A DNA stretch of 64,000 bases from Piscinibacter gummiphilus (GTDB lineage Bacteria; Pseudomonadota; Gammaproteobacteria; Burkholderiales; Burkholderiaceae_C), in contig NZ_CP136336.1 of assembly GCF_032681285.1 (NCBI RefSeq), positions 5,443,001 through 5,507,000 of the forward strand, in the 5' to 3' direction. Position numbers and translations under genes: made by a program. The notes beneath the pieces are model-generated. The model did no database searches. It saw nothing but the letters and a program-made list of their open reading frames with translations, and was not told the DNA's origin. Positions 1-64,000 of this stretch are shown piece after piece (the first letter of the stretch is position 1; every line of letters starts with the position of its first letter).

Positions 1-2
1 GC

Positions 3-431
3 AGCGGCATCTACACCCGCGCCATCGCCGAGAACGCCGCGCTGATGGACCGCCTCACGCTCGACCCGCTGCGCCAGCTGATCGGCGCGCAGTGCTCGGG
101 CACGCTGCTGCTCGCGCGGCTCGGCCTCATCGGCAACATGCCGGCCTGCACCGACCTCACCACCAAGCCCTGGGTGGTGCAGGCGGGCGTGCGCGTGGTC
201 GACGAACCCTTCCACGCGCGCGGCCCGGTGGCCACCGCCGGCGGCTGCATGGCCTCGCAGTACCTGGCCACCTGGGTGATGCTGCTGCGAGCCGGCCAGC
301 AGGCCACCGAACAGGCGCTGCACTACGTGGCGCCCGTCGGCGAGAAAGAGGCTTACGTGCAGAAGCTGATCAGCGTGGTGCAGCCCTTCGTCGCCGAGCC
401 GCTGCGCCCCGATACCCCGCTGACCCCCTAG
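3..431 (+). CDS. DJ-1/PfpI family protein, C-terminal part
   Basis: The 5' end lies outside the window; the frame is open from base 3 and ends at TAG 429-431. The visible 142 residues contain the pattern of the DJ-1/PfpI (ThiJ) fold: a VVDEPF stretch, then the TAGGCMASQYLATW segment that matches the family's helix after the last core strand. In GlxA-type regulators such a domain is followed by an AraC helix-turn-helix, but here the protein stops after a short tail, so this looks like the stand-alone form. The nucleophile Cys would be upstream of the visible part or is the Cys at 'AQCSG', which cannot be settled. Function (chaperone, glyoxalase, amidase or isonitrile hydratase) is unknown. Confidence 0.7.
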   Translation, partial: SGIYTRAIAENAALMDRLTLDPLRQLIGAQCSGTLLLARLGLIGNMPACTDLTTKPWVVQAGVRVVDEPFHARGPVATAGGCMASQYLATWVMLLRAGQQATEQALHYVAPVGEKEAYVQKLISVVQPFVAEPLRPDTPLTP

Positions 432-469
432 AACACGCATTCCCCCTAGAACCGCGTGATCCCCCTAGA
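424..469 (+). repeat. Three tandem copies of CCCCCTAGA
   Basis: CCCCCTAGA occurs at 424-432, 442-450 and 461-469, with repeat periods of 18 and 19 bases. The first copy overlaps the stop codon of the DJ-1/PfpI gene. The array lies about 95-140 bases before the start of the mono-haem protein gene, a position suited to an activator array. No known regulator is assigned. Confidence 0.5.
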
Positions 470-561
470 TCACATGAGGATCGCAGGTTAGGCGCTTCCT
501 AGACTGACTCTGCGTGCCCTGTCGAATGGCAGCGCGCGGTCACCAGCCACAGGGAGACTCC

Positions 562-2625
562 ATGACCACCTTCACCCGTTCATTGGCCGGCTTGCTGTCG
601 GTCATCGCACTGTCGGCCATCACCACCAGCGGGGCACGGGCCCAGGCGGTGACCAAGCAACCGCCGAGCTTCACGCCCTTGCCCACCGAGCTCATCGGCG
701 TGAGCCCGAGCGACCCGAGGCTCACGCCGATCCAGCGCGACAACGTGCTGCGCTTCAACATCGTCGACAAGCTCGACCTGCTCGACCGCGACTTCAACGT
801 CAAGGTGTGCCTGCCCTCGCCGCCCACCTCGCCCGCCGACATCGACCCGCACCGCTCGCTGATGGTCCACGACCTGTCGACACTCACGGCGCGCGACTTC
901 TCGCTCAAGCGCACGATGGACCAGCTGGCCTCGCAGGTGGTGGCGCAGGTGCCAGGCACCACGGGCGCATCGATCTTCCGGCAGTTCTGGGACACGCAGA
1001 ACCCGGCCGCGCAGGCGCTCACCACCAGCCCGCGCTGCAGCGATGCGGGGGGCACGCTCAACGGCCTGCCGCACGCCTGCCGGCCGCGCAACTCGGGCGA
1101 GGAAGGCAACGAGGCCGTGGGCAGCGATGCCACCATCAACAACCGCATGAACGGCTCCTTCGACCGCTTCAGCGGCTACGTGCCCCTCGCGCTCGTCAAC
1201 CGCCTCGACCTTGCGCACGAAGGCTGGCGCAATTGCGGCGAGTACCGCATCGTCTACGGCGAGCTGCTGGCCCTGCCCGGCGCGCGCAACCTCATCATCT
1301 TCGAAGGCGTGCTGCCCAACCCCACGCCCGGTTGTCGCAGCGGCTGCAAGCCGGTGATGCAGATGTGGAAGTCGCTCTCGGCGATGAGCTCGGCAAGCGA
1401 CCGCGCCACCAAGCTCGAAGAGTTCTTCTACACCGGCCTGCCCGGCTTCCGGCCAGTGGTGCACGTGGACCACTACAGCAGCAAGGGCGTGACCGGCACC
1501 TATGGCGGCTCGGGCAGCGGGCAGATCCGCACCAACCAGTTCGCGACGACCTCGCGCTGGATGCTCAAGGAATTCAAGACCGTGCTCAACTGCAGCAGCA
1601 CGCCGTGCAAGTTCGAGATCGTGCCGATCCCGGTGAAGGTCAACCCCTGGGGCACGCTGTGGAACGAGGACATCACCAACACGCCAGCCAACCCCTTGAG
1701 CCCGGCGGCCCTGGCCTTCCAGAACAGCGCCCTCGGGCAGACCGCCCTGCTCGGCGACCCGACGTTGATGCGCATTGGCTACTCCGTCTCGCCGACGCAC
1801 AACGCGCCACAGAGCTTCTCGCAGGCGCCGGCCTCGCCCTTCCTCGCCACGCCCTCGTCGCTGCCGCCGTTCGACGTGTGGCATGACCAGTACCTGACGC
1901 AGTTCAACGCCGCAGTCGGGCCGATCAACACCTTCCGCACCGGCTTGCAGGGCGGCGCTGCCGTGCACGGCCTCACGGCCACCCAACTGGTGAAGCGCGC
2001 CACTGCGCAGAGCTGCGCGGGCTGCCACCAGCCGTCGGCCTTCGGCCTGCTCTCCGCCAACAGCATCGGGCCCGCACTCACACCGACCGGCACCACCGTC
2101 ACCAGCTGGCCCAACTCGCTCGGTAACTTCGTGCACGTGGAAACCTCGCCCGCCGCGCTGACGGAGCTGTCGACCCCGGCCTTCGCGAGCAACCTGGGGC
2201 ATGCGCTCTCGCCGGCCTTGCGCGATGTGTTCCTGCCCGATCGCAAGAACTTCCTCGTCGATCAGCTGAACGCGATCACCTGCCCGTGCACACACCGCTT
2301 CACGACGCTGGCCACCGAGCTGCGCGAGCCCGCCTTCAAGCGGCAGAACGCACTGCTGGAGCAGCTCGTGCCGCAGGCCACCGCATGGCAGAGCTTGCTC
2401 TCGGAGCGTCTGGCACGCAGCCGCACGCTGACACTCGCGGAATCGCTGAAGCTCGATGCGCAACGCGCGTCGATCAGCGAGCAGCAGGAGAAGTCATTGG
2501 CCGAGATGCGCAAGGCGTTGGGCATGCCGTCGATCGCCATCGGGCCCGCGTCGCAGCCGGTGACACGCGAGGTGGCGCTCGAGCCCGCCCGGCGCACGAC
2601 CTCGGGGTCGTTCCGCACGCACTGA
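562..2625 (+). CDS. Large secreted mono-haem (CxxCH) protein of unknown function
   Basis: 687 residues. The start ATG at 562 is chosen because AGGGAG at 551-556 precedes it and it opens a classic Sec signal peptide (hydrophobic LAGLLSVIALSAITT, Ala-X-Ala cleavage near residue 28). An upstream in-frame ATG at 514 would put a polar tail before the signal. A single c-type haem motif CAGCH lies near residue 480. The rest has many Cys residues and no domain I can name. The C-terminal 100 residues are helical and charged. It should be exported to the periplasm, where haem c is attached. Role unknown; an electron-transfer or peroxidase-like activity is only a guess. It converges on spoVR with a 23-base gap. 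Confidence 0.6.
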   Translation: MTTFTRSLAGLLSVIALSAITTSGARAQAVTKQPPSFTPLPTELIGVSPSDPRLTPIQRDNVLRFNIVDKLDLLDRDFNVKVCLPSPPTSPADIDPHRSLMVHDLSTLTARDFSLKRTMDQLASQVVAQVPGTTGASIFRQFWDTQNPAAQALTTSPRCSDAGGTLNGLPHACRPRNSGEEGNEAVGSDATINNRMNGSFDRFSGYVPLALVNRLDLAHEGWRNCGEYRIVYGELLALPGARNLIIFEGVLPNPTPGCRSGCKPVMQMWKSLSAMSSASDRATKLEEFFYTGLPGFRPVVHVDHYSSKGVTGTYGGSGSGQIRTNQFATTSRWMLKEFKTVLNCSSTPCKFEIVPIPVKVNPWGTLWNEDITNTPANPLSPAALAFQNSALGQTALLGDPTLMRIGYSVSPTHNAPQSFSQAPASPFLATPSSLPPFDVWHDQYLTQFNAAVGPINTFRTGLQGGAAVHGLTATQLVKRATAQSCAGCHQPSAFGLLSANSIGPALTPTGTTVTSWPNSLGNFVHVETSPAALTELSTPAFASNLGHALSPALRDVFLPDRKNFLVDQLNAITCPCTHRFTTLATELREPAFKRQNALLEQLVPQATAWQSLLSERLARSRTLTLAESLKLDAQRASISEQQEKSLAEMRKALGMPSIAIGPASQPVTREVALEPARRTTSGSFRTH

Positions 2626-2648
2626 GGCGGCGGTGATGAGGCCGCTGC

Positions 2649-4250
2649 TTACTGCGGCGGCGTCACCGACCAGCGGCGCTGCACTTCGCCCGCGCCGTTG
2701 ACACTTTCGAGGTGCACGCCGAAACCCCACAGGCGTGCCACGTGCTTGAGCACTTCGTTCGCGCCCTCGTGCAGCGGCCTGTCGTTGTGCTGTGCGTGGC
2801 GCAGCGTGAGCGAACGGTCGCCGCGAAGGTTCACGTTCCACACCTGGATGTTGGGCTCGCGCGCGCCGAGGTCGTACTGGTGCGACAAAGCTTCGCGCAC
2901 ACGGCGGTAGCCGCTCTCGTCGTGGATGGCGGCCACTTCCAGCTCTTCTTCCTTCTCGTCGTCGAGGATGGAGAAGAAGCGGAACTCGCGCATCAGGTTG
3001 GGTGAGAGGTACTGGCCGACGAAGCTCTCGTCCTTGAAGTTACGCATCGCGTGGTCGAGCGTTTCCAGCCAGTCCTTGCCCGCGATGTCGGGGAACCAGT
3101 GGCGGTCTTCCTCGGTCGGGTTCTCGCAGATGCGCTTGATGTCGGTGTACATCGCGAAACCGAGCGCATAGGGGTTGATGCCGCTGTAGTGGCGGTCGGT
3201 CACCTTGGGCTGGTAGACGACGTTGGTGTGCGACTTCAGCCACTCGATCATCATGCCGTCGGTGAGGTGGCCGTCGTCGTACATGGTGTTGAGCAGCTTG
3301 TGGTGCCAGAAGGTGGCCCAGCCTTCGTTCATCACCTGCGTCTGGCGCTGCGGGTAGAAATACTGTGCGACCTTGCGCACGATGCGCACGATCTCGCGCT
3401 GCCACGGCTCGAGCAGCGGTGCGTTCTTCTCGATGAAGTACAGCAGGTTCTCCTGCGGCTCTTCCGGGAAGCGGCGGGTGGCGGTTTCTTCCGCGGCCTT
3501 CTCGGCCTTGCGCGGCAGCGTGCGCCACATCTCGTTGACCTGCTGCTGCGCGTAGGCCTCGCGGTCCTTGCGGTCCGACAGCTCCTGCGCGAGCGACTTG
3601 CGGCTCGGGCGGCGGTAGCGGTCGACGCCGTGGTTCATCAACGCGTGGCAGCTGTCGAGCAGCTCTTCCACCGCGTCGAGGCCGTGGCGCTCTTCGCATT
3701 CGGCCACGTAGTTCTTCGCATAGACCAGGTAGTCGATGATCGACGCCGCATCGGTCCACATGCGGAAGAGGTAGTTGCCCTTGAAGAAGCTGTTGTGGCC
3801 GTATGCCGCGTGGGCGATCACGAGGGCCTGCATGGCCATCGTGTTCTCTTCCATCAGGTAGCTGATGCAAGGGTTGCTGTTGATGACGATCTCGTAGGCG
3901 AGGCCCATGTGGCCGCGCTTGTAGTTCTTCTCGGTGGAGATGAACTCCTTGCCGTAGCTCCAGTGGCGGTAATTGACCGGCATGCCCACTGAGGCATACG
4001 CGTCCATCATCTGCTCGGCGGTGATGATCTCGAGCTGGTTGGGGTAGGTGTCGAGGCCGTAGCGCTCGGCGGTCGCCTTGATGACCTCGTGGTAGCGCTC
4101 GATCAATTCGAACGACCAGTCGGAAGGCGACGGCAGCGGCTCATGCGTGCGCTTGGGCGCCACGAGGTCGCTCGCACGGCGGCGTGGCGACACGCTCCAT
4201 TGCTCCTTGCGTCGTTCGTCGCCCCAGGGTGCGTCGATGGGTGAGTTCAT
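2649..4250 (-). CDS. spoVR: SpoVR/YcgB family protein
   Basis: 533 residues, close to the length of E. coli YcgB. The protein matches the SpoVR family throughout: N-terminal WSFELIERYHEVI, a central HAAYGHNSFFKGNY block, MNEGWATFWHHK and YALGFAMYTDI. The conserved His/Glu residues (HAAYGH, NEGWATFWHH) look like a metal site. The family is needed for spore cortex formation in Bacillus; in Gram-negatives it belongs to the PrkA-YeaH-YcgB stationary-phase and stress system, with unknown biochemistry. The start ATG (4250-4248) overlaps the TGA of yeaH in an ATGA junction, so the two are translationally coupled. It is the last gene of the prkA operon. Confidence 0.93.
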   Translation of the reverse strand: MNSPIDAPWGDERRKEQWSVSPRRRASDLVAPKRTHEPLPSPSDWSFELIERYHEVIKATAERYGLDTYPNQLEIITAEQMMDAYASVGMPVNYRHWSYGKEFISTEKNYKRGHMGLAYEIVINSNPCISYLMEENTMAMQALVIAHAAYGHNSFFKGNYLFRMWTDAASIIDYLVYAKNYVAECEERHGLDAVEELLDSCHALMNHGVDRYRRPSRKSLAQELSDRKDREAYAQQQVNEMWRTLPRKAEKAAEETATRRFPEEPQENLLYFIEKNAPLLEPWQREIVRIVRKVAQYFYPQRQTQVMNEGWATFWHHKLLNTMYDDGHLTDGMMIEWLKSHTNVVYQPKVTDRHYSGINPYALGFAMYTDIKRICENPTEEDRHWFPDIAGKDWLETLDHAMRNFKDESFVGQYLSPNLMREFRFFSILDDEKEEELEVAAIHDESGYRRVREALSHQYDLGAREPNIQVWNVNLRGDRSLTLRHAQHNDRPLHEGANEVLKHVARLWGFGVHLESVNGAGEVQRRWSVTPPQ

Positions 4251-5515
4251 GTGGCCGCCCCCTCCTTCTTGAACAGCTGACGGAAGACCGGATAGATCTG
4301 CGAGGCCTCGGTCACCTTGCGGATGGCGAAGTCCTTGGCGTCCTGCGCCAGGGCCGCGTACTCGTCCCACAGGTTCTGCTCTTCCTCGGCCACCTGCACA
4401 TAGGCGAAGTAGCGGCACAGCGGCAGGATGTTGTTGGCGAGCAGCTCGCGGCAACGGCCGCTGTCGTGGTGCCAGTTGTCGCCGTCGCTCGCCTGCGCGC
4501 CGTAGATGTTCCACTCGCTGGTGGGGTAGCGCGCCTTGGCGATCTCTTCCATCAGCACCAGCGCGCTCGACACCACGGTGCCGCCAGTCTCGGTGGAGTG
4601 GAAGAAGTTGTGTTCGTCGACCTCCTGCGCCTGCGTGTGGTGGCGGATGAAGACGATGTCGATCTTCTCGTAGTGGCGCGTGAGGAAGAGGTACAGCAGG
4701 ATGAAGAAACGCTTGGCCAAGTCCTTGCGGGCTTCGTCCATCGAGCCCGACACGTCCATCAAGCAGAACATCACCGCCTTGCTGGTGGGCACCGGCGTGC
4801 GCACGCGGCTGCGGTAGCGCAGGTCGATCGGGTCGAGGTAGGGAATGCGTGCGAGGCGGGCTTCGAGGGCTGCGATCCGCTCGGTCAGCTCGGCCACCTT
4901 GGCATCGAAGCCGGGCTTGTCTTTCACCTCATCGAGCTCGGCCTCCAGCTCGCGCAACTCGCGGCGCGATTCGTTGCCGAGCGCGATGCGCCGGCCGATG
5001 GCGCCGCGCATGCTGCGCACCACGTGCAGGTTGTTGGGCGTGCCGTCGCTGCTGTAGCCGGCGCGGTGGGTCTTGTACTCGGGCGTCTCGGCGAGCACGG
5101 TGCGCGTGAGGTTGGGCAGCGCCAGGTCGTCGAAGAAGACCTGCATGAACTCTTCCTTGCTGAGGTGGAAGACGAAGTCGTCGTCCCCCTCGCCGGAATC
5201 GCTCGCCTGCCCGCCGCCGCCCCCACCGCCGCCGCCTTTGGGCCGCTCGATGCGGTCACCGCGCACGTAGTCCTTGTTGCCGGGGTGCACCATCTCGCGC
5301 TTGCCACCCTGGCCGTGGCCGAACACGGGCTCGGCGATGTCGCGCTTGGGGATGTGGATGTCTTCCCCTTGCGCGAGATCGCGGATGCCGCGCCCATCGA
5401 CCGCACGCTTCACCGCCTCGCGGATCTGCTCCTTGTGACGGCGCAGAAAGCGCTCACGGTTGCCGATGGACTTGTTCTTGCCTGCCAATCGCCGATCGAT
5501 GATCTGCTGAAGCAT
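4247..5515 (-). CDS. yeaH: YeaH/DUF444 family protein
   Basis: 422 residues, near the 427 of E. coli YeaH. The start at 5515 gives MLQQIIDRRLAGKNKS, the usual family N-terminus. A Gly-rich linker (nine Gly in a row near residue 88) follows the HIPKRDIAEP segment. The C-terminal half is a von Willebrand A-like domain with a MIDAS-type motif DVSGSMDEA and a later Thr-Glu-Thr-Gly segment, so Mg2+-dependent partner binding is expected. Family members work with the kinase/AAA protein PrkA, as VWA proteins do with AAA ATPases. It lies 38 bases after prkA and overlaps spoVR by 4 bases. Confidence 0.93.
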   Translation of the reverse strand: MLQQIIDRRLAGKNKSIGNRERFLRRHKEQIREAVKRAVDGRGIRDLAQGEDIHIPKRDIAEPVFGHGQGGKREMVHPGNKDYVRGDRIERPKGGGGGGGGGQASDSGEGDDDFVFHLSKEEFMQVFFDDLALPNLTRTVLAETPEYKTHRAGYSSDGTPNNLHVVRSMRGAIGRRIALGNESRRELRELEAELDEVKDKPGFDAKVAELTERIAALEARLARIPYLDPIDLRYRSRVRTPVPTSKAVMFCLMDVSGSMDEARKDLAKRFFILLYLFLTRHYEKIDIVFIRHHTQAQEVDEHNFFHSTETGGTVVSSALVLMEEIAKARYPTSEWNIYGAQASDGDNWHHDSGRCRELLANNILPLCRYFAYVQVAEEEQNLWDEYAALAQDAKDFAIRKVTEASQIYPVFRQLFKKEGAAT

Positions 5516-5553
5516 GCTGGCCTTTCCAGAACTACCCACGCTCACCTGCTCGG

Positions 5554-7476
5554 TTAGGAACTCTTTCTGACGCGGAGATACCACTCGCAGAGCAGGCGCA
5601 CCTGCTTCGGCGTGTAGCCCTTGGCCACCATGCGGGTGACGAAGTCCTCGTGCTTCTTCGCCTCGTCGGCACTCGCCTTGGCGTTGAAGCTGATGACGGG
5701 CAGCAGCTCCTCGGTGTTCGAGAACATCTTCTTCTCGATCACCGTGCGCAGCTTCTCGTAGCTCGTCCACAGCGGGTTGTTGCCGGCGTTGTTGGCGCGG
5801 GCACGCAGCACGAAGTTGACGATCTCGTTGCGGAAGTCCTTCGGGTTGCTGATGCCGGCCGGCTTCTCGATCTTTTCGAGCTCTGCGTTCAGCGAGGCGC
5901 GGTCGAAGACTTCGCCGGTATCGGTGTCGCGGTACTCGTGGTCCTGGATCCAGTAGTCGGCATAGGTGACGTAGCGGTCGAAGATGTTCTGGCCGTACTC
6001 GCTGTAGCTCTCGAGGTACGCCGTCTGGATCTCCTTGCCGATGAACTCGGCGTACTTGACCGCCAGGTGTTCCTTGATGAACGCCAGGTACTTCTGCTCC
6101 GTCTCGGCCGGGAACTGCTCGCGCTCGATCTGCTGCTCCAGCACGTACATCAGGTGCACCGGGTTGGCGGCGACCTCGGTCGAATCGAAGTTGAAGACCT
6201 TGGAGAGGATCTTGAACGCGAAGCGCGTCGAGATGCCGCTCATGCCTTCGTCGACACCGGCGTAGTCGCGGTACTCCTGGAAGCTCTTGGCACGCGGGTC
6301 GGTGTCTTTCAGGTTCTCACCGTCGTACACCAGCATCTTGGAATAGAGCGACGAGTTCTCGGGCTCCTTCAGGCGCGTCAAGATCGCGAACTGGCTCATC
6401 ATCTTGAGCGTGCCCGGCGCGCAGGTGGCTTGCGAAAGCGACGAGCCGCGCAAGAGCTTCTCGTAGATCTTCACCTCTTCGCTCACGCGCAGGCAGTACG
6501 GCACCTTCACGATGTAGATGCGGTCGAGGAAGGCCTCGTTGTTCTTGTTGTTGCGGAAGGTCTTCCATTCGCTCTCGTTCGAGTGCGCCAGCACCACGCC
6601 ATCGAACGGGATCGCGCCGAAACCTTCAGTGCCCTTGTAGTTGCCTTCCTGAGTGGCAGTGAGCAAGGGGTGCAGCACCTTGATCGGTGCCTTGAACATT
6701 TCGACGAATTCCAGCAGGCCCTGGTTGGCGAGGCACAGGCCGCCGGAGTAGCTGTAGGCATCGGGATCGTCTTGCGCGTAGGTCTCGAGCTTGCGGATGT
6801 CGACCTTGCCGACGAGCGACGAGATGTCCTGGTTGTTCTCGTCGCCCGGCTCGGTCTTGGCGATGCCGACCTGCTTGAGCACCGAGGGGTAGCGCTTCAC
6901 GACCTTGAACTTGCGCACGTCGCCGCCGTACTCTTCGAGCCGCTTCACGGCCCAAGGTGACAGGATGCGGTTGAGGTAGCGACGCGGAATGCCGTATTCC
7001 TTCTCCAGGATCGGGCCGTCTTCCGTCAGATCGAAGAGGCCGAGCGGCGACTCGTTCACCGGTGAGCCCTTGATCGCATAGAAGGGCACTTCCTGCATCA
7101 GCGACTTCAGGCGCTCGGCGATCGACGACTTGCCGCCACCCACCGGGCCCAGGAGATACAGGATCTGCTTCTTTTCTTCCAGGCCTTGAGCCGCGTGCCG
7201 GAAGTACGACACGACCTGCTCGATCGCGTCTTCCATGCCGTAAAACTCGGCGAAGGCCGGGTAGATCTTGATGACCTTGTTGGCGAACAGACGCGACAGC
7301 CGCGGGTCGTTTCGCGTGTCGATGGTCTGCGGCTCACCGATGGCCTTGAGCATGCGCTCGGCAGCGGTGGCATACGCAATGGGGTTGCGTTTGCACTCGT
7401 TGAGGTACTCCTCGAGCGAGAGTTCCTCTTCACGCGTGCGCTCGTATCGCGCGGCGAAATGGCTGATCACATCCAT
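5554..7476 (-). CDS. prkA: PrkA family AAA+/serine protein kinase (YeaG)
   Basis: 640 residues. An AAA+ domain fills the N-terminal two thirds, with Walker A GPVGGGKS at residues 110-117; a PrkA C-terminal domain follows. The family shows Ser/Thr kinase or ATP-dependent activity in Bacillus and E. coli and acts in nutrient limitation and stationary phase. The start ATG at 7476 is preceded by a strong AGGAGG. It is the first gene of prkA-yeaH-spoVR, the same order as yeaG-yeaH with ycgB in enterobacteria. A candidate sigma-54 promoter lies at 7697-7712, which fits the known nitrogen-starvation control of E. coli yeaGH. Confidence 0.95.
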   Translation of the reverse strand: MDVISHFAARYERTREEELSLEEYLNECKRNPIAYATAAERMLKAIGEPQTIDTRNDPRLSRLFANKVIKIYPAFAEFYGMEDAIEQVVSYFRHAAQGLEEKKQILYLLGPVGGGKSSIAERLKSLMQEVPFYAIKGSPVNESPLGLFDLTEDGPILEKEYGIPRRYLNRILSPWAVKRLEEYGGDVRKFKVVKRYPSVLKQVGIAKTEPGDENNQDISSLVGKVDIRKLETYAQDDPDAYSYSGGLCLANQGLLEFVEMFKAPIKVLHPLLTATQEGNYKGTEGFGAIPFDGVVLAHSNESEWKTFRNNKNNEAFLDRIYIVKVPYCLRVSEEVKIYEKLLRGSSLSQATCAPGTLKMMSQFAILTRLKEPENSSLYSKMLVYDGENLKDTDPRAKSFQEYRDYAGVDEGMSGISTRFAFKILSKVFNFDSTEVAANPVHLMYVLEQQIEREQFPAETEQKYLAFIKEHLAVKYAEFIGKEIQTAYLESYSEYGQNIFDRYVTYADYWIQDHEYRDTDTGEVFDRASLNAELEKIEKPAGISNPKDFRNEIVNFVLRARANNAGNNPLWTSYEKLRTVIEKKMFSNTEELLPVISFNAKASADEAKKHEDFVTRMVAKGYTPKQVRLLCEWYLRVRKSS

Positions 7477-7592
7477 GCTGACCTCCTGGTTCAGGAAGAC
7501 ACCACCGAGGGGCCACCTCGGTGACGTCTGGGGAAGTTCTGATGAAACCCGCTTCAAGGCTCCATCAGAGCTTTCCTGTTCGTCAGCCGCTC

Positions 7593-7625
7593 TGATCACG
7601 CAGTCAATGCGTCATCGTGTGATCA
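7593..7625. promoter_or_regulatory. Inverted repeat TGATCAC-N19-GTGATCA in prkA leader
   Basis: Perfect 7-bp half-sites separated by 19 bases, lying between the proposed sigma-54 promoter and prkA. It would sit in the 5' untranslated leader if that promoter is used, so it could be an operator for a second promoter or an RNA hairpin. Confidence 0.3.
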
Positions 7626-7696
7626 AGCTTGATTCATTGTGTGCACAACCAGGTCTCGAGAAGAAGCGAAAAATCACCGCAGTTCGAGCTTTGCTT

Positions 7697-7712
7697 TGCA
7701 AGGAGTGTGCCG
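7697..7712 (-). promoter_or_regulatory. Candidate sigma-54 promoter of prkA operon
   Basis: Read on the minus strand the sequence is CGGCACACTCCTTGCA. It has GG and GC at the invariant 10-base spacing, and GGCAC-N5-TTGCA matches the -24/-12 consensus at all core positions. Transcription would start near 7686, leaving a leader of about 210 bases before prkA. Enhancer sites for an activator were not identified. Confidence 0.5.
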
Positions 7713-7830
7713 CGGCCCCTTGCTCGACTTCATCAATGAAAACACTTCCTATCAACACAGAGCGCCATGCGACACCGAGAGTTCCTCATGGAATCCGACG
7801 TCAACCGATCGCACCGCCCTCAAGATACGC

Positions 7831-8724
7831 CTACGCGTCGGACAAGCCAAGTTTTTGAAGCAGGCCGTTGAGTTCATCCAACGAGCCGAACTGAATCGCC
7901 ACCTCGCCTTGCTCGCCACGCTTGGTTCGCTTCTTCACGCGGATCTCGACCTGCGCCGTCAGCGCGTCCGAGAGTTCTTCCTCGATGCGTGAAATATCGC
8001 GTGATTTCTCTTTTGCGATGCGCAGCAGGGGCTTTTGGCGCGCAGAGGCCGTCTTCGCCACGAGCTTCTCGGCCTCGCGCACACTGAGTTTCTTGCCGAC
8101 CACTTCCGCGGCGACCAGTATTTGTTGCGCACCTTCGAGCGGCAGCAACGCACGTGCGTGGCCCATGTCGATGTCGCCGGCCATCAGCATCTGCTGCACC
8201 GGCTCGGCCAGGTTCAGCAGGCGCAGCAGGTTGCTCGCGGCACTGCGCGATCGGCCCACCGCTTGTGCGGCCTGCTCGTGCGTGAGATGGAATTCGTTGA
8301 CGAGGCGCGCGATGCCTTGCGCTTCTTCGAGTGGGTTCAGGTCTTCGCGCTGGATGTTCTCGATCAGCGCCATCGCAGCGGCGGCCTCGTCGGGTACGTC
8401 CTTCACGAGCACCGGCACGTCGTCGAGGCCTGCGAGCTTGGCAGCGCGTGTGCGGCGCTCGCCGGCGATGATCTCGTAGCGCCCTTCTCCCACCGGCCGC
8501 ACGAGGATGGGCTGCATGACGCCCTGCGCCTTGATGCTTTCGGCCAACTCGTAGAGCGAGCCTTCGTCCATGCGCGTGCGCGGCTGGTACTTGCCGGGCT
8601 GCAACAGCGAGAGCTTGAGCGTGCGAGGCGCGCCTTCGTTGGCGGGCGCAGGGGTGTCGCTGACTTTCGGGCCGAGCAGTGCTTCGAGGCCCAGGCCTAA
8701 GCCCTTGGGTTTCTTCGTGACCAT
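7831..8724 (-). CDS. parB: Chromosome partitioning protein ParB
   Basis: 297 residues. The N-terminus MVTKKPKGLGLGLEALLG is typical of chromosomal ParB. The ParB/Srx CTP-binding domain follows with the GERRTRA motif, then a helix-turn-helix (THEQAAQAVGRSRSAASN) that reads parS, and a C-terminal dimerisation segment. ParB loads on parS, spreads by CTP-dependent clamp sliding, and stimulates ParA for origin segregation. Two parS-like sites lie in this window (12642-12657 and 13575-13590). Unusually, parB is about 2.4 kb from parA, with argC on the opposite strand between them. Confidence 0.96.
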   Translation of the reverse strand: MVTKKPKGLGLGLEALLGPKVSDTPAPANEGAPRTLKLSLLQPGKYQPRTRMDEGSLYELAESIKAQGVMQPILVRPVGEGRYEIIAGERRTRAAKLAGLDDVPVLVKDVPDEAAAAMALIENIQREDLNPLEEAQGIARLVNEFHLTHEQAAQAVGRSRSAASNLLRLLNLAEPVQQMLMAGDIDMGHARALLPLEGAQQILVAAEVVGKKLSVREAEKLVAKTASARQKPLLRIAKEKSRDISRIEEELSDALTAQVEIRVKKRTKRGEQGEVAIQFGSLDELNGLLQKLGLSDA

Positions 8725-8767
8725 GGGCGCATTCTGTCTGATCGACAGCGCCGCCCGTCGAGCGGCC

Positions 8768-9349
8768 TCAGGTGCGCGCCAACAGCGCATCCAGCAGCGC
8801 GCGGCCCTCGGGCCAATCGCCCAGGCCCGATTCGCCGTTGAGGTGGCCGCGGTCGCCCACCGACACGAGTTCGCAGCCCCACTGCACCGCCATCTCGGCG
8901 GCCCGCTCGGGTGCGCAGTAGGGGTCGTCGCGGCTCACCACCGCGGTGCTCGGAAATGGAAGGCGCGCGCGCACGATGGGCCGCCACGGCGCGAGTTGTG
9001 GCGGCATGTCTTCACGCTCCACGTCGGGCGGTGCCACGAGCAGGGCCGCGGCCACACGCGCCGTGTGCCGAGAGTGCGCCGCCCACGCGGCCACGAGCTG
9101 GCAGCCCAGGCTGTGGGCCACGAGCACTGCGGGCGTGTCGTCTTGCAGCAGCACGTCTTCGAGCCGCGCCATCCAGTCGCCGCGCTTGGGCCATTGCCAG
9201 TCGTCCTGCGTGACACGGTGGTCGCCGTGCAGCCGCTCCCACCGCGATTGCCAATGCGCCGCGTCGGAATCGAGCCAGCCCGGCAGCAACAGCACGCGGA
9301 ATACCGACAAGCGCGAAGCGGGCAAGGAGGTGCTGGGGGGTGTCGTCAT
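8768..9349 (-). CDS. RBBP9/YdeN-type alpha/beta hydrolase
   Basis: 193 residues, the usual size for this compact serine hydrolase family. [19 protein letters not shown] near the N-terminus is the family signature. The nucleophile elbow is AHSLGC, the acid is the Asp of SRDDPYC, and the His lies in [15 protein letters not shown]. Substrate unknown; a small esterase or peptidase is likely. It stands 43 bases upstream of parB on the same strand and may be co-transcribed. It is divergent from argC, with 47 bases between the starts. Confidence 0.88.
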
Positions 9350-9396
9350 GTGGCTGCCGTATCCTGTCGGCTTCTTTGAATTCAGAGGTGATGGAG

Positions 9397-10341
9397 ATGA
9401 CCTACAAGGTGTTCGTCGACGGCCAGGAGGGCACGACCGGCCTGCGCATCAACGAGTATCTGGCGAACCGCAGCGACATCGAAGTGCTGCGCATCGCGCC
9501 CGAGCGCCGCAAGGACACCGACGAGCGCGCCCGCCTGCTCAATGCTGCCGACGTGGCGTTCCTCTGCCTGCCCGACGCCGCCGCGAAGGAAGCCGCCGCG
9601 CTCGTCAACAACCCCAACACCTGCGTGATCGACGCAAGCACGGCGCACCGCACCGCATCCGATTGGGTGTTCGGCCTGCCCGAGCTCGCACCCGACCAGC
9701 GCGACCGCATCCGCGCCTCCAAGCGCATCTCGAACCCCGGTTGCCACTCCACCGCTTTCATCCTGCTGCTGCGCCCGCTGGTCGACGCCGGTCTCGTGGC
9801 GCCCACGCTGCCGGTCAGCGCCACCTCGATCACGGGCTACTCCGGCGGCGGCAAGAAGATGATCGAGCAGTACGAAGCCGGCGGCGACCCGAAGCTCGAT
9901 GCCCCCCGCCCCTATGGCCTGACGCTGGCGCACAAGCACGTGCCCGAGATGTCGGCCCACACCGGGCTCAAGACGCCGCCCATCTTCCAGCCCATCGTGG
10001 GCCCGTTCCTCAAGGGTTTGGCAGTGAGTGTGCCCTTGCATCTTTCGCAGTTGAAGGCCGGCACCACCCCGGACGCGCTGCACAAGGCCCTGGCCGATCG
10101 CTACGCCGGCGAGCGCTTCGTGCGCGTGCAACCGCTGCGCGACGCGGCGACGCTGGAGTCAGGCTTCTTCGACGTGCAAGCCAACAACGACACCAACAAC
10201 GTCGACGTCTTCGTCTTCGCCAACGACAGCCAGGCCATCCTCATGTGCCGCATCGACAACCTGGGCAAGGGTGCGAGCGGCGCCGCGGTGCAGTCGATGA
10301 ACGTGCACCTGGGCGTGGACGAGTCACTCGGCCTGGTCTGA
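9397..10341 (+). CDS. argC: N-acetyl-gamma-glutamyl-phosphate reductase, short (type 2) form
   Basis: 314 residues. ArgC reduces N-acetylglutamyl-5-phosphate to the semialdehyde with NADPH in arginine synthesis. The N-terminal Rossmann segment is [18 protein letters not shown]. The catalytic Cys is in [10 protein letters not shown], and the SGGGKKM loop is present. The length and the GQEGTTG signature indicate the shorter type 2 ArgC. ATG 9397 is preferred over 9391 because AGAGG at 9384-9388 is then 8 bases away. No other arg gene is nearby; it sits alone on the plus strand inside the par cluster. Confidence 0.95.
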
Positions 10342-10351
10342 CGGCGCAGGC

Positions 10352-11134
10352 CTAGCGCGTCCTGTAGTGGTAGGCGTAGCCGTCGGCAAAACCCAGCCGG
10401 TGGTAGATGGCACGCGCGCTGTGGTTGTCGTGCTCCACCTGCAGGTAGGCATGCCGCGCCCCGCGTGAGCGGGCGTGCGCGAGCATGTGCAGGCACAGGC
10501 GGCTGGCGCAGCCGCGGCCGCGGGCGTCTTCCGCTGTGTACACGTCGTAGAGCCCGACCAGATCCCCCTCCATCGCGTACTGGCCACAGGCCAGCACTTC
10601 GCCCTGCTCGCGCAGCTCGAAGGCCGTGAACGGCACCGGCGAATGCAGCAGCCGCTCGGCGTGGGCCTGGCGCTGCGACAAGGGCGAACCGCGCAAGGCG
10701 CCGACGCGCTGGGCGAATGGGTCGAGCCCGATGTTGTGGGCTGACCAGCCCGCGGGCCAATCGAGTGCGGGCAGCGCATCGAGCCGGTCCAGCACCATCA
10801 CGCGGGTGTCGTCGATGCTGCGCAGGCCCATTTCGGCCAGGGTGTCGTCGAGGTGGGCCGGGCGGGTGAACGGCGTGATACGCACCACCATCGGCAACCC
10901 GGCGTCGGCATACACCTGCTCGCACTGCGCCAGCCGGCTGGCCACGCTCAGGCGGCCGTCGGCCACCGCGTTGATGCAGCGCGCCCGCTTGGCCTTGCCC
11001 GCGGAGAAACGCACCAGCCAGCCATCGACCCAGCGCTGCTGCGGCGGCGCGCTGGCGTTGAGCCCGGCGTCTTCCACCCGCGACAGCAACTGGCTGTCGA
11101 AGCGCGGGTTGAGGTCGGGGACAGGCAGCTGCAT
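10352..11134 (-). CDS. GNAT family N-acetyltransferase
   Basis: 260 residues. The N-terminal 120 residues form a less conserved GNAT-like half. The C-terminal half has the acetyl-CoA loop YTAEDARGRGCASRL (RGxGxA type), then YLQVEHDNHSARAIYHRLGFADGYAYHYR, the classic end of a GNAT fold. The acceptor substrate is unknown. The start ATG at 11134 lies 11 bases after the parA stop, so it is probably the last gene of mnmG-rsmG-lysE-parA-GNAT. It converges on argC with 10 bases between stops. Confidence 0.85.
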   Translation of the reverse strand: MQLPVPDLNPRFDSQLLSRVEDAGLNASAPPQQRWVDGWLVRFSAGKAKRARCINAVADGRLSVASRLAQCEQVYADAGLPMVVRITPFTRPAHLDDTLAEMGLRSIDDTRVMVLDRLDALPALDWPAGWSAHNIGLDPFAQRVGALRGSPLSQRQAHAERLLHSPVPFTAFELREQGEVLACGQYAMEGDLVGLYDVYTAEDARGRGCASRLCLHMLAHARSRGARHAYLQVEHDNHSARAIYHRLGFADGYAYHYRTR

Positions 11135-11145
11135 CGGTCGGTGGG

Positions 11146-11916
11146 TCAGAGCGTGTTGATGCGCTTCACCATCTCTTCGGCGAACTCGATGAAGGACTGC
11201 GCCCCCTTGGAGGCCGGGTCGAACACCACGCCGGGCAAGCCGTAGCTCGGCGCCTCGGCCAGGCGCACGTTGCGCGGGATCACGGTGTTGAACACCTTCT
11301 CGCCGAAGTGCGCCTTGAGTTGCTCGCTCACCTGCTGCTGCAGCGTGATGCGCGGGTCGAACATCACCCGCAGCAGGCCGATGATCTGCAGGTCGGGGTT
11401 GAGGTTGGCGTGCACCTGCTTGATGGTGTTGACCAAGTCGCTCAAGCCTTCGAGCGCGAAGTACTCGCACTGCATCGGCACGATCACGCCGTGGGCGCTG
11501 CACAGGCCGTTGAGCGTGAGCAGGCTCAAGCTTGGCGGGCAGTCGATCAGGACGAAGTCGTAGTCGTTGCGGACGGTTTCGAGGGCGGCCTTCAGGCGCT
11601 TGTCGCGGCGCTCCAGTTCGACCAGCTCGACCTCGGCGCCGGCCAGCTCGCGGTTGGCACCCAGCACGTCGTAGCCCACCTTCGCGCTGCGCTGGCGGGC
11701 TTCGGCGATGGAGGCCGACTCCAGCAGCACGTCGTAGACGCTGAGCTTCAAGGCCCGCTTGTCCACGCCCGAACCCATGGTGGCGTTGCCCTGCGGGTCG
11801 AGGTCGACCACCAGCACACGCTGGCCGATCCTGGCGAGCCCGGCCGCGAGGTTGATGGTGGTGGTCGTCTTGCCGACGCCGCCTTTCTGGTTGGCAACAC
11901 AAAAGATTCGGGTCAT
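11146..11916 (-). CDS. parA: Chromosome partitioning ATPase ParA (Soj)
   Basis: 256 residues. The deviant Walker A motif KGGVGKTTT is at residues 11-19, followed by VLVVDLDPQGNATMGSG and IDCPPSLSLLTLN (Walker B region). It binds DNA non-specifically as an ATP dimer and is released by ParB, giving directed movement of the origin. The short N-terminus without a helix-turn-helix is the chromosomal (small) type. It is 33 bases from the exporter gene upstream. Confidence 0.96.
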   Translation of the reverse strand: MTRIFCVANQKGGVGKTTTTINLAAGLARIGQRVLVVDLDPQGNATMGSGVDKRALKLSVYDVLLESASIAEARQRSAKVGYDVLGANRELAGAEVELVELERRDKRLKAALETVRNDYDFVLIDCPPSLSLLTLNGLCSAHGVIVPMQCEYFALEGLSDLVNTIKQVHANLNPDLQIIGLLRVMFDPRITLQQQVSEQLKAHFGEKVFNTVIPRNVRLAEAPSYGLPGVVFDPASKGAQSFIEFAEEMVKRINTL

Positions 11917-11949
11917 GACCGATCCGGGAGGTGGGAAGAAAAATGGCGC

Positions 11950-12567
11950 TCAGGGCGCCGCGAGACGGATGCCGAAGGCGACCAGGAACAGGCCGGCGAG
12001 GCGCTCGAGCCCCTTGGCGAGCCGCTTGTGCGCCCTGACCTGCTGCGTCACCAGCCCGGCGAACGCACACAAGGTGAGGCAGTAGACCAGCGTGATCGCC
12101 GCAATGGTCACGGCCATCGCGGCAAATGTGACCCTGCCTTGGTGCGTGGCCGGGTTGATGAAGAGCGGGAAGAAGGCCATGTAGAACACGATGGCCTTGG
12201 GGTTCAGCAAGGTGATGAGGAATGCCTGGCGCAAGTAGCGGCGTGGCTCGATATGGATGGGCGACGCCGCGCCCTCCTTCGCGAAGATAAGCTTCAAGCC
12301 GATCCAGGCGAGGTAAGCGGCCCCTGCGTATTGGATCGCGTGGAACACCACCGGGTGGGCCGCCAGCAAGGCGGCCACACCGGCCACCGCGGCCCAGAGC
12401 AGCACCTGGTCGCCCACGATCAGGCCGAAGGTGGCGGCGGCCCCGGCACGGAAGCCGCCCTTGGCGGTGGACGTGAGCAGCGCGAAGGTGCCCGGCCCGG
12501 GCAAGGCGAGGAACACCAGGATCGAGAGGCAGTAGGTGCCGAAGTCGGAGATGCCAAAGACGGTCAT
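11950..12567 (-). CDS. LysE/RhtB family amino-acid exporter
   Basis: 205 residues with about six hydrophobic segments. The N-terminal LALPGPGTFALL and the middle LLNPKAIVFYMAFFPLFI are hallmarks of the LysE/RhtB family, which export amino acids or homoserine derivatives across the inner membrane. The start at 12567 lies 7 bases after the rsmG stop, so it is co-transcribed with the par/mnmG genes. The link to chromosome partitioning is probably only positional. Substrate unknown. Confidence 0.9.
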   Translation of the reverse strand: MTVFGISDFGTYCLSILVFLALPGPGTFALLTSTAKGGFRAGAAATFGLIVGDQVLLWAAVAGVAALLAAHPVVFHAIQYAGAAYLAWIGLKLIFAKEGAASPIHIEPRRYLRQAFLITLLNPKAIVFYMAFFPLFINPATHQGRVTFAAMAVTIAAITLVYCLTLCAFAGLVTQQVRAHKRLAKGLERLAGLFLVAFGIRLAAP

Positions 12568-12574
12568 GGGCGCC

Positions 12575-13243
12575 TCACCCGGCAGGTGCCTTGTGGATCC
12601 ACACCAGGCACCGCTCAGCATCCAGACCCGGCACGGCCAGTTGTTCCACGTGAAACACCGACAACTCTGAGTCCAGCGCCGCGATTTCATCGTCCGGTCG
12701 CTTGCCCTTCATTGCCATCCAGACGCTGCGGTCTCCGGCCAGATGGCGTGTGAGGTGAGTGAAGTCGGCCAGCGAGGCAAAAGCGCGCGAGGTGATCACG
12801 TCGAACGGCGGCAGGCGCAGGTCCTCCACCCGCGCATGCACGGCGAAGAGGTTGGGCAGCTTCAGCTCCACCCCAACCTGCCGCACGAAGATGGCCTTCT
12901 TGCCCACCGTGTCGACGCAGGTCACTTCGAGCTTTGGCTCCAGGATGGCGAGCACGACGCCCGGCAGCCCCCCGCCGCTGCCCACGTCCAGCACACGTGC
13001 AGGCTTGCCGGCCAGATGACGGCGCAACGGGGGCAGCACGGCCAGACTGTCCAGCAGATGGTGGGTCACCATCTCGGCTGGCCGACGCAAGGAGGTCAGG
13101 TTGTAGACCCCATTCCACTTCTGCATGAGGCTGATGTAGCCGAGCAGCGACGTGCACTGCCCGTCGGTCAGCGGCACCCCCAGGGCCTCGGCGCCTCTCA
13201 GGAGCGCATCCCGCAGCGAGTCGAGGGACGGCTCAGGCGGCAT
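12575..13243 (-). CDS. rsmG: 16S rRNA (guanine-527-N7)-methyltransferase RsmG (GidB)
   Basis: 222 residues. It methylates G527 of 16S rRNA with SAM. The SAM-binding motif [12 protein letters not shown] is clear, preceded by [12 protein letters not shown] and [11 protein letters not shown], both RsmG signatures. The start ATG at 13243 overlaps the end of mnmG by 11 bases. A one-mismatch parS lies within the 3' part of the gene. Confidence 0.96.
12642..12657. promoter_or_regulatory. parS: parS-like site (one mismatch) inside rsmG
   Basis: TGTTCCACGTGAAACA differs from the 16-bp chromosomal parS consensus TGTTTCACGTGAAACA at one position. It lies within the coding sequence of rsmG, 933 bases from the perfect site in mnmG. 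Confidence 0.8.
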
Positions 13244-15197
13244 TGCGACCCGACGGTTCGTTGGCCGCAAATCCCTTGAATCGCCCCTTCTTCAGGTGGA
13301 TGAGCAAGAGCGAAATCGTGGCGGGGGTGATCCCGGAGATGCGCGACGCCTGCCCCAGCGTCTCCGGCCGGTGCAGCGCCAGCTTCTGGCGGGCCTCGAA
13401 ACTGATGGCCGTGACCTGCGCGTAGTCGAGTTCGGCTGGAAGGCGCAGGCCCTCGTAGTGGGCAGCACGCTCCACTTCCTCGATCTGCTTGTCGATGTAG
13501 CCGGCGTACTTGATGCTGATCTCGGCCTGCTCGACCACGGCGTCCGCCAGCTCCGCACCCAGCTCCTGCCGCAGTGTTTCACGTGAAACACCGGCTTCCG
13601 GTTTCGCAATCGCGGCGACTTCGGCCACGGTGTCAAAACCGATACCGGGTCGCCGCATCAACTCGGCCAAGTTGTACTCGCGCTCAATCGCCTTACCCAG
13701 CAGCCGCTCGGCCGCGTCAGCCGGCAATGAACCCGGATGCACCCAGGCAGAGCGCAGCCGTTCGGTCTCACGGGCGATCGCGTCGCGCTTGCGGTTGAAG
13801 GCGGCCCACCGTTCGTCGTCGACCAAGCCCAGCTCGCGGCCGACCTCGGTCAGCCGCAGGTCGGCGTTGTCTTCGCGCAGCTGCAACCGGAACTCGGCCC
13901 GGCTGGTGAACATGCGGTACGGCTCGGTCACACCCTTGGTGATGAGGTCGTCCACCAGCACGCCAAGGTAGGCCTGGTCGCGCCGTGGCGACCAGGCGTC
14001 TCGGCCTTGCACCTGCAGCGCGGCGTTGAGCCCGGCGAACAAGCCTTGCGCCGCCGCCTCCTCGTAGCCGGTCGTGCCGTTGATCTGGCCGGCGAAGAAG
14101 AGGCCCTGGATCACCTTGGTCTCGAAACTCGCCTTCAGCCCACGCGGGTCGAAGTAGTCGTACTCGATGGCGTAACCCGGCCGCAGGATGTGTGCGTTCT
14201 CCAGGCCGCGCATCGAGCGCACGGCGGCCAGCTGCACGTCGAACGGGAGGCTCGTGCTGATGCCATTGGGGTAGAACTCGTGTGTCGTCAGGCCTTCAGG
14301 TTCCAGGAAGATCTGGTGCGAATCCTTGTCGGCGAAGCGATTGACCTTGTCTTCGATGCTCGGGCAGTAGCGCGGCCCCACCCCTTCGATCACGCCGGTG
14401 AACATCGGGCTGCGGTCGAAACCGGAGCGGATGATCTCGTGGGTGCGTTCGTTGGTGTGGGTGATCCAGCACGGCACCTGCTGCGGGTGCTGCGACACAT
14501 GGCCCATGAAGCTGAACACCGGCACCGGGTCCAGGTCGCCGGGCTGTTCGGTGAGCATCGAGAAATCGATGGTCCGGCCGTCGAGCCGCGGCGGCGTGCC
14601 GGTCTTGAGCCGCCCCTGGGGCAGTTGCAGTTCCTTGAGCCGTGCGGAGAGCGACACCGCCGGCGGGTCCCCTGCCCGGCCGCCCGCATGGTTCTGCAGG
14701 CCAACGTGGATCTTGCCGTCGAGGAAGGTGCCGGCCGTCAGCACCACCGCCTTCGCCCGAAAGCGAATGCCAACTTGTGTGACAGCCCCGACCACCCGGT
14801 CGCCTTCGACCATCAGGTCGTCAACCGCTTGCTGGAAGAGCGTCAGGTTCGGATGGTTTTCCAGACGGCGACGGATGGCCGCCTTGTAGAGGATGCGGTC
14901 GGCCTGCGCCCGGGTTGCGCGCACCGCCGGGCCCTTGGAGCCGTTGAGGATGCGGAACTGGATGCCCGACTCGTCGGTGGCCGCGGCCATCGCCCCGCCC
15001 AAGGCGTCGACCTCCTTCACCAAGTGGCCCTTGCCGATGCCGCCGATCGACGGGTTGCAGCTCATCTGCCCGAGCGTCTCGATGTTGTGCGTGAGCAGCA
15101 GCGTGCTCACGCCCATGCGCGCCGCCGCCAGTGCGGCCTCGGTGCCGGCATGGCCGCCGCCGACGACGATCACGTCGAATTCATGGGGATACAACAT
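13233..15197 (-). CDS. mnmG: tRNA uridine-5-carboxymethylaminomethyl enzyme MnmG (GidA)
   Basis: 654 residues. Together with MnmE it installs cmnm5 on U34 of tRNAs, using FAD and methylene-THF. FAD motif [19 protein letters not shown] is at the N-terminus; [23 protein letters not shown] and [11 protein letters not shown] are family signatures. The C-terminal helical domain ending in [18 protein letters not shown] binds MnmE. The start ATG at 15197 gives [15 protein letters not shown]. It heads the mnmG-rsmG-lysE-parA-GNAT operon and contains a perfect parS. Confidence 0.97.
13575..13590. promoter_or_regulatory. parS: Perfect parS site inside mnmG
   Basis: TGTTTCACGTGAAACA is an exact 16-bp palindrome identical to the bacterial chromosomal parS consensus recognised by ParB. 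It lies inside mnmG, 4.9 kb from the parB gene. Confidence 0.93.
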
Positions 15198-15355
15198 GGG
15201 GGCTCCGGGAGAGGGGCACGGGGCGCGGTGTTCAGTCAACTCCGGAACACGCCCGTGCAGGCAGGGCGTGAATTTTAGGTGGGCCGGCCCTGGGCGTCAC
15301 GGCCGGCGCGCCAAGACCTGCGCCACCGGCCACCGCCCCGTCAAATAATCGGCGC

Positions 15356-15622
15356 ATGAACTGCCGACCCGGCTGCGGCGCCTGCTGCATCGCACCCTCG
15401 ATCTCGTCGCCAATTCCCGGCATGCCGCTCGTCAACGGCATCAGCAAGCCGGCGGGCGTGCGCTGCTTGCACCTCACGCCGGACAACGCCTGCGCGATCT
15501 TCGGCCACCCGGACCGCCCCGCGGTGTGCAGCTCGCTGCAGCCTTCCACCGAGATGTGCGGTGACACCCGCGAGCAAGCCATGCGCTGGCTGGGCCACGT
15601 CGAAGAGCAGACCGCTCCTTGA
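15356..15622 (+). CDS. YkgJ-family small cysteine-cluster protein
   Basis: 88 residues. The Cys pattern CRPGCGACC near the N-terminus, then [22 protein letters not shown] and MCG, matches the YkgJ/DUF3109-like family, thought to bind zinc or an iron-sulfur cluster. Function unknown. Its stop is 10 bases from the convergent stop of the HD-GYP-like gene. Confidence 0.85.
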
Positions 15623-15632
15623 CGCGCCCATG

Positions 15633-16904
15633 TCACATCGGCTCCAGCAGCCCCTGCCACAGCGGCGAGAGCCGGAATTTCTCTGCCTCGGTCAGCCCTT
15701 CGCTCAGCAGCAGGCACTCGCGGTGAAACGCCCGCAGCCGCTGCCGCAGCTCGCTCTCGGCGAGCACCAGCTCCAGCCGCTCGCCCGGCGCCATGCCGGC
15801 CGTCACCGCTTCTTCGCCCCAGAGGCCGAGCGCATTCCACGCCACCCGCAGCCGCTCCAGGCGGTGCAGCGCATCGGCCACCACCTCGGTGATCTGCGAG
15901 GTGCGGCGCTGCTCGTTCAGCTCCTTCGCCAGCTGATGCGCCGCGGCCATCTGGTGGTCGATCTCGGCCAGCTGCGCAGCGAGTGTTGCCGCTTCGGGCT
16001 GCTCATCGATGGCGAAGTCTTCCGCTGCGTCGTTGGCCGCTTCGCAGACGAAGGCCGACCAGGTGGGGTCGAACTCGCCCGGCACCACGCGTAACGCGAA
16101 ACTTGCACGGGTCAAGGGCGCATGCGAATCGTTGATGCTGCCGAGCGTGAGCTCCACCACCGACAGCACCCGCCCGAGCGTCGACAAGCCATCGGGCCCC
16201 AGCCGCGCCGGGTAGCCGGAGCGGTCGAGCCGCTCGTGGTGCTCGGCGATGCCCTGCCCCAGCGCCTTGGGGTAGTCGGTGAGCCCGGTCAGGAGCATCT
16301 GCGCCACGCGCGGGTGCACCACCAGGTGCTTGTGGCCGAGCAGGTCGAGTGCGTGGGTGTAGTCGAGGAAGGCGGGGTTGATGTAGATCTCGCCGATGTC
16401 GTGCAGCAGCCCGCCGAGCATGGCCAGTCGGATCTCGAGCGACGAGGCCTGGCGGCTCGCCGTCATCGCGCCTGCGAGCGCCATGCCGGTGACCGCATGC
16501 GCGAGGGCCTGCGGACGCGAGGCGGCGGCGGTGGTCAGCAGCAGCTGCGCCACGGCGTGCAGCGGCATCTGCTTGAGCTGGGCCACCAGCTCGCGCCCCT
16601 GCGTGCGCAGCGCCGGCGCCAGCGGGTGCGTTGACTCGAGCAGCGCCTGCAGGTCGTGCATCAGCGAGAACGGCGTAACACCGTCCTCCGCCTGCAGGCA
16701 GGCTTCGACGGGCTGCTTCAGCCGCCGCTCCAGCAAGCGCTGCTGCAAGGCTGCCGACACCGGCTGCCCGCGCGCCCACAGCTTCACGCCGCGGCTGTCG
16801 ACGATGTCTTGCGACGCAACGATCGCGTAGCTCTCGGCCGCATGCGTGAGCGCCGCCAGCGCATGCGGATTGGGCTCACTCCCCGGTGAGAGAGACAGGT
16901 GCAT
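15633..16904 (-). CDS. HD-GYP-like domain protein
   Basis: 423 residues. The central HD domain has LLHDIGEIYINP, then HPRVAQMLL and HHERLDRSGYPARL. This is the layout of HD-GYP c-di-GMP phosphodiesterases (HDxGK, HHExxDGxGYP), but HDxGK has Glu for Lys and DGxGYP reads DRSGYP. Activity may be altered or lost. No response-regulator receiver domain is seen; the C-terminal 150 residues are helical. The start ATG 16904 lies 14 bases after the stop of the C39 ABC exporter, so it is probably the distal gene of the peptide-export operon. No Shine-Dalgarno sequence is visible, which suggests coupling. Its role could be to link peptide signalling to c-di-GMP turnover, an inference. Confidence 0.8.
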   Translation of the reverse strand: MHLSLSPGSEPNPHALAALTHAAESYAIVASQDIVDSRGVKLWARGQPVSAALQQRLLERRLKQPVEACLQAEDGVTPFSLMHDLQALLESTHPLAPALRTQGRELVAQLKQMPLHAVAQLLLTTAAASRPQALAHAVTGMALAGAMTASRQASSLEIRLAMLGGLLHDIGEIYINPAFLDYTHALDLLGHKHLVVHPRVAQMLLTGLTDYPKALGQGIAEHHERLDRSGYPARLGPDGLSTLGRVLSVVELTLGSINDSHAPLTRASFALRVVPGEFDPTWSAFVCEAANDAAEDFAIDEQPEAATLAAQLAEIDHQMAAAHQLAKELNEQRRTSQITEVVADALHRLERLRVAWNALGLWGEEAVTAGMAPGERLELVLAESELRQRLRAFHRECLLLSEGLTEAEKFRLSPLWQGLLEPM

Positions 16905-16918
16905 GAGCGATGAATGAG

Positions 16919-19042
16919 TTAGCGGCCCGCACCGACGGTGCGAAGCTCTTGAGCCACATGCCCGTCCTTCAGCACGATCACGCGCGACGCCGAAGCGATG
17001 GTCTCGGGCCGATGCGCCACGATCACGCGGGTGAGGTCGAGCCGGCGGACCGCCTGGTTCACCAGGCGCTCGCGGTCCACGTCGAGCGCACTGGTCGCTT
17101 CGTCGAGGAACAGGATCTGGGGTCGCTTGTAGAGCGCGCGGGCCAGCAGGATGCGCTGCTTCTGCCCGCCGGAGATGCTGGCGCCCATGTCGCCGATGAG
17201 CGTGTGAAAGCCCATGGGCATCGCTTCGATCTCGTCATGCACGGCCGCGAGCCGCGCGCACTGGGCCACCCACGCCGGGTCGGCATGGGCATCGAAGAAG
17301 CTGATGTTGTCGGTGATCGAGCCGGCGAAGAGCTGGTCTTCCTGCATCACCGTGCCGACCATGTCGCGGAAGCTGCGCAGCCCCAGCTGGCGCAGCGGCA
17401 CGCCGCCCACCAGCACCTCGCCCGCCTGCGGCTCGTGGATGCCGAGCAGGATCTTGAGCAGCGTCGTCTTGCCGCAGCCCGAGGGCCCCGAGATCGCCAC
17501 CGACTCGCCCGGCTCGATGGTGAAGCTCACGTCCTTCAGCACCTCGGGCTCGTTGTCGGAGTAGCGGAAGCTCACGTTGCGCAGCTCCAGGCGCGCAGGC
17601 TCCTCGCCGCGCTCGCGCCCCGGCACGTCGGGCTCGGCCTCGGGTGCGGTGAGCACGATGTCGGCCAGGCGCTCGCCTTCGAGCTTGAGCATCTTGAGCT
17701 CGACCACCTTGTCGATCAGCCCGCTCACCCGGGTCGAAAACGTCTCGCGGTAGGCGAAGAACGCGAACAGCATGCCGACCGAGAAGCGCTGGTCCATCAC
17801 CAGCAGCGCGCCGACCCAGATCACTGCAATGCGCTCCAGCCCGAACACCAGCTTGTGCAGCACGCCGAACAGCAGGTCGAGCTTGCGCGTGGCGATGTTG
17901 GCGTTCATCGCATCGACCACCTTGTTCATGAACTCGGCGTGGCGGTCTTCCTGGCGGTTGTAGAGCTTGATGCTCTGCACGCCGCGCAGCGATTCGAGGA
18001 AGTGCGTCGAGCGCTTGGCCGTGTGCACGATCTCTTCTTCGGTCGCTTCGCGCAGCGGCCGGAAGAAGGCCCAGCGCAGCAGCGCGTAGATCGCCACGCT
18101 GCCGGCCGCGATGGCGGCGAGCGTCACGCTGTAGACGCACATCACGGCAAACGTCAGCACGACCAGCAGCCCGTCGAGCACGGCTTCGATGAAGCTTGTG
18201 GTCAGCGTCTCCTGCATCTTCTGGATCGCCCCGAAGCGCGACATGATGTCGCCGGTGTGGCGCTTCTCGAACCAGCTCACCGGCAGCCGCATCAGGTGAG
18301 CGAACACATTGCCCAGCCACTGCAGGTTGAGCGTGGACGAGAGGTACAGCACCGCCCACGAGCGGATGGCCCCGGTGGCCACCTGCACCAGCACCAGCAG
18401 GCCGAAGCCGACGCCCAGCGTGAGGAGCAAGTCTCGATCGGCACTCACCAGCACGCCGTCGACCACCCACTGCATGAAGAAGGGCGACAGCAGCATGAAG
18501 GCTTCGAGCGCCAGCGCCAGCACGAAGATCTGCCCCAGCGAACGGCGCAGGCCCGACACGCGGCCCATCATCTGCCGCATGCTGATCGACTGCTTCTCTT
18601 CCTTGGGCTTGAAGTCGGGCGCGGGCGACAGCTCCAGCACGATGCCGGTGAAATGCTGGCTCACCTCGGACAGGCGCAACCGGCGCACGCCCCGCGCCGG
18701 GTCGTGGATCACCGCCACGTCGCCATGCAACTCGGCCAGCACCACGAAATGGTTCAGGTCCCAATGCAGCACGCAGGGCAATGCCAGCTGGGGCAGGTGC
18801 TCCATCTCGGCGCGCAGCGGCCGCGGGCTCAGCTGCATGCGCCCGGCCATGCGCACGAGGTCGGCCATCGTCGCGCCCTTGAGTGAGAGCGAGAAACGCT
18901 TGCGCAAGGTCGGCAGGTCGGTGCGCAGGCCATGCTGAGACGCGACCATCGCCAAGCAAGCGAGGCCGCATTCAGCGGCCTCGGTCTGCAGGATCATCGG
19001 AACGCGTCGCGCGCCCCAACCGAGGTGGAGTGAGTCCAGCAT
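16919..19042 (-). CDS. Peptidase-containing ABC transporter (C39 bacteriocin-exporter type)
   Basis: 707 residues with three parts. Residues 1-140 are a C39 peptidase: oxyanion Gln19, catalytic Cys25 (TEAAECG), His98 (DLNHFVV) and Asp114 (VIHDPARG), all intact. Residues about 160-440 form the six-helix ABC membrane domain. The C-terminal nucleotide-binding domain has GPSGCGKTT, signature SISGGQKQR and FLDEATSALD. Such proteins cut double-glycine leaders from peptides and export the mature part. The nearby 47-residue peptide with an LLRQVSGG leader is the evident substrate. ATG 19042 is chosen; the codon before it is TTG. It follows the HlyD adaptor by 25 bases. Confidence 0.95.
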   Translation of the reverse strand: MLDSLHLGWGARRVPMILQTEAAECGLACLAMVASQHGLRTDLPTLRKRFSLSLKGATMADLVRMAGRMQLSPRPLRAEMEHLPQLALPCVLHWDLNHFVVLAELHGDVAVIHDPARGVRRLRLSEVSQHFTGIVLELSPAPDFKPKEEKQSISMRQMMGRVSGLRRSLGQIFVLALALEAFMLLSPFFMQWVVDGVLVSADRDLLLTLGVGFGLLVLVQVATGAIRSWAVLYLSSTLNLQWLGNVFAHLMRLPVSWFEKRHTGDIMSRFGAIQKMQETLTTSFIEAVLDGLLVVLTFAVMCVYSVTLAAIAAGSVAIYALLRWAFFRPLREATEEEIVHTAKRSTHFLESLRGVQSIKLYNRQEDRHAEFMNKVVDAMNANIATRKLDLLFGVLHKLVFGLERIAVIWVGALLVMDQRFSVGMLFAFFAYRETFSTRVSGLIDKVVELKMLKLEGERLADIVLTAPEAEPDVPGRERGEEPARLELRNVSFRYSDNEPEVLKDVSFTIEPGESVAISGPSGCGKTTLLKILLGIHEPQAGEVLVGGVPLRQLGLRSFRDMVGTVMQEDQLFAGSITDNISFFDAHADPAWVAQCARLAAVHDEIEAMPMGFHTLIGDMGASISGGQKQRILLARALYKRPQILFLDEATSALDVDRERLVNQAVRRLDLTRVIVAHRPETIASASRVIVLKDGHVAQELRTVGAGR

Positions 19043-19067
19043 CAATACAACCCGTTCACGGCTTGGT

Positions 19068-20327
19068 TCACACGCGCCCCGTCACGCTCAGCAGGGGCTC
19101 GAAGATCCACTCGATCAGGCGACGGCGGTCGAGCAGCACGTCGGCGTCGAGTTGCATGCCGGGGGCGAGCGGCTGCGCACGGCCGTAGGCTTGCACCGCT
19201 TGCTGGTCCAGCGACACGGTGATGCGGTACAGCGGCTCGCGCTCGTCGGCGGCACGTGCCGGCAGCGAGAGCCCCGCCAGCTCGGCGGCCTGCAGCGGCG
19301 TGCGCGACACCTGCAGCACCTCGCCCGCGTGGTGGCCGAACTTCTGGTACGGATAGGCCTGGTAGCGCAGCTGCACCGGCTGGTGTGAGTGCAAGAACCC
19401 CACCGCGCTCGACGGCGCAAACAGATGCGCCTGCAGCCTGGCATCGGCCGGCAGCAGACTCGCCAGCGCCACCCCCGGCGTGACCGGCTGGCCACGCTCG
19501 GCGACCACGGCGGTCACCATGCCGTCTTCGGGTGCGCGCACGACGAGGCGCGACTGCGCTTCGCTTTCGGCGGAGCGCTGCGCGACGACCGCCAGGTCAC
19601 GCTCTAGCTCGCCCTGCTGCGCCTGCATGCGCAGCGGCAGCTCGCGAGCCTGCGCTTCCAGGTTGCCAATCTCGCGTTGCTGCACCGCACGCTGGCGCTC
19701 CAAGCTTTGCAACTGGGCGCGCAAGCCGAGCACCTCTTCGGCCTTGGCCTGCACCTGTGCGGACGACACGAAGTTGTCGTTGCGCAGCGACTCCAGTCGC
19801 GCCTGCGCCTGTTGCGCGAGCGCGAGGCGCTGCGCCTGCAGTGCCGCCTCGGCACCGATCTGCGCCAGTTCCTGCTGCATGTCGGCGATCTGCCGCTGCA
19901 GCGCGACCGCCTGCGATTGCTGCAGGCGCTGCTGGTGTTCGGTCGATTGTTTGAGGCTCTTCTCGCGCGCGGCGAGCGAGGCCTGCACGGCGGCCTGCGT
20001 GTCGCCGCGGAGCGTGGCCCGCTCCATCGACAACACGAACAGCACGTCGCCGCGCTTGACCACCTGCCCTTCCGTCACGTGCCGCTCGACGACTGTCGCA
20101 GCCTGCGGCGGCACAAGGCGGATCACTCCGCGATCCGGTACCAGGTATCCACTCACACGTGCTTTGCGCGTGTACTCCCCGAGCGATAGGTATGTGGCCG
20201 CCGCCGCCGCCGTGAGGGCGACGAGAGCGGTGAGCACGGCGAGGGATACCGGCCGGATCAGCTGAATGCTGCCCAGCCACTGTTGCCGTCGACCTTCGAC
20301 GACTTCAGGGCGGAAGAGGGAGGGCAT
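19068..20327 (-). CDS. HlyD/CvaA-type secretion adaptor
   Basis: 419 residues. A cytoplasmic N-terminus is followed by one membrane helix (about residues 25-50), a biotinyl-lipoyl-like segment, a long coiled coil rich in Gln and Ala (about 115-260), a second half-motif VVRAPEDGMVTAVVAERGQPVTPG, and a C-terminal beta domain. This is the membrane fusion protein that bridges a C39 ABC exporter to an outer-membrane channel such as TolC. The start ATG is 16 bases after the peptide gene stop, and the ABC gene follows, so peptide, adaptor and exporter form one unit. No dedicated TolC is in the locus. Confidence 0.93.
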   Translation of the reverse strand: MPSLFRPEVVEGRRQQWLGSIQLIRPVSLAVLTALVALTAAAAATYLSLGEYTRKARVSGYLVPDRGVIRLVPPQAATVVERHVTEGQVVKRGDVLFVLSMERATLRGDTQAAVQASLAAREKSLKQSTEHQQRLQQSQAVALQRQIADMQQELAQIGAEAALQAQRLALAQQAQARLESLRNDNFVSSAQVQAKAEEVLGLRAQLQSLERQRAVQQREIGNLEAQARELPLRMQAQQGELERDLAVVAQRSAESEAQSRLVVRAPEDGMVTAVVAERGQPVTPGVALASLLPADARLQAHLFAPSSAVGFLHSHQPVQLRYQAYPYQKFGHHAGEVLQVSRTPLQAAELAGLSLPARAADEREPLYRITVSLDQQAVQAYGRAQPLAPGMQLDADVLLDRRRLIEWIFEPLLSVTGRV

Positions 20328-20343
20328 GGCCCGTTACCAACAA

Positions 20344-20487
20344 TCACCACATGGGGCGGGGTGCGCCACCGGACACCTGCCGCAGCAGTTCCGGCGGCAG
20401 CGGTTGCGGCGCAGGAACTGTCTGACCAGGCTGCTGCTTGGGAGAAACGCTAGAACCGGGAACGCTCTTGGTGGTGGTGGGCTGCAT
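20344..20487 (-). CDS. 47-residue double-glycine leader peptide, candidate signal or bacteriocin precursor
   Basis: The gene has a strong Shine-Dalgarno AGGAG, 6 bases before ATG 20487. The peptide begins MQPTTTKSVPG, is Pro/Gln-rich, and ends PLPPELLRQVSGG-APRPMW. The end of the leader fits the double-glycine consensus: Gly-Gly at -2/-1 (residues 40-41) with hydrophobic Val38, Leu35 and Leu30 at -4, -7 and -12. Cleavage would release only APRPMW, six residues ending in Trp. It lies 16 bases before the HlyD gene and has a lux-box-like operator 74 bases upstream. It may be a signalling peptide read by the LuxR-type regulators next door, or a very small antimicrobial. The reading frame was checked codon by codon. 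Confidence 0.8.
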   Translation of the reverse strand: MQPTTTKSVPGSSVSPKQQPGQTVPAPQPLPPELLRQVSGGAPRPMW

Positions 20488-20561
20488 GGTGTGCTCCTGT
20501 GGGCTGTGCACAAGGCGATGTGCACTGAACACATTGCAGCAGCCACCACGTCGGCCGGTAA

Positions 20562-20577
20562 CTGTCAGCTCTTACAG
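20562..20577. promoter_or_regulatory. Lux-box-like operator upstream of peptide gene
   Basis: CTGTCAGCTCTTACAG is a 16-bp near-palindrome of the form CTGTCA-N4-TkACAG, with one mismatch in the half-sites. It matches the general lux box (CT-N12-AG). Its near edge is 74 bases upstream of the peptide start codon, and it shares the half-site CTGTCA with the sites before the third luxR gene. No clear -10 was picked out. Confidence 0.6.
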
Positions 20578-20614
20578 GGATGCGCTCGGTGAAATCCCCG
20601 GGGGGTGAGCCAGC

Positions 20615-21337
20615 TCAGCGGATCAAACCAAGTCGCAATGCTTTCAAAACTGCCTGGTGCTTGTTGACACACCCGAGTTTGTGCATCGCGTTGTTCGCGT
20701 GCAGCACGGCAGTGCGCTCGCTGATGCCGAGGACGTTGGCAACCTCCCAAGCGGTCTTCCCTTCCATCGTCCACCGCAATGTTTCGAGCTCACGCGGTGT
20801 GAGAGAAGGCCCTTCCTGGGAGACCACAGCCGGCTGCAACAAGCGAACCGAAGCTTCCTGTGCGTGCACAGCGTAGAGTTGCAACGCAGCGACCATGCGG
20901 GTAATTTCCGCCACGTCCTTGGGCAAGGGTTGGTCACGGTCCACGCCGAACAGGAAGTGCCGCCCCTCGGGCATATGGAGCGCAAGACAGATGCCATGTC
21001 GGTACCCAAACCTGGCTTGCTCCTCCCACACCTCAGCCTGACCGGCATCGAGGTAGGTGTTCTGGCTCCAGATAATGGGCACGCTCTTGTGCTTGCAATG
21101 CTGCATCACGGGATCGCGCTTGGCCGTATTACGGTCCTCTCCGATCTCGCGATACCCCGCCGGCGCGTTGTCGATCCATATGAATTCTGAATCGCCGATG
21201 AAGTGGTCGATGACGGTTGATGCGGTGACCGTCTGAAAGCCGAGGTCCCGCGCAAACCGCACAACGTGTGCCAGCAACTCGTCCTTCGTCTTGGCCTCAA
21301 GGACGGACAAGTAGCCACTTTGAAGCAGGCCTGACAT
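20615..21337 (-). CDS. LuxR-type regulator with autoinducer-binding domain (copy 1)
   Basis: 240 residues. An N-terminal autoinducer-binding domain (about 1-165) contains RDPVMQHCKHKSVPIIW, the conserved family core, with Asp75, Pro76 and Trp90 present. A C-terminal LuxR helix-turn-helix follows (LTPRELETLRWTMEGKTAWEVANVLGIS). The Trp that contacts the acyl-homoserine lactone ring in TraR/LasR (TraR Trp57) is Tyr62 here, and the next ligand Tyr is Gly66, so a non-AHL ligand is likely. ATG 21337 is chosen because AGGAG lies 9 bases upstream. It is third in the luxR tandem and directly upstream of the peptide-export genes. Confidence 0.92.
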   Translation of the reverse strand: MSGLLQSGYLSVLEAKTKDELLAHVVRFARDLGFQTVTASTVIDHFIGDSEFIWIDNAPAGYREIGEDRNTAKRDPVMQHCKHKSVPIIWSQNTYLDAGQAEVWEEQARFGYRHGICLALHMPEGRHFLFGVDRDQPLPKDVAEITRMVAALQLYAVHAQEASVRLLQPAVVSQEGPSLTPRELETLRWTMEGKTAWEVANVLGISERTAVLHANNAMHKLGCVNKHQAVLKALRLGLIR

Positions 21338-21416
21338 GAGCTTGACTCCTAACTTGTTCCGGGCCGTCGCCAATAGCGTCAGCGCTCATGATACGAAAGA
21401 CCGCCCCTCCAGATGC

Positions 21417-22139
21417 TCACTGAATCAACCCCAACCTCAACGCCTTCACCACCGCATGGAGTTTGCTCGAGCAACCCAGCTTGCGAGCCGCACTGTGGGC
21501 ATGACGCGCGACGGTGTCCTCGGCAATTCCAAGAATGCGCCCCACCTCCCACGCCGTCTTGCCTTCCATCGCCCACCGAAGAGTTTCAAGCTCCCGAGGG
21601 GTGAGGGCCACCGTCTCCTGCGGAGCGACCGAAGGCAACAGAACATGAGTGGACGCCTCCTGGGCATAGGCGGCGTACAGCTGCAGCGCCGCGGTCATCC
21701 TGGTGATCTCTGACGGGCACGCTGGCAAGGCTTGGTCACGATCCACACCCAGAAAAAAGTGCCGTCCTTTGGGTAGGTGCATGGCGAGACCGATGCCGCA
21801 GCGATAGCCATATTGGGCCTGCTCCTCCCACTTGTTGCCCTCGCCCGCCACAACGTAGGTCGCCTGATTCCAAATGATGGGCACGCTCTTGTGTTTGCAG
21901 TGCTGCATCACCGGATCGCGTTTGCCGTTGGCTGGATCGCTGGCCAAAGCGTCATAGGCCGCAGGCCCGTTGTCGACACAATGAAACTCTGGTTCACCCA
22001 GGACGTGGTCGATCACAGCCATCGCCGTGACCGTCCGGAAGCCCAGCCCCTGGGCGAAACGCACGACATGCGCTTCAAACTCGTGCTTGGTCTTCGCGTC
22101 CAGAACCGATATGTATTCGCCTTGCAGCATGCTTTCCAT
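21417..22139 (-). CDS. LuxR-type regulator with autoinducer-binding domain (copy 2)
   Basis: 240 residues, clearly a paralogue of copy 1: KRDPVMQHCKHKSVPIIW and LTPRELETLRW are shared exactly. Ligand-site positions are Tyr62 (for TraR Trp57) and Ala66 (for Tyr61), with Asp75, Pro76 and Trp90 kept. The helix-turn-helix is AWEVGRILGIAEDTVARHAHSAARK. The start ATG 22139 is 9 bases after the stop of copy 3. A separate promoter for copy 1 in the 79-base gap downstream cannot be excluded. The last 43 bases of this gene region are identical to those of copy 3, a mark of recent duplication or gene conversion. Confidence 0.92.
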   Translation of the reverse strand: MESMLQGEYISVLDAKTKHEFEAHVVRFAQGLGFRTVTAMAVIDHVLGEPEFHCVDNGPAAYDALASDPANGKRDPVMQHCKHKSVPIIWNQATYVVAGEGNKWEEQAQYGYRCGIGLAMHLPKGRHFFLGVDRDQALPACPSEITRMTAALQLYAAYAQEASTHVLLPSVAPQETVALTPRELETLRWAMEGKTAWEVGRILGIAEDTVARHAHSAARKLGCSSKLHAVVKALRLGLIQ

Positions 22140-22148
22140 TCAGGAGCC

Positions 22149-22877
22149 TCACTGAATCAACCCCAACCTCAACGCCTTCACCACCGCATGATGCTTGCTC
22201 GAACACCCAAGCTTGCGCGACGCGTTGTGGGCATGCCGGATCGCGGTGTTCTCCGCGATGCCGAGGATGCGCCCGATCTCCCAGGCGGTCTTGCCTTCCA
22301 TCGTCCAGCGCAGCACTTCGAGTTCGCGCGGTGAAAGCGCGAGGCCCTTGTGCTGCTCCAGCTCCGGCGGGGCCAGAAGGCGCATCGCGGGCTCGAGTGC
22401 ATAGGTCGCAAAGAGCTGTGCCGCCGCGAGTGCGCGAGTGACCTCCGCAGAGTTGGGCACGAGCCGCGCGGCGCGGTCGAGGCCGAACATCATGTGGCGC
22501 CCGTTCGGCAGGTGGTGGACCACCGCGATGCCGGTGCGGTAGCCGTGCTGCGCCTGGTGCTCCCAGGCCTCGCCCTGCCCGGCGTGCACATAGGTGGACT
22601 GGTCCCACACGAGCGGGCGGTGGCTGTGCTTGCAGTGCTGGCTGACCGGGTCGAGCTTGGCGTCGTCGAGGTTGGCAAAACTCTCGCGGTAGGCCGCGGG
22701 TGTGTTGTGCACCGAGCGGAATTCCGGCTCCTGGCCCGGCCGCTCCAGCACCGTGGTGAGCGAGACCGTCTGGAACTGCAGCCGCTGGGCGAAACGCACC
22801 ACGCAAGCCTGCAGCTCGTCGGGGGTCGACACCTCGTGCACCGCGAGGTAGTCGCCGTGATGTAACTCGTGATCCAT
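22149..22877 (-). CDS. LuxR-type regulator with autoinducer-binding domain (copy 3)
   Basis: 242 residues, the first gene of the tandem and the most diverged. The autoinducer domain keeps LDPVSQHCKHSHRPLVW with Asp76, Pro77 and Trp91; the AHL-contact positions are Tyr63 and Phe67 instead of Trp and Tyr. The C-terminal helix-turn-helix is LSPRELEVLRWTMEGKTAWEIGRILGIAENT. ATG 22877 (MDHELHHGDYLAVHE) aligns with the starts of the other two copies; no strong Shine-Dalgarno is seen. Two abutting lux-box-like sites (22949-22980) lie 72 bases upstream, so it is probably autoregulated. Confidence 0.9.
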   Translation of the reverse strand: MDHELHHGDYLAVHEVSTPDELQACVVRFAQRLQFQTVSLTTVLERPGQEPEFRSVHNTPAAYRESFANLDDAKLDPVSQHCKHSHRPLVWDQSTYVHAGQGEAWEHQAQHGYRTGIAVVHHLPNGRHMMFGLDRAARLVPNSAEVTRALAAAQLFATYALEPAMRLLAPPELEQHKGLALSPRELEVLRWTMEGKTAWEIGRILGIAENTAIRHAHNASRKLGCSSKHHAVVKALRLGLIQ

Positions 22878-22948
22878 CCCTGTTCGGCCCTGAAGGCACT
22901 TGTTGCTGGCGGGGTCGCCCAGTTCTCGCGACCTGCGACAGATTACAC

Positions 22949-22980
22949 CTGTCATGTTTGACAGCTGGCAGGGTTGACAG
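22949..22980. promoter_or_regulatory. Two abutting lux-box-like sites between luxR copy 3 and a divergent gene
   Basis: Site 1 (22949-22964) is CTGTCATGTTTGACAG, a perfect CTGTCA-N4-TGACAG palindrome. Site 2 (22965-22980) is CTGGCAGGGTTGACAG, one mismatch from the same pattern. A more degenerate 16-mer abuts on the left (22933-22948). The sites lie 72 bases from the luxR copy 3 start on one side, and site 1 is 74 bases from the start of the divergent small gene on the other. The spacing repeats that at the peptide gene. Confidence 0.65.
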
Positions 22981-23038
22981 CTGCGAAGGCGCTGGCTTGT
23001 GCGCATCATGCCGCCACTCCAACAACCATCGGACTCTC

Positions 23039-23446
23039 ATGCTGCGCCCATTGTCCAAACCCCATGTCGCTGCCGCGCCCGCGTGGATCGTGTGTGCGTG
23101 GCCCCCCGTCACCTGTCCCATCCAGCAGGCGCCCAGTCTCAACTTCGTGCACCTCGGAACCCGCGTGCTCAAGCCCGGCGACGCCGACAGCCCCACCACC
23201 GGCCAGACCCTCTGGGGCGGCCCCTCGGGCGAAGGCGCGGCCGGCGTGGCCTGGGATTGGGTCGAGATCCAGGAGGGCGTGGTCGCGATGGCCGACCCCT
23301 TCGGGCTCGTCACCAACCTGCAGTTCGTGGGCACCAAGGGCAAGGTGCTGACCGGCTTCGAGGCGACGCTGTGCCTCAACGAGCTGGTGCACGCCCTACC
23401 CTGGCAGAGCGAGGTGCAACGCGCGCTGGAACGTGTGGAGCACTGA
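23039..23446 (+). CDS. Hypothetical protein divergent from luxR copy 3
   Basis: 135 residues, not recognised. It has a Pro/Ala-rich N-terminus, then a compact region with WDWVEIQEGVVAMADPFGLVTNLQFVG that looks like a small beta-rich fold. No signal peptide or membrane segment is clear. ATG 23039 has no visible Shine-Dalgarno, so the start is uncertain. The gene shares its upstream region, with the lux-box-like sites, with luxR copy 3, so it may belong to the same regulon. Codon use looks like its neighbours. Confidence 0.55.
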   Translation: MLRPLSKPHVAAAPAWIVCAWPPVTCPIQQAPSLNFVHLGTRVLKPGDADSPTTGQTLWGGPSGEGAAGVAWDWVEIQEGVVAMADPFGLVTNLQFVGTKGKVLTGFEATLCLNELVHALPWQSEVQRALERVEH

Positions 23447-23823
23447 GGCTCGCACCGCACAGGCACAAAGAACACAGGCACAAAGAAAGACAGGCCACCG
23501 CACGGGCATGGGTGGCCTGGGAAACACCCCGGTAGGTGCAGGTTGCGCGAGCAACCCGTTGGAGACCGATGCGGATCGGTGCGCGCCCGGCAGGTGGTCT
23601 GCCGGGCCGATGGATGCCGACGTGGCCAGGCCCTCGGGTTGGCGTGATGGCTGCCAGCGGCTCGTCGGCTGCCGCAGGCCTCACGCCTCCCTTGTGTCCT
23701 CCCCGACCCGGAAGCCTGTCCACGCCGGCCCCCTCTCTCGTGGAGCAGGGTCCATGCGTTTGCCGTGACGGCAACAGGCAAAGACTAAGGCGCCGGGGGG
23801 CGCGCGCCTATGCCAAGAGCTTG
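23447..23823. other. Non-coding, hairpin-rich region
   Basis: 377 bases with no convincing gene. A 14-bp direct repeat (acaggcacaaagaa) occurs at 23459-23472 and 23474-23487. A perfect 9-bp hairpin follows at 23491-23519. Then come three adjacent perfect hairpins: 23541-23556 (6 bp), 23565-23580 (6 bp) and 23585-23607 (9 bp). More pairs are 23641-23647 with 23681-23687, 23715-23724 with 23739-23749, and 23761-23773. No known riboswitch, RNase P, tmRNA, 6S or SRP motif could be matched. It may be a structured RNA or a degraded element. Confidence 0.5.
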
Positions 23824-24318
23824 TCATTGACCGGCCGCCGGGTCAGCCGGTAGCAGCATCTCGATGTGCGGGATGCCGTCTTCCAGGTATTCCTCGCCCA
23901 CGGCCTGGTAGCCGAAGCTGCCGTAGAAGCGCCGCAGGTACGACTGCGCCGAGATCCGATTGCCCTGCCCCGGAAAGCGCTCGGCCGACAGCCGCAGCAC
24001 ACGCGCCACCAGCTCGCGGCCGAGGCCGGTGCCGCGGCCCGCGGCGGTGGTGACCACGCGACCCATCGACGGCTCGGTGTACTTCACACCCGGGTCCACC
24101 AGGCGTGCGCAGGCAAGCGGCAGCTCGTGGCCCTCGGCCCACGCGGCAATGTGGAACGACTGTTCGTCGGCCTTGTCGGCGTCGAGGTAGACGCTGTTCT
24201 GTTCGATGGCAAACACCGTCTGGCGCGCGCGGTAGAGGCGCGCCAGTTCAAGGGGCGAGAGTTCTTCGAGGCGTGCAATGCGCCAGGTGATGCTCAGGGA
24301 TGCAACGGGCTGATTCAT
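23824..24318 (-). CDS. elaA: ElaA-type GNAT acetyltransferase
   Basis: 164 residues. The sequence follows ElaA: WRIARLEELSPLELARLYRARQTVFAIEQNSVYLDADKADEQSFHIAAW, then the acetyl-CoA loop AAGRGTGLGRELV and SYLRRFYGSFGYQAVGEEYLEDGIPHIEML. The substrate is unknown. ATG 24318 is preferred because it matches the ElaA N-terminus; an ATG ten codons upstream is possible. It is divergent from the SMP-30-like gene, with the two starts 49 bases apart. Confidence 0.88.
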   Translation of the reverse strand: MNQPVASLSITWRIARLEELSPLELARLYRARQTVFAIEQNSVYLDADKADEQSFHIAAWAEGHELPLACARLVDPGVKYTEPSMGRVVTTAAGRGTGLGRELVARVLRLSAERFPGQGNRISAQSYLRRFYGSFGYQAVGEEYLEDGIPHIEMLLPADPAAGQ

Positions 24319-24367
24319 GTGCACATCATGCGCATACTCGGGCCCCATTCAAAGGAGGAGGATTCCG

Positions 24368-25498
24368 ATGCGCCGCTTGCTGCTCGCCTTGTTCGTGGTC
24401 GTCGCCGCGCTCGTGGCCTACCTGCTCCTGTGGCCGGTGCCGGTGAAGCCGGTAGCCTGGACCGTGGCGCCGACGCCAGGCTACACCGGCGCGCATGCGG
24501 CCAACACACGCCTGGCCGGGCTGCAGACCCTCGACCTCGGCAGCCACCGGGGCCCGGAGCACATCGTCTTTCGCAACGGCTGGCTCTACATCGCGGTGGA
24601 TAGCGGCGCCATCGTCCGCATGCGCCCCGACGGCTCGGGCCGCGAGGTGGTGATCCAGACCGGCGGCCGCCCGCTCGGCTTCGACTTCGATGCCGACGGC
24701 GCGATGGTCATCGCCGACCCGATGGCCGGCCCGCACGGCGGCCTCTTCCGCGCCACTGGCAGCGGCGCGAGCGTGAAGCTCGAGCTGCTTACCGACAGCG
24801 TCGACAACACGCCCATCGTCTATGCCGACGGCGTGGTCGTCGCGAAGAGCGGCAAGATCTATTTCACCGACGCCAGCCAGCGCTTCGGCGCCAAGGCCTG
24901 GGGCGGCACCTTCAACGCGAGCGTGCTCGACATCATCGAGCACCAGTCGACCGGCCGCCTGCTCGAGTACGACCCGGCGACCAAGGCCACCCGCGTGCTG
25001 CTCGCCGACCTGTGCTTCCCGAACGGCGTGGCGCTCTCTGCCGACGACCAGCACCTCTTCGTCGCCGAGACCGGCGAGTACCGCATCTGGAAGGTCGCCA
25101 CCACCGCCACGGCCGTGAGCGCCAAGACTCCCAAGGCCACCGCCAGCGTGCTGATGCACAACTTGCCCGGCTACCCCGACAACCTGATGCGCGGCCAGGA
25201 CGGCCGTGTGTGGATGGGCCTGGTGAAACCGCGCGGCGCCTTCATCGACAACAGTGCCGGCAAGCCCTGGCTGCGCTCGCTGTCGATGAGATTGCCGAAG
25301 GCGCTGTGGCCGGTGCCGCCCGCCTACGGCCACGTGGTCGCGTTCGACGAATCGGGCAAGGTGCTGCTCGACCTGCAGGACCCGACCGGCGCCTACCCCG
25401 AGACCACCGCCGTCACCGAGGCCGACGACCGCCTCTACATCCAGAGCCTGCACGCCAAGTCCCTCGGCTGGCTCGACAAGAAGAAGGCGGGCCTCTGA
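24368..25498 (+). CDS. SMP-30/strictosidine-synthase-like beta-propeller protein, membrane-anchored
   Basis: 376 residues. An N-terminal hydrophobic helix (residues 2-24) anchors or exports the protein. The rest is a six-bladed propeller of the SMP-30/gluconolactonase and strictosidine-synthase superfamily: GPEHIVFRNGWLYIAV, IVYADGVVVAKSGKIYFTDAS, LCFPNGVALSADDQHLFVAET and YPDNLMRGQDGRVWMGLVKPR. These are the metal-site and blade motifs. Lactonase activity is possible, but the substrate is unknown. The start is supported by AAGGAGGAGG 7 bases upstream. Confidence 0.87.
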   Translation: MRRLLLALFVVVAALVAYLLLWPVPVKPVAWTVAPTPGYTGAHAANTRLAGLQTLDLGSHRGPEHIVFRNGWLYIAVDSGAIVRMRPDGSGREVVIQTGGRPLGFDFDADGAMVIADPMAGPHGGLFRATGSGASVKLELLTDSVDNTPIVYADGVVVAKSGKIYFTDASQRFGAKAWGGTFNASVLDIIEHQSTGRLLEYDPATKATRVLLADLCFPNGVALSADDQHLFVAETGEYRIWKVATTATAVSAKTPKATASVLMHNLPGYPDNLMRGQDGRVWMGLVKPRGAFIDNSAGKPWLRSLSMRLPKALWPVPPAYGHVVAFDESGKVLLDLQDPTGAYPETTAVTEADDRLYIQSLHAKSLGWLDKKKAGL

Positions 25499-25508
25499 AC
25501 GCGCGGCG

Positions 25509-26681
25509 CTAACGCAGTGCGGCGGCGCGCAGCCGCCGCGCCACGTAGGCCACGCCGAGCGCGGTCAGCAGCACACAGGCGACGACGGGCACCAGCAGCT
25601 GCTCCGGGCTCACGCCCTCGCCCTTGAGCACCTTGGTCATCAGCGTGTGCTGCGCGAGGGCCGGCACCCACAGGTGCCACGGCGCCTCGCCGCTCTGGTT
25701 GAAGGTGGTCATGAGCGGCAGCAGCGACACCGCCAGCACCACCAGCGTGCTGGCCGCCTGCGCCTCCTTGAAGGTCTTGCAGCGGATCGCCACCGCCATC
25801 AGCACCGCCGACAAGGCCGCGGCAAACGGCAGCAGCACCGCGAGGAACCACAGCGCCTCCACCAGGCCGAACTGGAACATCGCCTGCAGCGTGTCGCTGC
25901 GCAAGAGCCACTGCGCCGGCAAAAAGCCCAGGCAGCTCAGCACCGCGATCAGCATCGCAAGCGACGCCACCGCCGCCCACTTGCCCACCACCAGTGCCGC
26001 CCGCGGCGACGGTGTCATCAGCAGGGGCTCGAGCGACGCGCGCTCGCGCTCGCCGGCCGTGGTGTCGAGCGCAGCATTGAGCGCGCCGTAGAGCACCGCC
26101 ATCATGATGAAGAAGGGCAGCATCGCGGTGAGCTGGGCCGCACGCGCCTGGGTGCTCGCCAGGTCGCGCTCCTGCACCGCGAGCGGCGACAGCAGCTCGG
26201 GCGACACCCCGCGCAGCATCAGCCCGATCGAGCCGCGCTCGCGCGCATAGGCCTGCAGCAGCCGCGAGACCCGCGCCGCACTCGCCTGCGAGGGCCGGTT
26301 GCCGCTGTCCTGCACCACCTCCACCTGAGGCTGCTCGCCGCGCAGCAGCGCGGCTTCGAAGCCGGCCGGCACCACCAGCACCGCCTCGTGCAGCTTCGAG
26401 CGGCGCAGCAGGTCTTCGTAGTCCGTCGGCGCCGGCAGCACCTTGATGCTCTGCCGCGCGAGGAAGTTCGCCAGGCCCGGCGCATGCTCGATGCCCACCG
26501 CCACCAGCTCGCGTCGCTCGGCACGCTCCTCGAACGAAGCGAGCAGGCTCGACAGCGCCACCAGCACCAGCGGCCCGAGCAGCACCGCCGACACCAGCAC
26601 CATCATCAGCGTGCGCCGGTCGCGCAGCGCGTCGACCAGCTCCTTGGCCATCACCACCCACGCGAGCATGACGGCCTTCAT
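25509..26681 (-). CDS. ABC-2 type exporter permease (NatB-like)
   Basis: 390 residues. One membrane helix near the N-terminus (residues 25-48) is followed by a large extracytoplasmic domain and five or six C-terminal helices, the ABC-2/NatB architecture. TAGERERASLEPLLMTPSPRAALVVGKW is the coupling motif typical of NatB and related Na+ or drug exporters. The start ATG overlaps the stop of the ATPase gene (ATGA). It works with the ATPase next door; the exported substrate is unknown. Confidence 0.88.
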   Translation of the reverse strand: MKAVMLAWVVMAKELVDALRDRRTLMMVLVSAVLLGPLVLVALSSLLASFEERAERRELVAVGIEHAPGLANFLARQSIKVLPAPTDYEDLLRRSKLHEAVLVVPAGFEAALLRGEQPQVEVVQDSGNRPSQASAARVSRLLQAYARERGSIGLMLRGVSPELLSPLAVQERDLASTQARAAQLTAMLPFFIMMAVLYGALNAALDTTAGERERASLEPLLMTPSPRAALVVGKWAAVASLAMLIAVLSCLGFLPAQWLLRSDTLQAMFQFGLVEALWFLAVLLPFAAALSAVLMAVAIRCKTFKEAQAASTLVVLAVSLLPLMTTFNQSGEAPWHLWVPALAQHTLMTKVLKGEGVSPEQLLVPVVACVLLTALGVAYVARRLRAAALR

Positions 26682-27451
26682 GACGTCACCTCCGGAAACG
26701 CCAGCTTCACGAACGCCTGCTCGAAGTCGCGCTCGCCCGTCTGCGCGAGCAACTCGTCGACCGTGCCGTGCGCCACGGTGCGCCCGTGCGACACCACCAC
26801 CACCTCGTCGCACAGCCGCTCCACCTCTTGCATGATGTGCGTCGAGAACACGATGCACTTCTCGCCGCCCTCGGGCGAGCGCAGCCAGCGCAGCGTGTCG
26901 CGCAAGGCGCGCGTGGCCACCACGTCGAGGCCGTTGGTCGGCTCGTCGAGCACGATGTGGCGCGGGTCGTGCACCAGCGCGCGGGCCAGCGCGGTCTTCA
27001 TGCGCTCGCCCTGGCTGAAGCCCTCGGTGCGGCGGTCGAGCAGGGGCGCCATCTCCAGCATCTGCGCGAGTGACTCGGCCCGTGCGTTCGCCGCCTCGCG
27101 CGCCATGCCGTGCAGGCGGCCGTGGTAGACGATGTTCTCGCGCGCGGTGAGCCGCGGGTACAGCCCCCGCGCATCGCTCAACACGCCCATGCGCGCCTGC
27201 GCCGCCTGCGGGTCGCGCGCCACGTCCACCCCTTCGACCGTGAGCGTGCCAGCGTCCGGTGTCATCAGGCCGGCGAGCATGCGCAGCGTGGTCGTCTTGC
27301 CTGCACCGTTGGGCCCGAGCAGGCCGGTGATGCGGCCGTCGGCGGCCTGGAAGCTCACCTCGCGCACCGCCTGCACCGGCGCGGCGCGGCGCAGGCGCCA
27401 GCCGCCGCGTGCGGCGGCGAACTGCTTGGCCACGCCCTGCACCTCGATCAC
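26678..27451 (-). CDS. ABC exporter ATPase (NatA-like)
   Basis: 257 residues. Walker A GLLGPNGAGKTTTLRML, Q/D-loop region, signature FSQGERMKTALARAL and Walker B HIVLDEPTNGLD are all present; the switch His is in FSTHIMQE. The start is GTG at 27451, overlapping the stop of the upstream hydrolase as GTGA. The ATPase energises the NatB-like permease. The N-terminal insert rich in Arg (GGWRLRRAAPVQAV) is typical of NatA homologues with long first strands. Confidence 0.92.
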   Translation of the reverse strand: MIEVQGVAKQFAAARGGWRLRRAAPVQAVREVSFQAADGRITGLLGPNGAGKTTTLRMLAGLMTPDAGTLTVEGVDVARDPQAAQARMGVLSDARGLYPRLTARENIVYHGRLHGMAREAANARAESLAQMLEMAPLLDRRTEGFSQGERMKTALARALVHDPRHIVLDEPTNGLDVVATRALRDTLRWLRSPEGGEKCIVFSTHIMQEVERLCDEVVVVSHGRTVAHGTVDELLAQTGERDFEQAFVKLAFPEVTS

Positions 27452-28884
27452 TTCAGGCTCCCCACCGGCCGAAACGCGGGCGGGCGCGGCACGCCCTGCA
27501 CGCAGCGGGTGTCGAGTGCGAGGGCGGCCCGCTCTTCCTCGTGGTCGACGAAGCGCGTCAGCAGCTCGGGCCCGCAGCCGATGCCGAGCACGCCGTGGCC
27601 GGCATTCGGCACCACCACGTGCCGCGCCTTCGCGCCCAGCGCCCGCGCCACCCGCTCGCCGTGGCGCGGTGGGGTGGCCGGGTCGAGGCCGCCGCTCAGC
27701 AGCAGCACGGGCACCGGGCTCGTGCCGATCCGGTAGAACGCCTCGGGCAGCTCGCCGCGCGGCCAGTCGGCGCAGGCCTTCTCGTAGAGGGTGCGGCCGT
27801 CGGCGAAGTCGCCGGGCACGGTGTCGCGCCCCGCCACCAGGCGTGACAGATCTTCACTGCACACCACCGAAAAATGCATGCCCATCGCGAGCCCCGAGCC
27901 TTTGCGGCCGGTGAGGCTGCTGCCGAGCGTGAGCAGGCCTTGCGGGCGGCCGAGCGTCGCCTCGTGCATCGCCACCGGCAGCGCCTGCATCAGCACCGGC
28001 GTGTACAGCGCGCCGCGCACCGCCGACATCGCCATCGCGCGCGTCAGCGTGAACTGCTCCGGCTGCCCCGTGAGCGGGTGCTGCACGCTCACCGGCTGCG
28101 GCAGGCGGGCGAGCCAGGCCGACCAGGCGCCGCGCAGGTCGGGGTGCTCGCGCCGGCAGGCGGGCTCGGCCTCGCAGGCGGTGAGCAGCGCGTCGAACGC
28201 CGTCTGCGCATCGGCCGCCGAACTCGCGGGCAGCGCCATGTCGGGCGGGGCCACGCCATCGAGCACCAGGCGCCGCACGTGCGCGGGGAACTGGCGCAGG
28301 TAGTCGAGCCCCGCGCGCGTGCCGTAGGAGACGCCGACGAGGTCGATGCGCTCGGCGCCGAGCGTGCGGCGCACCGCGTCGAGGTCTTGCATGGCGATCG
28401 GCGTGGTGTAGTGGCGCAGGTCGCCGTGCGGCAGCGCCTGCAGGCGCTGGCGGCACTCGCGCAGCTGGGCGAGCTGCCGCTCGGGGTCGGCCTGCTCGGC
28501 CACCGACTGGCGGCGCGGGTCCTCGCACACGAGCGGCGCCGAGCGCCCGGTGCCGCGCTGGTCGACGAAGACGATGTCGCGCCGGTTGTTGAGCCGCGCG
28601 AAAAGCGGCATCACCTGCCCGGCCAGCGAGATCGCACTCTGCCCCGGGCCGCCGGCCAGCAGGAACACCGGGTCGGCCAGCTTGTTGCGCGCGAGCGCCG
28701 GCACCACCACGTAGTGCACCGCGATCTGCGGGCCGGAGGCGGCGGCCGGGTCGAGCGGCCGCAGCACCGCGCCACACAGCACCTGGTGCGAGAGGCCGTC
28801 GACGCGGCACGGCGCCGGGCCCGCCGCCAGCGCCTGCAGCGCCCCTGTCCACAGCCAGACACCGACGAGGAGCGCGCCTCTCAT
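27448..28884 (-). CDS. Exported alpha/beta hydrolase of the S33 (TAP/proline iminopeptidase-like) family
   Basis: 478 residues with a Sec signal peptide (MRGALLVGVWLWTGALQALAAG). The oxyanion motif is LLAGGPGQSA, the nucleophile elbow GVSYGTRAG, the acid Asp in SGGLDPATPP, and the catalytic His in NAGHGVLG. The C-terminal part resembles the TAP-like domain of tripeptidyl aminopeptidases. It probably acts on short peptides in the periplasm. It overlaps both neighbours by 4 bases, placing it in an operon with the glutaredoxin-like gene and the ABC exporter. Confidence 0.88.
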   Translation of the reverse strand: MRGALLVGVWLWTGALQALAAGPAPCRVDGLSHQVLCGAVLRPLDPAAASGPQIAVHYVVVPALARNKLADPVFLLAGGPGQSAISLAGQVMPLFARLNNRRDIVFVDQRGTGRSAPLVCEDPRRQSVAEQADPERQLAQLRECRQRLQALPHGDLRHYTTPIAMQDLDAVRRTLGAERIDLVGVSYGTRAGLDYLRQFPAHVRRLVLDGVAPPDMALPASSAADAQTAFDALLTACEAEPACRREHPDLRGAWSAWLARLPQPVSVQHPLTGQPEQFTLTRAMAMSAVRGALYTPVLMQALPVAMHEATLGRPQGLLTLGSSLTGRKGSGLAMGMHFSVVCSEDLSRLVAGRDTVPGDFADGRTLYEKACADWPRGELPEAFYRIGTSPVPVLLLSGGLDPATPPRHGERVARALGAKARHVVVPNAGHGVLGIGCGPELLTRFVDHEEERAALALDTRCVQGVPRPPAFRPVGSLK

Positions 28885-29249
28885 TGCCCCAGCAGACGCT
28901 TCAACTCGCCGCTGGCGATGAGCCTGTCCAGATCGCTCGCGCCGCCGATCAGCTGGCCTTTGACGAACACCATCGGGAAGGTGGGCCAGCCGGTCCACAT
29001 CTTGAGCGCGTTGCGCCGCCGCCAGCCGCTCAGGTAGCTGCCGAACTGGAGGTATTGGTAGGGCACGCCGGCGGTGTCGAGCGCACGCCGGGCACGCCGC
29101 GCGGGCATGTTGAACGCCATGCCCACCACCAGCACCGGGTTCGATGCCGCTGCCGAGCGCACGTTGTGCACGATGTCGGCGTGCAGGTTGGCGACCTTGT
29201 CGCGGATGGCCGGGTGCAGCAGGGGTTCGTCGAGGATGGGGCGCGGCAT
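28881..29249 (-). CDS. Glutaredoxin-like protein lacking the active-site cysteines
   Basis: 122 residues. WPTFPMVFVKGQLIGGASDLDRLIASGEL is the glutathione-binding half of a glutaredoxin (cis-Pro in TFP and the GG-D motif). The position of the CPFC or CGFS motif reads GMAFNMPARRARR, with no Cys, so ordinary thiol redox activity is not expected. An N-terminal extension of about 35 residues is present. Possibly a binding or structural role. It is first in the operon with the S33 hydrolase and NatAB-like genes. Confidence 0.75.
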   Translation of the reverse strand: MPRPILDEPLLHPAIRDKVANLHADIVHNVRSAAASNPVLVVGMAFNMPARRARRALDTAGVPYQYLQFGSYLSGWRRRNALKMWTGWPTFPMVFVKGQLIGGASDLDRLIASGELKRLLGQ

Positions 29250-29295
29250 CGAGGCGGTGCGTGGGAGACAGCGAAGCCGTGAGCTTAAGCGCTGC

Positions 29296-29742
29296 TCAAG
29301 CCCCCAATTCGTGCCACCGATCGTGCCGCTCGCGCCGCTCGGCGCGGTAGTTGGTGATCTCCAGCCGCACCCCGTCGGGGTCGGTGAAGAAGGTGGCCCA
29401 GTAGTCGGGTGCATAGCCGGGGTGCAGGTGCGCTTCGCTCGCATCGATGCCGGCGGCGCGCAGGGCCTTCGAGGCGGCCACCACGTCGTCGACCGACTCC
29501 ACCCGCAGGCAGAAGTGGTGCAGCCCCGGCGAGTAGGGGTCGTGCGTGCCGCTGCCACGCCGGGGCCGCAGCACGTAGCCGAAGTGGCGGTTGTAGTACT
29601 GCACGTGCCGGTCGCCGCCGATCTCGAAGCTGTTGCTGCGAAAGCCGAGCACCTCGCGCAGCACCGTGTCGTAGAAGGCCTGCGAGCGGGCCAGGTCGGA
29701 GACGGTGATGTAGATGTGGTCGATGCCGGTGACCTCGATCAT
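29296..29742 (-). CDS. VOC family (glyoxalase/dioxygenase-like) protein
   Basis: 148 residues. Two beta-alpha-beta-beta-beta modules are evident, with metal-ligand candidates His in GIDHIYITV, His in LHHFCLRV and Glu in VRLEITNYR. This fits small dioxygenases or glyoxalase-like lyases. Substrate unknown. It lies 46 bases upstream of the glutaredoxin-like gene on the same strand and may or may not share its transcript. Confidence 0.85.
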   Translation of the reverse strand: MIEVTGIDHIYITVSDLARSQAFYDTVLREVLGFRSNSFEIGGDRHVQYYNRHFGYVLRPRRGSGTHDPYSPGLHHFCLRVESVDDVVAASKALRAAGIDASEAHLHPGYAPDYWATFFTDPDGVRLEITNYRAERRERHDRWHELGA

Positions 29743-29807
29743 GGGCGCGCTCCTGGAGCCGAAAGACGGGGCCAGCCAGTATCGGCCGCCCCCGCGCGCC
29801 GCGTGGC

Positions 29808-30701
29808 TCAGGTCGCGAGCACCCCACGCTGGAAGTCGGCCATCGCCTGGTGGATCTCGGCCGGCGTGTTCATCACGAAGGGCCCGTACTGCACGATGGG
29901 CTCGTGGAGCGGTTTCCCGGCGATGACAAGCAGCTTCGCCTCACCCTCGAGCGCCCGAACCGCCACGCCGTCCGCCGCCTCGTCGTTGGCGAGGATGGCC
30001 ATGCGCTCGCGTTCGACCCGCGTGCCCGCGATCTCGACCGCGCCGCCGTACACGTAGACGAAGGCATTGTGGCCGGCCGGGAGAGGCTGTGCGAAGGTCG
30101 TGCCCGCGGGCAGCGCCACGTCCAGGTACAGCGGCTCGGTGGTCGGGCGCGTCACCGCGCCAGTCACGCCGTGGCTAACGCCTGCGATCACGCGCACCGC
30201 CACGCCACTTTCCAGCGTGAAGACGGGCACGCCCTGCGGCGGCACGTCGCGGTACGTCGGCGCCGTCATCTTGTCTTTGGCGGCGAGGTTGACCCACAGC
30301 TGGAAGCCGGCCATGCGGCCCTCTTCCTGCTCGGGCATCTCGGAATGGATGATCCCGCGGCCGGCCGTCATCCACTGCACGCTGCCGGGTTCGAGCAGGC
30401 CCACGTTGCCCACGCTGTCCTGGTGGCGCATGCGGCCTTCGAGCATCACCGTCACCGTCTCGAAGCCGCGGTGCGGGTGGCTCGGAAACCCGCCGATGTA
30501 GTCGGACGCGCTGTCGCTGCCGAAGGCATCGAGCATCAGGAAGGGGTCGAGCCGGCGCTGCAGCGGTTGCGTCAGCACACGGGTGAGCTTCACGCCGTCG
30601 CCGTCGGAGGTGGGCTGGCCCTGCACCAGCCGCTCGACGCGGCGCGAGGTGGCAACGGAAAGAACGGCAGGGGTGCTGGAAAGCGCGGTGGTGGTGTTCA
30701 T
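29808..30701 (-). CDS. Pirin family protein
   Basis: 297 residues. The pirin N-terminal cupin has LDPFLMLDAFG, FPSHPHRGFETVTVMLEG, the second His block HQDS, and QWMTAGRGIIHSEMP. These residues form the metal site (His, His, His, Glu). The C-terminal cupin contains LYLDVALPAGTTFAQPLPAGHNAFVYVYGG. Several bacterial pirins have quercetin dioxygenase or regulatory roles; the role here is unknown. A 182-base gap separates it from the divergent binding-protein gene. Confidence 0.92.
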   Translation of the reverse strand: MNTTTALSSTPAVLSVATSRRVERLVQGQPTSDGDGVKLTRVLTQPLQRRLDPFLMLDAFGSDSASDYIGGFPSHPHRGFETVTVMLEGRMRHQDSVGNVGLLEPGSVQWMTAGRGIIHSEMPEQEEGRMAGFQLWVNLAAKDKMTAPTYRDVPPQGVPVFTLESGVAVRVIAGVSHGVTGAVTRPTTEPLYLDVALPAGTTFAQPLPAGHNAFVYVYGGAVEIAGTRVERERMAILANDEAADGVAVRALEGEAKLLVIAGKPLHEPIVQYGPFVMNTPAEIHQAMADFQRGVLAT

Positions 30702-30883
30702 GACAGCCACTCTATGCGCCACGAAAAGCGCCGCGCTCAAGACTTTTTGCACACAGCGCTCAAAGGATGTGGAGTCGCCCCACTCCCCGCGCCAGCACAA
30801 CAAGCGTAGGCTCCGCCTCAGAAATTGCTTATGAAAAGCAAGCACTTCGGACGTGCGTCCGAATTCACTGCGAAAGAGACGAC

Positions 30884-31999
30884 ATGCAACGCAGACACTT
30901 CCTGGCCGCTGGCGGCCTGGCCAGCCTGGGCGTTCCCGCCTGGGCCCAGAGCGCCAACGAGATCGTGCTCGGCAACAGCGGCATCCTCGGCGGCCCGCTG
31001 GGCGCGCCGGTCAAGATGATGCTGGCCGGCGCCGACCTTGCCTTCCACGCGGCGAACGCGCAGGGCGGCGTCAACGGCCGCAAGCTGCGGGTGGTGTCGC
31101 TCGACGACGAGCTGAAGCCCGACAAGGCCGTCGCCAACTACCAAAAGCTTCTGAGCGAACACAAAGCCCTCGCCTTCTTCGCCTGCGTGGGCTCGGGCAC
31201 CACGGCCGCGGCGAGCCAGGTGCTGAAGGAGAGCGGCGCCCCGCTCGTCGGTGGCTACGCAGTGGCCGACTCGGCGCGCGACAAGGCCCAGGGTTCGGCC
31301 TACTTCGTGCGCGCCACCACCGGCCGCGAGGCCGAGGTGCTGGTCCAGCAGCTGCAGACCATCGGCATCACCAAGCTCGCGGTGGCCCACCTCGACAACC
31401 CGGGCGGCGTGGAAGCGATGCGCCTCATCGAGAAGGCGCTGGCCGCGCACCAGCTGAAGCCGGTGGCGGCCTCCCCCATGAAGGGCGATGCGTCCGATGC
31501 CGCGGCCGTGGCCGGCACGCTGATGGCGGGCGAGCCCCAGGCCATCGTCATGTACCTCGGCGGCGCGCTCGGCGGCGAGCTGATGAAGGCGGTGTGGGCG
31601 CGTGGCCTGCAGCCGTCGTTCTACGGCATGTCGCTGGTGCCGGGCGACCTCATCGCCAAGGTCGTCGGCGAGAAGACACGCGGCCTTGCCATCTCGCAGG
31701 TCATGCCCTACCCGTGGAACGAGGTCGACCCGACGGTGAAGGAATATCGCCGCCTGGCCACCACCGCCAAGGTGCCGGTCAACTACTACAGCTTCGAGGG
31801 CTATGTGAACGCCCTCGTGATGCTCGACGGCCTGAAGCGCATGGGCCGCGACCTCAACCGCCAGAAGCTGCATGCGGCACTCGCCGCCACCAAGCTGCGC
31901 ATCGCCGGCATGGACGTCAACTTCGCCAGCGGCAACCACACCGGCTCGCGCTTCGTCGAGCTGGTGCAGGTCACCCGCGACGGCCGTTTCGTCCGCTGA
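30884..31999 (+). CDS. Branched-chain amino-acid-type ABC substrate-binding protein
   Basis: 371 residues. A signal peptide with RRHFLAAGGLASLGVPAWA precedes a Peripla_BP_6-type (LivJ/LivK-like) two-lobe fold. Motifs include EIVLGNSGILGGPLG, ANAQGGVNGRKLRVVSLDDELKPDKAVANYQKLL, and FEGYVNALVMLDGLKRMG. The protein binds an unknown ligand in the periplasm. No permease or ATPase genes follow, so it is an orphan receptor or serves transport genes elsewhere. The RR near the N-terminus resembles a Tat signal but lacks the full motif. Confidence 0.88.
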   Translation: MQRRHFLAAGGLASLGVPAWAQSANEIVLGNSGILGGPLGAPVKMMLAGADLAFHAANAQGGVNGRKLRVVSLDDELKPDKAVANYQKLLSEHKALAFFACVGSGTTAAASQVLKESGAPLVGGYAVADSARDKAQGSAYFVRATTGREAEVLVQQLQTIGITKLAVAHLDNPGGVEAMRLIEKALAAHQLKPVAASPMKGDASDAAAVAGTLMAGEPQAIVMYLGGALGGELMKAVWARGLQPSFYGMSLVPGDLIAKVVGEKTRGLAISQVMPYPWNEVDPTVKEYRRLATTAKVPVNYYSFEGYVNALVMLDGLKRMGRDLNRQKLHAALAATKLRIAGMDVNFASGNHTGSRFVELVQVTRDGRFVR

Positions 32000-32066
32000 C
32001 CGCCCGCTGCAAGGTCATGGTGAAAGCGGTGTAATGACCGCCCTTTCACCACGACCTAGGCGGAAC

Positions 32067-32672
32067 ATGAAGCTCTACTACAGCACCGGCGCCTGCTCGC
32101 TGTCCGTCCGCATCACCCTGCTCGAGTCCGGCCTGCCCTTCGAGGCCGTGCTCGCCAGCACCAAGACCCACCAGCTCGAAGACGGCACCGACTACTACAC
32201 GATCAATCCCAAGGGTTACGTGCCGCTGCTGGAGTTCGACAACGGCGAGCGCCTGACCGAAGTGGCCGCGATCCAGCAGTACATCGCCGACCAGGTGCCG
32301 GCCAAGAACCTCGCGCCCGCCAACGGCACGATGCCGCGCTACCGCCTGCAGGAGTGGCTCACCTTCATCGGCACCGAGCTGCACAAGGCCTATGGCCCGC
32401 TCTTCAACCCGAACGCGAGCGACGAGGTCAAGAACGGCGCCAAGAGCCGCATCAACGGCCGTCTGGCCTACGTCAACGAGCAGCTGGCCGGCAAGTCGTA
32501 CCTGCTGGGCGACTACAGCGTGGCCGACAACTACCTCTTCGTGGTGCTCAACTGGTCGGGCCGCGTGGGCATCGAGCTGGCTCCGTACCCGAACATCACG
32601 GCCTACATGGCCCGCATGCTGGCGCGCCCCGCGGTGCAGGCCGCCCTCAAGGCGGAAGGCCTGATCAAGTGA
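32067..32672 (+). CDS. Glutathione S-transferase, beta class
   Basis: 201 residues. MKLYYSTGACSLSVRITLLESGLPFE has the beta-class Cys10 (GACSL), and LTEVAAIQQYIADQVP is the Glu-X-X-Ala-Ile glutathione-binding loop. YVNEQLAGKSYLLGDYSVADNYLFVVLNW is the C-terminal GST helix block. It conjugates or reduces electrophiles with glutathione in the cytoplasm. It follows the binding-protein gene by 67 bases. Confidence 0.94.
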   Translation: MKLYYSTGACSLSVRITLLESGLPFEAVLASTKTHQLEDGTDYYTINPKGYVPLLEFDNGERLTEVAAIQQYIADQVPAKNLAPANGTMPRYRLQEWLTFIGTELHKAYGPLFNPNASDEVKNGAKSRINGRLAYVNEQLAGKSYLLGDYSVADNYLFVVLNWSGRVGIELAPYPNITAYMARMLARPAVQAALKAEGLIK

Positions 32673-32694
32673 CGCGCACGCGGGGGCACGCACC

Positions 32695-33075
32695 ATGTTG
32701 ATGCTCCCGCTGCTGGTGGCCGCCACGGCCGCTACCGGCACTGCGGCCGGCGCGCCCAGCCCCGGCCGCTACGAGGCGCAGATGTGCGTCACCCTCAACC
32801 AGAACGCCCCCACCTGCGGCCCGATGGAGGCGCGCGTCGACGCCGACGGCACGCTCACCCTGCGCGTCGACGACATCCGCTACGTGCTGAGCTTCGAGCA
32901 GGGCCTGCTCGTGGGCATCACCCTGCACGGCGGCATGCAGATCGCCGAGTTCCTCTCGAGCTACCGCTGGGCGGGCGGCACGCTGCTCTTCGGCGACCGC
33001 AGCCGCGGCGCCCAGTACGAAGTGCAGCTGGCGCCCGCGGGCAGCCGCCCGGCCGCCTCGACCGCGTCCCGCTGA
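32695..33075 (+). CDS. Small exported hypothetical protein
   Basis: 126 residues. A short hydrophobic N-terminus (MLMLPLLVAATAATGTAAG) acts as a probable signal peptide. The remainder has two Cys (MCVTLNQNAPTCGP) that could form a disulfide, and beta-strand-like repeats (GTLTLRVDDIRYVLSF, WAGGTLLFGDRS). No family is recognised. It is 22 bases after the GST gene. ATG 32701 is an alternative start. Confidence 0.55.
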   Translation: MLMLPLLVAATAATGTAAGAPSPGRYEAQMCVTLNQNAPTCGPMEARVDADGTLTLRVDDIRYVLSFEQGLLVGITLHGGMQIAEFLSSYRWAGGTLLFGDRSRGAQYEVQLAPAGSRPAASTASR

Positions 33076-33160
33076 GCCGGGACGATCGGGAACGCGGCCT
33101 GCGCCCGCCTCCGGCCTTGTCCTACAGGCCGGCCAAGGGCCTGACGGTACAAAAACGGGC

Positions 33161-33940
33161 ATGTCCCGCAACCCGCCCGACCGACCCATGCCCGAGCTCG
33201 CCTTCAAGGTGATGACGGTCAACACCCACAAGGGCTTCACCTTCTTCAACCGCAAGTTCATCCTGCACGAGCTGCGCGAGGCCGTGCGCGCCGTCGGCGC
33301 CGACGTGGTCTTCCTGCAGGAGGTGCAGGGCGCGCACGAGAAACACCCGTCGAAGTTCCTGAACTTCCCGGAAGACCCGCACTACGAATTCCTCGCCGAC
33401 GAGATCTGGCCCGAGTTCGCCTATGGCCGCAATGCGGTGTACCCACACGGCCACCACGGCAACGCGGTGCTGTCGAAGTTCCCGATCGAGCACTACCAGA
33501 ACCACGACGTCTCCATCGCCGGCCCCGAGCGCCGCGGCCTCTTGCACTGCGCGCTTCGCGTGCCCGGCCGTGAGCAGCGCATCCACGCCATCTGCGTGCA
33601 CCTCGGTTTGAAGGAATCGCACCGCCGGCGCCAGCTCGAATTGCTGTGCAAGCTCGTGCACACCGAAGTGCCCGCCGACGCCCCGCTGGTGGTGGCCGGC
33701 GACTTCAACGACTGGCGCCACCGGGCCAACCCCATCCTGGAGCGCAGCTGCGGCCTGCGCGAAGTCTTCGTGCACGCGCACGGCGAACACGTGCGCACCT
33801 TCCCCGCGCGCTGGCCCGTGCTCGCGCTCGACCGCATCTACGTGCGCCACGCGCGCATCCACTCGCCGGTGGTCCTGCCGCGCCGGCCCTGGTCGCATCT
33901 CTCCGACCACGCCCCGCTCGTCGCGGAGATCTCGTTATGA
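33161..33940 (+). CDS. ybhP: Endonuclease/exonuclease/phosphatase family protein (YbhP-like)
   Basis: 259 residues. The EEP motifs are in order: VNTHKGF, VVFLQEVQG (metal Glu), CVHLGLKE, VVAGDFNDW (Asp and Asn) and LSDHAPLVAE (catalytic His). The family includes DNase I-like nucleases and sphingomyelinase-like phosphodiesterases. Its place immediately before clsB, as in E. coli ybhP-clsB-ybhN, points to a role in membrane lipid turnover. The start may be 33161 or 33188. Its stop overlaps clsB by ATGA. Confidence 0.9.
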   Translation: MSRNPPDRPMPELAFKVMTVNTHKGFTFFNRKFILHELREAVRAVGADVVFLQEVQGAHEKHPSKFLNFPEDPHYEFLADEIWPEFAYGRNAVYPHGHHGNAVLSKFPIEHYQNHDVSIAGPERRGLLHCALRVPGREQRIHAICVHLGLKESHRRRQLELLCKLVHTEVPADAPLVVAGDFNDWRHRANPILERSCGLREVFVHAHGEHVRTFPARWPVLALDRIYVRHARIHSPVVLPRRPWSHLSDHAPLVAEISL

Positions 33941-35178
33941 CCGAGCGCGCCCGCTGGCAGCCGGGCAACCACTTCACGCTGCTGGAGAACGGCGAGGCCT
34001 TCTTCCCGGCCGTGTTCGAGGCGATCGCGCAGGCCCGGCGCGAAGTCATCCTCGAAACCTTCATCCTCTTCGAAGACAAGGTCGGCACGGCGCTGCACCG
34101 GGTGCTGGTCGAGGCGGCGCAGCGTGGCGTGCAGGTCGACCTGCTCATCGACGGCTTCGGCTCGCCCGACCTCTCGCCGCAATTCATCGGCGAACTCACG
34201 GCGGCCGGTGTGCGCATCCGTGTGTTCGACCCGCAAAAGCCCCTGCTGGGCATCCGCGCCAACGTGCTGCGCCGCATGCACCGCAAGATCGTCGTGATCG
34301 ACGGGGAGCTCGCGTTCATCGGCGGCATCAACTACTCGGCCGACCACCTGCTCGACTTCGGCCCCGAGGCCAAGCAGGACTACTCGGTGCGGGTGCGCGG
34401 CCCCATCGTGTCGGACATCCACGGCTTCGTGCGCGCCGCCATCCACGAGCCGCACGGCCCGCGGCGCTGGTGGTTCCACCGCAAGCCAGTCGCGCCACCT
34501 TCGCAGCAGCCACACGCCGGCAACGCGCACGCGCTCTTCGTGACGCGCGACAACAACCACCACCGAGACGACATCGAGCGCCTCTACCGCGTGGCCATCC
34601 GCTCGGCGAAGAAGCGCGTGTGGATCGCCAACGCCTATTTCTTCCCCGGCTATCGCCTGCTGCGCGAGCTGCGCCGCGCGGCACGGCGCGGCGTGGAGGT
34701 GCGGCTCATCCTGCAGGGCACGCCCGACATGCCGATCGTGAAGTTCGGCGCCGAGCTGCTGCACGACCACCTGCTGCGCGCGGGCGTGAAGATCTACGAG
34801 TACTGCCAGCGCCCCTTCCACGGCAAGGTGGCACTGGCCGACGACGAATGGTCGACCGTCGGCTCGAGCAACCTCGACCCCCTGAGCCTCGCGCTCAACC
34901 TCGAGGCCAACGTCGTCATCCGCGACGCCGACTTCAACCGCCAGCTCGCCGAGCGGCTCGACAAGCTCGTCTGCGAAAGCTGCCGCGAGGTCGCAGCCGA
35001 GGGCGACGGCAAGCCCACGCTGTGGCAGGTGGTGCGCAGCTTCGTCGTCTTCCACGTGCTGCGCCGCTTTCCGTACTGGGCCACCTGGCTGCCGCGGCAC
35101 ACGCCGGCCCTCGTGAGCGCCAGCCAGGCCACCACCCCCGCCGAGGGCGCGCGCGAGCACCGCACCCATGGCGTCTGA
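33937..35178 (+). CDS. clsB: Cardiolipin synthase ClsB-type phospholipase D protein
   Basis: 413 residues. Two phospholipase D motifs are present: HRKIVVIDGELAFIGG and FHGKVALADDEWSTVGSSN, both HxKxxxxD. ClsB makes cardiolipin from phosphatidylglycerol, and also phosphatidyl-transfer products. There is no N-terminal membrane helix pair, which separates ClsB from ClsA. The start ATG overlaps the ybhP stop, and the ybhN start overlaps its end by 11 bases, so the three are coupled. Confidence 0.93.
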   Translation: MTERARWQPGNHFTLLENGEAFFPAVFEAIAQARREVILETFILFEDKVGTALHRVLVEAAQRGVQVDLLIDGFGSPDLSPQFIGELTAAGVRIRVFDPQKPLLGIRANVLRRMHRKIVVIDGELAFIGGINYSADHLLDFGPEAKQDYSVRVRGPIVSDIHGFVRAAIHEPHGPRRWWFHRKPVAPPSQQPHAGNAHALFVTRDNNHHRDDIERLYRVAIRSAKKRVWIANAYFFPGYRLLRELRRAARRGVEVRLILQGTPDMPIVKFGAELLHDHLLRAGVKIYEYCQRPFHGKVALADDEWSTVGSSNLDPLSLALNLEANVVIRDADFNRQLAERLDKLVCESCREVAAEGDGKPTLWQVVRSFVVFHVLRRFPYWATWLPRHTPALVSASQATTPAEGAREHRTHGV

Positions 35179-36148
35179 GGCGGCGCCCACGGCCCCGCCG
35201 GCCCACCGCGTGCCGTTCACGCGGCGCCCGTGGTGGCCGGCGCTCAGCCGCAGCGCCTCGGCCGTCTTCCTGGCCCTCGTGCTGTGGCTCGTGCTGCGCT
35301 ACGCCCGCACGGTGAAGTGGGGCGACGTGGCCGCGGCCATCGGCGACTACTCCGCCACCACCCTCGTGGCCGCAGCTGGCCTCGCGATCGCCAGCCACGC
35401 CCTCTACGCCACCTTCGACCTGCTGAGCCGCCGCTACACCGGCCACAAGCTGCCGGCGTGGCGGGTGCTCGCCACCGCCTTCACGAGCTACGCCTTCAAC
35501 CTCAACTTCGGCTCGCTGGTGGGGGGCGTCGCGCTGCGCGCACGGCTCTACTCGCGCCAGGGCCTGAGCGCGGCGCGCATCTCGCGCATCGTCGGCTTCA
35601 GCATGCTGACCAACTGGCTGGGCTACTTCGTGCTCGCGGGCGTGTGCTGCCTGTGGCAACCCCTCGCGGTGCCCGAAGGGTGGTCGCTCGGCGCGGGCGC
35701 GCTGCAGGTGCTGGGGGCGGCGCTCATCGCCGTCGCCGCCGGCTACGTGGCGCTGTGCTTCGCCTCGCCCCGGCGCAGCTTTGCGGTGCGCGGCCACCAC
35801 CTGCACCTGCCATCGGGGCGCGCGGCGCTGCTGCAGCTGGCGCTCTCGGCGCTCAACTGGGGCCTGATCGGCGCCACCGTCTACACGCTGCTGCCACCGC
35901 AGGTCGACTACGCCGCCGCCCTCACCACGCTGCTCGCCGCCGCGGTGGCCGGCGTGGTGACCCATGTGCCGGGCGGGCTCGGGGTGCTGGAGGCGGTGTT
36001 CCTCACGCTGCTGTCGCCACCCGTCGCAGAGAGCCCGCTGCTGGCCGCGCTGCTGGTCTACCGCGCGCTGTACTACCTGGTGCCGCTGGCGCTCGCCGCC
36101 CTGCTCTACCTCGGCTTCGAGCTCAGGCTGAAGCCTTCTTCGGGCTGA
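35168..36148 (+). CDS. ybhN: YbhN/UPF0104 (LPG synthetase-like) membrane protein
   Basis: 326 residues with about eight transmembrane segments. The family signature runs through SYAFNLNFGSLVGGVALRARLYSRQGLS and VVTHVPGGLGVLEAVFL. It is related to the flippase part of MprF. In E. coli ybhN is the third gene of the clsB operon. It probably moves or modifies phospholipids made by ClsB, an inference. Its 3' end overlaps the convergent thioredoxin-like gene by 26 bases. Confidence 0.9.
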   Translation: MASEAAPTAPPAHRVPFTRRPWWPALSRSASAVFLALVLWLVLRYARTVKWGDVAAAIGDYSATTLVAAAGLAIASHALYATFDLLSRRYTGHKLPAWRVLATAFTSYAFNLNFGSLVGGVALRARLYSRQGLSAARISRIVGFSMLTNWLGYFVLAGVCCLWQPLAVPEGWSLGAGALQVLGAALIAVAAGYVALCFASPRRSFAVRGHHLHLPSGRAALLQLALSALNWGLIGATVYTLLPPQVDYAAALTTLLAAAVAGVVTHVPGGLGVLEAVFLTLLSPPVAESPLLAALLVYRALYYLVPLALAALLYLGFELRLKPSSG

Positions 36149-37733
36149 GCAGGTTGCGGCAGGCGTCGCGCTGGCCGTCAGCCTCGGGCACGGCGGCGCA
36201 CAGCGCATCGAGCTCGCTGCGCAGGCGCGCCATCGCGTCGGCGTGGCCTGGGGTCTTCTTCTGCCATGTGGCCAGCGTGTCGGCCACCCGCTGCAACGAA
36301 CGGGCGCTGCGCTCGTAGAACGCGTGGGGCTGCGCCACCGCTTCGCGCAGCACCTGCAGCACGGCCGCCTCGATGCGCGCTTCGTCCTGCGGGGCCAGCT
36401 CCACGAGCGTCGCCACATGGGCCGCGCCCCACTGCAGGCGTGTGGCGGGGCCCTCGCTGCGCTGGTAGGCCTCTTGGCTCCAGCGCAGGGCTTCGGCGCT
36501 GTCGCCGCGCTTCTTCGCGTTGCTGGCCAGGCTCGACATCAGGTAGTAGGGCGAGTGGCTGCGCGCGAGGTTGGCCTTGAGCAGCGCGTCGGAGTCGGGT
36601 GCGGCCCCCGCCTCGCGCAACAGGTAGGCCAGCGTGGGGATCACCGCCTGCCGCTCGTAGCCGTCGGTCGTCTCGCGGTCCAGCCGTGCCACCTGCTCGC
36701 GGATGTCGCTCATCAGCGCGGGCGGCACGCGCTTGGCCGCGTCGAGGCGGGCCAGCTGCACCCGGGCGATGGAGGCACTCGCCCGGTCGGCGCGCGACAA
36801 GGTCACGTCGTTGGCCAAGCCCGCCAAGCTCGCGTCGAAGGCCTCGAGCACCGCCGCACGAGACTTGTCGCCGGCCGGTGCGAACGCCTTGGCCAGGGCC
36901 TCGGCGTGGTTGGCCAGCACGTCCATCTGCACCCGCGAGGCCTCGGCGCTGCGGAGCACCGCGAGAAAACGCTCGCGCGCCTTCGCGTCCGGGCGTGGCG
37001 CTTCCGCGGCGGCCCAGGCCTTGAGGAAGAGGCGCGTGCCGGCTTCGGCCTGCGCCGGCGGGCAGGCGGCGGCCAGCTCGCGCAGGGCGGCCGGCAGTTG
37101 TTTCGGGGGCAGCACCTGCGCCTGCTCGTCGCCGGCGTCGGTCTCCCACGAATAGAAGGCCAGCAACTGCCACTCGCCCGCGCTCAGCGGCCGCCCGGCG
37201 CGGGCATCGGCGAGCACGGCCTTCACCGGCCGCTGCATCGCCAGGGCGAGGGTCAGCACCTGCGTGATCTGCTGCGCGTCGACCTCGCCCGGCAGGCGCG
37301 TCATCTCCTGGCCGGCCGGGTTCAAGAGCACGAGCGTCGGGTAGCCCCGCACCTTGAAGCGCGCGCCGAGCTTCTGCGCGCCGGGCCGGTCGCCATCGAG
37401 GTAGACCGGCACGAAGGCGCGGGTGCGCTCGATGAAGTCCTGCCGGTTGAAGAGCGTGGCCTTGAGCTGGTTGCAGGGCGGGCACCACTCGGCGCCCCAG
37501 TACAGCAGCACCGGCTTGCCTTGCTCGCGTGCCTGGGCGAAGGCGGCGTCGACCTCGGCATCGGTGCTCGCGGCGAGCCAGGCGATGCCCGTTGCGGCCG
37601 GCGTGCCGAGGGGCGCCGGCACCACCAGCGCCGCGGCACTGGCGGGCGGCGCCGGGGCGACGGCGGGTGCCGCGGGCCGCTCACAAGCGGCGAGCGTGGC
37701 GGTGGCGAGCACGAGAAGAGCAAGGCGCAGCAT
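36123..37733 (-). CDS. Thioredoxin-fold lipoprotein with long helical C-terminal domain
   Basis: 536 residues. The lipobox TLAAC gives acylated Cys17. A thioredoxin domain (about residues 50-170) follows with active site WGAEWCPPCNQLK and cis-Pro in VRGYPTLVLLNPAG. The remaining 360 residues are Ala-rich and helical, resembling repeat helices rather than another catalytic domain. It should act on periplasmic disulfides while anchored to a membrane. It is divergent from the AsmA-like gene. No c-type cytochrome maturation genes flank it. Confidence 0.85.
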   Translation of the reverse strand: MLRLALLVLATATLAACERPAAPAVAPAPPASAAALVVPAPLGTPAATGIAWLAASTDAEVDAAFAQAREQGKPVLLYWGAEWCPPCNQLKATLFNRQDFIERTRAFVPVYLDGDRPGAQKLGARFKVRGYPTLVLLNPAGQEMTRLPGEVDAQQITQVLTLALAMQRPVKAVLADARAGRPLSAGEWQLLAFYSWETDAGDEQAQVLPPKQLPAALRELAAACPPAQAEAGTRLFLKAWAAAEAPRPDAKARERFLAVLRSAEASRVQMDVLANHAEALAKAFAPAGDKSRAAVLEAFDASLAGLANDVTLSRADRASASIARVQLARLDAAKRVPPALMSDIREQVARLDRETTDGYERQAVIPTLAYLLREAGAAPDSDALLKANLARSHSPYYLMSSLASNAKKRGDSAEALRWSQEAYQRSEGPATRLQWGAAHVATLVELAPQDEARIEAAVLQVLREAVAQPHAFYERSARSLQRVADTLATWQKKTPGHADAMARLRSELDALCAAVPEADGQRDACRNLLSPKKASA

Positions 37734-37824
37734 GAGCGCGAGCGTAACGTCACGCCACGTCCTACACGCAGACGCGGGGTTGGCCGGGCGCCCGCCGCCC
37801 CGGCGCTGCCTAGCATCGCCCTGC

Positions 37825-39642
37825 ATGAACCCGCCGCCGCGCACCCTTGCTGCACTGCTGGGCGCCTCGGGCGTCCTGCTGGTGCTCGCGCTGCTGATGG
37901 CGGACTGGAACTGGGCTCGTCCGGCCGTGGTGCGCTACATCGAGCACAAGTCGAAGCGCGAGGTGCAGGTCGACGACCTGCAGATCCGCCTCGACGCCGA
38001 CTGGCAGCCCGTGGTGCGCCTGCGCGGCTTGCGGGTCGCCAACGCGCCCTGGGCGAGCGGTAGCCGGCCCTTCATCACCGCCCGCGAAGCCAGCTTCACC
38101 TTCGACTGGGCCACCCTCTTTTCGGACGTGCGCGTGATGCGCCGCATGCACCTCGTCGAGGCCGACGTCGACCTGCAACGCCAGCCCGACGGGCTGCGCA
38201 ACTGGCGCCTCACCCGCCCCGACGACCGCGGCGGCGCGCGCATGCGCGTCCAGCGCCTGCAGGCCGAGCGCAGCCGCCTCACGCTCGCCCACCGCGGCCT
38301 CGGGCTCATGCTGGAGGCGCGGTCGACGCCGCTTGCGCAGCCGCACGACGGCCGCACGCAACGCATCGCCTTCCAGGGCCGCTTCGGTGACGCCGGCTGG
38401 GCGGGCCGGGCCGAGGCGGGGCCGGTGCTGAGCATGGTCGACACCGGAGAGCGTTTCCCGCTGCGCGGCGAGGCCAGCAGCGGCGACACCACGCTCGCGG
38501 TGCAGGGCGAGATCGCCGACCTGATGCAGCTGTCGGCGGTCGACACCCAGGTGCAACTGCGCGGCGACACGCTGGCGCAGCTGCACGCCTTCCTGCCGCG
38601 GGGCGAGTGGCCGGCCTCGCCGCCCTATCGCTTCGACGGCCAGGTGGTGCGGGATGGCGCGAGCTGGGTGACCCGTCGCGCCAAGCTCACGCTCGGGCGC
38701 TCCGACCTCGCCGGCGAGGCGCGCTACACGCCGGCCCGCGCGCAGCGTGACGGGCGCGCATCACTGCAGGCGACGGTGACAAGCGAGCGGTTGCGCCTGC
38801 AGGACCTGCCGTCACGCCACGGCGAGCCCGCGCTTGCAGCAGCCCGCCCGCCTGCGTCAACCACGCGCGTGCTGCCGCAGCGTGCGCTGCCGCTCGATGC
38901 CCTGCGCAAGCTCGATGGCCGCATCGCCTTGCAGATCGGCACGCTCGAAGCCCCGAAGTGGCCGGGGGCGCACGACCTGACGGCGCTGGCCACGCTCGAC
39001 CGCGGCGACGTGCAGGTGCAGCTCCAGCGCGGCGAGCTCGCCGGTGGCCGCTGGGAGGGCCGATTCGCGCTCGACACCCGGGGCAAGCAACCCGAAGCCG
39101 CGCTGCAGCTCAAGGCCCGCGGCGTGAAGCTGACCGAGCTGTGGCCCGGCCTCGCACGCCAGCCCGACGTGCACGACGTCCAATGGCCTGCCGTCGACGG
39201 CAGCCTCAAGCTCAGCACCGTCGGCGCCACGCTCGCCAGCTGGTGGGGCGGGGTCGACGGCCAGCTCGACCTGCAGTTCATCGGCGGCAGCCTGCCGAAG
39301 AAGCTCGATGCCCGACTCGGCCTGCACGCCGGCCGCATGCTGAGCACCCTCGTGGGCGGCAACCAGCCGGTGCCCATCCGTTGCGGCGCGCTGTCGGTCG
39401 CGTTCTCGGGCGGGGTGGGCCGCACGAAGGAGCTGGTGCTGGAGACCGAGCGCACGCAGGTGCAGGGCATCGGCAGCTTGCACCTGGCCGACGAGAGCTG
39501 GGCGCTGGTGCTCACGCCGCAGGCGCACGGCGGCACGCTGCCGGCGTCGATCGTGGCGCAGGGCACTTTCCGCGGGGCGAAGGTGGAGCTGGCGCAGCGC
39601 GAGGCGCTGCCGGCCGGTGCGGCCGGCCGCTGCGGCGCCTAG
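37825..39642 (+). CDS. AsmA family protein
   Basis: 605 residues. One N-terminal membrane helix (residues 8-26) is followed by a long beta-rich periplasmic region typical of AsmA/TamB-like lipid-transfer proteins: VDDLQIRLDADWQPVVRLRGLRVANAPWAS, then repeated strands, and a C-terminal AsmA_2-like part with LDLQFIGGSLPKKLDARLGLHAGRMLSTLVGG. Such proteins span the periplasm as a groove for phospholipids. It is next to, but on the other side of the thioredoxin gene from, the clsB-ybhN operon. Confidence 0.83.
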   Translation: MNPPPRTLAALLGASGVLLVLALLMADWNWARPAVVRYIEHKSKREVQVDDLQIRLDADWQPVVRLRGLRVANAPWASGSRPFITAREASFTFDWATLFSDVRVMRRMHLVEADVDLQRQPDGLRNWRLTRPDDRGGARMRVQRLQAERSRLTLAHRGLGLMLEARSTPLAQPHDGRTQRIAFQGRFGDAGWAGRAEAGPVLSMVDTGERFPLRGEASSGDTTLAVQGEIADLMQLSAVDTQVQLRGDTLAQLHAFLPRGEWPASPPYRFDGQVVRDGASWVTRRAKLTLGRSDLAGEARYTPARAQRDGRASLQATVTSERLRLQDLPSRHGEPALAAARPPASTTRVLPQRALPLDALRKLDGRIALQIGTLEAPKWPGAHDLTALATLDRGDVQVQLQRGELAGGRWEGRFALDTRGKQPEAALQLKARGVKLTELWPGLARQPDVHDVQWPAVDGSLKLSTVGATLASWWGGVDGQLDLQFIGGSLPKKLDARLGLHAGRMLSTLVGGNQPVPIRCGALSVAFSGGVGRTKELVLETERTQVQGIGSLHLADESWALVLTPQAHGGTLPASIVAQGTFRGAKVELAQREALPAGAAGRCGA

Positions 39643-40334
39643 AGCAGGCCCTGCGCGTCGTCGTGCTGCCAGCCGTCGAGCGGCGTGGCGCGGGCCAGCG
39701 CCATCCACAGCGGCAGCGACATCGCACACGCGCGCTTCGGTGCCGGGCGCAGCACCTCCAGCGCCGCGCCCTCGGCGGCCATCACCCCGAACTCGGGCGG
39801 GATCTCGTCGGCCTCGGCGATGCCACGCGCGATCACGTACCAGCACTCGCCGCTGAGCTGCAGGTAGGCGTGGCGCTTGGCCTCGCGCCGCAGGTCGGAC
39901 AGCAGGTCGGCGCGGCTCACCTTGATCTCGTGCACGATGGGTTCGACGTAGGCCTCGACCGTGGTGTGGCGGATCGAGAACACGTCGGGCATCGCCATCA
40001 CCCACTGTGCCCCATCTTGTGAATCCGGGCCCCCGCCCACCTTGGCGCGCAAGGCGAGGCCCCGCCAGGCGAGGCGACCGGCACGCGTCATCTCGCGCGC
40101 CACACGCTCCACCAGGTCCTCATGCGCATCGCGCCGCGCGCGGTTGCGCTGCAGCGCGTCGACCAGCAGCGCCACGCCGGCGTCGGTCACGCGCAGGGTC
40201 TCGTGGCCGCTCGGCTGGCGCACGCGCTCGATGAAGCCCGCGGCCAGCAACTCCACTTCGATGAGGTCCTGGCAGGGCCAGCCTGCCGAACGCCAGATCT
40301 CGCGCAGGCGGCGGCTGTGCGCTGCGGTCAACAT
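39639..40334 (-). CDS. MmcB-like protein with PD-(D/E)XK nuclease-type core
   Basis: 231 residues. The N-terminal 70 residues look like a winged helix (LIEVELLAAGFIERVRQ...LRVTDAGVALL). The second half reads MPDVFSIRHT, HEIKVSRADLLSDLRREAKRHAYLQLSGECWYVIA. The Asp, then Glu-X-Lys, match a PD-(D/E)XK core and the MmcB family, described as a DNA repair factor in alphaproteobacteria. Assignment is by pattern only. Its stop overlaps the AsmA-like stop by 4 bases. Confidence 0.65.
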   Translation of the reverse strand: MLTAAHSRRLREIWRSAGWPCQDLIEVELLAAGFIERVRQPSGHETLRVTDAGVALLVDALQRNRARRDAHEDLVERVAREMTRAGRLAWRGLALRAKVGGGPDSQDGAQWVMAMPDVFSIRHTTVEAYVEPIVHEIKVSRADLLSDLRREAKRHAYLQLSGECWYVIARGIAEADEIPPEFGVMAAEGAALEVLRPAPKRACAMSLPLWMALARATPLDGWQHDDAQGLL

Positions 40335-40433
40335 GTCAGCCCCTCGTCCGATGCGTACATCGGCCGATCCCCCGAGGGGATGCGGGCCGGCTTGGGAGCG
40401 GCCCGGCGCTCGGCCCGCCGCGTCGGCAATGCC

Positions 40434-41837
40434 TCATCTCACCCCCGCCAAGGCCTGCACGATGAAGCGGCCCTTGGCCTCGGTCTCGGCGAGCTCCTTC
40501 GCCGGGTCGGAGTCGGCCACCACCGCGCCGCCGAGCTGCAGCATCACCCGCGAACCGTGCACGATGGCCGTGCGGATGACCACCGAGAGGTCCATCGCCC
40601 CGCTCGCGTCGAAGTAGCCGATCGCGCCCGCATACGGCCCGCGCCGCACCGGCTCCAGCGCTTCGATGATCTCCATCGCGCGCACCTTCGGCGCACCCGT
40701 CATCGAGCCCGGTGGCCAGCAGGCGCGCAGCAGGTCGGCCACGCCCTTCTCTTCTTGCAGCGTGGCACGGATGGTCGAGACGAGCTGCCACACGCTCGGG
40801 TGCGGCTCGGCTTCGAAGAGCCGCTCCACCTTCACGCTGCCCACCTGCGCCACGCGGCCCAGGTCGTTGCGCATCAGGTCGACGATCATCAGGTTCTCGG
40901 CGCGGTCCTTCACGCTGTGCGTGAGCGCGAGGCGCTGCGCGTCGTCGCGCACCGGGTCGGCTTCGCGCGGCAGCGTGCCCTTGATCGGCCGCGCGGTGAC
41001 CACCCGGCCCGCGGGCGTGAGATCGAGCTTCAGGAAGCGCTCGGGCGACACGCTCGCGATCGCAAACCCATCGCCCGGCAGGTAGGCGGAAAACGGCGCC
41101 GGGTTGCGCGCCGTCAGCGCACGGTACAGCGCGAAGGGGTCGCCTTCGAACGGCGCTTCGAGCCGGTGAGACAGGTTGGCCTGGAAGATGTCGCCGGCCG
41201 CGATGAAGTCGAGCACCTGCTGCACCTGGCCGAGGTAGCGTGCCGGCGCCGTGCGCGACTGCGGCGCGCCGGCCTGGAAGCGGCCCGCGGCCGGCGTGCG
41301 CGCCGTGGCGCAGGCGCGTGTCGTCGCCCACACCCGCTGGCGCGTCTCGGCATCGCCCCAGGGCGTGGCCATTTCGCACCAGTACCAGGTGCCGCTCGCG
41401 TGGTCGTGGGCGTAGAGGTGGTCGCACACGTGCAGCCGCATCGCGGGCAGGGCGGGCTCGTCGGCCGCGATCGCCGGCAGACGCTCCACGAAACGCGCGA
41501 GGTCGTAGCCGAGGTAACCGACCAGCCCGCCCGCGAAGCCGAGGCCCGCGGGCCGCGCCGCCGTGTCGGCCGGCAGCTGCGACAGCACCGCAGCGAGCGC
41601 CTCGAAGGGGTCGGCCCATTCGCCGAGCACATGCTGGCCCGAAGCGTCGACGAGGGTCGTTCGGGCACCTCGCGTTTCGAGCGTGGCCACCGCGGGGCCG
41701 GTCACCCACGACCAGCCGCTCAAGCCGGGCATCTGCTTGCTGCTTTCGAGCAGCACCGTGCCGTCGACCGCGCCCAGGCGTGCGTAGAGGTCTTGCGGCG
41801 TCGCGTGGAGCGTGGCCGGTACGATGCTGGGTTTCAC
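40434..41837 (-). CDS. pabB: Aminodeoxychorismate synthase component I
   Basis: 467 residues from a GTG start at 41837 (VKPSIVPATLHATPQ); no in-frame ATG is near. Conserved chorismate-binding blocks are ARPIKGTLPREADPVRDDAQ, ENLMIVDLMRNDLGRV, and PGSMTGAPKVRAMEII. PIKGT with Lys indicates PabB rather than TrpE. It makes 4-amino-4-deoxychorismate for folate, with ammonia from PabA (not in this window). It is divergent from the chorismate-lyase-like gene, with 33 bases between starts. Confidence 0.9.
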   Translation of the reverse strand: MKPSIVPATLHATPQDLYARLGAVDGTVLLESSKQMPGLSGWSWVTGPAVATLETRGARTTLVDASGQHVLGEWADPFEALAAVLSQLPADTAARPAGLGFAGGLVGYLGYDLARFVERLPAIAADEPALPAMRLHVCDHLYAHDHASGTWYWCEMATPWGDAETRQRVWATTRACATARTPAAGRFQAGAPQSRTAPARYLGQVQQVLDFIAAGDIFQANLSHRLEAPFEGDPFALYRALTARNPAPFSAYLPGDGFAIASVSPERFLKLDLTPAGRVVTARPIKGTLPREADPVRDDAQRLALTHSVKDRAENLMIVDLMRNDLGRVAQVGSVKVERLFEAEPHPSVWQLVSTIRATLQEEKGVADLLRACWPPGSMTGAPKVRAMEIIEALEPVRRGPYAGAIGYFDASGAMDLSVVIRTAIVHGSRVMLQLGGAVVADSDPAKELAETEAKGRFIVQALAGVR

Positions 41838-41870
41838 AAAACCAAAACCGCCAGGGACAAGAAGAAGCAA

Positions 41871-42383
41871 ATGAGTGTAGATCGACACCCCTTCCCGCCC
41901 GACCCGCAGCACGCGCCGCTGCTGCGCGCGTTGATGGCACTCGATGGCTCCACCACCCGCGTGTGCGAGGCCATCGCGCAAGCGCCGATGACGGTGCAGC
42001 TGCTGTCGCAACAGCAGACCGAGCAGGTGCCGCAGGCCGTGCGCGAGCAGCTTGGCGGCAGCCGTTTCCTGCACCGCGTGACGAGCCTGCACGCACATGG
42101 CCGCGTGCTGATGGACAACCTCTCCTACACCCGCCTCGACGCCGTGCCCGACTGGTTCCTCGCCAAGCTCGACGAAGGTGTGGCGCCCATCGGCCACCTG
42201 CTGCAGCGCCTCTTCGTGCAACGCGAGCAGCTCGCGAGCAACGCCGAGATCGAAGCGGCGCTGTGGCAGCACGTCGGCCAGCCCGACCTGCGTGCGAGCC
42301 GCTGCTACCGCATCGTCACCGCGCAAGGCCCGCTGATGCTCATCTTCGAAACCTTCCGCAGCGGCATGGTGGTGGACGCATGA
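41871..42383 (+). CDS. Chorismate-lyase-like (DUF98/UbiC-type) protein
   Basis: 170 residues. LRALMALDGSTTRVCEAIAQAPMTVQLLSQ and LDAVPDWFLAKLDEGVAPIGHLLQRL match the chorismate pyruvate-lyase/DUF98 family, which converts chorismate to 4-hydroxybenzoate (or 3-hydroxybenzoate in some members). It would compete with PabB, encoded divergently, for chorismate. It overlaps the bioA start by ATGA, so it is translated with the biotin genes. Why a chorismate lyase would be coupled to biotin synthesis is unclear. Confidence 0.8.
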   Translation: MSVDRHPFPPDPQHAPLLRALMALDGSTTRVCEAIAQAPMTVQLLSQQQTEQVPQAVREQLGGSRFLHRVTSLHAHGRVLMDNLSYTRLDAVPDWFLAKLDEGVAPIGHLLQRLFVQREQLASNAEIEAALWQHVGQPDLRASRCYRIVTAQGPLMLIFETFRSGMVVDA

Positions 42384-43687
42384 GCACCCTTGCACAACGC
42401 AGCGTGCAGGCGGTGTGGCACCCGTGCAGCCAGATGAAGCAGCACGAGACCCTGCCGCCGTTGCCGGTCGCACGCGCACAAGGCCTGTGGCTCTACGACC
42501 CCGACGGCAAGCGTTACCTCGACGCCATCAGCTCCTGGTGGGTCAACCTCTTCGGCCACGGCCACCCGCACATCACCGCCGCGCTGCACCAGCAACTCGA
42601 CACGCTGGCCCACGTGATGCTCGCCGGCTGCACGCACGAGCCGGTGGTGGCCCTCTCCGAAAAGCTCGGCCAGCTCACCGGCCTCGGCCACGCGTTCTAC
42701 GCGAGCGACGGCGCCTCGGCCACCGAGATCGCGCTCAAGATGAGCGCGCATTGCTGGCGCAACCACGGCAATTTCCGGAAGACCCGCTTCATCGGCCTGC
42801 GCAACGGCTACCACGGCGAAACCGCAGGCGCGCTGTCGGTCACCGACATCCCGCTCTTCCGCGACGCCTACGGCCCGCTGCTGCGCATCAGCGCCACCGT
42901 GCCCACGCCCGATGCCCGCAAGGCGGCGCCCGGCGTCTCGGCCGAGGAGCACACGCAGCACTGCCTGCAGGCGCTGCAGGCCTACCTCGAAGTGCACCAC
43001 GCCGAGACGGCCGCGCTCATCCTCGAGCCGCTGGTGCAGTGCGCCGCCGGCATCGCCACCTACGACCCAGCCTACCTGCGCGAGGCCCGCGCGCTGTGCG
43101 ACCGCTACGAGGTGCACCTCGTGGCCGACGAGATCGCCGTGGGCTTCGGCCGCACCGGCAGCCTCTTCGCCTGCGAGCAAGCGGGCGTGCGGCCCGACTT
43201 CATGTGCCTGTCGAAGGGCATCACGAGCGGCACGCTGCCGCTCTCGCTCGTGCTCACCACCGACGAGGTCTACGCGGCCTTCTACGACGACCGCGTGGCG
43301 CGCGGCTTCCTGCACTCGCACTCGTACACCGGCAACCCGCTCGCCTGCCGCGCCGCGCTGGCCGTGCTCGAAGTCTTCGAGCAGCGCGACTGGATGGCCG
43401 CCAACCGCGAGACGGCCGCACGCCTCACCGCCTTGTGCGCCCCGCTGATGCAGCACGAGAAGGTCTTGCGCACGCGCCAGATCGGCATGATGTGGGGCTT
43501 CGACGTCGACACCGACGACCCCGGCTTCGCCCGCCGCTACCACATGGCCGCGCTGCAACGCGGGTTGTTGTTGCGGCCCATCGCCAACACGCTGTACTTC
43601 ATGCCGCCGTATGTCATCGACGAGGAAGAGTCGGCGTGGCTCGCAGACGGTGCACTCGCCGCCTTGAACGAAGCACTCGCGGCATGA
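42380..43687 (+). CDS. bioA: Adenosylmethionine-8-amino-7-oxononanoate aminotransferase
   Basis: 435 residues, class III PLP aminotransferase. VWHPCSQMKQHE and YLDAISSWWVNLFGHGHP are BioA signatures. PLP-site motifs are ASDGASATEIALKMS, NGYHGETAGALSVTD, VADEIAVGFGRTG and the Lys in LSKGITSGTLPLSL. It converts KAPA to DAPA with SAM as amino donor. Overlaps of 4 bases on both sides couple it to the chorismate-lyase-like gene and bioD. Confidence 0.96.
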   Translation: MSTLAQRSVQAVWHPCSQMKQHETLPPLPVARAQGLWLYDPDGKRYLDAISSWWVNLFGHGHPHITAALHQQLDTLAHVMLAGCTHEPVVALSEKLGQLTGLGHAFYASDGASATEIALKMSAHCWRNHGNFRKTRFIGLRNGYHGETAGALSVTDIPLFRDAYGPLLRISATVPTPDARKAAPGVSAEEHTQHCLQALQAYLEVHHAETAALILEPLVQCAAGIATYDPAYLREARALCDRYEVHLVADEIAVGFGRTGSLFACEQAGVRPDFMCLSKGITSGTLPLSLVLTTDEVYAAFYDDRVARGFLHSHSYTGNPLACRAALAVLEVFEQRDWMAANRETAARLTALCAPLMQHEKVLRTRQIGMMWGFDVDTDDPGFARRYHMAALQRGLLLRPIANTLYFMPPYVIDEEESAWLADGALAALNEALAA

Positions 43688-44349
43688 CGGTCGGGTACTT
43701 CGTGACGGGCACCGACACCGAAGTCGGCAAGACGCTCATCAGCTCGGCCTTGCTGCTGCACCTGAGGCAGCAGCACGCACGCGTCGTCGGCATGAAGCCG
43801 GTGGCGGCGGGCACCGTGCCGATGGCGCACGGCGACGACAACGAAGACGCCGTCGCCATGCGCGCCTGCGGCTCGATCCAGGTGCCACGCGAGCTCGACA
43901 ACCCGTACTGCCTGCCGCTGCCGATGTCGCCGCACCTCGCCGCGCGCGCAGCGGGGGTGCGCATCGAGTTGCCGCTGCTCGTGGAACGCTACCGCCAGCT
44001 CGCTGCACGGGCCGACGCGGTGGTGGTCGAAGGCGCCGGTGGTTTCTTCGTGCCGCTCAACGAACAGGAGACCGGCGCCGACCTCGCGCAGGCGTTGCAG
44101 TTGCCGGTGCTGCTCGTCGTCGGCCTGCGCCTGGGCTGCCTCAACCATGCCTTGCTCACGGCCGAAGCCATCCGCGCGCGTGGCCTCACGCTCGCCGGCT
44201 GGGTGGCCAACCGCATCGACCCGCAGATGGCCTCGCCGGACGACAACATCGCCTACCTGCAAGACCGGCTCGGTGCGCCGATGTGGGCCGATGTGCCGCG
44301 CATGGCCGAGCCGGACCCGCGCCAGATCGTGTGGCGCGGCCCCCTGTAG
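43684..44349 (+). CDS. bioD: Dethiobiotin synthetase
   Basis: 221 residues. [14 protein letters not shown] is the BioD P-loop, VGMKPVAAG the second signature, and [14 protein letters not shown] the third. It closes the ureido ring of dethiobiotin from DAPA, CO2 and ATP. The start overlaps the bioA stop. The bioF start lies 22 bases downstream. Confidence 0.96.
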
Positions 44350-44371
44350 CCCGCATCGAAGGAACGCTGCC

Positions 44372-45535
44372 TTGCCCCCGCACCCGGCCCACGACCACGC
44401 CCAATGCCTGGCCGAGTTCGACGCCGCCAGCCTGCGCCGCACCCGCCGCGTGGTGCAGGCCAAGGACGGCCCGCACCTGCTGGTCGACGGCCGCCCGCTG
44501 CTCTCGTTCGCCAGCAACGATTACCTGGGCCTCTCGCAGCACCCCGCGCTCATCGCCGCCGCCCAGGAGGCGGCGGCACGCTACGGCGTGGGTGCCACCG
44601 CATCGCCGCTGGTGTGTGGCCATGAAGGGCCGCACGAGGCGCTGGAGGCCGAGCTCGCCGCTTTCGTCGGCCGCCCTCGCGCGCTTTACTTCGGCTCGGG
44701 TTACCTCGCCAACGTGGGCCTGGTGCCCGCACTCGTGGGCCGCGGCGACGCGGTGTTCAGCGATGCGCTCAACCACGCCTGCCTGATCGACGGCGTGCGG
44801 CTCGCCCGCGCCGAAGCCCACGTCTACCCGCACGTCGACCTCGCCACGCTCGAACAGCAGCTCGCCACCTCGAGCGCACAGCGCAAGCTCGTCGTCACCG
44901 ATGCCGTCTTCAGCATGGACGGCAACCTCGCCCCGCTGCGCGAGCTGCTGGCGTTGTGCGAGCGGCATGATGCGCTGCTGATGGTGGACGACGCCCACGG
45001 CTTCGGCGTGCTCGGGCCCGACGGCCGCGGCAGCGCTGCCCACTTGGGCGTGGCCGGCTCGCCGCGCCTGCTCTACATGGCCACGCTCGGCAAGGCCGCG
45101 GGCTGCGCCGGCGCCTTCGTGGCCGGCGAGGCCGACACCGTCGAGTGGGTGATGCAGCGCGCGCGCACCTACATCTTCGCCACCGCCACCCCGGCGATGG
45201 TGGCCGCCGCGGTGCGTGCCAGCCTGAAGGCGATCGCCGAAGAAGGCTGGCGCCGCGAGCACGTGGCGACCCTCACCGAGCGACTGCGCGCCGGCATGGC
45301 GGGCCTGCCCTGGCGGCTGCTCGCATCGGACACCTGCATCCAGCCGCTCATCGTGGGCGAGAACCAGCCCACGCTCGACCTCGCCGCCGCCTTGCGCGAG
45401 CGTGGGCTGTGGGCGCCGGCCATCCGCCCGCCCACGGTGCCGGCTGGCACGGCGCGGCTGCGCATCTCGCTGTCCGCTGCCCACAGCACGCAGGACGTCG
45501 ACCGGCTGTTGAACGCGCTGGCCGACGTCGCCTGA
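44372..45535 (+). CDS. bioF: 8-amino-7-oxononanoate synthase, TTG start
   Basis: 387 residues. It joins pimeloyl-ACP and alanine to give KAPA, with PLP. Motifs: [61 protein letters not shown], and the PLP Lys in [16 protein letters not shown]. No suitable in-frame ATG exists near the start; TTG 44372 has AAGGA about 8 bases upstream and gives [27 protein letters not shown] text typical of BioF N-termini. The weak start may hold BioF at a lower level than BioA and BioD. Confidence 0.94.
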
Positions 45536-45595
45536 ATCCGCTCGCTTCGACACGGGCCGAAGCATCCGGGCCGGCCCTCACGCCACACTGAGCGC

Positions 45596-46660
45596 ATGAC
45601 CCCGCTGCTCACCGCCCCCTACCAGCCCGATCCCTACCCGCTCTACGCGCAGCTGCGCGCCGCTCACCCGAGCGGCCTGCACCACGACGCCGACCTGCGG
45701 CTGTGGATCGCCAGCAGCGCCGCCGCCGTGGAGGCGCTGCTGCAACACCCCGCCCTGCGCGTGCGCCCGTCGGCCGAGCCAGTGCCGCACACCGTGGCCG
45801 GGACCACGTCGGGCGCCGTGTTCGGCGGCCTGATGCGGCAGAACGAGGGGCCGGCGCACCGGGCAGGCAAGGCCTGGGCCACCACCTTCCTGCAACGCGA
45901 TTGGCCAGTCGACGCTGCCGCACAGCGGGTCGTGCGCGAGGGCGCCTCTCCGCGGGCGGCCGACCTGAACCTCCTGCTCTTCGAAGCGCCGGTGCGGGTG
46001 CTATGGGCCCTGTTGCACGACGGCGACGAGGCCGGCACCCTGCCCCACGACGTGCGCGCCCTGATCGCCAGCTGGTCACCCACGGCCGATGGGCCCACGC
46101 GCGAGCGCGGCAGCGAGGCCGCGGCCCGCCTGCTCACCCGCTGTGACGGCGATGCCAACCGGGTGGGCCTCTTCACCCAGACCTGCGAGGCAACGGCCGG
46201 CCTGATGGGCGCAGTGCTCGTCGCGCTTCAACGCGAGCCCGGTCTGCGAGCGCAGTGGCTGGCCGACCCCACGCTCGACGAGCCGCTCGCCCTCGAAGCG
46301 GCCCGCCACGACGCGCCGGTGCAGAACACCCGCCGCTTTGCAGCCGAAGACGGCGAGATCCAGGGGCAAGACGTGAAGGCGGGCGACGCCATCCTGGTGC
46401 TGCTGGCCAGCGCCAACCGCGACCCGGCCGCCAACCCCGAGCCCGATCGTTTCGATCTCCAGCGCACGGCGCCGCGCTGCTTCACCTGGGGCGTGGGTGG
46501 CCACGCCTGCCCGGGTGCCGCCTTGTCGCGCCACATCGCGATGGCGCTGCTGCGCGCGTGGCACGACGATGACGCGATCGGCATCACCGCGGCCACCCGC
46601 CAGTGGCACCACCGCCCGTCGCCCAACGGCCGCCTCGCGCAGTTCGGCACGGCAACCTGA
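45596..46660 (+). CDS. Cytochrome P450 (short form)
   Basis: 354 residues, shorter than the usual 400. The haem loop is FTWGVGGHACPG, with the Cys thiolate, and the K-helix ExxR is EAARHDAP. The I-helix segment QTCEATAGLMGAVL lacks the usual AGxDT, so proton delivery may differ. No redox partner is nearby. It starts 60 bases after bioF. Bacillus BioI is a P450 that makes pimeloyl units for biotin, so a related role is possible but unproven. Confidence 0.85.
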   Translation: MTPLLTAPYQPDPYPLYAQLRAAHPSGLHHDADLRLWIASSAAAVEALLQHPALRVRPSAEPVPHTVAGTTSGAVFGGLMRQNEGPAHRAGKAWATTFLQRDWPVDAAAQRVVREGASPRAADLNLLLFEAPVRVLWALLHDGDEAGTLPHDVRALIASWSPTADGPTRERGSEAAARLLTRCDGDANRVGLFTQTCEATAGLMGAVLVALQREPGLRAQWLADPTLDEPLALEAARHDAPVQNTRRFAAEDGEIQGQDVKAGDAILVLLASANRDPAANPEPDRFDLQRTAPRCFTWGVGGHACPGAALSRHIAMALLRAWHDDDAIGITAATRQWHHRPSPNGRLAQFGTAT

Positions 46661-48763
<2,103 letters not shown>

Positions 48764-48775
48764 ATCGGAGCGGCG

Positions 48776-48882
48776 TGGCTGGCGTGGGGTGAGGGGCTCC
48801 GTTCATGTCCCCCGCATGTGATCGCTCCCGCGATCACCTGCTCCGCCTTTACTTCACTGCGCCCCTCACCCCACGCCAGCCA
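48776..48882 (+). repeat. Hairpin repeat element, copy 1
   Basis: A perfect 22-bp outer stem joins 48776-48797 and 48861-48882. An inner hairpin pairs 48818-48824 with 48831-48837. The core between the outer arms starts TCCGTTCATGTCCCCC, has the loop CGCTCCCGCG, and ends CCTTTACTTCACT. It begins 12 bases after the fadH stop and could act as a terminator, though it lacks a T-run. Confidence 0.75.
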
Positions 48883-48932
48883 TGCGAGACGCACAGCCAT
48901 GCGCAGACAGGACAGGGCACGACGGTGCCGCG

Positions 48933-49038
48933 CGCGGGGGCCGGGTGTCGCATGGAGCGAAGTAAAGGAAGGAATCGATGAACGCGGGAGCGTTCATCGA
49001 GGAGGGACATGAGCGGAATGCGACACCCGGCCCCCGCG
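48933..49038 (-). repeat. Hairpin repeat element, copy 2 (inverted)
   Basis: A perfect 21-bp outer stem joins 48933-48953 and 49018-49038, and an inner 11-bp hairpin joins 48975-48985 and 48990-49000. Read on the minus strand the core starts TCCGCTCATGTCCCTCC, has the same CGCTCCCGCG loop and ends CCTTTACTTCGCT, so it is homologous to copy 1. The stem sequences differ completely from copy 1 yet remain fully paired. Confidence 0.75.
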
Positions 49039-49143
49039 TGCCGCTCAACCCTCAGCAAGCCCGCCCCCAAAAAGACCCCCATCTTTACAAAGCCTTGACG
49101 CAGGCGAAGCGAGCCCGTCACACCCGCGCGCAACATTGGCGTC

Positions 49144-50565
49144 ATGGCTCCACGTTCTTCATCCCGCCACCCGCTCGCGACGCTCGCCACAGTGGCCGCT
49201 GTCCTTGCGCTCAGCGGCTGTGCGTCGCTCACCGCAAGGCAGCAAGCCTTGCCGGACGTGGCCGTCCCCGCGCAATGGTCGACAAGCGCCCCCACGCCAG
49301 GCAAGCTCACCACCCTCGCCAACTGGTGGCAGCGTTATGACGACCCGCAGCTGACAGCCCTGGTCACCCAGGCGCTGCAGGCCAACACCACCGTGCGCAG
49401 CGCGCAGGCGGCCCTGGCCCAGGCTCGGGCCCTGCGTGACGTGCAGAACGCCAACCTCGGCCCCACCCTCGGCGCGTCGGCCAGCGCCCAACGCAGCAAG
49501 ACGGGCGATGCGCCCGCCGGCAGCCGCTACCAGTCCGGCTTCGACGCCAGCTGGGAGCCCGATGTCTTCGGCGGCAAACGCGCCGGCCTGTCGGCCGCCG
49601 AAGCCGACGCGCTGGCCAGCCAGGCGAGCCTCGGCGACACGCAGGTCTCGGTGGCCGCCGAAGTGGCGGTGAGCTACGTGCAGCTGCGCGGCCTGCAGAC
49701 CCGGCTCGACATCGCCCGCCGCAACCTCGCTGCCCAGCAGGAGACGCTGCAGATCACCGACTGGCGCGTGCAGGCCGGCCTCGCCACCTCGCTCGAACTC
49801 GCGCAGGCCCGCACCGCCACCGAGCAGACGCGCGCGCAGATCCCCTCGCTCGAAACCAGCGTCGCGCAGACCGAGCATGCGCTGGCTGTGCTGACCGGCC
49901 AGCCGCCGACCGCCCTGCACGAGCGGCTCGCGCCGGCCGCCCCCGTGCCCATGCCGTCCGGCGAGCTGGCCCTCGACATCCCCGCGCAGACGCTGCGCCA
50001 GCGCCCCGACATCCGCGTCGCCGAACAGCAGATCTCGGCCGCGCTTGCGCGCGTGTCGCAGGCCGATGCGGCGCGCTACCCGAGCTTCAACCTCAGTGGC
50101 TCGGTCGGCCTGTCGGCGCTTGCGTTGAGTGGCCTCACCGGCGGCGGCTCGGTGGTGAGCGCGCTGCTCGGCAGCGTGTCGGTGCCGCTCTTCGACGACG
50201 GCGCGGCGAAGGCCCAGGTGCGCTCCCAGGAAGCGGCGCTCGAGCGGGCGCGCGTCAACTACCAGGCGGTGGTGCTCAACGCACTGCAGGAGGTGGAAGA
50301 CGCCCTCGTCGCCCTGCGCGGCAACCGCGAGCGCCTGCAGCGCCTGCAAAGCGCCAGCGAGTCGGCCCAACAAGCGGCCCTGCTCGCCAACCAGCGCTAC
50401 AGCAGCGGCCTGGTCGATTTCCAGACCGTGCTGGAAACGCAACGCTCGCTGCTCAGCACGCAAGACAGCCTGGCCGCCACCCAGGCGGAACTCAGCGCCG
50501 ACCACGTGCGTCTCTACAAGGCGCTCGGCGGTGGCTGGACATCGAACGAAAGTGCACCGTCATGA
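49144..50565 (+). CDS. TolC-family outer-membrane efflux lipoprotein (NodT type)
   Basis: 473 residues. A signal peptide ends at lipobox ALSGC (Cys about residue 26), as in NodT/OprM-type channels. Two OEP repeats follow, with WWQRYDDPQLTALVTQALQANTTVRSAQAAL, and later RRPDI-like LRQRPDIRVAEQQISAALARV and ALQEVEDALVAL. It is the outer-membrane channel for the adaptor and ABC genes that follow. Its stop overlaps the adaptor start by ATGA. Confidence 0.93.
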   Translation: MAPRSSSRHPLATLATVAAVLALSGCASLTARQQALPDVAVPAQWSTSAPTPGKLTTLANWWQRYDDPQLTALVTQALQANTTVRSAQAALAQARALRDVQNANLGPTLGASASAQRSKTGDAPAGSRYQSGFDASWEPDVFGGKRAGLSAAEADALASQASLGDTQVSVAAEVAVSYVQLRGLQTRLDIARRNLAAQQETLQITDWRVQAGLATSLELAQARTATEQTRAQIPSLETSVAQTEHALAVLTGQPPTALHERLAPAAPVPMPSGELALDIPAQTLRQRPDIRVAEQQISAALARVSQADAARYPSFNLSGSVGLSALALSGLTGGGSVVSALLGSVSVPLFDDGAAKAQVRSQEAALERARVNYQAVVLNALQEVEDALVALRGNRERLQRLQSASESAQQAALLANQRYSSGLVDFQTVLETQRSLLSTQDSLAATQAELSADHVRLYKALGGGWTSNESAPS

Positions 50566-51874
50566 GCCGCAGTCCCCACGCCAACCCCGAAGAGCTGCAC
50601 GCCTTGCTCGACCAAGCCCCGCCCCGCCCCTGGTGGCGCCAGCCGCGCGCCTGGCTGATCGCCGCGGCGCTTGCGCTCGTGGCCGGTGGTGTCGTCTGGT
50701 GGCAGTCCAACCGCGATGCCAACGCCGGGCCCAGCTACGCGACACAACCCATCACGCGCGGCAACCTGCGCCTCCAGGTCACCGCCAACGGCACCCTGCA
50801 GCCCACGCGTTCGGTCAACATCGGCAGCGAACTCTCGGGCACCGTGGCGCGCGTGCTGGTCGACGTGAACGACCGGGTCAAGAAAGGCCAGGTGCTGGTG
50901 GAGCTCGACACCGCCAAGCTGTCCGACCAGATCCTGCGCTCGCGTGCCACGCTGGCCTCGGCCCGCGCGCGGGTGGCGCAGGCCAGCGCCACGCTGAAGG
51001 AAGCGCAAGGCAACCTGGCACGGCTCGAAGAGGTGGCGCGCCTCTCGGGCGGCAAGGTGCCGTCGAAGGCCGAGCTCGACACCGGCCGCGCGAGCGTCGA
51101 GCGCGCCCAGGCCGACGAGGCCAGCGCCCGCGCCACCGTCGCCGATGCGCAGGCGGCGCTCTCCACCGACGAGACCAACCTCAAGAAAGCCTCGATCCGC
51201 TCGCCGACCGATGGCGTGGTGCTCACCCGCAACGTCGACCCCGGCAACGCGGTGGCCGCCTCGCTGCAGGCCGTCACGCTCTTCACCATCGCCGAAGACC
51301 TGACCCGGCTGCGGCTGCAGGTCAACGTCGACGAGGCCGACGTCGGCGCGGTGCAGGTCGGCCAGAAGGCCAACTTCACCGTCAGCGCCTACCCCGGGCG
51401 GCGCTACCCGGCGACGATCACCCGCGTGGCCTACGGCTCCACCATCACCGAGAACGTCGTCACCTACGTCACCTACCTCGACGTCGACAACGCCGACCTG
51501 TCGCTTCGCCCCGGCATGACCGCCACCGCCACCATCACCGCCACCGAGCGGCAGAACGTGCTGCTGGTGCCCAACACCGCACTGCGCTTCACACCCTCGC
51601 AGCCCGGCCAGAAGGCGCAGGGCACGGGCGGCGGCAGCGGCATCGTCGGCAGCCTGATGCCGCGCATGCCGCGCGGCAGCGGCCAGCGCCGCGGTGGCAA
51701 TGCCGACGCCCCCGGCCCGGCCGGCGGCTCGAAGCAGCTCTGGGTGCTGCAGGACGGCAAACCCGTGCCCCTGCGCGTGACGACCGGCATCACCGACGGC
51801 CGCATGACCGAGGTGAGCGGCGAGGGCGTGCAGGAAGGGCTGCCCGTCATCACCGAACAGCGGGCGACGGCGAA

Positions 51875-51878
<4 letters not shown>
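50562..51878 (+). CDS. macA: MacA-like periplasmic adaptor (efflux membrane fusion protein)
   Basis: 438 residues. An N-terminal membrane helix (about 29-47) is followed by the lipoyl half-motif GTLQPTRSVNIGSELSGTVARVLVDVNDRVKKGQVLVELD, a short coiled coil, the second half SIRSPTDGVVLTRNVDPGNAV, and beta-barrel and membrane-proximal domains. The region near residue 350 carries a Gly/Arg-rich insert (GTGGGSGIVGSLMPRMPRGSG). It stimulates the ABC ATPase and links it to the TolC-like channel. Coupled by overlaps on both sides. Confidence 0.92.
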
Positions 51879-53814
<1,936 letters not shown>

Positions 53815-53818
53815 CATG

Positions 53819-53843
53819 AAAAAGGCCCGCCGAGGCGGGCCTT
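53819..53843 (-). terminator. Intrinsic terminator of the lipoprotein gene
   Basis: A 9-bp GC-rich stem (AAGGCCCGC with GCGGGCCTT) has a 4-base loop and is followed on the minus strand by TTTTT (53823-53819). It lies between the convergent permease and lipoprotein genes. The strong T-run is only on the minus side, though the hairpin may stop both transcripts. Confidence 0.8.
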
Positions 53844-53861
53844 GAAGACTCGGTGTCGCGA

Positions 53862-55517
53862 CTATTGCTGGTTGACCGACAGGAAGTAGGCACCGCCGGC
53901 GAGCGTGGGCATCGAGAGTGCGGTCAGGCCCATGCCGCGCACCACCAGGCCATTGAAGCCGCGCACGACGACCATGCCGCCGCCGGCGGTGGGTGCGTTG
54001 CCTTCGGCGCGTGTCACCCAGCCGGCACGGGGGCTGTTGGCGGTGAGCGTCTCGCTGTGGCCGTCGAACGCGCTCACGCGCGTCCAGGTGGCGCCGCTCG
54101 ACGCCGTCGTCGTGTAGTCGGTGAACGAGAACGGGCTGGTCGACTGCAGGTTCGGGTCCATCCACGTGCCCCACGACGTGAGCCGCGAGCCAAGTGCCAC
54201 TGCGCCGGTGGCGCGCTGCGGCGTCCACAGGCCGAAGCCGCCGGTGTGCATGAGCTCCACGAGCATCAGGTCGCCATTGCCCGCGCGGTAGGCGAAGAAG
54301 CGTTCGGTCCAGCCAGTGGAATCGGTCAGCGTGAAGCCACCCGCTGCATTCGCCGACAGGGTCACCGCAGGGTGGGGCGCGACTGCCGCGCAGTTCACGA
54401 CGTCGGCGCAGTAGCTGGAGACCACGATGTTGCCCGTCGCCGACACGGTGGCCGCCAGCGAATCGGCGGAGAACACGCTGGCGTCGCCGTCATAGCCGAG
54501 CGATTGCCACGCACCTGCCAGATCGCCCAGGGCATGCGCCTGCTCCGGGAAGGCGACGCCGAGGCGCATCGCACCGTCTTCCAGGCTGCGCAGCACCACC
54601 ACGCCGGCCGGAGACACCGCAAACTGGCCGTTTGCCGTGGTGAACAGGCAGTTGCCTCCCGCCGCGGGGGTGAAGGTGCCGGTGTCGCCGTCGGCGTTGA
54701 GGATCGTGCCCATCGTTGCATCGACCTGGATGAGCTCGGTCGAGAACTGGCCGGCCGTCGCGCCCGGCTTGGGGATGACCAGGCGGTACGGGCCGCTGCG
54801 CAGGGCGCTGCAGCTGGCCGAGGCTGGCTGCAGCAGGGCCTGCGGCGGCAGCGACGGCGTGTTGACGGTCTGCACCGTGTTGGCGGGTGACGCGCGCAAG
54901 ACCGCATCGGTCAGCGATGCCAGGGTCAGGCCGCGGGCCGCCATGCGCTGCGCCAGGGCGTCCAGCGCCTGGTCGTAGGCGTTGCCGGTCGTGCTGCCGT
55001 TGGCAGCGACCAGCGGGGCCGTCATCAGGTTGCCGAAGGCGGAGAAGTCGACACCGCCACTCTTGAGCGTGTTGACGACGCTGGCATGGGCGGCATCGAC
55101 ACGCGCGGCGGTGAGGCCATCGGCCACCGCGTCGTTGAAGCTGCCGTAGTAGCCGGCCGGCGACACGCCCGCCAAGTGCGCGACGACCAGCTGGCTCACC
55201 GGCGTGATGTGGGCGGTGTTGCTGCCGCGGGCGAGCGAATGCAGCACCGTGGCGCCCGAGGTGGCGCGCAGCACGCAGGGCAGGCTGCCGCTGGTGAACG
55301 GAATGCTGTAGCTGCCGTTGGCGGCGGCCGTGGCCATGCCGGTGAAGCCGCCGCGGCATCGTGCTTCGACGGTGGCGCCGGCCAGTGCGCGGCCCACGGC
55401 GGCGACGCCGTTCAGTGCGGCAGTTGCCGGAGCCGGAGCGTCGGAGCCGCCACCTCCACACGCTGCAAGTGTGGCGGCCGCCGCCACGGACAGCATCAGC
55501 GATGCAAGACGAGACAT
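53862..55517 (-). CDS. Large surface-type lipoprotein of unknown function
   Basis: 551 residues. The lipobox TLAAC gives acylated Cys20, followed by GGGGSDAPAPA, a typical Burkholderiales lipoprotein linker. The segment GVAAVGRALAGATVEARCRGG...NGSYSIPF resembles a carboxypeptidase-regulatory-like beta sandwich. The rest is beta-rich with repeated Gly/Ala/Thr stretches. No enzyme motif seen. The start has a strong GGGAGG. It is a single-gene unit with its own terminator. Confidence 0.7.
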   Translation of the reverse strand: MSRLASLMLSVAAAATLAACGGGGSDAPAPATAALNGVAAVGRALAGATVEARCRGGFTGMATAAANGSYSIPFTSGSLPCVLRATSGATVLHSLARGSNTAHITPVSQLVVAHLAGVSPAGYYGSFNDAVADGLTAARVDAAHASVVNTLKSGGVDFSAFGNLMTAPLVAANGSTTGNAYDQALDALAQRMAARGLTLASLTDAVLRASPANTVQTVNTPSLPPQALLQPASASCSALRSGPYRLVIPKPGATAGQFSTELIQVDATMGTILNADGDTGTFTPAAGGNCLFTTANGQFAVSPAGVVVLRSLEDGAMRLGVAFPEQAHALGDLAGAWQSLGYDGDASVFSADSLAATVSATGNIVVSSYCADVVNCAAVAPHPAVTLSANAAGGFTLTDSTGWTERFFAYRAGNGDLMLVELMHTGGFGLWTPQRATGAVALGSRLTSWGTWMDPNLQSTSPFSFTDYTTTASSGATWTRVSAFDGHSETLTANSPRAGWVTRAEGNAPTAGGGMVVVRGFNGLVVRGMGLTALSMPTLAGGAYFLSVNQQ

Positions 55518-55738
55518 GGATTCCCTCCCTCTTTGGATGATGTTGAAGTCAGTTGAAAACCGCTGCGGAGCTTGCCTGCGGCACCGCGCCGGATACCCCG
55601 CCCCGAAGGGGGGAGTGATCCGTTCTGAGGCCCCTCATTCATGTGACACGCACGCGACACCGGCAAGGCGGTCGGCCCACACCGCGGCGAGCCATCGTCC
55701 GACACGCGGCGGCCCGCCAGGCTCCTAGAGTCGATTGC

Positions 55739-56803
55739 ATGACCGACGTCCGCACAGGCCAGGCGCCGCCACCCCTCGACCGAGACGCCTTCGGGCGGCG
55801 CTTCCGTGCCCGGTTCGTCGACCCCGCGTTCCGCCAGGAAGACGAGGCGCTCGCGCGGCTGGAGCAGATTGCCTGGGACGCGTATGACGAAGGCCGCAAG
55901 GCGCCCCTCACGCACCCGGCTGGCCCGGGCTACGCGAAGCCCGACTACGCGCTCTCCGATGAATGGCGCGAAACGCGTGAGAAGCTCGACGCCGCGCAGC
56001 AGCGTTGGGCCGACCCGGCCACCCGCTCACGCGTACTCGTCATCTGCGGCGCCTCGCGCAACGACGGCACCTGCCCGGGCGAGATCTCCAAGACCTGGCG
56101 CATCACCAACTGGCTGAAGCAGGAGCTCCACGCGCAGCAGATCGAGGTCGACCAGCTCGACCTGAGCCTGCTCACCTCCGACTACGACCGCCACATCCAC
56201 CCCTGCAAGGGCTGCGTGTCGACCGCGATGCCGCTGTGCCACTGGCCCTGCAGCTGCTACCCCAACCACGCCACCGGCCAGACCAACGACTGGATGGCCG
56301 AGATCTACGAACGCTGGGTGTCGGCCCACGCCGTCGTGATCGCCACGCCCGTCTACTGGTACCAGGCGCCGAGCCCGCTGAAGCTGATGATCGACCGGCT
56401 GGTCTGCGCCGACGGCGGCAACCCCGACCCGACCAGCACCGAGGGCAAGAAGCCTGCTCTCGCCAAGCAGATCGAAGCGCGCGGCTGGCACTACCCGCAG
56501 CACCTGGCGGGCCGTGCGTACGGCCTGGTGGTGCATGGCGACGTGGCCGGCATCGAAGGCACCCGCCGCGCCCTCAGCGACTGGCTCGACTGGATGGGTT
56601 TCATCGACGCCGGTTCACAGGCACGACTCGACCGCTACGTGGGCTACTACGCGCCCTACTTCGACAGCCACGAGGCGCTCGACCGCGACACCGCCTTCGA
56701 GCAGGAGGTGCGCAACGTGGCGCGGGCCGTCGCCCACGCCGTGGGCGAGCTGCGCGCCGGCCGGCTCACGCCGCCCGACCTGCCGCGCCCGCGGGCCAAG
56801 TGA
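55739..56803 (+). CDS. NAD(P)H-dependent FMN reductase/flavodoxin-like oxidoreductase
   Basis: 354 residues. After a 100-residue N-terminal region, the flavodoxin-like fold begins at RVLVICGASRNDGTCPGEISKTWRI, with PCKGCVSTAMPLCHWPCSCYPN carrying several Cys. The FMN-binding loop is VIATPVYWYQAPSPLKLMIDRL. This is the iron-sulfur-flavoprotein/NADPH-dependent FMN reductase superfamily. The Cys cluster may be structural or bind a cluster. Substrate unknown. It converges on the DUF427 gene with a 3-base gap. Confidence 0.83.
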   Translation: MTDVRTGQAPPPLDRDAFGRRFRARFVDPAFRQEDEALARLEQIAWDAYDEGRKAPLTHPAGPGYAKPDYALSDEWRETREKLDAAQQRWADPATRSRVLVICGASRNDGTCPGEISKTWRITNWLKQELHAQQIEVDQLDLSLLTSDYDRHIHPCKGCVSTAMPLCHWPCSCYPNHATGQTNDWMAEIYERWVSAHAVVIATPVYWYQAPSPLKLMIDRLVCADGGNPDPTSTEGKKPALAKQIEARGWHYPQHLAGRAYGLVVHGDVAGIEGTRRALSDWLDWMGFIDAGSQARLDRYVGYYAPYFDSHEALDRDTAFEQEVRNVARAVAHAVGELRAGRLTPPDLPRPRAK

Positions 56804-56806
56804 CGG

Positions 56807-57088
56807 TCACTCCTCGACCTTCACACCCTTCCAGAACGCCACCCGCCCCTTGATCTGCGCCGCGGCTTCGCTCGGCTCGGGGTAGTACCAGACGGCATCG
56901 GGGTTCATCTCGCCGTTGACGAACAGGCTGTAGTAGTGCGCCTGCCCCTTCCACGCGCAGCTCGTGCGGTGGTTGCTGAAGCTCACGTACTCGCGCTTCA
57001 GGCTGCTCTCGGGAAAGTAGTGGTTGCCTTCGACGACCACGGTGTCGTCGCTCTCGGCCAGGGTCACGCCGTTCCAGGTGGCTTTCAT
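56807..57088 (-). CDS. DUF427 domain protein
   Basis: 93 residues, a complete DUF427 domain: MKATWNGVTLAESDDTVVVEGNHYFP, then SNHRTSCAWKGQAHYYSLFVNG and AVWYYPEPSEAAAQIKGRVAFW. The conserved Cys and Trp in TSCAWKG are the family core. The function of the family is not established. It lies between a flavin reductase and a membrane protein. Confidence 0.92.
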   Translation of the reverse strand: MKATWNGVTLAESDDTVVVEGNHYFPESSLKREYVSFSNHRTSCAWKGQAHYYSLFVNGEMNPDAVWYYPEPSEAAAQIKGRVAFWKGVKVEE

Positions 57089-57137
57089 GCACGGTCTCCG
57101 CAGGGTGAAGCCGGCAAGCGTACTGCAGCGTCCCGGT

Positions 57138-58139
57138 TCAGCGCACCAAGGGGTTCTCGGCCTTGAAGTCGATGGGTGGCAGCGAAGCGGGCGCTGCCGC
57201 CTCCAGGGCGGCAGGGGAGCCCTGAGGTGGCGGCGAGGCCTGGTAGTAATCGAAACGCACCACCCATTGCTCGGCCTGCCGCAGGTTGCGCCGCGCGCGA
57301 CGCCACGTCACCACGAGCGCCAGCGCGCTCAGCGCGCCGAGCGCCAGCACCGGCACCTGCCAATGCAGCTGTGCCTTGGCGTGGGCCAGCGCCGAGAGCG
57401 TCTCGCGCAGGTGCGGTTTGGCGAAGGGCGTGACCTCGTTGCCGAAGGCGGCGATCTCCAGCGCCCGCATCACCTGCGGCGAGGCGTGGCTGCCCTCCCA
57501 CTCGGGCACCCCGGCGGGGGCCTTGCGGTTGCCGAGGTAGCCGGCGCGGGCGCCCTCCTGGCTCCAGCGCAACAGCCAGTCGCCGTACTCTGCCCGGAGC
57601 TGCGCCTTGCCACCCGCCAGCAGCAGGGCCTGGGCGCCGATGTAGTTGGCATAGGGCATTTGCGGGCGCGCCTTGGCGCGGCTCCACAGCTCGCGATAGG
57701 CGCCGGCCTTGGCCAGGCGCTCGATGTCGCGGTTGGCGAGCAGGTCGCCCGCACTGCCCCACTGCGCCAGCGCGACAAGGCCGATCATCGCGGCCCCGCA
57801 GCCCAGCACCACGTAGCGCTTGAGGCCTTCGGCCGCCCGATACGCGAGGCCGATCACGAGGAACATGATCGTGCCCAGAACGGCCAGCGAACGCTCGGTG
57901 GCACTCAGGCCACGGTCCATCGTGCCGCTCGCGTTCAGGGTGGGCCGGGGGATGTCGACCGCCGACACCACCGGGTGCAGCGGGTCGCTTGCGATCAGCG
58001 AAACATGCTCCGCCACCATCCACCCGAGCCCCACACACAGCGCCAGCCCGGCCAGCACGCCCCAGCGCAGCCAGCCGACGCGCCGCGCCAGCCGGCCCAG
58101 CGCCCGGTCGACGTCGAAGTGCTCGTCGTGCCCGCTCAT
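57138..58139 (-). CDS. Hypothetical membrane protein of the TelA operon
   Basis: 333 residues, not recognised. Predicted membrane segments: WLRWGVLAGLALCVGLGWMV (about 23-42), SLAVLGTIMFLVIGLA (about 84-99), YVVLGCGAAMIGLVALA (about 109-125), and VPVLALGALSALALVVTW (about 266-283). Between the third and fourth lies an extracytoplasmic or cytoplasmic helical domain. It starts 11 bases after the telA stop, so it is probably the last gene of the operon. Confidence 0.7.
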   Translation of the reverse strand: MSGHDEHFDVDRALGRLARRVGWLRWGVLAGLALCVGLGWMVAEHVSLIASDPLHPVVSAVDIPRPTLNASGTMDRGLSATERSLAVLGTIMFLVIGLAYRAAEGLKRYVVLGCGAAMIGLVALAQWGSAGDLLANRDIERLAKAGAYRELWSRAKARPQMPYANYIGAQALLLAGGKAQLRAEYGDWLLRWSQEGARAGYLGNRKAPAGVPEWEGSHASPQVMRALEIAAFGNEVTPFAKPHLRETLSALAHAKAQLHWQVPVLALGALSALALVVTWRRARRNLRQAEQWVVRFDYYQASPPPQGSPAALEAAAPASLPPIDFKAENPLVR

Positions 58140-58150
58140 CGCCCGCGCAC

Positions 58151-59239
58151 TCAGCGCTTATCGTTGGCGAGCTTCTGCAGCTGGGTGCGCATCTGGCCGA
58201 TCTGGCCGGCGACCTGCTGGCGTGCCTGAACGCCTTCCTGCTGCACCTGCAAGACGTCTTGCACCGTCTTCAGCAGCGTGTCCTGCACCTGCTGCAGCGT
58301 CTCGACGTCGATCACCAGGCGCTGGTTCGACTTCGCGGCTTCGACCGAGTTGGTGTGCAGCAGCTCGGCGTTGCGCTTGAGCATCGCGTTCGTCGCCTCG
58401 TCGATGCGCTGGCCCAGCTGGCCGGCGTTGCGCTGCTCATTGAGCGAGAGCGCCAGCATGAACTGGCGCTTCCAGGTGGGGATGGTGAGCTGGCGGATCG
58501 TCTTGAACTTGTCGATCTGCAGCCGGTTGTTGGCCTGGATCATGCGAATGGCCGGCAGCGTCTGCAGCGCCGACTGCTGCATCACACGCAGGTCGGCGAT
58601 GCGCTTTTCCAGCACCTGCAGCGATTCCTTGCGCGAGGCGCGCAGCTCGGCTTCTAGCGGGCTCGCGGGCGGCAGGGCGGCCTGCGCCGAGGCTTGCTTC
58701 AGGCACAGGTCGCCGGCCGCGATGTGCGCGCCGAGCGACTTGTATTCGGCAGCGACCTCCTGGTACATCTGGTCGAGCGAACCGAGGCGCGTGGTGAGCG
58801 TGGTCTGCAGCGTCTCGATCTCGTTCGTGAGGCCGTCGATCTGGCTGCTGGCGCTGGAGAACTCGTCGACCAGCTTGTCTTTCGCCAGCGTGAGCTTGTC
58901 GATGAGCCCGCCGATGATCGGGATGCGTGAGCGTTTTTCCAGCCCCTGCAGGTTGACCGAGCGCGCGGCGGCGAGCACCTTGGTCAACACCTTGCCCGAC
59001 TCGTCGAGGTCGGAACTGCGCGCCTGGGCCAGCAGCGCATCGGCCGAAGCCGCCGCCGCATCGGTGGCTTCGCCGCCGAAGGCGAAGAGCGTGGCCGGGT
59101 CGTCGAGGTTCAGGCTGCGCGTGAGCTCGGCGATGCGCGGCAGGTCGTCCTGCGCGAGGCCCAGTGCCTGCAGTTCGGTGGCCGGGATGGTGGCCACGGC
59201 GCCTGCGGAAGACGGGTCGGTGAGGGAAGAAGAAGTCAT
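58151..59239 (-). CDS. telA: TelA/KlaA family toxic-anion resistance protein
   Basis: 362 residues. The family signature runs through VNLQGLEKRSRIPIIGGLIDKLTLAKDKLVDEF, and IRMIQANNRLQIDKFKTIRQLTIPTWKRQFMLALSLNEQ. It is mostly coiled-coil helix with no membrane segment. TelA (KlaA) gives tellurite resistance on plasmid RK2; chromosomal members belong to a wider stress module with unknown biochemistry. It is 27 bases downstream of the helical hypothetical gene in a four-gene operon. Confidence 0.93.
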   Translation of the reverse strand: MTSSSLTDPSSAGAVATIPATELQALGLAQDDLPRIAELTRSLNLDDPATLFAFGGEATDAAAASADALLAQARSSDLDESGKVLTKVLAAARSVNLQGLEKRSRIPIIGGLIDKLTLAKDKLVDEFSSASSQIDGLTNEIETLQTTLTTRLGSLDQMYQEVAAEYKSLGAHIAAGDLCLKQASAQAALPPASPLEAELRASRKESLQVLEKRIADLRVMQQSALQTLPAIRMIQANNRLQIDKFKTIRQLTIPTWKRQFMLALSLNEQRNAGQLGQRIDEATNAMLKRNAELLHTNSVEAAKSNQRLVIDVETLQQVQDTLLKTVQDVLQVQQEGVQARQQVAGQIGQMRTQLQKLANDKR

Positions 59240-59266
59240 GTCAGCTCCTGTCGTTTTGCCGCGGGT

Positions 59267-59971
59267 TCACGTCTGGGCCTCGGCCTGTTGGAGATCGGTG
59301 CGCAGCCGGGTGCTGAGCGCCTCATAGGTCTTCACGGCCGCCTGCAGGTGTGCGGCCTTCAGGGCGCGGCCCTGGATCACGGCGGTGAGCTGGTCCAGCC
59401 AGAGCGGGATCAGCTTGTGCTTGATGTCATCGAAACGGGCCAGCACGGTGTCGTGCTTGGCCTGCAGCAGCTTGAACTGCTGCGCGGTGAGCTGGGCCGA
59501 GGTGAGCACCAGTTGCGCGTTTTGCAGCTGCAGCGCCCGGGCCTCCCGGTCCTCAGGTTGATCGTCCCGCACCATTCGCTCTTCGATGCGGATGCGCTCG
59601 GCCAGGCCCTGCACGAACTCCTGGTGCTCGCGCACCATCGCCAGCCACTGGGCGTGCCAGTCGAGCTGGCGGTCGGCACAGGCCTGGGCGGCAGCCAACA
59701 GGTGCGCGATCTCGCGGTCGGCCAGTCGGAAACGCACCTCGTTCAGCACTCGCTCGCCCGTCACGCGCCGCCACCAGCCGAGCGGCTGCAGCATGCGGCT
59801 GAAGTCGCTGCGCTCCAGCGCATCGAGCAGCTCGCGCATTGCATGTGTGAGGCGCTGCAGCGGGTTCGATTTCAGCAGCGTGTCGGTGCGACCTTCGTGC
59901 CAGCGGTGCGAGCGTTGCTCGATCCACTGCGCCAGCACGTTCGGTGCGCTGCCCGGTGCACGCGGCGTCAT
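59267..59971 (-). CDS. Hypothetical helical protein of the TelA operon
   Basis: 234 residues, almost wholly alpha-helical, with no recognised motif. The middle (FRLADREIAHLLAAAQACADRQLDWHAQWLAMVREHQEFVQGLAERI) and end (LQAAVKTYEALSTRLRTDLQQAE) suggest coiled coil, like TelA itself. It may form a complex with TelA. It starts one base after the stop of the lipoprotein-like gene upstream. Confidence 0.7.
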   Translation of the reverse strand: MTPRAPGSAPNVLAQWIEQRSHRWHEGRTDTLLKSNPLQRLTHAMRELLDALERSDFSRMLQPLGWWRRVTGERVLNEVRFRLADREIAHLLAAAQACADRQLDWHAQWLAMVREHQEFVQGLAERIRIEERMVRDDQPEDREARALQLQNAQLVLTSAQLTAQQFKLLQAKHDTVLARFDDIKHKLIPLWLDQLTAVIQGRALKAAHLQAAVKTYEALSTRLRTDLQQAEAQT

Positions 59972-59972
59972 G

Positions 59973-60572
59973 TCAGCGCCTGAAGAAGAACCACCACAAG
60001 GCCAGCATCACGAGCCCCAGCAGCGGCATGGAGATGAACCAGTCCCAGGCGCTCGTTTCCACCGGCACGGTCATCACCTCGATCTGCATCCGCGCGAGCG
60101 TGAAGCCGCTCAACTTCTCGAGCACGAGCGCCAGGTGCATCTTCTTCGGGTCTTCAGTGCGGAAGCGGTTGCTGTCGCAGCTGAAGCTCGCCGGCCCGGG
60201 GGTTGCCTCGGCCTTCTCGACCTTGCAGCGCACGAGCCCTGGCCCCTTGCCGCTCGGGGTTTCGCTCTCCAGCTGACCGAAGGCCCGGATCTCGACGGGG
60301 CCGGCGCGCGGCACATCGCCGATGAAGGTCCAGCGCACCAAGTGCGCGCCCCCTTCGGGCTTGACCTCGAACGGGCCGGCGTACCAATCGCTCATCGTGG
60401 GCGAGCCTTTGGCCACTGCGGCCGCCAGCTGCGCCACGTCCTTGGCCGGGGCGTTGAAGGTTGCGACGACGGCTGCTTCGGCCTTGCGCTTGCCGCACGC
60501 CGACAACCCCGTCAGCAGGCCGACGGACAACAGCACGACAAACACCGCGCGCAGCGATGGGCGCATGAACAT
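59973..60572 (-). CDS. Lipoprotein-like protein with C-terminal membrane helix, first gene of the TelA operon
   Basis: 199 residues. MFMRPSLRAVFVVLLSVGLLTGLSAC is a lipoprotein signal with lipobox GLSAC. A beta-rich middle (VRWTFIGDVPRAGPVEIRAFGQL) is followed by a C-terminal helix WDWFISMPLLGLVMLALWWFFFRR, so both ends may be in the inner membrane. ATG 60572 is chosen for the GGGAGG upstream. No family recognised. The upstream gap (60573-60709) separates it from the WYL gene, which reads in the same direction. Confidence 0.68.
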   Translation of the reverse strand: MFMRPSLRAVFVVLLSVGLLTGLSACGKRKAEAAVVATFNAPAKDVAQLAAAVAKGSPTMSDWYAGPFEVKPEGGAHLVRWTFIGDVPRAGPVEIRAFGQLESETPSGKGPGLVRCKVEKAEATPGPASFSCDSNRFRTEDPKKMHLALVLEKLSGFTLARMQIEVMTVPVETSAWDWFISMPLLGLVMLALWWFFFRR

Positions 60573-60709
60573 GACGAAAACCTCCCTGTGGATAGTCGCC
60601 AGCCGCCATCTACCGGGCAGCTTGACCACCCCATTGTTGCGGAAGGACGCACGTTCGGGTTCCGCGTTATCACGCAGCATCCCTTGCGAAAACGTGAAAT
60701 CCCTCGCGC

Positions 60710-61678
60710 TCAGGCGTACTGGTTGGCGGCCTGCTGCAGGCGCTGGGCGATGCGGGCGGCGAAGGCCTTGTCGCCCGTCACCACCACCGAGTCGCCATGG
60801 CGCAGCACATCCATCGTGAGTTCGGTCGGATCGCTGTAGGGCACGCGCAACTCGTAGCGGCCATCAGCCAGCCAGCGGCCCTGCTGCTCGGGGTGCCACT
60901 CTTCCACCGCCACCCATTGCGCGGCGTCGGCATTGAAGACGAGCGTGGCCCACTTCACCTTCGCACCGGCGCCGCTGTAGATGCCGTAGCCGGCGTCGAG
61001 CTCGGCTTCGAGCTCCTTCAGCGGCACCTGGCGCGCCTTGGCGTCTTCGACCTTCGCCTCGCGGATGGCGTCGAGCGCAAAGCGGCGCAGGCCGTCGCTC
61101 GCATGACACCAGGCGTCGAGGTACCAGGTGTTGCGGTAGTTCACCAGGCGCTGCGGTGAGACCTGGCGCTCGCTCTCCTTGCGGTCGCTTCGCTTGAAGT
61201 AGCGCAGCCACACCCGCTTGCGCTGCACCAGCGCCGCGCCCAGCAGCTCGAAATGCCGGCTCGGCGCACGGCGGCGGGCGGTGGAGATGAGCTTCACCCG
61301 CCGCATCAGCTCGCGCGACTCACCCTCGTCGCCACCCAGCATGCCCTGCAGCTTGTCGATCAGCGGCTGCAGGTGGCGCGAGAGCACGCCATCGTCGTCG
61401 AGGCCCGACATCAGCTGGTGCATGGTGAGCAACGCGGTGATCTCCTTCTCGTTGAACCACATGCCGGGCAGCTCATGGCGAGCGTCCTGCTCGAAGCGGT
61501 AGCCGTTGTCGAAACGGTCGTAGACGATGGGCGCGTCGAGCCGGTCGCGCAGGTACTGCAGGTCGCGCTTCAAGGTGGCCGGAGAGACGTCGAGCTCCTC
61601 CTGCAGCACCGCGAAGCTCACGCTGCCACGGTGGCGCAGCAGGCGCTCGATTTTGTAGAAGCGTTCGGTCCGGTCCAT
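60710..61678 (-). CDS. WYL-domain transcriptional regulator
   Basis: 322 residues. An N-terminal helix-turn-helix (SFAVLQEELDVSPATLKRDLQYLRD) of DeoR/HTH_11 type is followed by a helical linker, then a WYL domain with VWLRYFKRSDRKESERQVSPQRLVNYRNTWYLDAWCHASDGLRRFALDAI, and a C-terminal WCX-like part. WYL proteins sense nucleic acids or small ligands and often control defence or DNA-damage genes. It is divergent from the HNH-like gene, starts 147 bases apart. ATG 61678 has GGAG 13 bases upstream; ATG 61696 is an alternative. Confidence 0.93.
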   Translation of the reverse strand: MDRTERFYKIERLLRHRGSVSFAVLQEELDVSPATLKRDLQYLRDRLDAPIVYDRFDNGYRFEQDARHELPGMWFNEKEITALLTMHQLMSGLDDDGVLSRHLQPLIDKLQGMLGGDEGESRELMRRVKLISTARRRAPSRHFELLGAALVQRKRVWLRYFKRSDRKESERQVSPQRLVNYRNTWYLDAWCHASDGLRRFALDAIREAKVEDAKARQVPLKELEAELDAGYGIYSGAGAKVKWATLVFNADAAQWVAVEEWHPEQQGRWLADGRYELRVPYSDPTELTMDVLRHGDSVVVTGDKAFAARIAQRLQQAANQYA

Positions 61679-61824
61679 GCGCTCACATATCTCCATTCAC
61701 AGGCTCACCACGTGAGCCACCGCCTGCGAGCATATCCCGTGATGCAGATGCGCGACAGCGCTCACTGGCTCATTTGATGAGCCACCCGACCGAGACACTG
61801 GCGTCACCGCAACGGAGAACGCCC

Positions 61825-62937
61825 ATGACGACCGAACTCAAGTCCCCCGCGAAGATCGAGCAGATCGGCTTCGAGCCGCACCCGGCCGCCACCACCCTCA
61901 CCACGCACGAGCAGATCGGCTTCGAGCTGGGCTGGGACTACGCGCACCACGCCGTCATGCCACCCGCGCCCTACGCCCAGGAGCCTTCGGCGCTGCGCAA
62001 TGGCTGGCTGGCCGGCCAGGCCACCTTCGGTCGCCGCACGCTCGAGCCCACGCGCCACGTGCGCAAGTGGTTGCAGCTGCGCCTGAACGCCTGGCTGCGC
62101 GGGCGCAGCGTCGAGCTGGTGCAGGTGACGCCGCACTACCTGCAGCAGATCGACGTCACACACTGCCCCATCATCCGCGTAGCCCTCAGCAGCGCCACGA
62201 TGGAAGGCAGCGATGCCTCCATCGACCGCGTGCGCAGCGACGCCGGTTACGCCGCCGGCAACCTGGCCGTCATCAGCACCAAGGCCAACCACGGCAAGGC
62301 GGCGCACGGCTTCCGCGACGCGCAGCGGTTCGCGAAACTGATCGAAGACGGCCAGCTCGGCGGCATCGGCGGGCTCAACGCCGCGCAGTGGTCGCGCGTG
62401 GCCACGCTGTGCAGCTTCGTCGAGCCGCTCACGCATGCCGAGGCCTGCACGCTGCCGCTGCTCGTGCTGCCGCCCAACCGCCTGCGCCTCTTCAACCCGG
62501 CCCAGGCGCTGCAAGCCTTCATCAGCCAGCAGCTGCTGGTGGCCGGCTGGAGCCACCGCATCGCCCGCATCGAAGACCTGCTGCCGGGCAAGGCCGCACG
62601 CCGTGCCTTCCAGACCTTCTTCCACGCACTGCTGCCGCGGGTGCTCGAAGCCAAGGGCGCGGAAGGCGTGGCCGCCCGCTGGGCCATCGAAGATGCCTGG
62701 CGCAACCCGCTCACGCTGCAGCGCTGGACGGCCTTCGCCACCCTGCTGAGCGCCGCGCAATGCGAGAGCGTGGTGGCCCGCGCCAGCGCCCGCAAGCTCG
62801 GCACGACGCATGTGCAGCAGGTGAGCGACGACGCCGCCACCGATGGCTGGAACCTGGAGAGCCGCGGCTACGTGCCGCACGCCGTGCTGCGCCAGCGCTC
62901 GGCCCAGCCGGCGCGCCAGCTGTCTCTTCTGCACTGA
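61825..62937 (+). CDS. Hypothetical protein with HNH-like motif, divergent from WYL regulator
   Basis: 370 residues. The stretch THCPIIRV...DASIDRVRSDAGYAAGNLAVISTKANHGK resembles the core of phage-type HNH endonucleases (the D-R-x(5)-GY-x-x-GN-x-x-x-x-x-x-x-A-N pattern). The usual catalytic His pair is not complete, so activity is uncertain. Flanking regions are helical and unknown. The start ATG 61825 has GGAG 7 bases upstream. Its partner WYL regulator and the nuclease-like core suggest a stress or defence role, an inference. A strong terminator follows. Confidence 0.6.
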   Translation: MTTELKSPAKIEQIGFEPHPAATTLTTHEQIGFELGWDYAHHAVMPPAPYAQEPSALRNGWLAGQATFGRRTLEPTRHVRKWLQLRLNAWLRGRSVELVQVTPHYLQQIDVTHCPIIRVALSSATMEGSDASIDRVRSDAGYAAGNLAVISTKANHGKAAHGFRDAQRFAKLIEDGQLGGIGGLNAAQWSRVATLCSFVEPLTHAEACTLPLLVLPPNRLRLFNPAQALQAFISQQLLVAGWSHRIARIEDLLPGKAARRAFQTFFHALLPRVLEAKGAEGVAARWAIEDAWRNPLTLQRWTAFATLLSAAQCESVVARASARKLGTTHVQQVSDDAATDGWNLESRGYVPHAVLRQRSAQPARQLSLLH

Positions 62938-62963
62938 GCGCTTTAAGAAGATGTGAAGGTGCC

Positions 62964-63000
62964 CGACTCCGCCGCGCGGGAGCGCGCCGGAGTCGTTTTT
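62964..63000 (+). terminator. Intrinsic terminator after the HNH-like gene
   Basis: The stem CGACTCCG (62964-62971) pairs with CGGAGTCG (62988-62995), with an inner CGCGC/GCGCG pair, and is followed by TTTTT. It begins 26 bases after the stop of the HNH-like gene. Confidence 0.88.
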
Positions 63001-63208
63001 CCATCGGGTTTACCATCGCCGGCTCACGCCGCGCAGCGTCGGTCGCGCCACCCGCACCGACGCGCGTTCCTGTTCGAACCGCAGTACCCATCAGCCTGCA
63101 TGTCCGCAGGCGCGGCATTGACGAGCGCTCCTGACACCTCGTTGTCAGCAGGGGCGTGTCAGCATCGCGCCCCGCTTCCTGCCGGCGACGCTTTGCCTCG
63201 ACACCATC

Positions 63209-64000
63209 ATGACCCTGCGCCCCAAGACCGTCCTGCTGCCCGCCCTGGCCCTCGTGCTCGCTGCCCTCTACGGGTTGGGCGTGCGTGCCGCCGACGAACC
63301 CAAGAAAGACGCCAAGGACCCGAAGGCCGCCGGGGCCCCGACCAAGGCCGCCCTCACCGTCACGGTGACGCAGGCACAGACCACCCGGCTGCCGATGAAG
63401 ATCAGCGCCAACGGCAACATCGCCGCCTGGCAGGAAGCCAGCGTGGGCACCGAAGCCAACGGCCTGCGCCTGGCCGAGGTGCGCGCCAACGTGGGCGACG
63501 TGGTCAAGAAGGGGCAGGTGCTGGCCGTCTTCGCGGGCGACACGGTGCAGGCCGACCTGCTGCAGGCCAAGGCCGCCGTGGCCGAAGCCGAAGCCATGCT
63601 CGGCGAAGCCGCCGCCAATGCCCAGCGCGCCCGCGAGCTGGGCCCGGCCGGCGCCTTGTCGGGCCAGCAGATCAACAACTACCTGACCGCCGAGCGCACC
63701 GCCCAGGCGCGGCTGGAAGCCGCAAGGGCCTCGTACAAGGTCGCGCAGATCCGCGTCTCGCACGCGCAGGTCGTCGCCCCCGACAACGGCATCATCTCGG
63801 CCCGCAGCGCCACCGTGGGCGCCGTGCTGCCGGCCGGGCAGGAACTCTTTCGCCTGATCCGCCAGGGCCGGCTCGAGTGGCGCGCCGAAGTGCCGTCGGC
63901 CGACCTGGGGCGCCTGAAGCCGGGCATGGTGGCCAGCGTCGTCGCCACCAACACCGCCGCGCCGGTCACCGGCAAGGTCCGCATGGTCGCCCCGACTGTC
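63209..64000 (+). CDS. RND-type efflux periplasmic adaptor, N-terminal part
   Basis: 264 residues are visible; the gene runs off the window. A signal peptide (LPALALVLAALYGLGVRA) leads to a charged, Lys-rich linker. The lipoyl half-motif is ISANGNIAAWQEASVGTEANGLRLAEVRANVGDVVKKGQVLAVF, then a short coiled coil (QAKAAVAEAEAMLGEAAANAQRARELG), then the second half VVAPDNGIISARSATVGAVLPAGQEL. This is a HlyD/AcrA-like adaptor, and RND pump genes are expected beyond 64000. The start at 63209 is the first ATG before the signal. Confidence 0.88.
   Translation, partial: MTLRPKTVLLPALALVLAALYGLGVRAADEPKKDAKDPKAAGAPTKAALTVTVTQAQTTRLPMKISANGNIAAWQEASVGTEANGLRLAEVRANVGDVVKKGQVLAVFAGDTVQADLLQAKAAVAEAEAMLGEAAANAQRARELGPAGALSGQQINNYLTAERTAQARLEAARASYKVAQIRVSHAQVVAPDNGIISARSATVGAVLPAGQELFRLIRQGRLEWRAEVPSADLGRLKPGMVASVVATNTAAPVTGKVRMVAPTV

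Follow-up and report, generated by a model that had tools for sequence, protein, structure and literature searches.

A hexapeptide gene conserved beside LuxR-type regulators suggests a candidate peptide quorum-sensing system in Gram-negative bacteria

What signal does a LuxR-type regulator with an autoinducer-binding domain perceive when its genetic companion is not luxI but a gene for a short peptide? This question is raised by a locus of Piscinibacter gummiphilus located within a window of 64,000 nt, by which we mean the whole stretch of DNA that was analysed. The genes of the window were called as open reading frames (ORFs) with a Pfam domain search, and coordinates count from the window start (Table 1). 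On the minus strand follow three LuxR-type genes, a 47-codon peptide ORF, an HlyD gene, a C39 ABC exporter gene and an HD-domain gene, in this order, which confirms the layout given in the initial annotation made from the same DNA. Autoind_bind and GerE domains score above the Pfam cut-off in all three LuxR proteins, and the C39 domain of the exporter is complete (Pfam C39 positions 2-132 of 133). Divergent from the first LuxR gene lies an rsaM-like gene that the initial annotation did not contain; its start codon at 23039 is a choice, the frame being open from 22958. From sequence comparisons, we consider it probable that the locus encodes a peptide quorum-sensing circuit operating on a receptor of the acyl-homoserine lactone (AHL) type.

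Table 1 Features of the locus, with coordinates counted from the start of the window.
Feature	Position	Strand	Remarks
rsaM-like gene (DUF4902)	23039..23446	+	divergent from the LuxR genes
two adjoining lux-box-like dyads	22949..22964 and 22965..22980		between rsaM and R1; pattern CTGTMARRNYTGACAG, 1-2 mismatches
LuxR-type regulator R1	22149..22877	-	Pfam Autoind_bind and GerE; extra copy, adjoins rsaM
LuxR-type regulator R2	21417..22139	-	Pfam Autoind_bind and GerE; extra copy
LuxR-type regulator R3	20615..21337	-	Pfam Autoind_bind and GerE; adjoins the peptide gene; proposed peptide receptor
operator CTGTAAGAGCTGACAG in the peptide promoter	20562..20577		exact match on the minus strand
peptide precursor gene	20344..20487	-	47-codon ORF, double-glycine (GG) leader, GGAG before the start
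core hexapeptide APRPMW, proposed signal	20347..20364	-	xPxxxW core, as in 118 LuxR-peptide pairs
HlyD-type adaptor	19068..20327	-	Pfam HlyD_3; TIGR01843 133.7 bits, below its 208.65-bit cut-off
C39-peptidase ABC exporter	16919..19045	-	Pfam Peptidase_C39, ABC_membrane, ABC_tran
HD-domain (HD-GYP-like) gene	15633..16904	-	Pfam HD_5; 14 bases beyond the exporter

The arrangement recurs in several genera of a group of bacteria from soil and freshwater, and precursors resembling the 47-codon ORF of the window were found after LuxR genes in relatives. Among 147 non-redundant LuxR proteins with usable context, rsaM lies upstream in 138 and a Trp-bearing peptide gene downstream in 127 (as called). 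The initial annotation had proposed, as a check, a search for co-occurrence of exporter, HlyD, GG peptide and LuxR genes without luxI. The 136 loci with 5 kb of downstream sequence contained the peptide in 121 cases, HlyD and C39 genes in 96 each, and luxI in none of the stretches. Searching from the HlyD side, we found a LuxR gene directly upstream in 26 of the 30 best loci, with a GG/Trp ORF in between. In a set of 155 loci, which includes some genomes twice, 135 have a short ORF that closes with P-x(2-4)-W downstream of the LuxR gene and co-directional with it. The opposite strand yielded such an ORF at 3 of the 155 loci, and the controls gave 176 in 3080 random windows and 131 in 3100 shuffles. 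The unit that is conserved comprises a divergent rsaM-like gene, an autoinducer-domain LuxR gene and a short peptide ORF, with HlyD and the C39 exporter coming next in most loci.

Two elements of the window fall outside this unit. Three tandem LuxR genes had been taken as the basic design, a reading we reject: a single LuxR gene is usual, and extra copies occur also in L063, L143 and L224. R3, which is 55-75% identical to the peptide-adjacent LuxR proteins of closer relatives, is orthologous to the one LuxR that most relatives have, and R1 and R2 are extras. The HD-domain gene, from which c-di-GMP had been suggested as an output, was found in six fetched loci (window, L203, L075, L077, L140, L211), all Rhizobacter-named or from the genus of the window. 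Owing to this narrow distribution, we rejected HD-GYP/c-di-GMP as a general part of the system, and its link to it is weak.

Relatives that keep the LuxR gene with the peptide absent or out of frame had been named in advance as counter-evidence. They are not the general case, the Trp peptide being absent from 15 of the 136 loci. Four of these 15 have a peptide with GG in which LPRVGG or LPRVS occurs (L133, L148, L152, L196), six have by eye a tiny Trp-less ORF (L253, L255, L258, L259, L260, L262), and in five no peptide was recognised (L199, L241, L245, L257 and the extra LuxR in L239). Control LuxR genes outside the clade had the peptide in none of five cases (L283 and L294, with no LuxR match, were left out), and it is likewise missing beside several additional LuxR paralogs within the clade. 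A search of 369 genomes of the class (E ≤ 1e-40) gave a sole match outside the family, G687, where the LuxR gene is followed by a luxI-like ORF as judged by eye. With the profile of a second LuxR subfamily, described below, the sole outside match in 399 genomes of the order (E ≤ 1e-55) was G874, where the LuxR gene is accompanied by a weak rsaM match and a core peptide was not recognised.

For the rsaM-like partner, a profile of 24 sequences gave a single match at E ≤ 1 in the PDB, 4o2h (BCAM1869; E 0.0066), which we take to be RsaM. PF16245 was matched at E ≤ 0.01 by 17 of the 24 members (best 5.4e-6), and the member from the window reached 19.1 bits, below the 25-bit cut-off. This family has been equated with RsaM (PMC10710839).

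The peptides share the core xPxxxW across 118 LuxR-peptide pairs, with 71 distinct cores as called and 69 without two doubtful ones. The latter, SPWRAW (at the upstream LuxR of L075) and TPFRFW (L217), probably stem from mis-called ORFs, and the core of L217 is likely LPRAGW. More than one core copy is present in 42 of the 118 precursors, and in 36 of these 42 the copies are identical.

Covariation connects the core with the ligand pocket of the regulator. Seven of the eight LuxR columns that covary most strongly with the core are positions of the LasR AHL pocket (70, 64, 101, 115, 52, 76, 127), and of the 15 highest-ranking columns 8 lie in the pocket (p 2.8e-5 by the hypergeometric test). 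Permutation within clusters gave 0/60 at each of three levels, phylogeny being only partly controlled in these tests. When LuxR, RsaM, HlyD and C39 columns were pooled (93 loci), the top seven all belonged to LuxR, and z exceeded 4 in 11/237 LuxR, 2/123 RsaM, 1/410 HlyD and 1/705 C39 columns. The mean score was highest for RsaM (1.29 vs 0.98 for LuxR), with 8/123 RsaM and 21/237 LuxR columns above z 3, and HlyD S314 scored high as well (z 4.8). Although the RsaM mean is highest, the pooled covariation disfavours RsaM or the exporter as the main partner of the core. Branch co-change scored on the exporter tree was 2.87 for the pocket, compared with 0.71 for other columns of the ligand domain (p 0.005) and -0.86 for RsaM (p 2e-6). 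High-scoring LuxR columns outside the pocket were K18 and A151 in the core-LuxR covariation, and K18, E51, V37 and K84 in the analysis with branch co-change.

That the hexapeptide is the ligand of the LuxR-type proteins, as suggested in the initial annotation, is well supported because the peptide stays with LuxR across genera even without an adjacent exporter, because its core differs between species yet mostly repeats identically within a precursor, and because the core covaries with residues lining the LasR AHL pocket; the binding itself is presumed. We infer that the peptide took the place of AHL as the LuxR ligand.

The placing of the exporter gene varies between loci. An exporter is not adjacent for 28 of the 121 peptides, which by eye comprise 9 with and 19 without GG; these loci mostly retain the core, some in leaderless ORFs of 17-21 residues. 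The initial annotation had missed the peptides of such loci, some of which lack a GG leader. In terms of gene content, the core follows the LuxR gene and not the exporter. Among the genomes checked that have no adjacent exporter, a C39 exporter occurs elsewhere in 11/11 with a GG peptide vs 3/12 with a leaderless one (p 3e-4; G193, where the peptide was not recognised, was left out of the leaderless set). Of the 11 GG genomes, G043 has a best exporter match of only 37% identity and a LuxR gene with an in-frame stop, and stands outside the non-redundant set; in G096 and G197 the exporter is located farther along the same stretch.

These variants bear on whether the peptide leaves the cell. There is a small but real chance that it binds the LuxR pocket and acts inside its producer, in self-sensing or anti-activation, with the exporter just removing it. 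That 9 of the 12 leaderless genomes yielded no C39 match better than 1e-64, and hence no clear exporter of this type, is consistent with such intracellular action, and covariation indicates pairing, not extracellular travel. However, in its main form the system comes with a dedicated exporter and, often, with repeated cores, features that suit release. Of the 93 peptides with an adjacent exporter, 92 carry a GG leader, and the one without it is the doubtful L075 ORF. Alternatively, LuxR may merely control, upon another signal, the production of a bacteriocin- or microcin-like peptide, which we regard as unlikely. Class II microcins and bacteriocins typically come with a GG leader, HlyD and a C39 exporter, and single members among 39 aligned precursors weakly match bacteriocin, RiPP or ComC families (NCBIfam/Pfam). 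Yet the cores are just six residues or repeats of six, no immunity or modification gene was recognised by eye among the conserved neighbours, covariation ties the core to the LuxR pocket rather than to the exporter, and the leaderless versions retain the core.

The statements that luxI is missing and that AHL-binding residues are altered both held. PF00765 gave 0 matches in the genome of the window, and luxI is absent from the 136 locus stretches. Genome-wide, luxI was not found in 26 of 29 genomes searched, or 25 of the 28 that carry the LuxR, and is present elsewhere in the other three. Among 118 LuxR proteins, Y/F stands in 110 at the position of LasR W60, A/T/C in 104 at that of Y56, and G in 116 at that of S129. 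Because the AHL site retains D73 (116/118) and W88 (118/118), AHL or another small molecule could also serve as ligand. An ordinary LuxR solo for foreign AHLs, accompanied by an unrelated co-regulated peptide, would fit these two residues, the three genomes with luxI elsewhere and the record of rsaM-luxR solos as topology type 6 (PMC10710839). We nevertheless find it very unlikely, given the changed W60, Y56 and S129 positions, the covariation of pocket residues with the core, and a second LuxR subfamily with consensus Y at the W88 position, in which a related peptide ORF occurs in 13/19 loci (by a pattern picked after the peptides had been seen). Hardly plausible is a leader ORF whose translation governs the downstream operon by ribosome arrest or attenuation: the small ORF lies directly ahead of the operon and often ends in a conserved Pro...Trp-stop, but cores are also internal and tandem with differing spacers, lie off the stop in L062, L153 and L247, and persist where no exporter follows.

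We now return to the peptide as LuxR ligand and to where the regulator might act. The lux-box-like operators shared within the locus were recovered as three sites of the pattern CTGTMA-N4-TGACAG (0 to 2 mismatches; Table 1). This pattern gave 6 strand matches vs 0.79 expected from shuffles. The motif CTGTAAG is present in 105 of 120 LuxR-peptide intergenic regions.

In the proposed circuit, the small gene for a linear xPxxxW hexapeptide would occupy the place where luxI might be in an rsaM-luxR locus. In the usual form, the C39 exporter would cut the precursor after GG and release the peptide together with HlyD and an outer-membrane channel, and further proteolysis would free the repeated cores; for the leaderless forms, no obvious exporter was found. 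The peptide would re-enter the cell, perhaps via an Opp/Dpp-type importer (SBP_bac_5 genes number eight in the genome of the window and none in the locus), and bind LuxR in the former AHL pocket. The complex would act at the operators ahead of the operon of peptide and exporter genes and in the rsaM-luxR interval, in a positive feedback that RsaM may damp. With slightly less confidence, we also think it likely that these loci represent a new class of Gram-negative quorum sensing, in which the LuxR AHL pocket was retuned to encoded linear hexapeptides in species-specific pairs and LuxI was replaced by a ribosomal peptide, perhaps leaderless first and later with GG and C39/HlyD, or the reverse by loss.

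This system resembles several known ones in part. With ComC/ComAB and other GG-peptide quorum sensing it has the GG leader and the C39 exporter in common; ComC/ComAB-type systems signal through membrane kinases, in place of which there is a LuxR regulator here. In RRNPP systems (ComR/ComS, Rgg/SHP), a short gene next to that of a cytoplasmic regulator, and downstream of it, encodes a propeptide from whose C-terminal part the signal comes, and the receptor is of the TPR type, with a fold unrelated to LuxR. Regulator and propeptide genes adjoin here as well (127/147 loci, as called), an adjacency described for RRNPP-type systems in the accessible part of PMC10075063. In contrast to the Gram-positive RRNPP systems, the receptor here consists of Autoind_bind and GerE, and most loci have a GG leader with C39/HlyD export. 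LuxR domains, lux-box-like operators and an RsaM-like neighbour are common to LuxI/LuxR AHL quorum sensing with RsaM (Burkholderia, P. fuscovaginae), from which the present loci differ by the mostly absent luxI, the altered AHL contacts and the peptide gene beside the receptor. Topology type 6, the rsaM-luxR solo of Albitalea, Kinneretia, Pelomonas, Thauera and Xenophilus (PMC10710839), shares the divergent rsaM and luxR without adjacent luxI, and Albitalea and Pelomonas are also among our loci; that account, however, mentions peptide 0 times. The PipR/OryR solos likewise combine a LuxR-family protein with a peptide-like inducer: in the accessible part of PMC4981722, the inducers derive from plant macerates or hydrolysed protein, with Ser-His-Ser active only at ~1 mM, importer and peptidase genes are linked, and a self-encoded peptide is not described. 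Here the peptide is self-encoded, and no pip or importer genes were recognised by eye among the locus neighbour clusters. Our literature search found no description of a LuxR paired with such a hexapeptide.

If this reading is true, LuxR-type proteins, the textbook AHL receptors, can accept self-encoded peptides, and pheromone quorum sensing by a regulator plus propeptide occurs in Gram-negatives. A set of orphan LuxR solos would gain ligands, studies of specificity and the design of orthogonal synthetic circuits could draw on dozens of natural receptor-signal pairs, and the evolution of a lipid-signal receptor into a peptide receptor would become testable, the predicted signals of six residues being readily synthesised.

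Finally, the operator offers a view of a putative regulon. Of 30 carriers, 24 have an exact match at the peptide promoter, and in 17 of the 30 it occurs nowhere else; the reversed pattern, as a control, gave 2 hits, and the pattern itself had been built from such promoters. Places other than peptide promoters number 15, including one between rsaM and luxR. Ten of these were inspected, of which two lie before M4 metalloproteases and two before type I secretion ABC genes, which is no more than suggestive of these genes as candidate regulon members.

The gene order claimed in the initial annotation, three tandem LuxR-type genes (R1 to R3) followed by a peptide gene, hlyD, a C39 exporter gene and an HD-GYP-like gene, was found in the window by ORF reading and Pfam searches. 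All three LuxR-type genes encode Autoind_bind and GerE domains above the Pfam cut-off, and the exporter's C39 domain is complete (2-132 of 133). R3 is the ortholog of the usual single LuxR. The HD-domain gene starts 14 bases past the exporter and its HD, HHE and GYP motifs appear intact by eye; the loci with such a gene next to the exporter all belong to the window's genus or carry the name Rhizobacter. An acetyltransferase-like ORF near rsaM, presumably of the GNAT/ElaA type, clusters with ORFs in 3 others of 29 loci. The window's genome gave no match to PF00765, the luxI family.

Coordinates of features in the window and in relatives (L, fetched relative loci; G, genomes searched)
Feature	Position	Strand	Remarks
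HD-GYP-like gene	window 15633-16904	-	
Peptide ORF	window 20344-20487	-	between R3 and hlyD; GGAG before start; C-terminal end GG-APRPMW
rsaM-like gene	window 23039-23446	+	divergent from LuxR
Acetyltransferase-like ORF	window 23824-24348	-	
M4 metalloprotease gene	L324:2487-4127		
M4 metalloprotease gene	L335:2297-4129		
Perfect palindrome	L326:5080-5095 (G000:C1:5361079-5361094)		

This arrangement recurs in relatives. Among the 30 best loci from a search of 150 genomes of the family with HlyD, LuxR was encoded directly upstream of HlyD in 26, each with an ORF recognized by eye as carrying a double-glycine (GG) leader and a Trp between the two. The surroundings, judged from clustering of 29 wider loci with gene names assigned by eye, are partly syntenic: an mnmG-like (20/29) and an rsmG-like gene (15/29) lie downstream and an ABC permease gene (16/29) upstream. 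LuxR itself was detected at E≤1e-50 in 102 of 399 genomes of the family. A LuxR alignment searched against a named genome collection yielded 342 relatives, the best 80 of which, from among others Rhizobacter, Piscinibacter, Methylibium, Roseateles, Mitsuaria, Rubrivivax, Aquabacterium, Ideonella, Paucibacter, Pelomonas, Albitalea and other Burkholderiales, all had the rsaM-like gene upstream; 62 had hlyD and the C39 gene downstream and one (L139) the C39 gene alone, and some of the remaining loci end at a contig edge.

After adding 60 stretches of the core LuxR group and 20 from a second, more distant one and removing identical LuxRs, we obtained a non-redundant set of 147 LuxRs with context. 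The rsaM-like gene was present in 138, and a Trp peptide was called in 127, 109 of these flagged GG, counts that include a doubtful ORF at the upstream LuxR of L075, a wrong ORF (L217) and a GG flag on a leaderless peptide (L263). In the 136 loci with 5 kb downstream we found 121 peptides, 96 hlyD and 96 C39 genes, 93 combinations of peptide and exporter, and no luxI. A genome-wide search of 29 genomes, 28 of them with the LuxR, found no luxI in 26. Three loci, L063, L143 (Albitalea terrae) and L224, have four to five tandem or clustered LuxR paralogs, compared with three in the window; the ligands of these paralogs could be other peptides.

The gene divergent from LuxR belongs to the same cluster in 24 of the 29 wider loci. 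Its profile had a single PDB match (4o2h, BCAM1869; E 0.0066), and DUF4902 was matched by 17 of the 24 members at E≤0.01; the score of the window's member falls short of the curated cut-off. DUF4902 (pfam16245) is the RsaM domain. An RsaM review groups, as type 6, divergent rsaM-luxR pairs with no luxI next to them (Albitalea, Kinneretia, Pelomonas, Thauera, Xenophilus); its accessible main text mentions no peptide (PMC10710839).

The GG precursors follow approximately the leader pattern L-x(4)-L-x(2)-V-x-GG with an xPxxxW core (39 aligned). From 118 LuxR-peptide pairs, 71 distinct cores were called, or 69 minus two doubtful ones; 42 precursors contain two to five cores, and 36 precursors carry exact core repeats, often with differing spacers, e.g., five GPNGGW or four SPKGTW in one precursor. 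A profile of the 39 precursors found 85 proteins, the named ones hypothetical or uncharacterized, and in Pfam and NCBIfam four families each weakly matched one member. Dirix and colleagues reportedly proposed Gram-negative GG peptides as possible signals. In L133, L148, L152 and L196, the GG precursors have a core that has lost its Trp and reads LPRVGG or LPRVS, which suggests a variant signal.

The GG leader tracks the exporter: where an exporter is adjacent, 92 of 93 peptides carry GG, versus 9 of 28 where none is (11 as flagged before correction). A C39 exporter encoded elsewhere (E≤1e-133) was found in all 11 checked GG genomes without an adjacent one; among 12 leaderless genomes such an exporter was found in 3, and in the other nine no match was better than 1e-64. 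The core is mostly kept where the exporter is not adjacent; in some of these loci the ORF is tiny and has no leader, as in MQATHQTQTTTLLPRNGW and MIATTTRQANTTTELPRAGW. LuxRs of the second group are followed in 13 of 19 loci by ORFs of 14-60 residues that bear a related motif, selected after the peptides had been seen (opposite strand, 1/19; random windows, 4/919). In L248, L253, L255 and L260, the tiny leaderless ORFs after LuxRs of this group have hydrophobic N-terminal halves, e.g., MSLFDLLLEALGLPRNGG; leaders elsewhere are more polar.

Over the ligand domain, to about profile position 133, the alignment of the LuxR profile with LasR is gap-free, so that adding 2 to a LasR position gives the R3 number. 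Using pocket positions from the available parts of PMC9654057 (table) and PMC10838535, we found seven pocket positions (LasR 70, 64, 101, 115, 52, 76, 127) among the top eight LuxR columns by excess mutual information with the core; the remaining column, LasR 69, adjoins a pocket position. Pocket positions make up 8 of the top 15 columns (p 2.8e-5), and among variable ligand-domain columns the 16 pocket columns exceed the 93 others (p 1e-4 by maximum, 0.002 by sum). With cores permuted within LuxR clusters, the observed value was reached 0 times in 60 at each of three cluster levels. When LuxR, RsaM, HlyD and C39 columns were pooled over 93 loci, the seven best were LuxR A72, V103, C117, G66, T71, M78 and W54, followed by HlyD S314 (z 4.8). 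The mean sum score was highest for RsaM (1.29; LuxR 0.98, HlyD -0.12, C39 -0.49), and 11/237 LuxR versus 2/123 RsaM columns exceeded z 4. On the exporter tree, core changes coincided on branches with changes in pocket columns to a greater extent than with those in other ligand-domain columns (p 0.005) or in RsaM (p 2e-6); high ranks were also reached by several LuxR columns outside the pocket. Of the AHL contacts, LasR 56, 60 and 129 are altered, 64 is variable, and 73, 88 and 113 are kept.

From this covariation we infer that LuxR binds the peptide; cell-to-cell communication would be a further step built on such binding. The peptide would be secreted via C39/HlyD, the hexapeptide released from the secreted product and taken back up, and the former AHL pocket of LuxR would be its binding site; LuxR-peptide may then activate the peptide operon in a positive feedback loop, RsaM being a putative modulator. 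The main rival explanation is self-sensing, with the peptide sensed inside the producing cell. A peptide-like inducer is already on record for one LuxR solo, PipR (Ser-His-Ser at about 1 mM, importer required; PMC4981722). No such LuxR-peptide system was found in the available parts of reviews on LuxR solos (PMC10134790) and LuxR interactions (PMC13043044; "peptide", 0 occurrences), nor a description of it in the open literature searched.

Most peptide promoters contain the dyad CTGTAAGAGYTGACAG some 80 bases upstream of the peptide start, and CTGTAAG occurs in 105 of 120 LuxR-peptide intergenic regions. The window has this dyad at the peptide promoter and two related sites between rsaM and R1. 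The exact dyad, a pattern derived from these same promoters, was at the peptide promoter in 24 of 30 carriers and at no other genomic place in 17 of 30 (reversed-pattern control, 2 matches). Ten of 15 further places were viewed: two, in two genera, precede thermolysin-type M4 metalloprotease genes and two (L329, L330) genes for type I secretion ABC transporters that include a C39-like domain. These sites would fit exoenzyme outputs, the M4 metalloproteases being a possible output of the circuit. A perfect palindrome, CTGTCAGGCCTGACAG, separates a TonB-dependent receptor gene from a gene judged LysR-like by eye and is also present in the same-genus genome G212.
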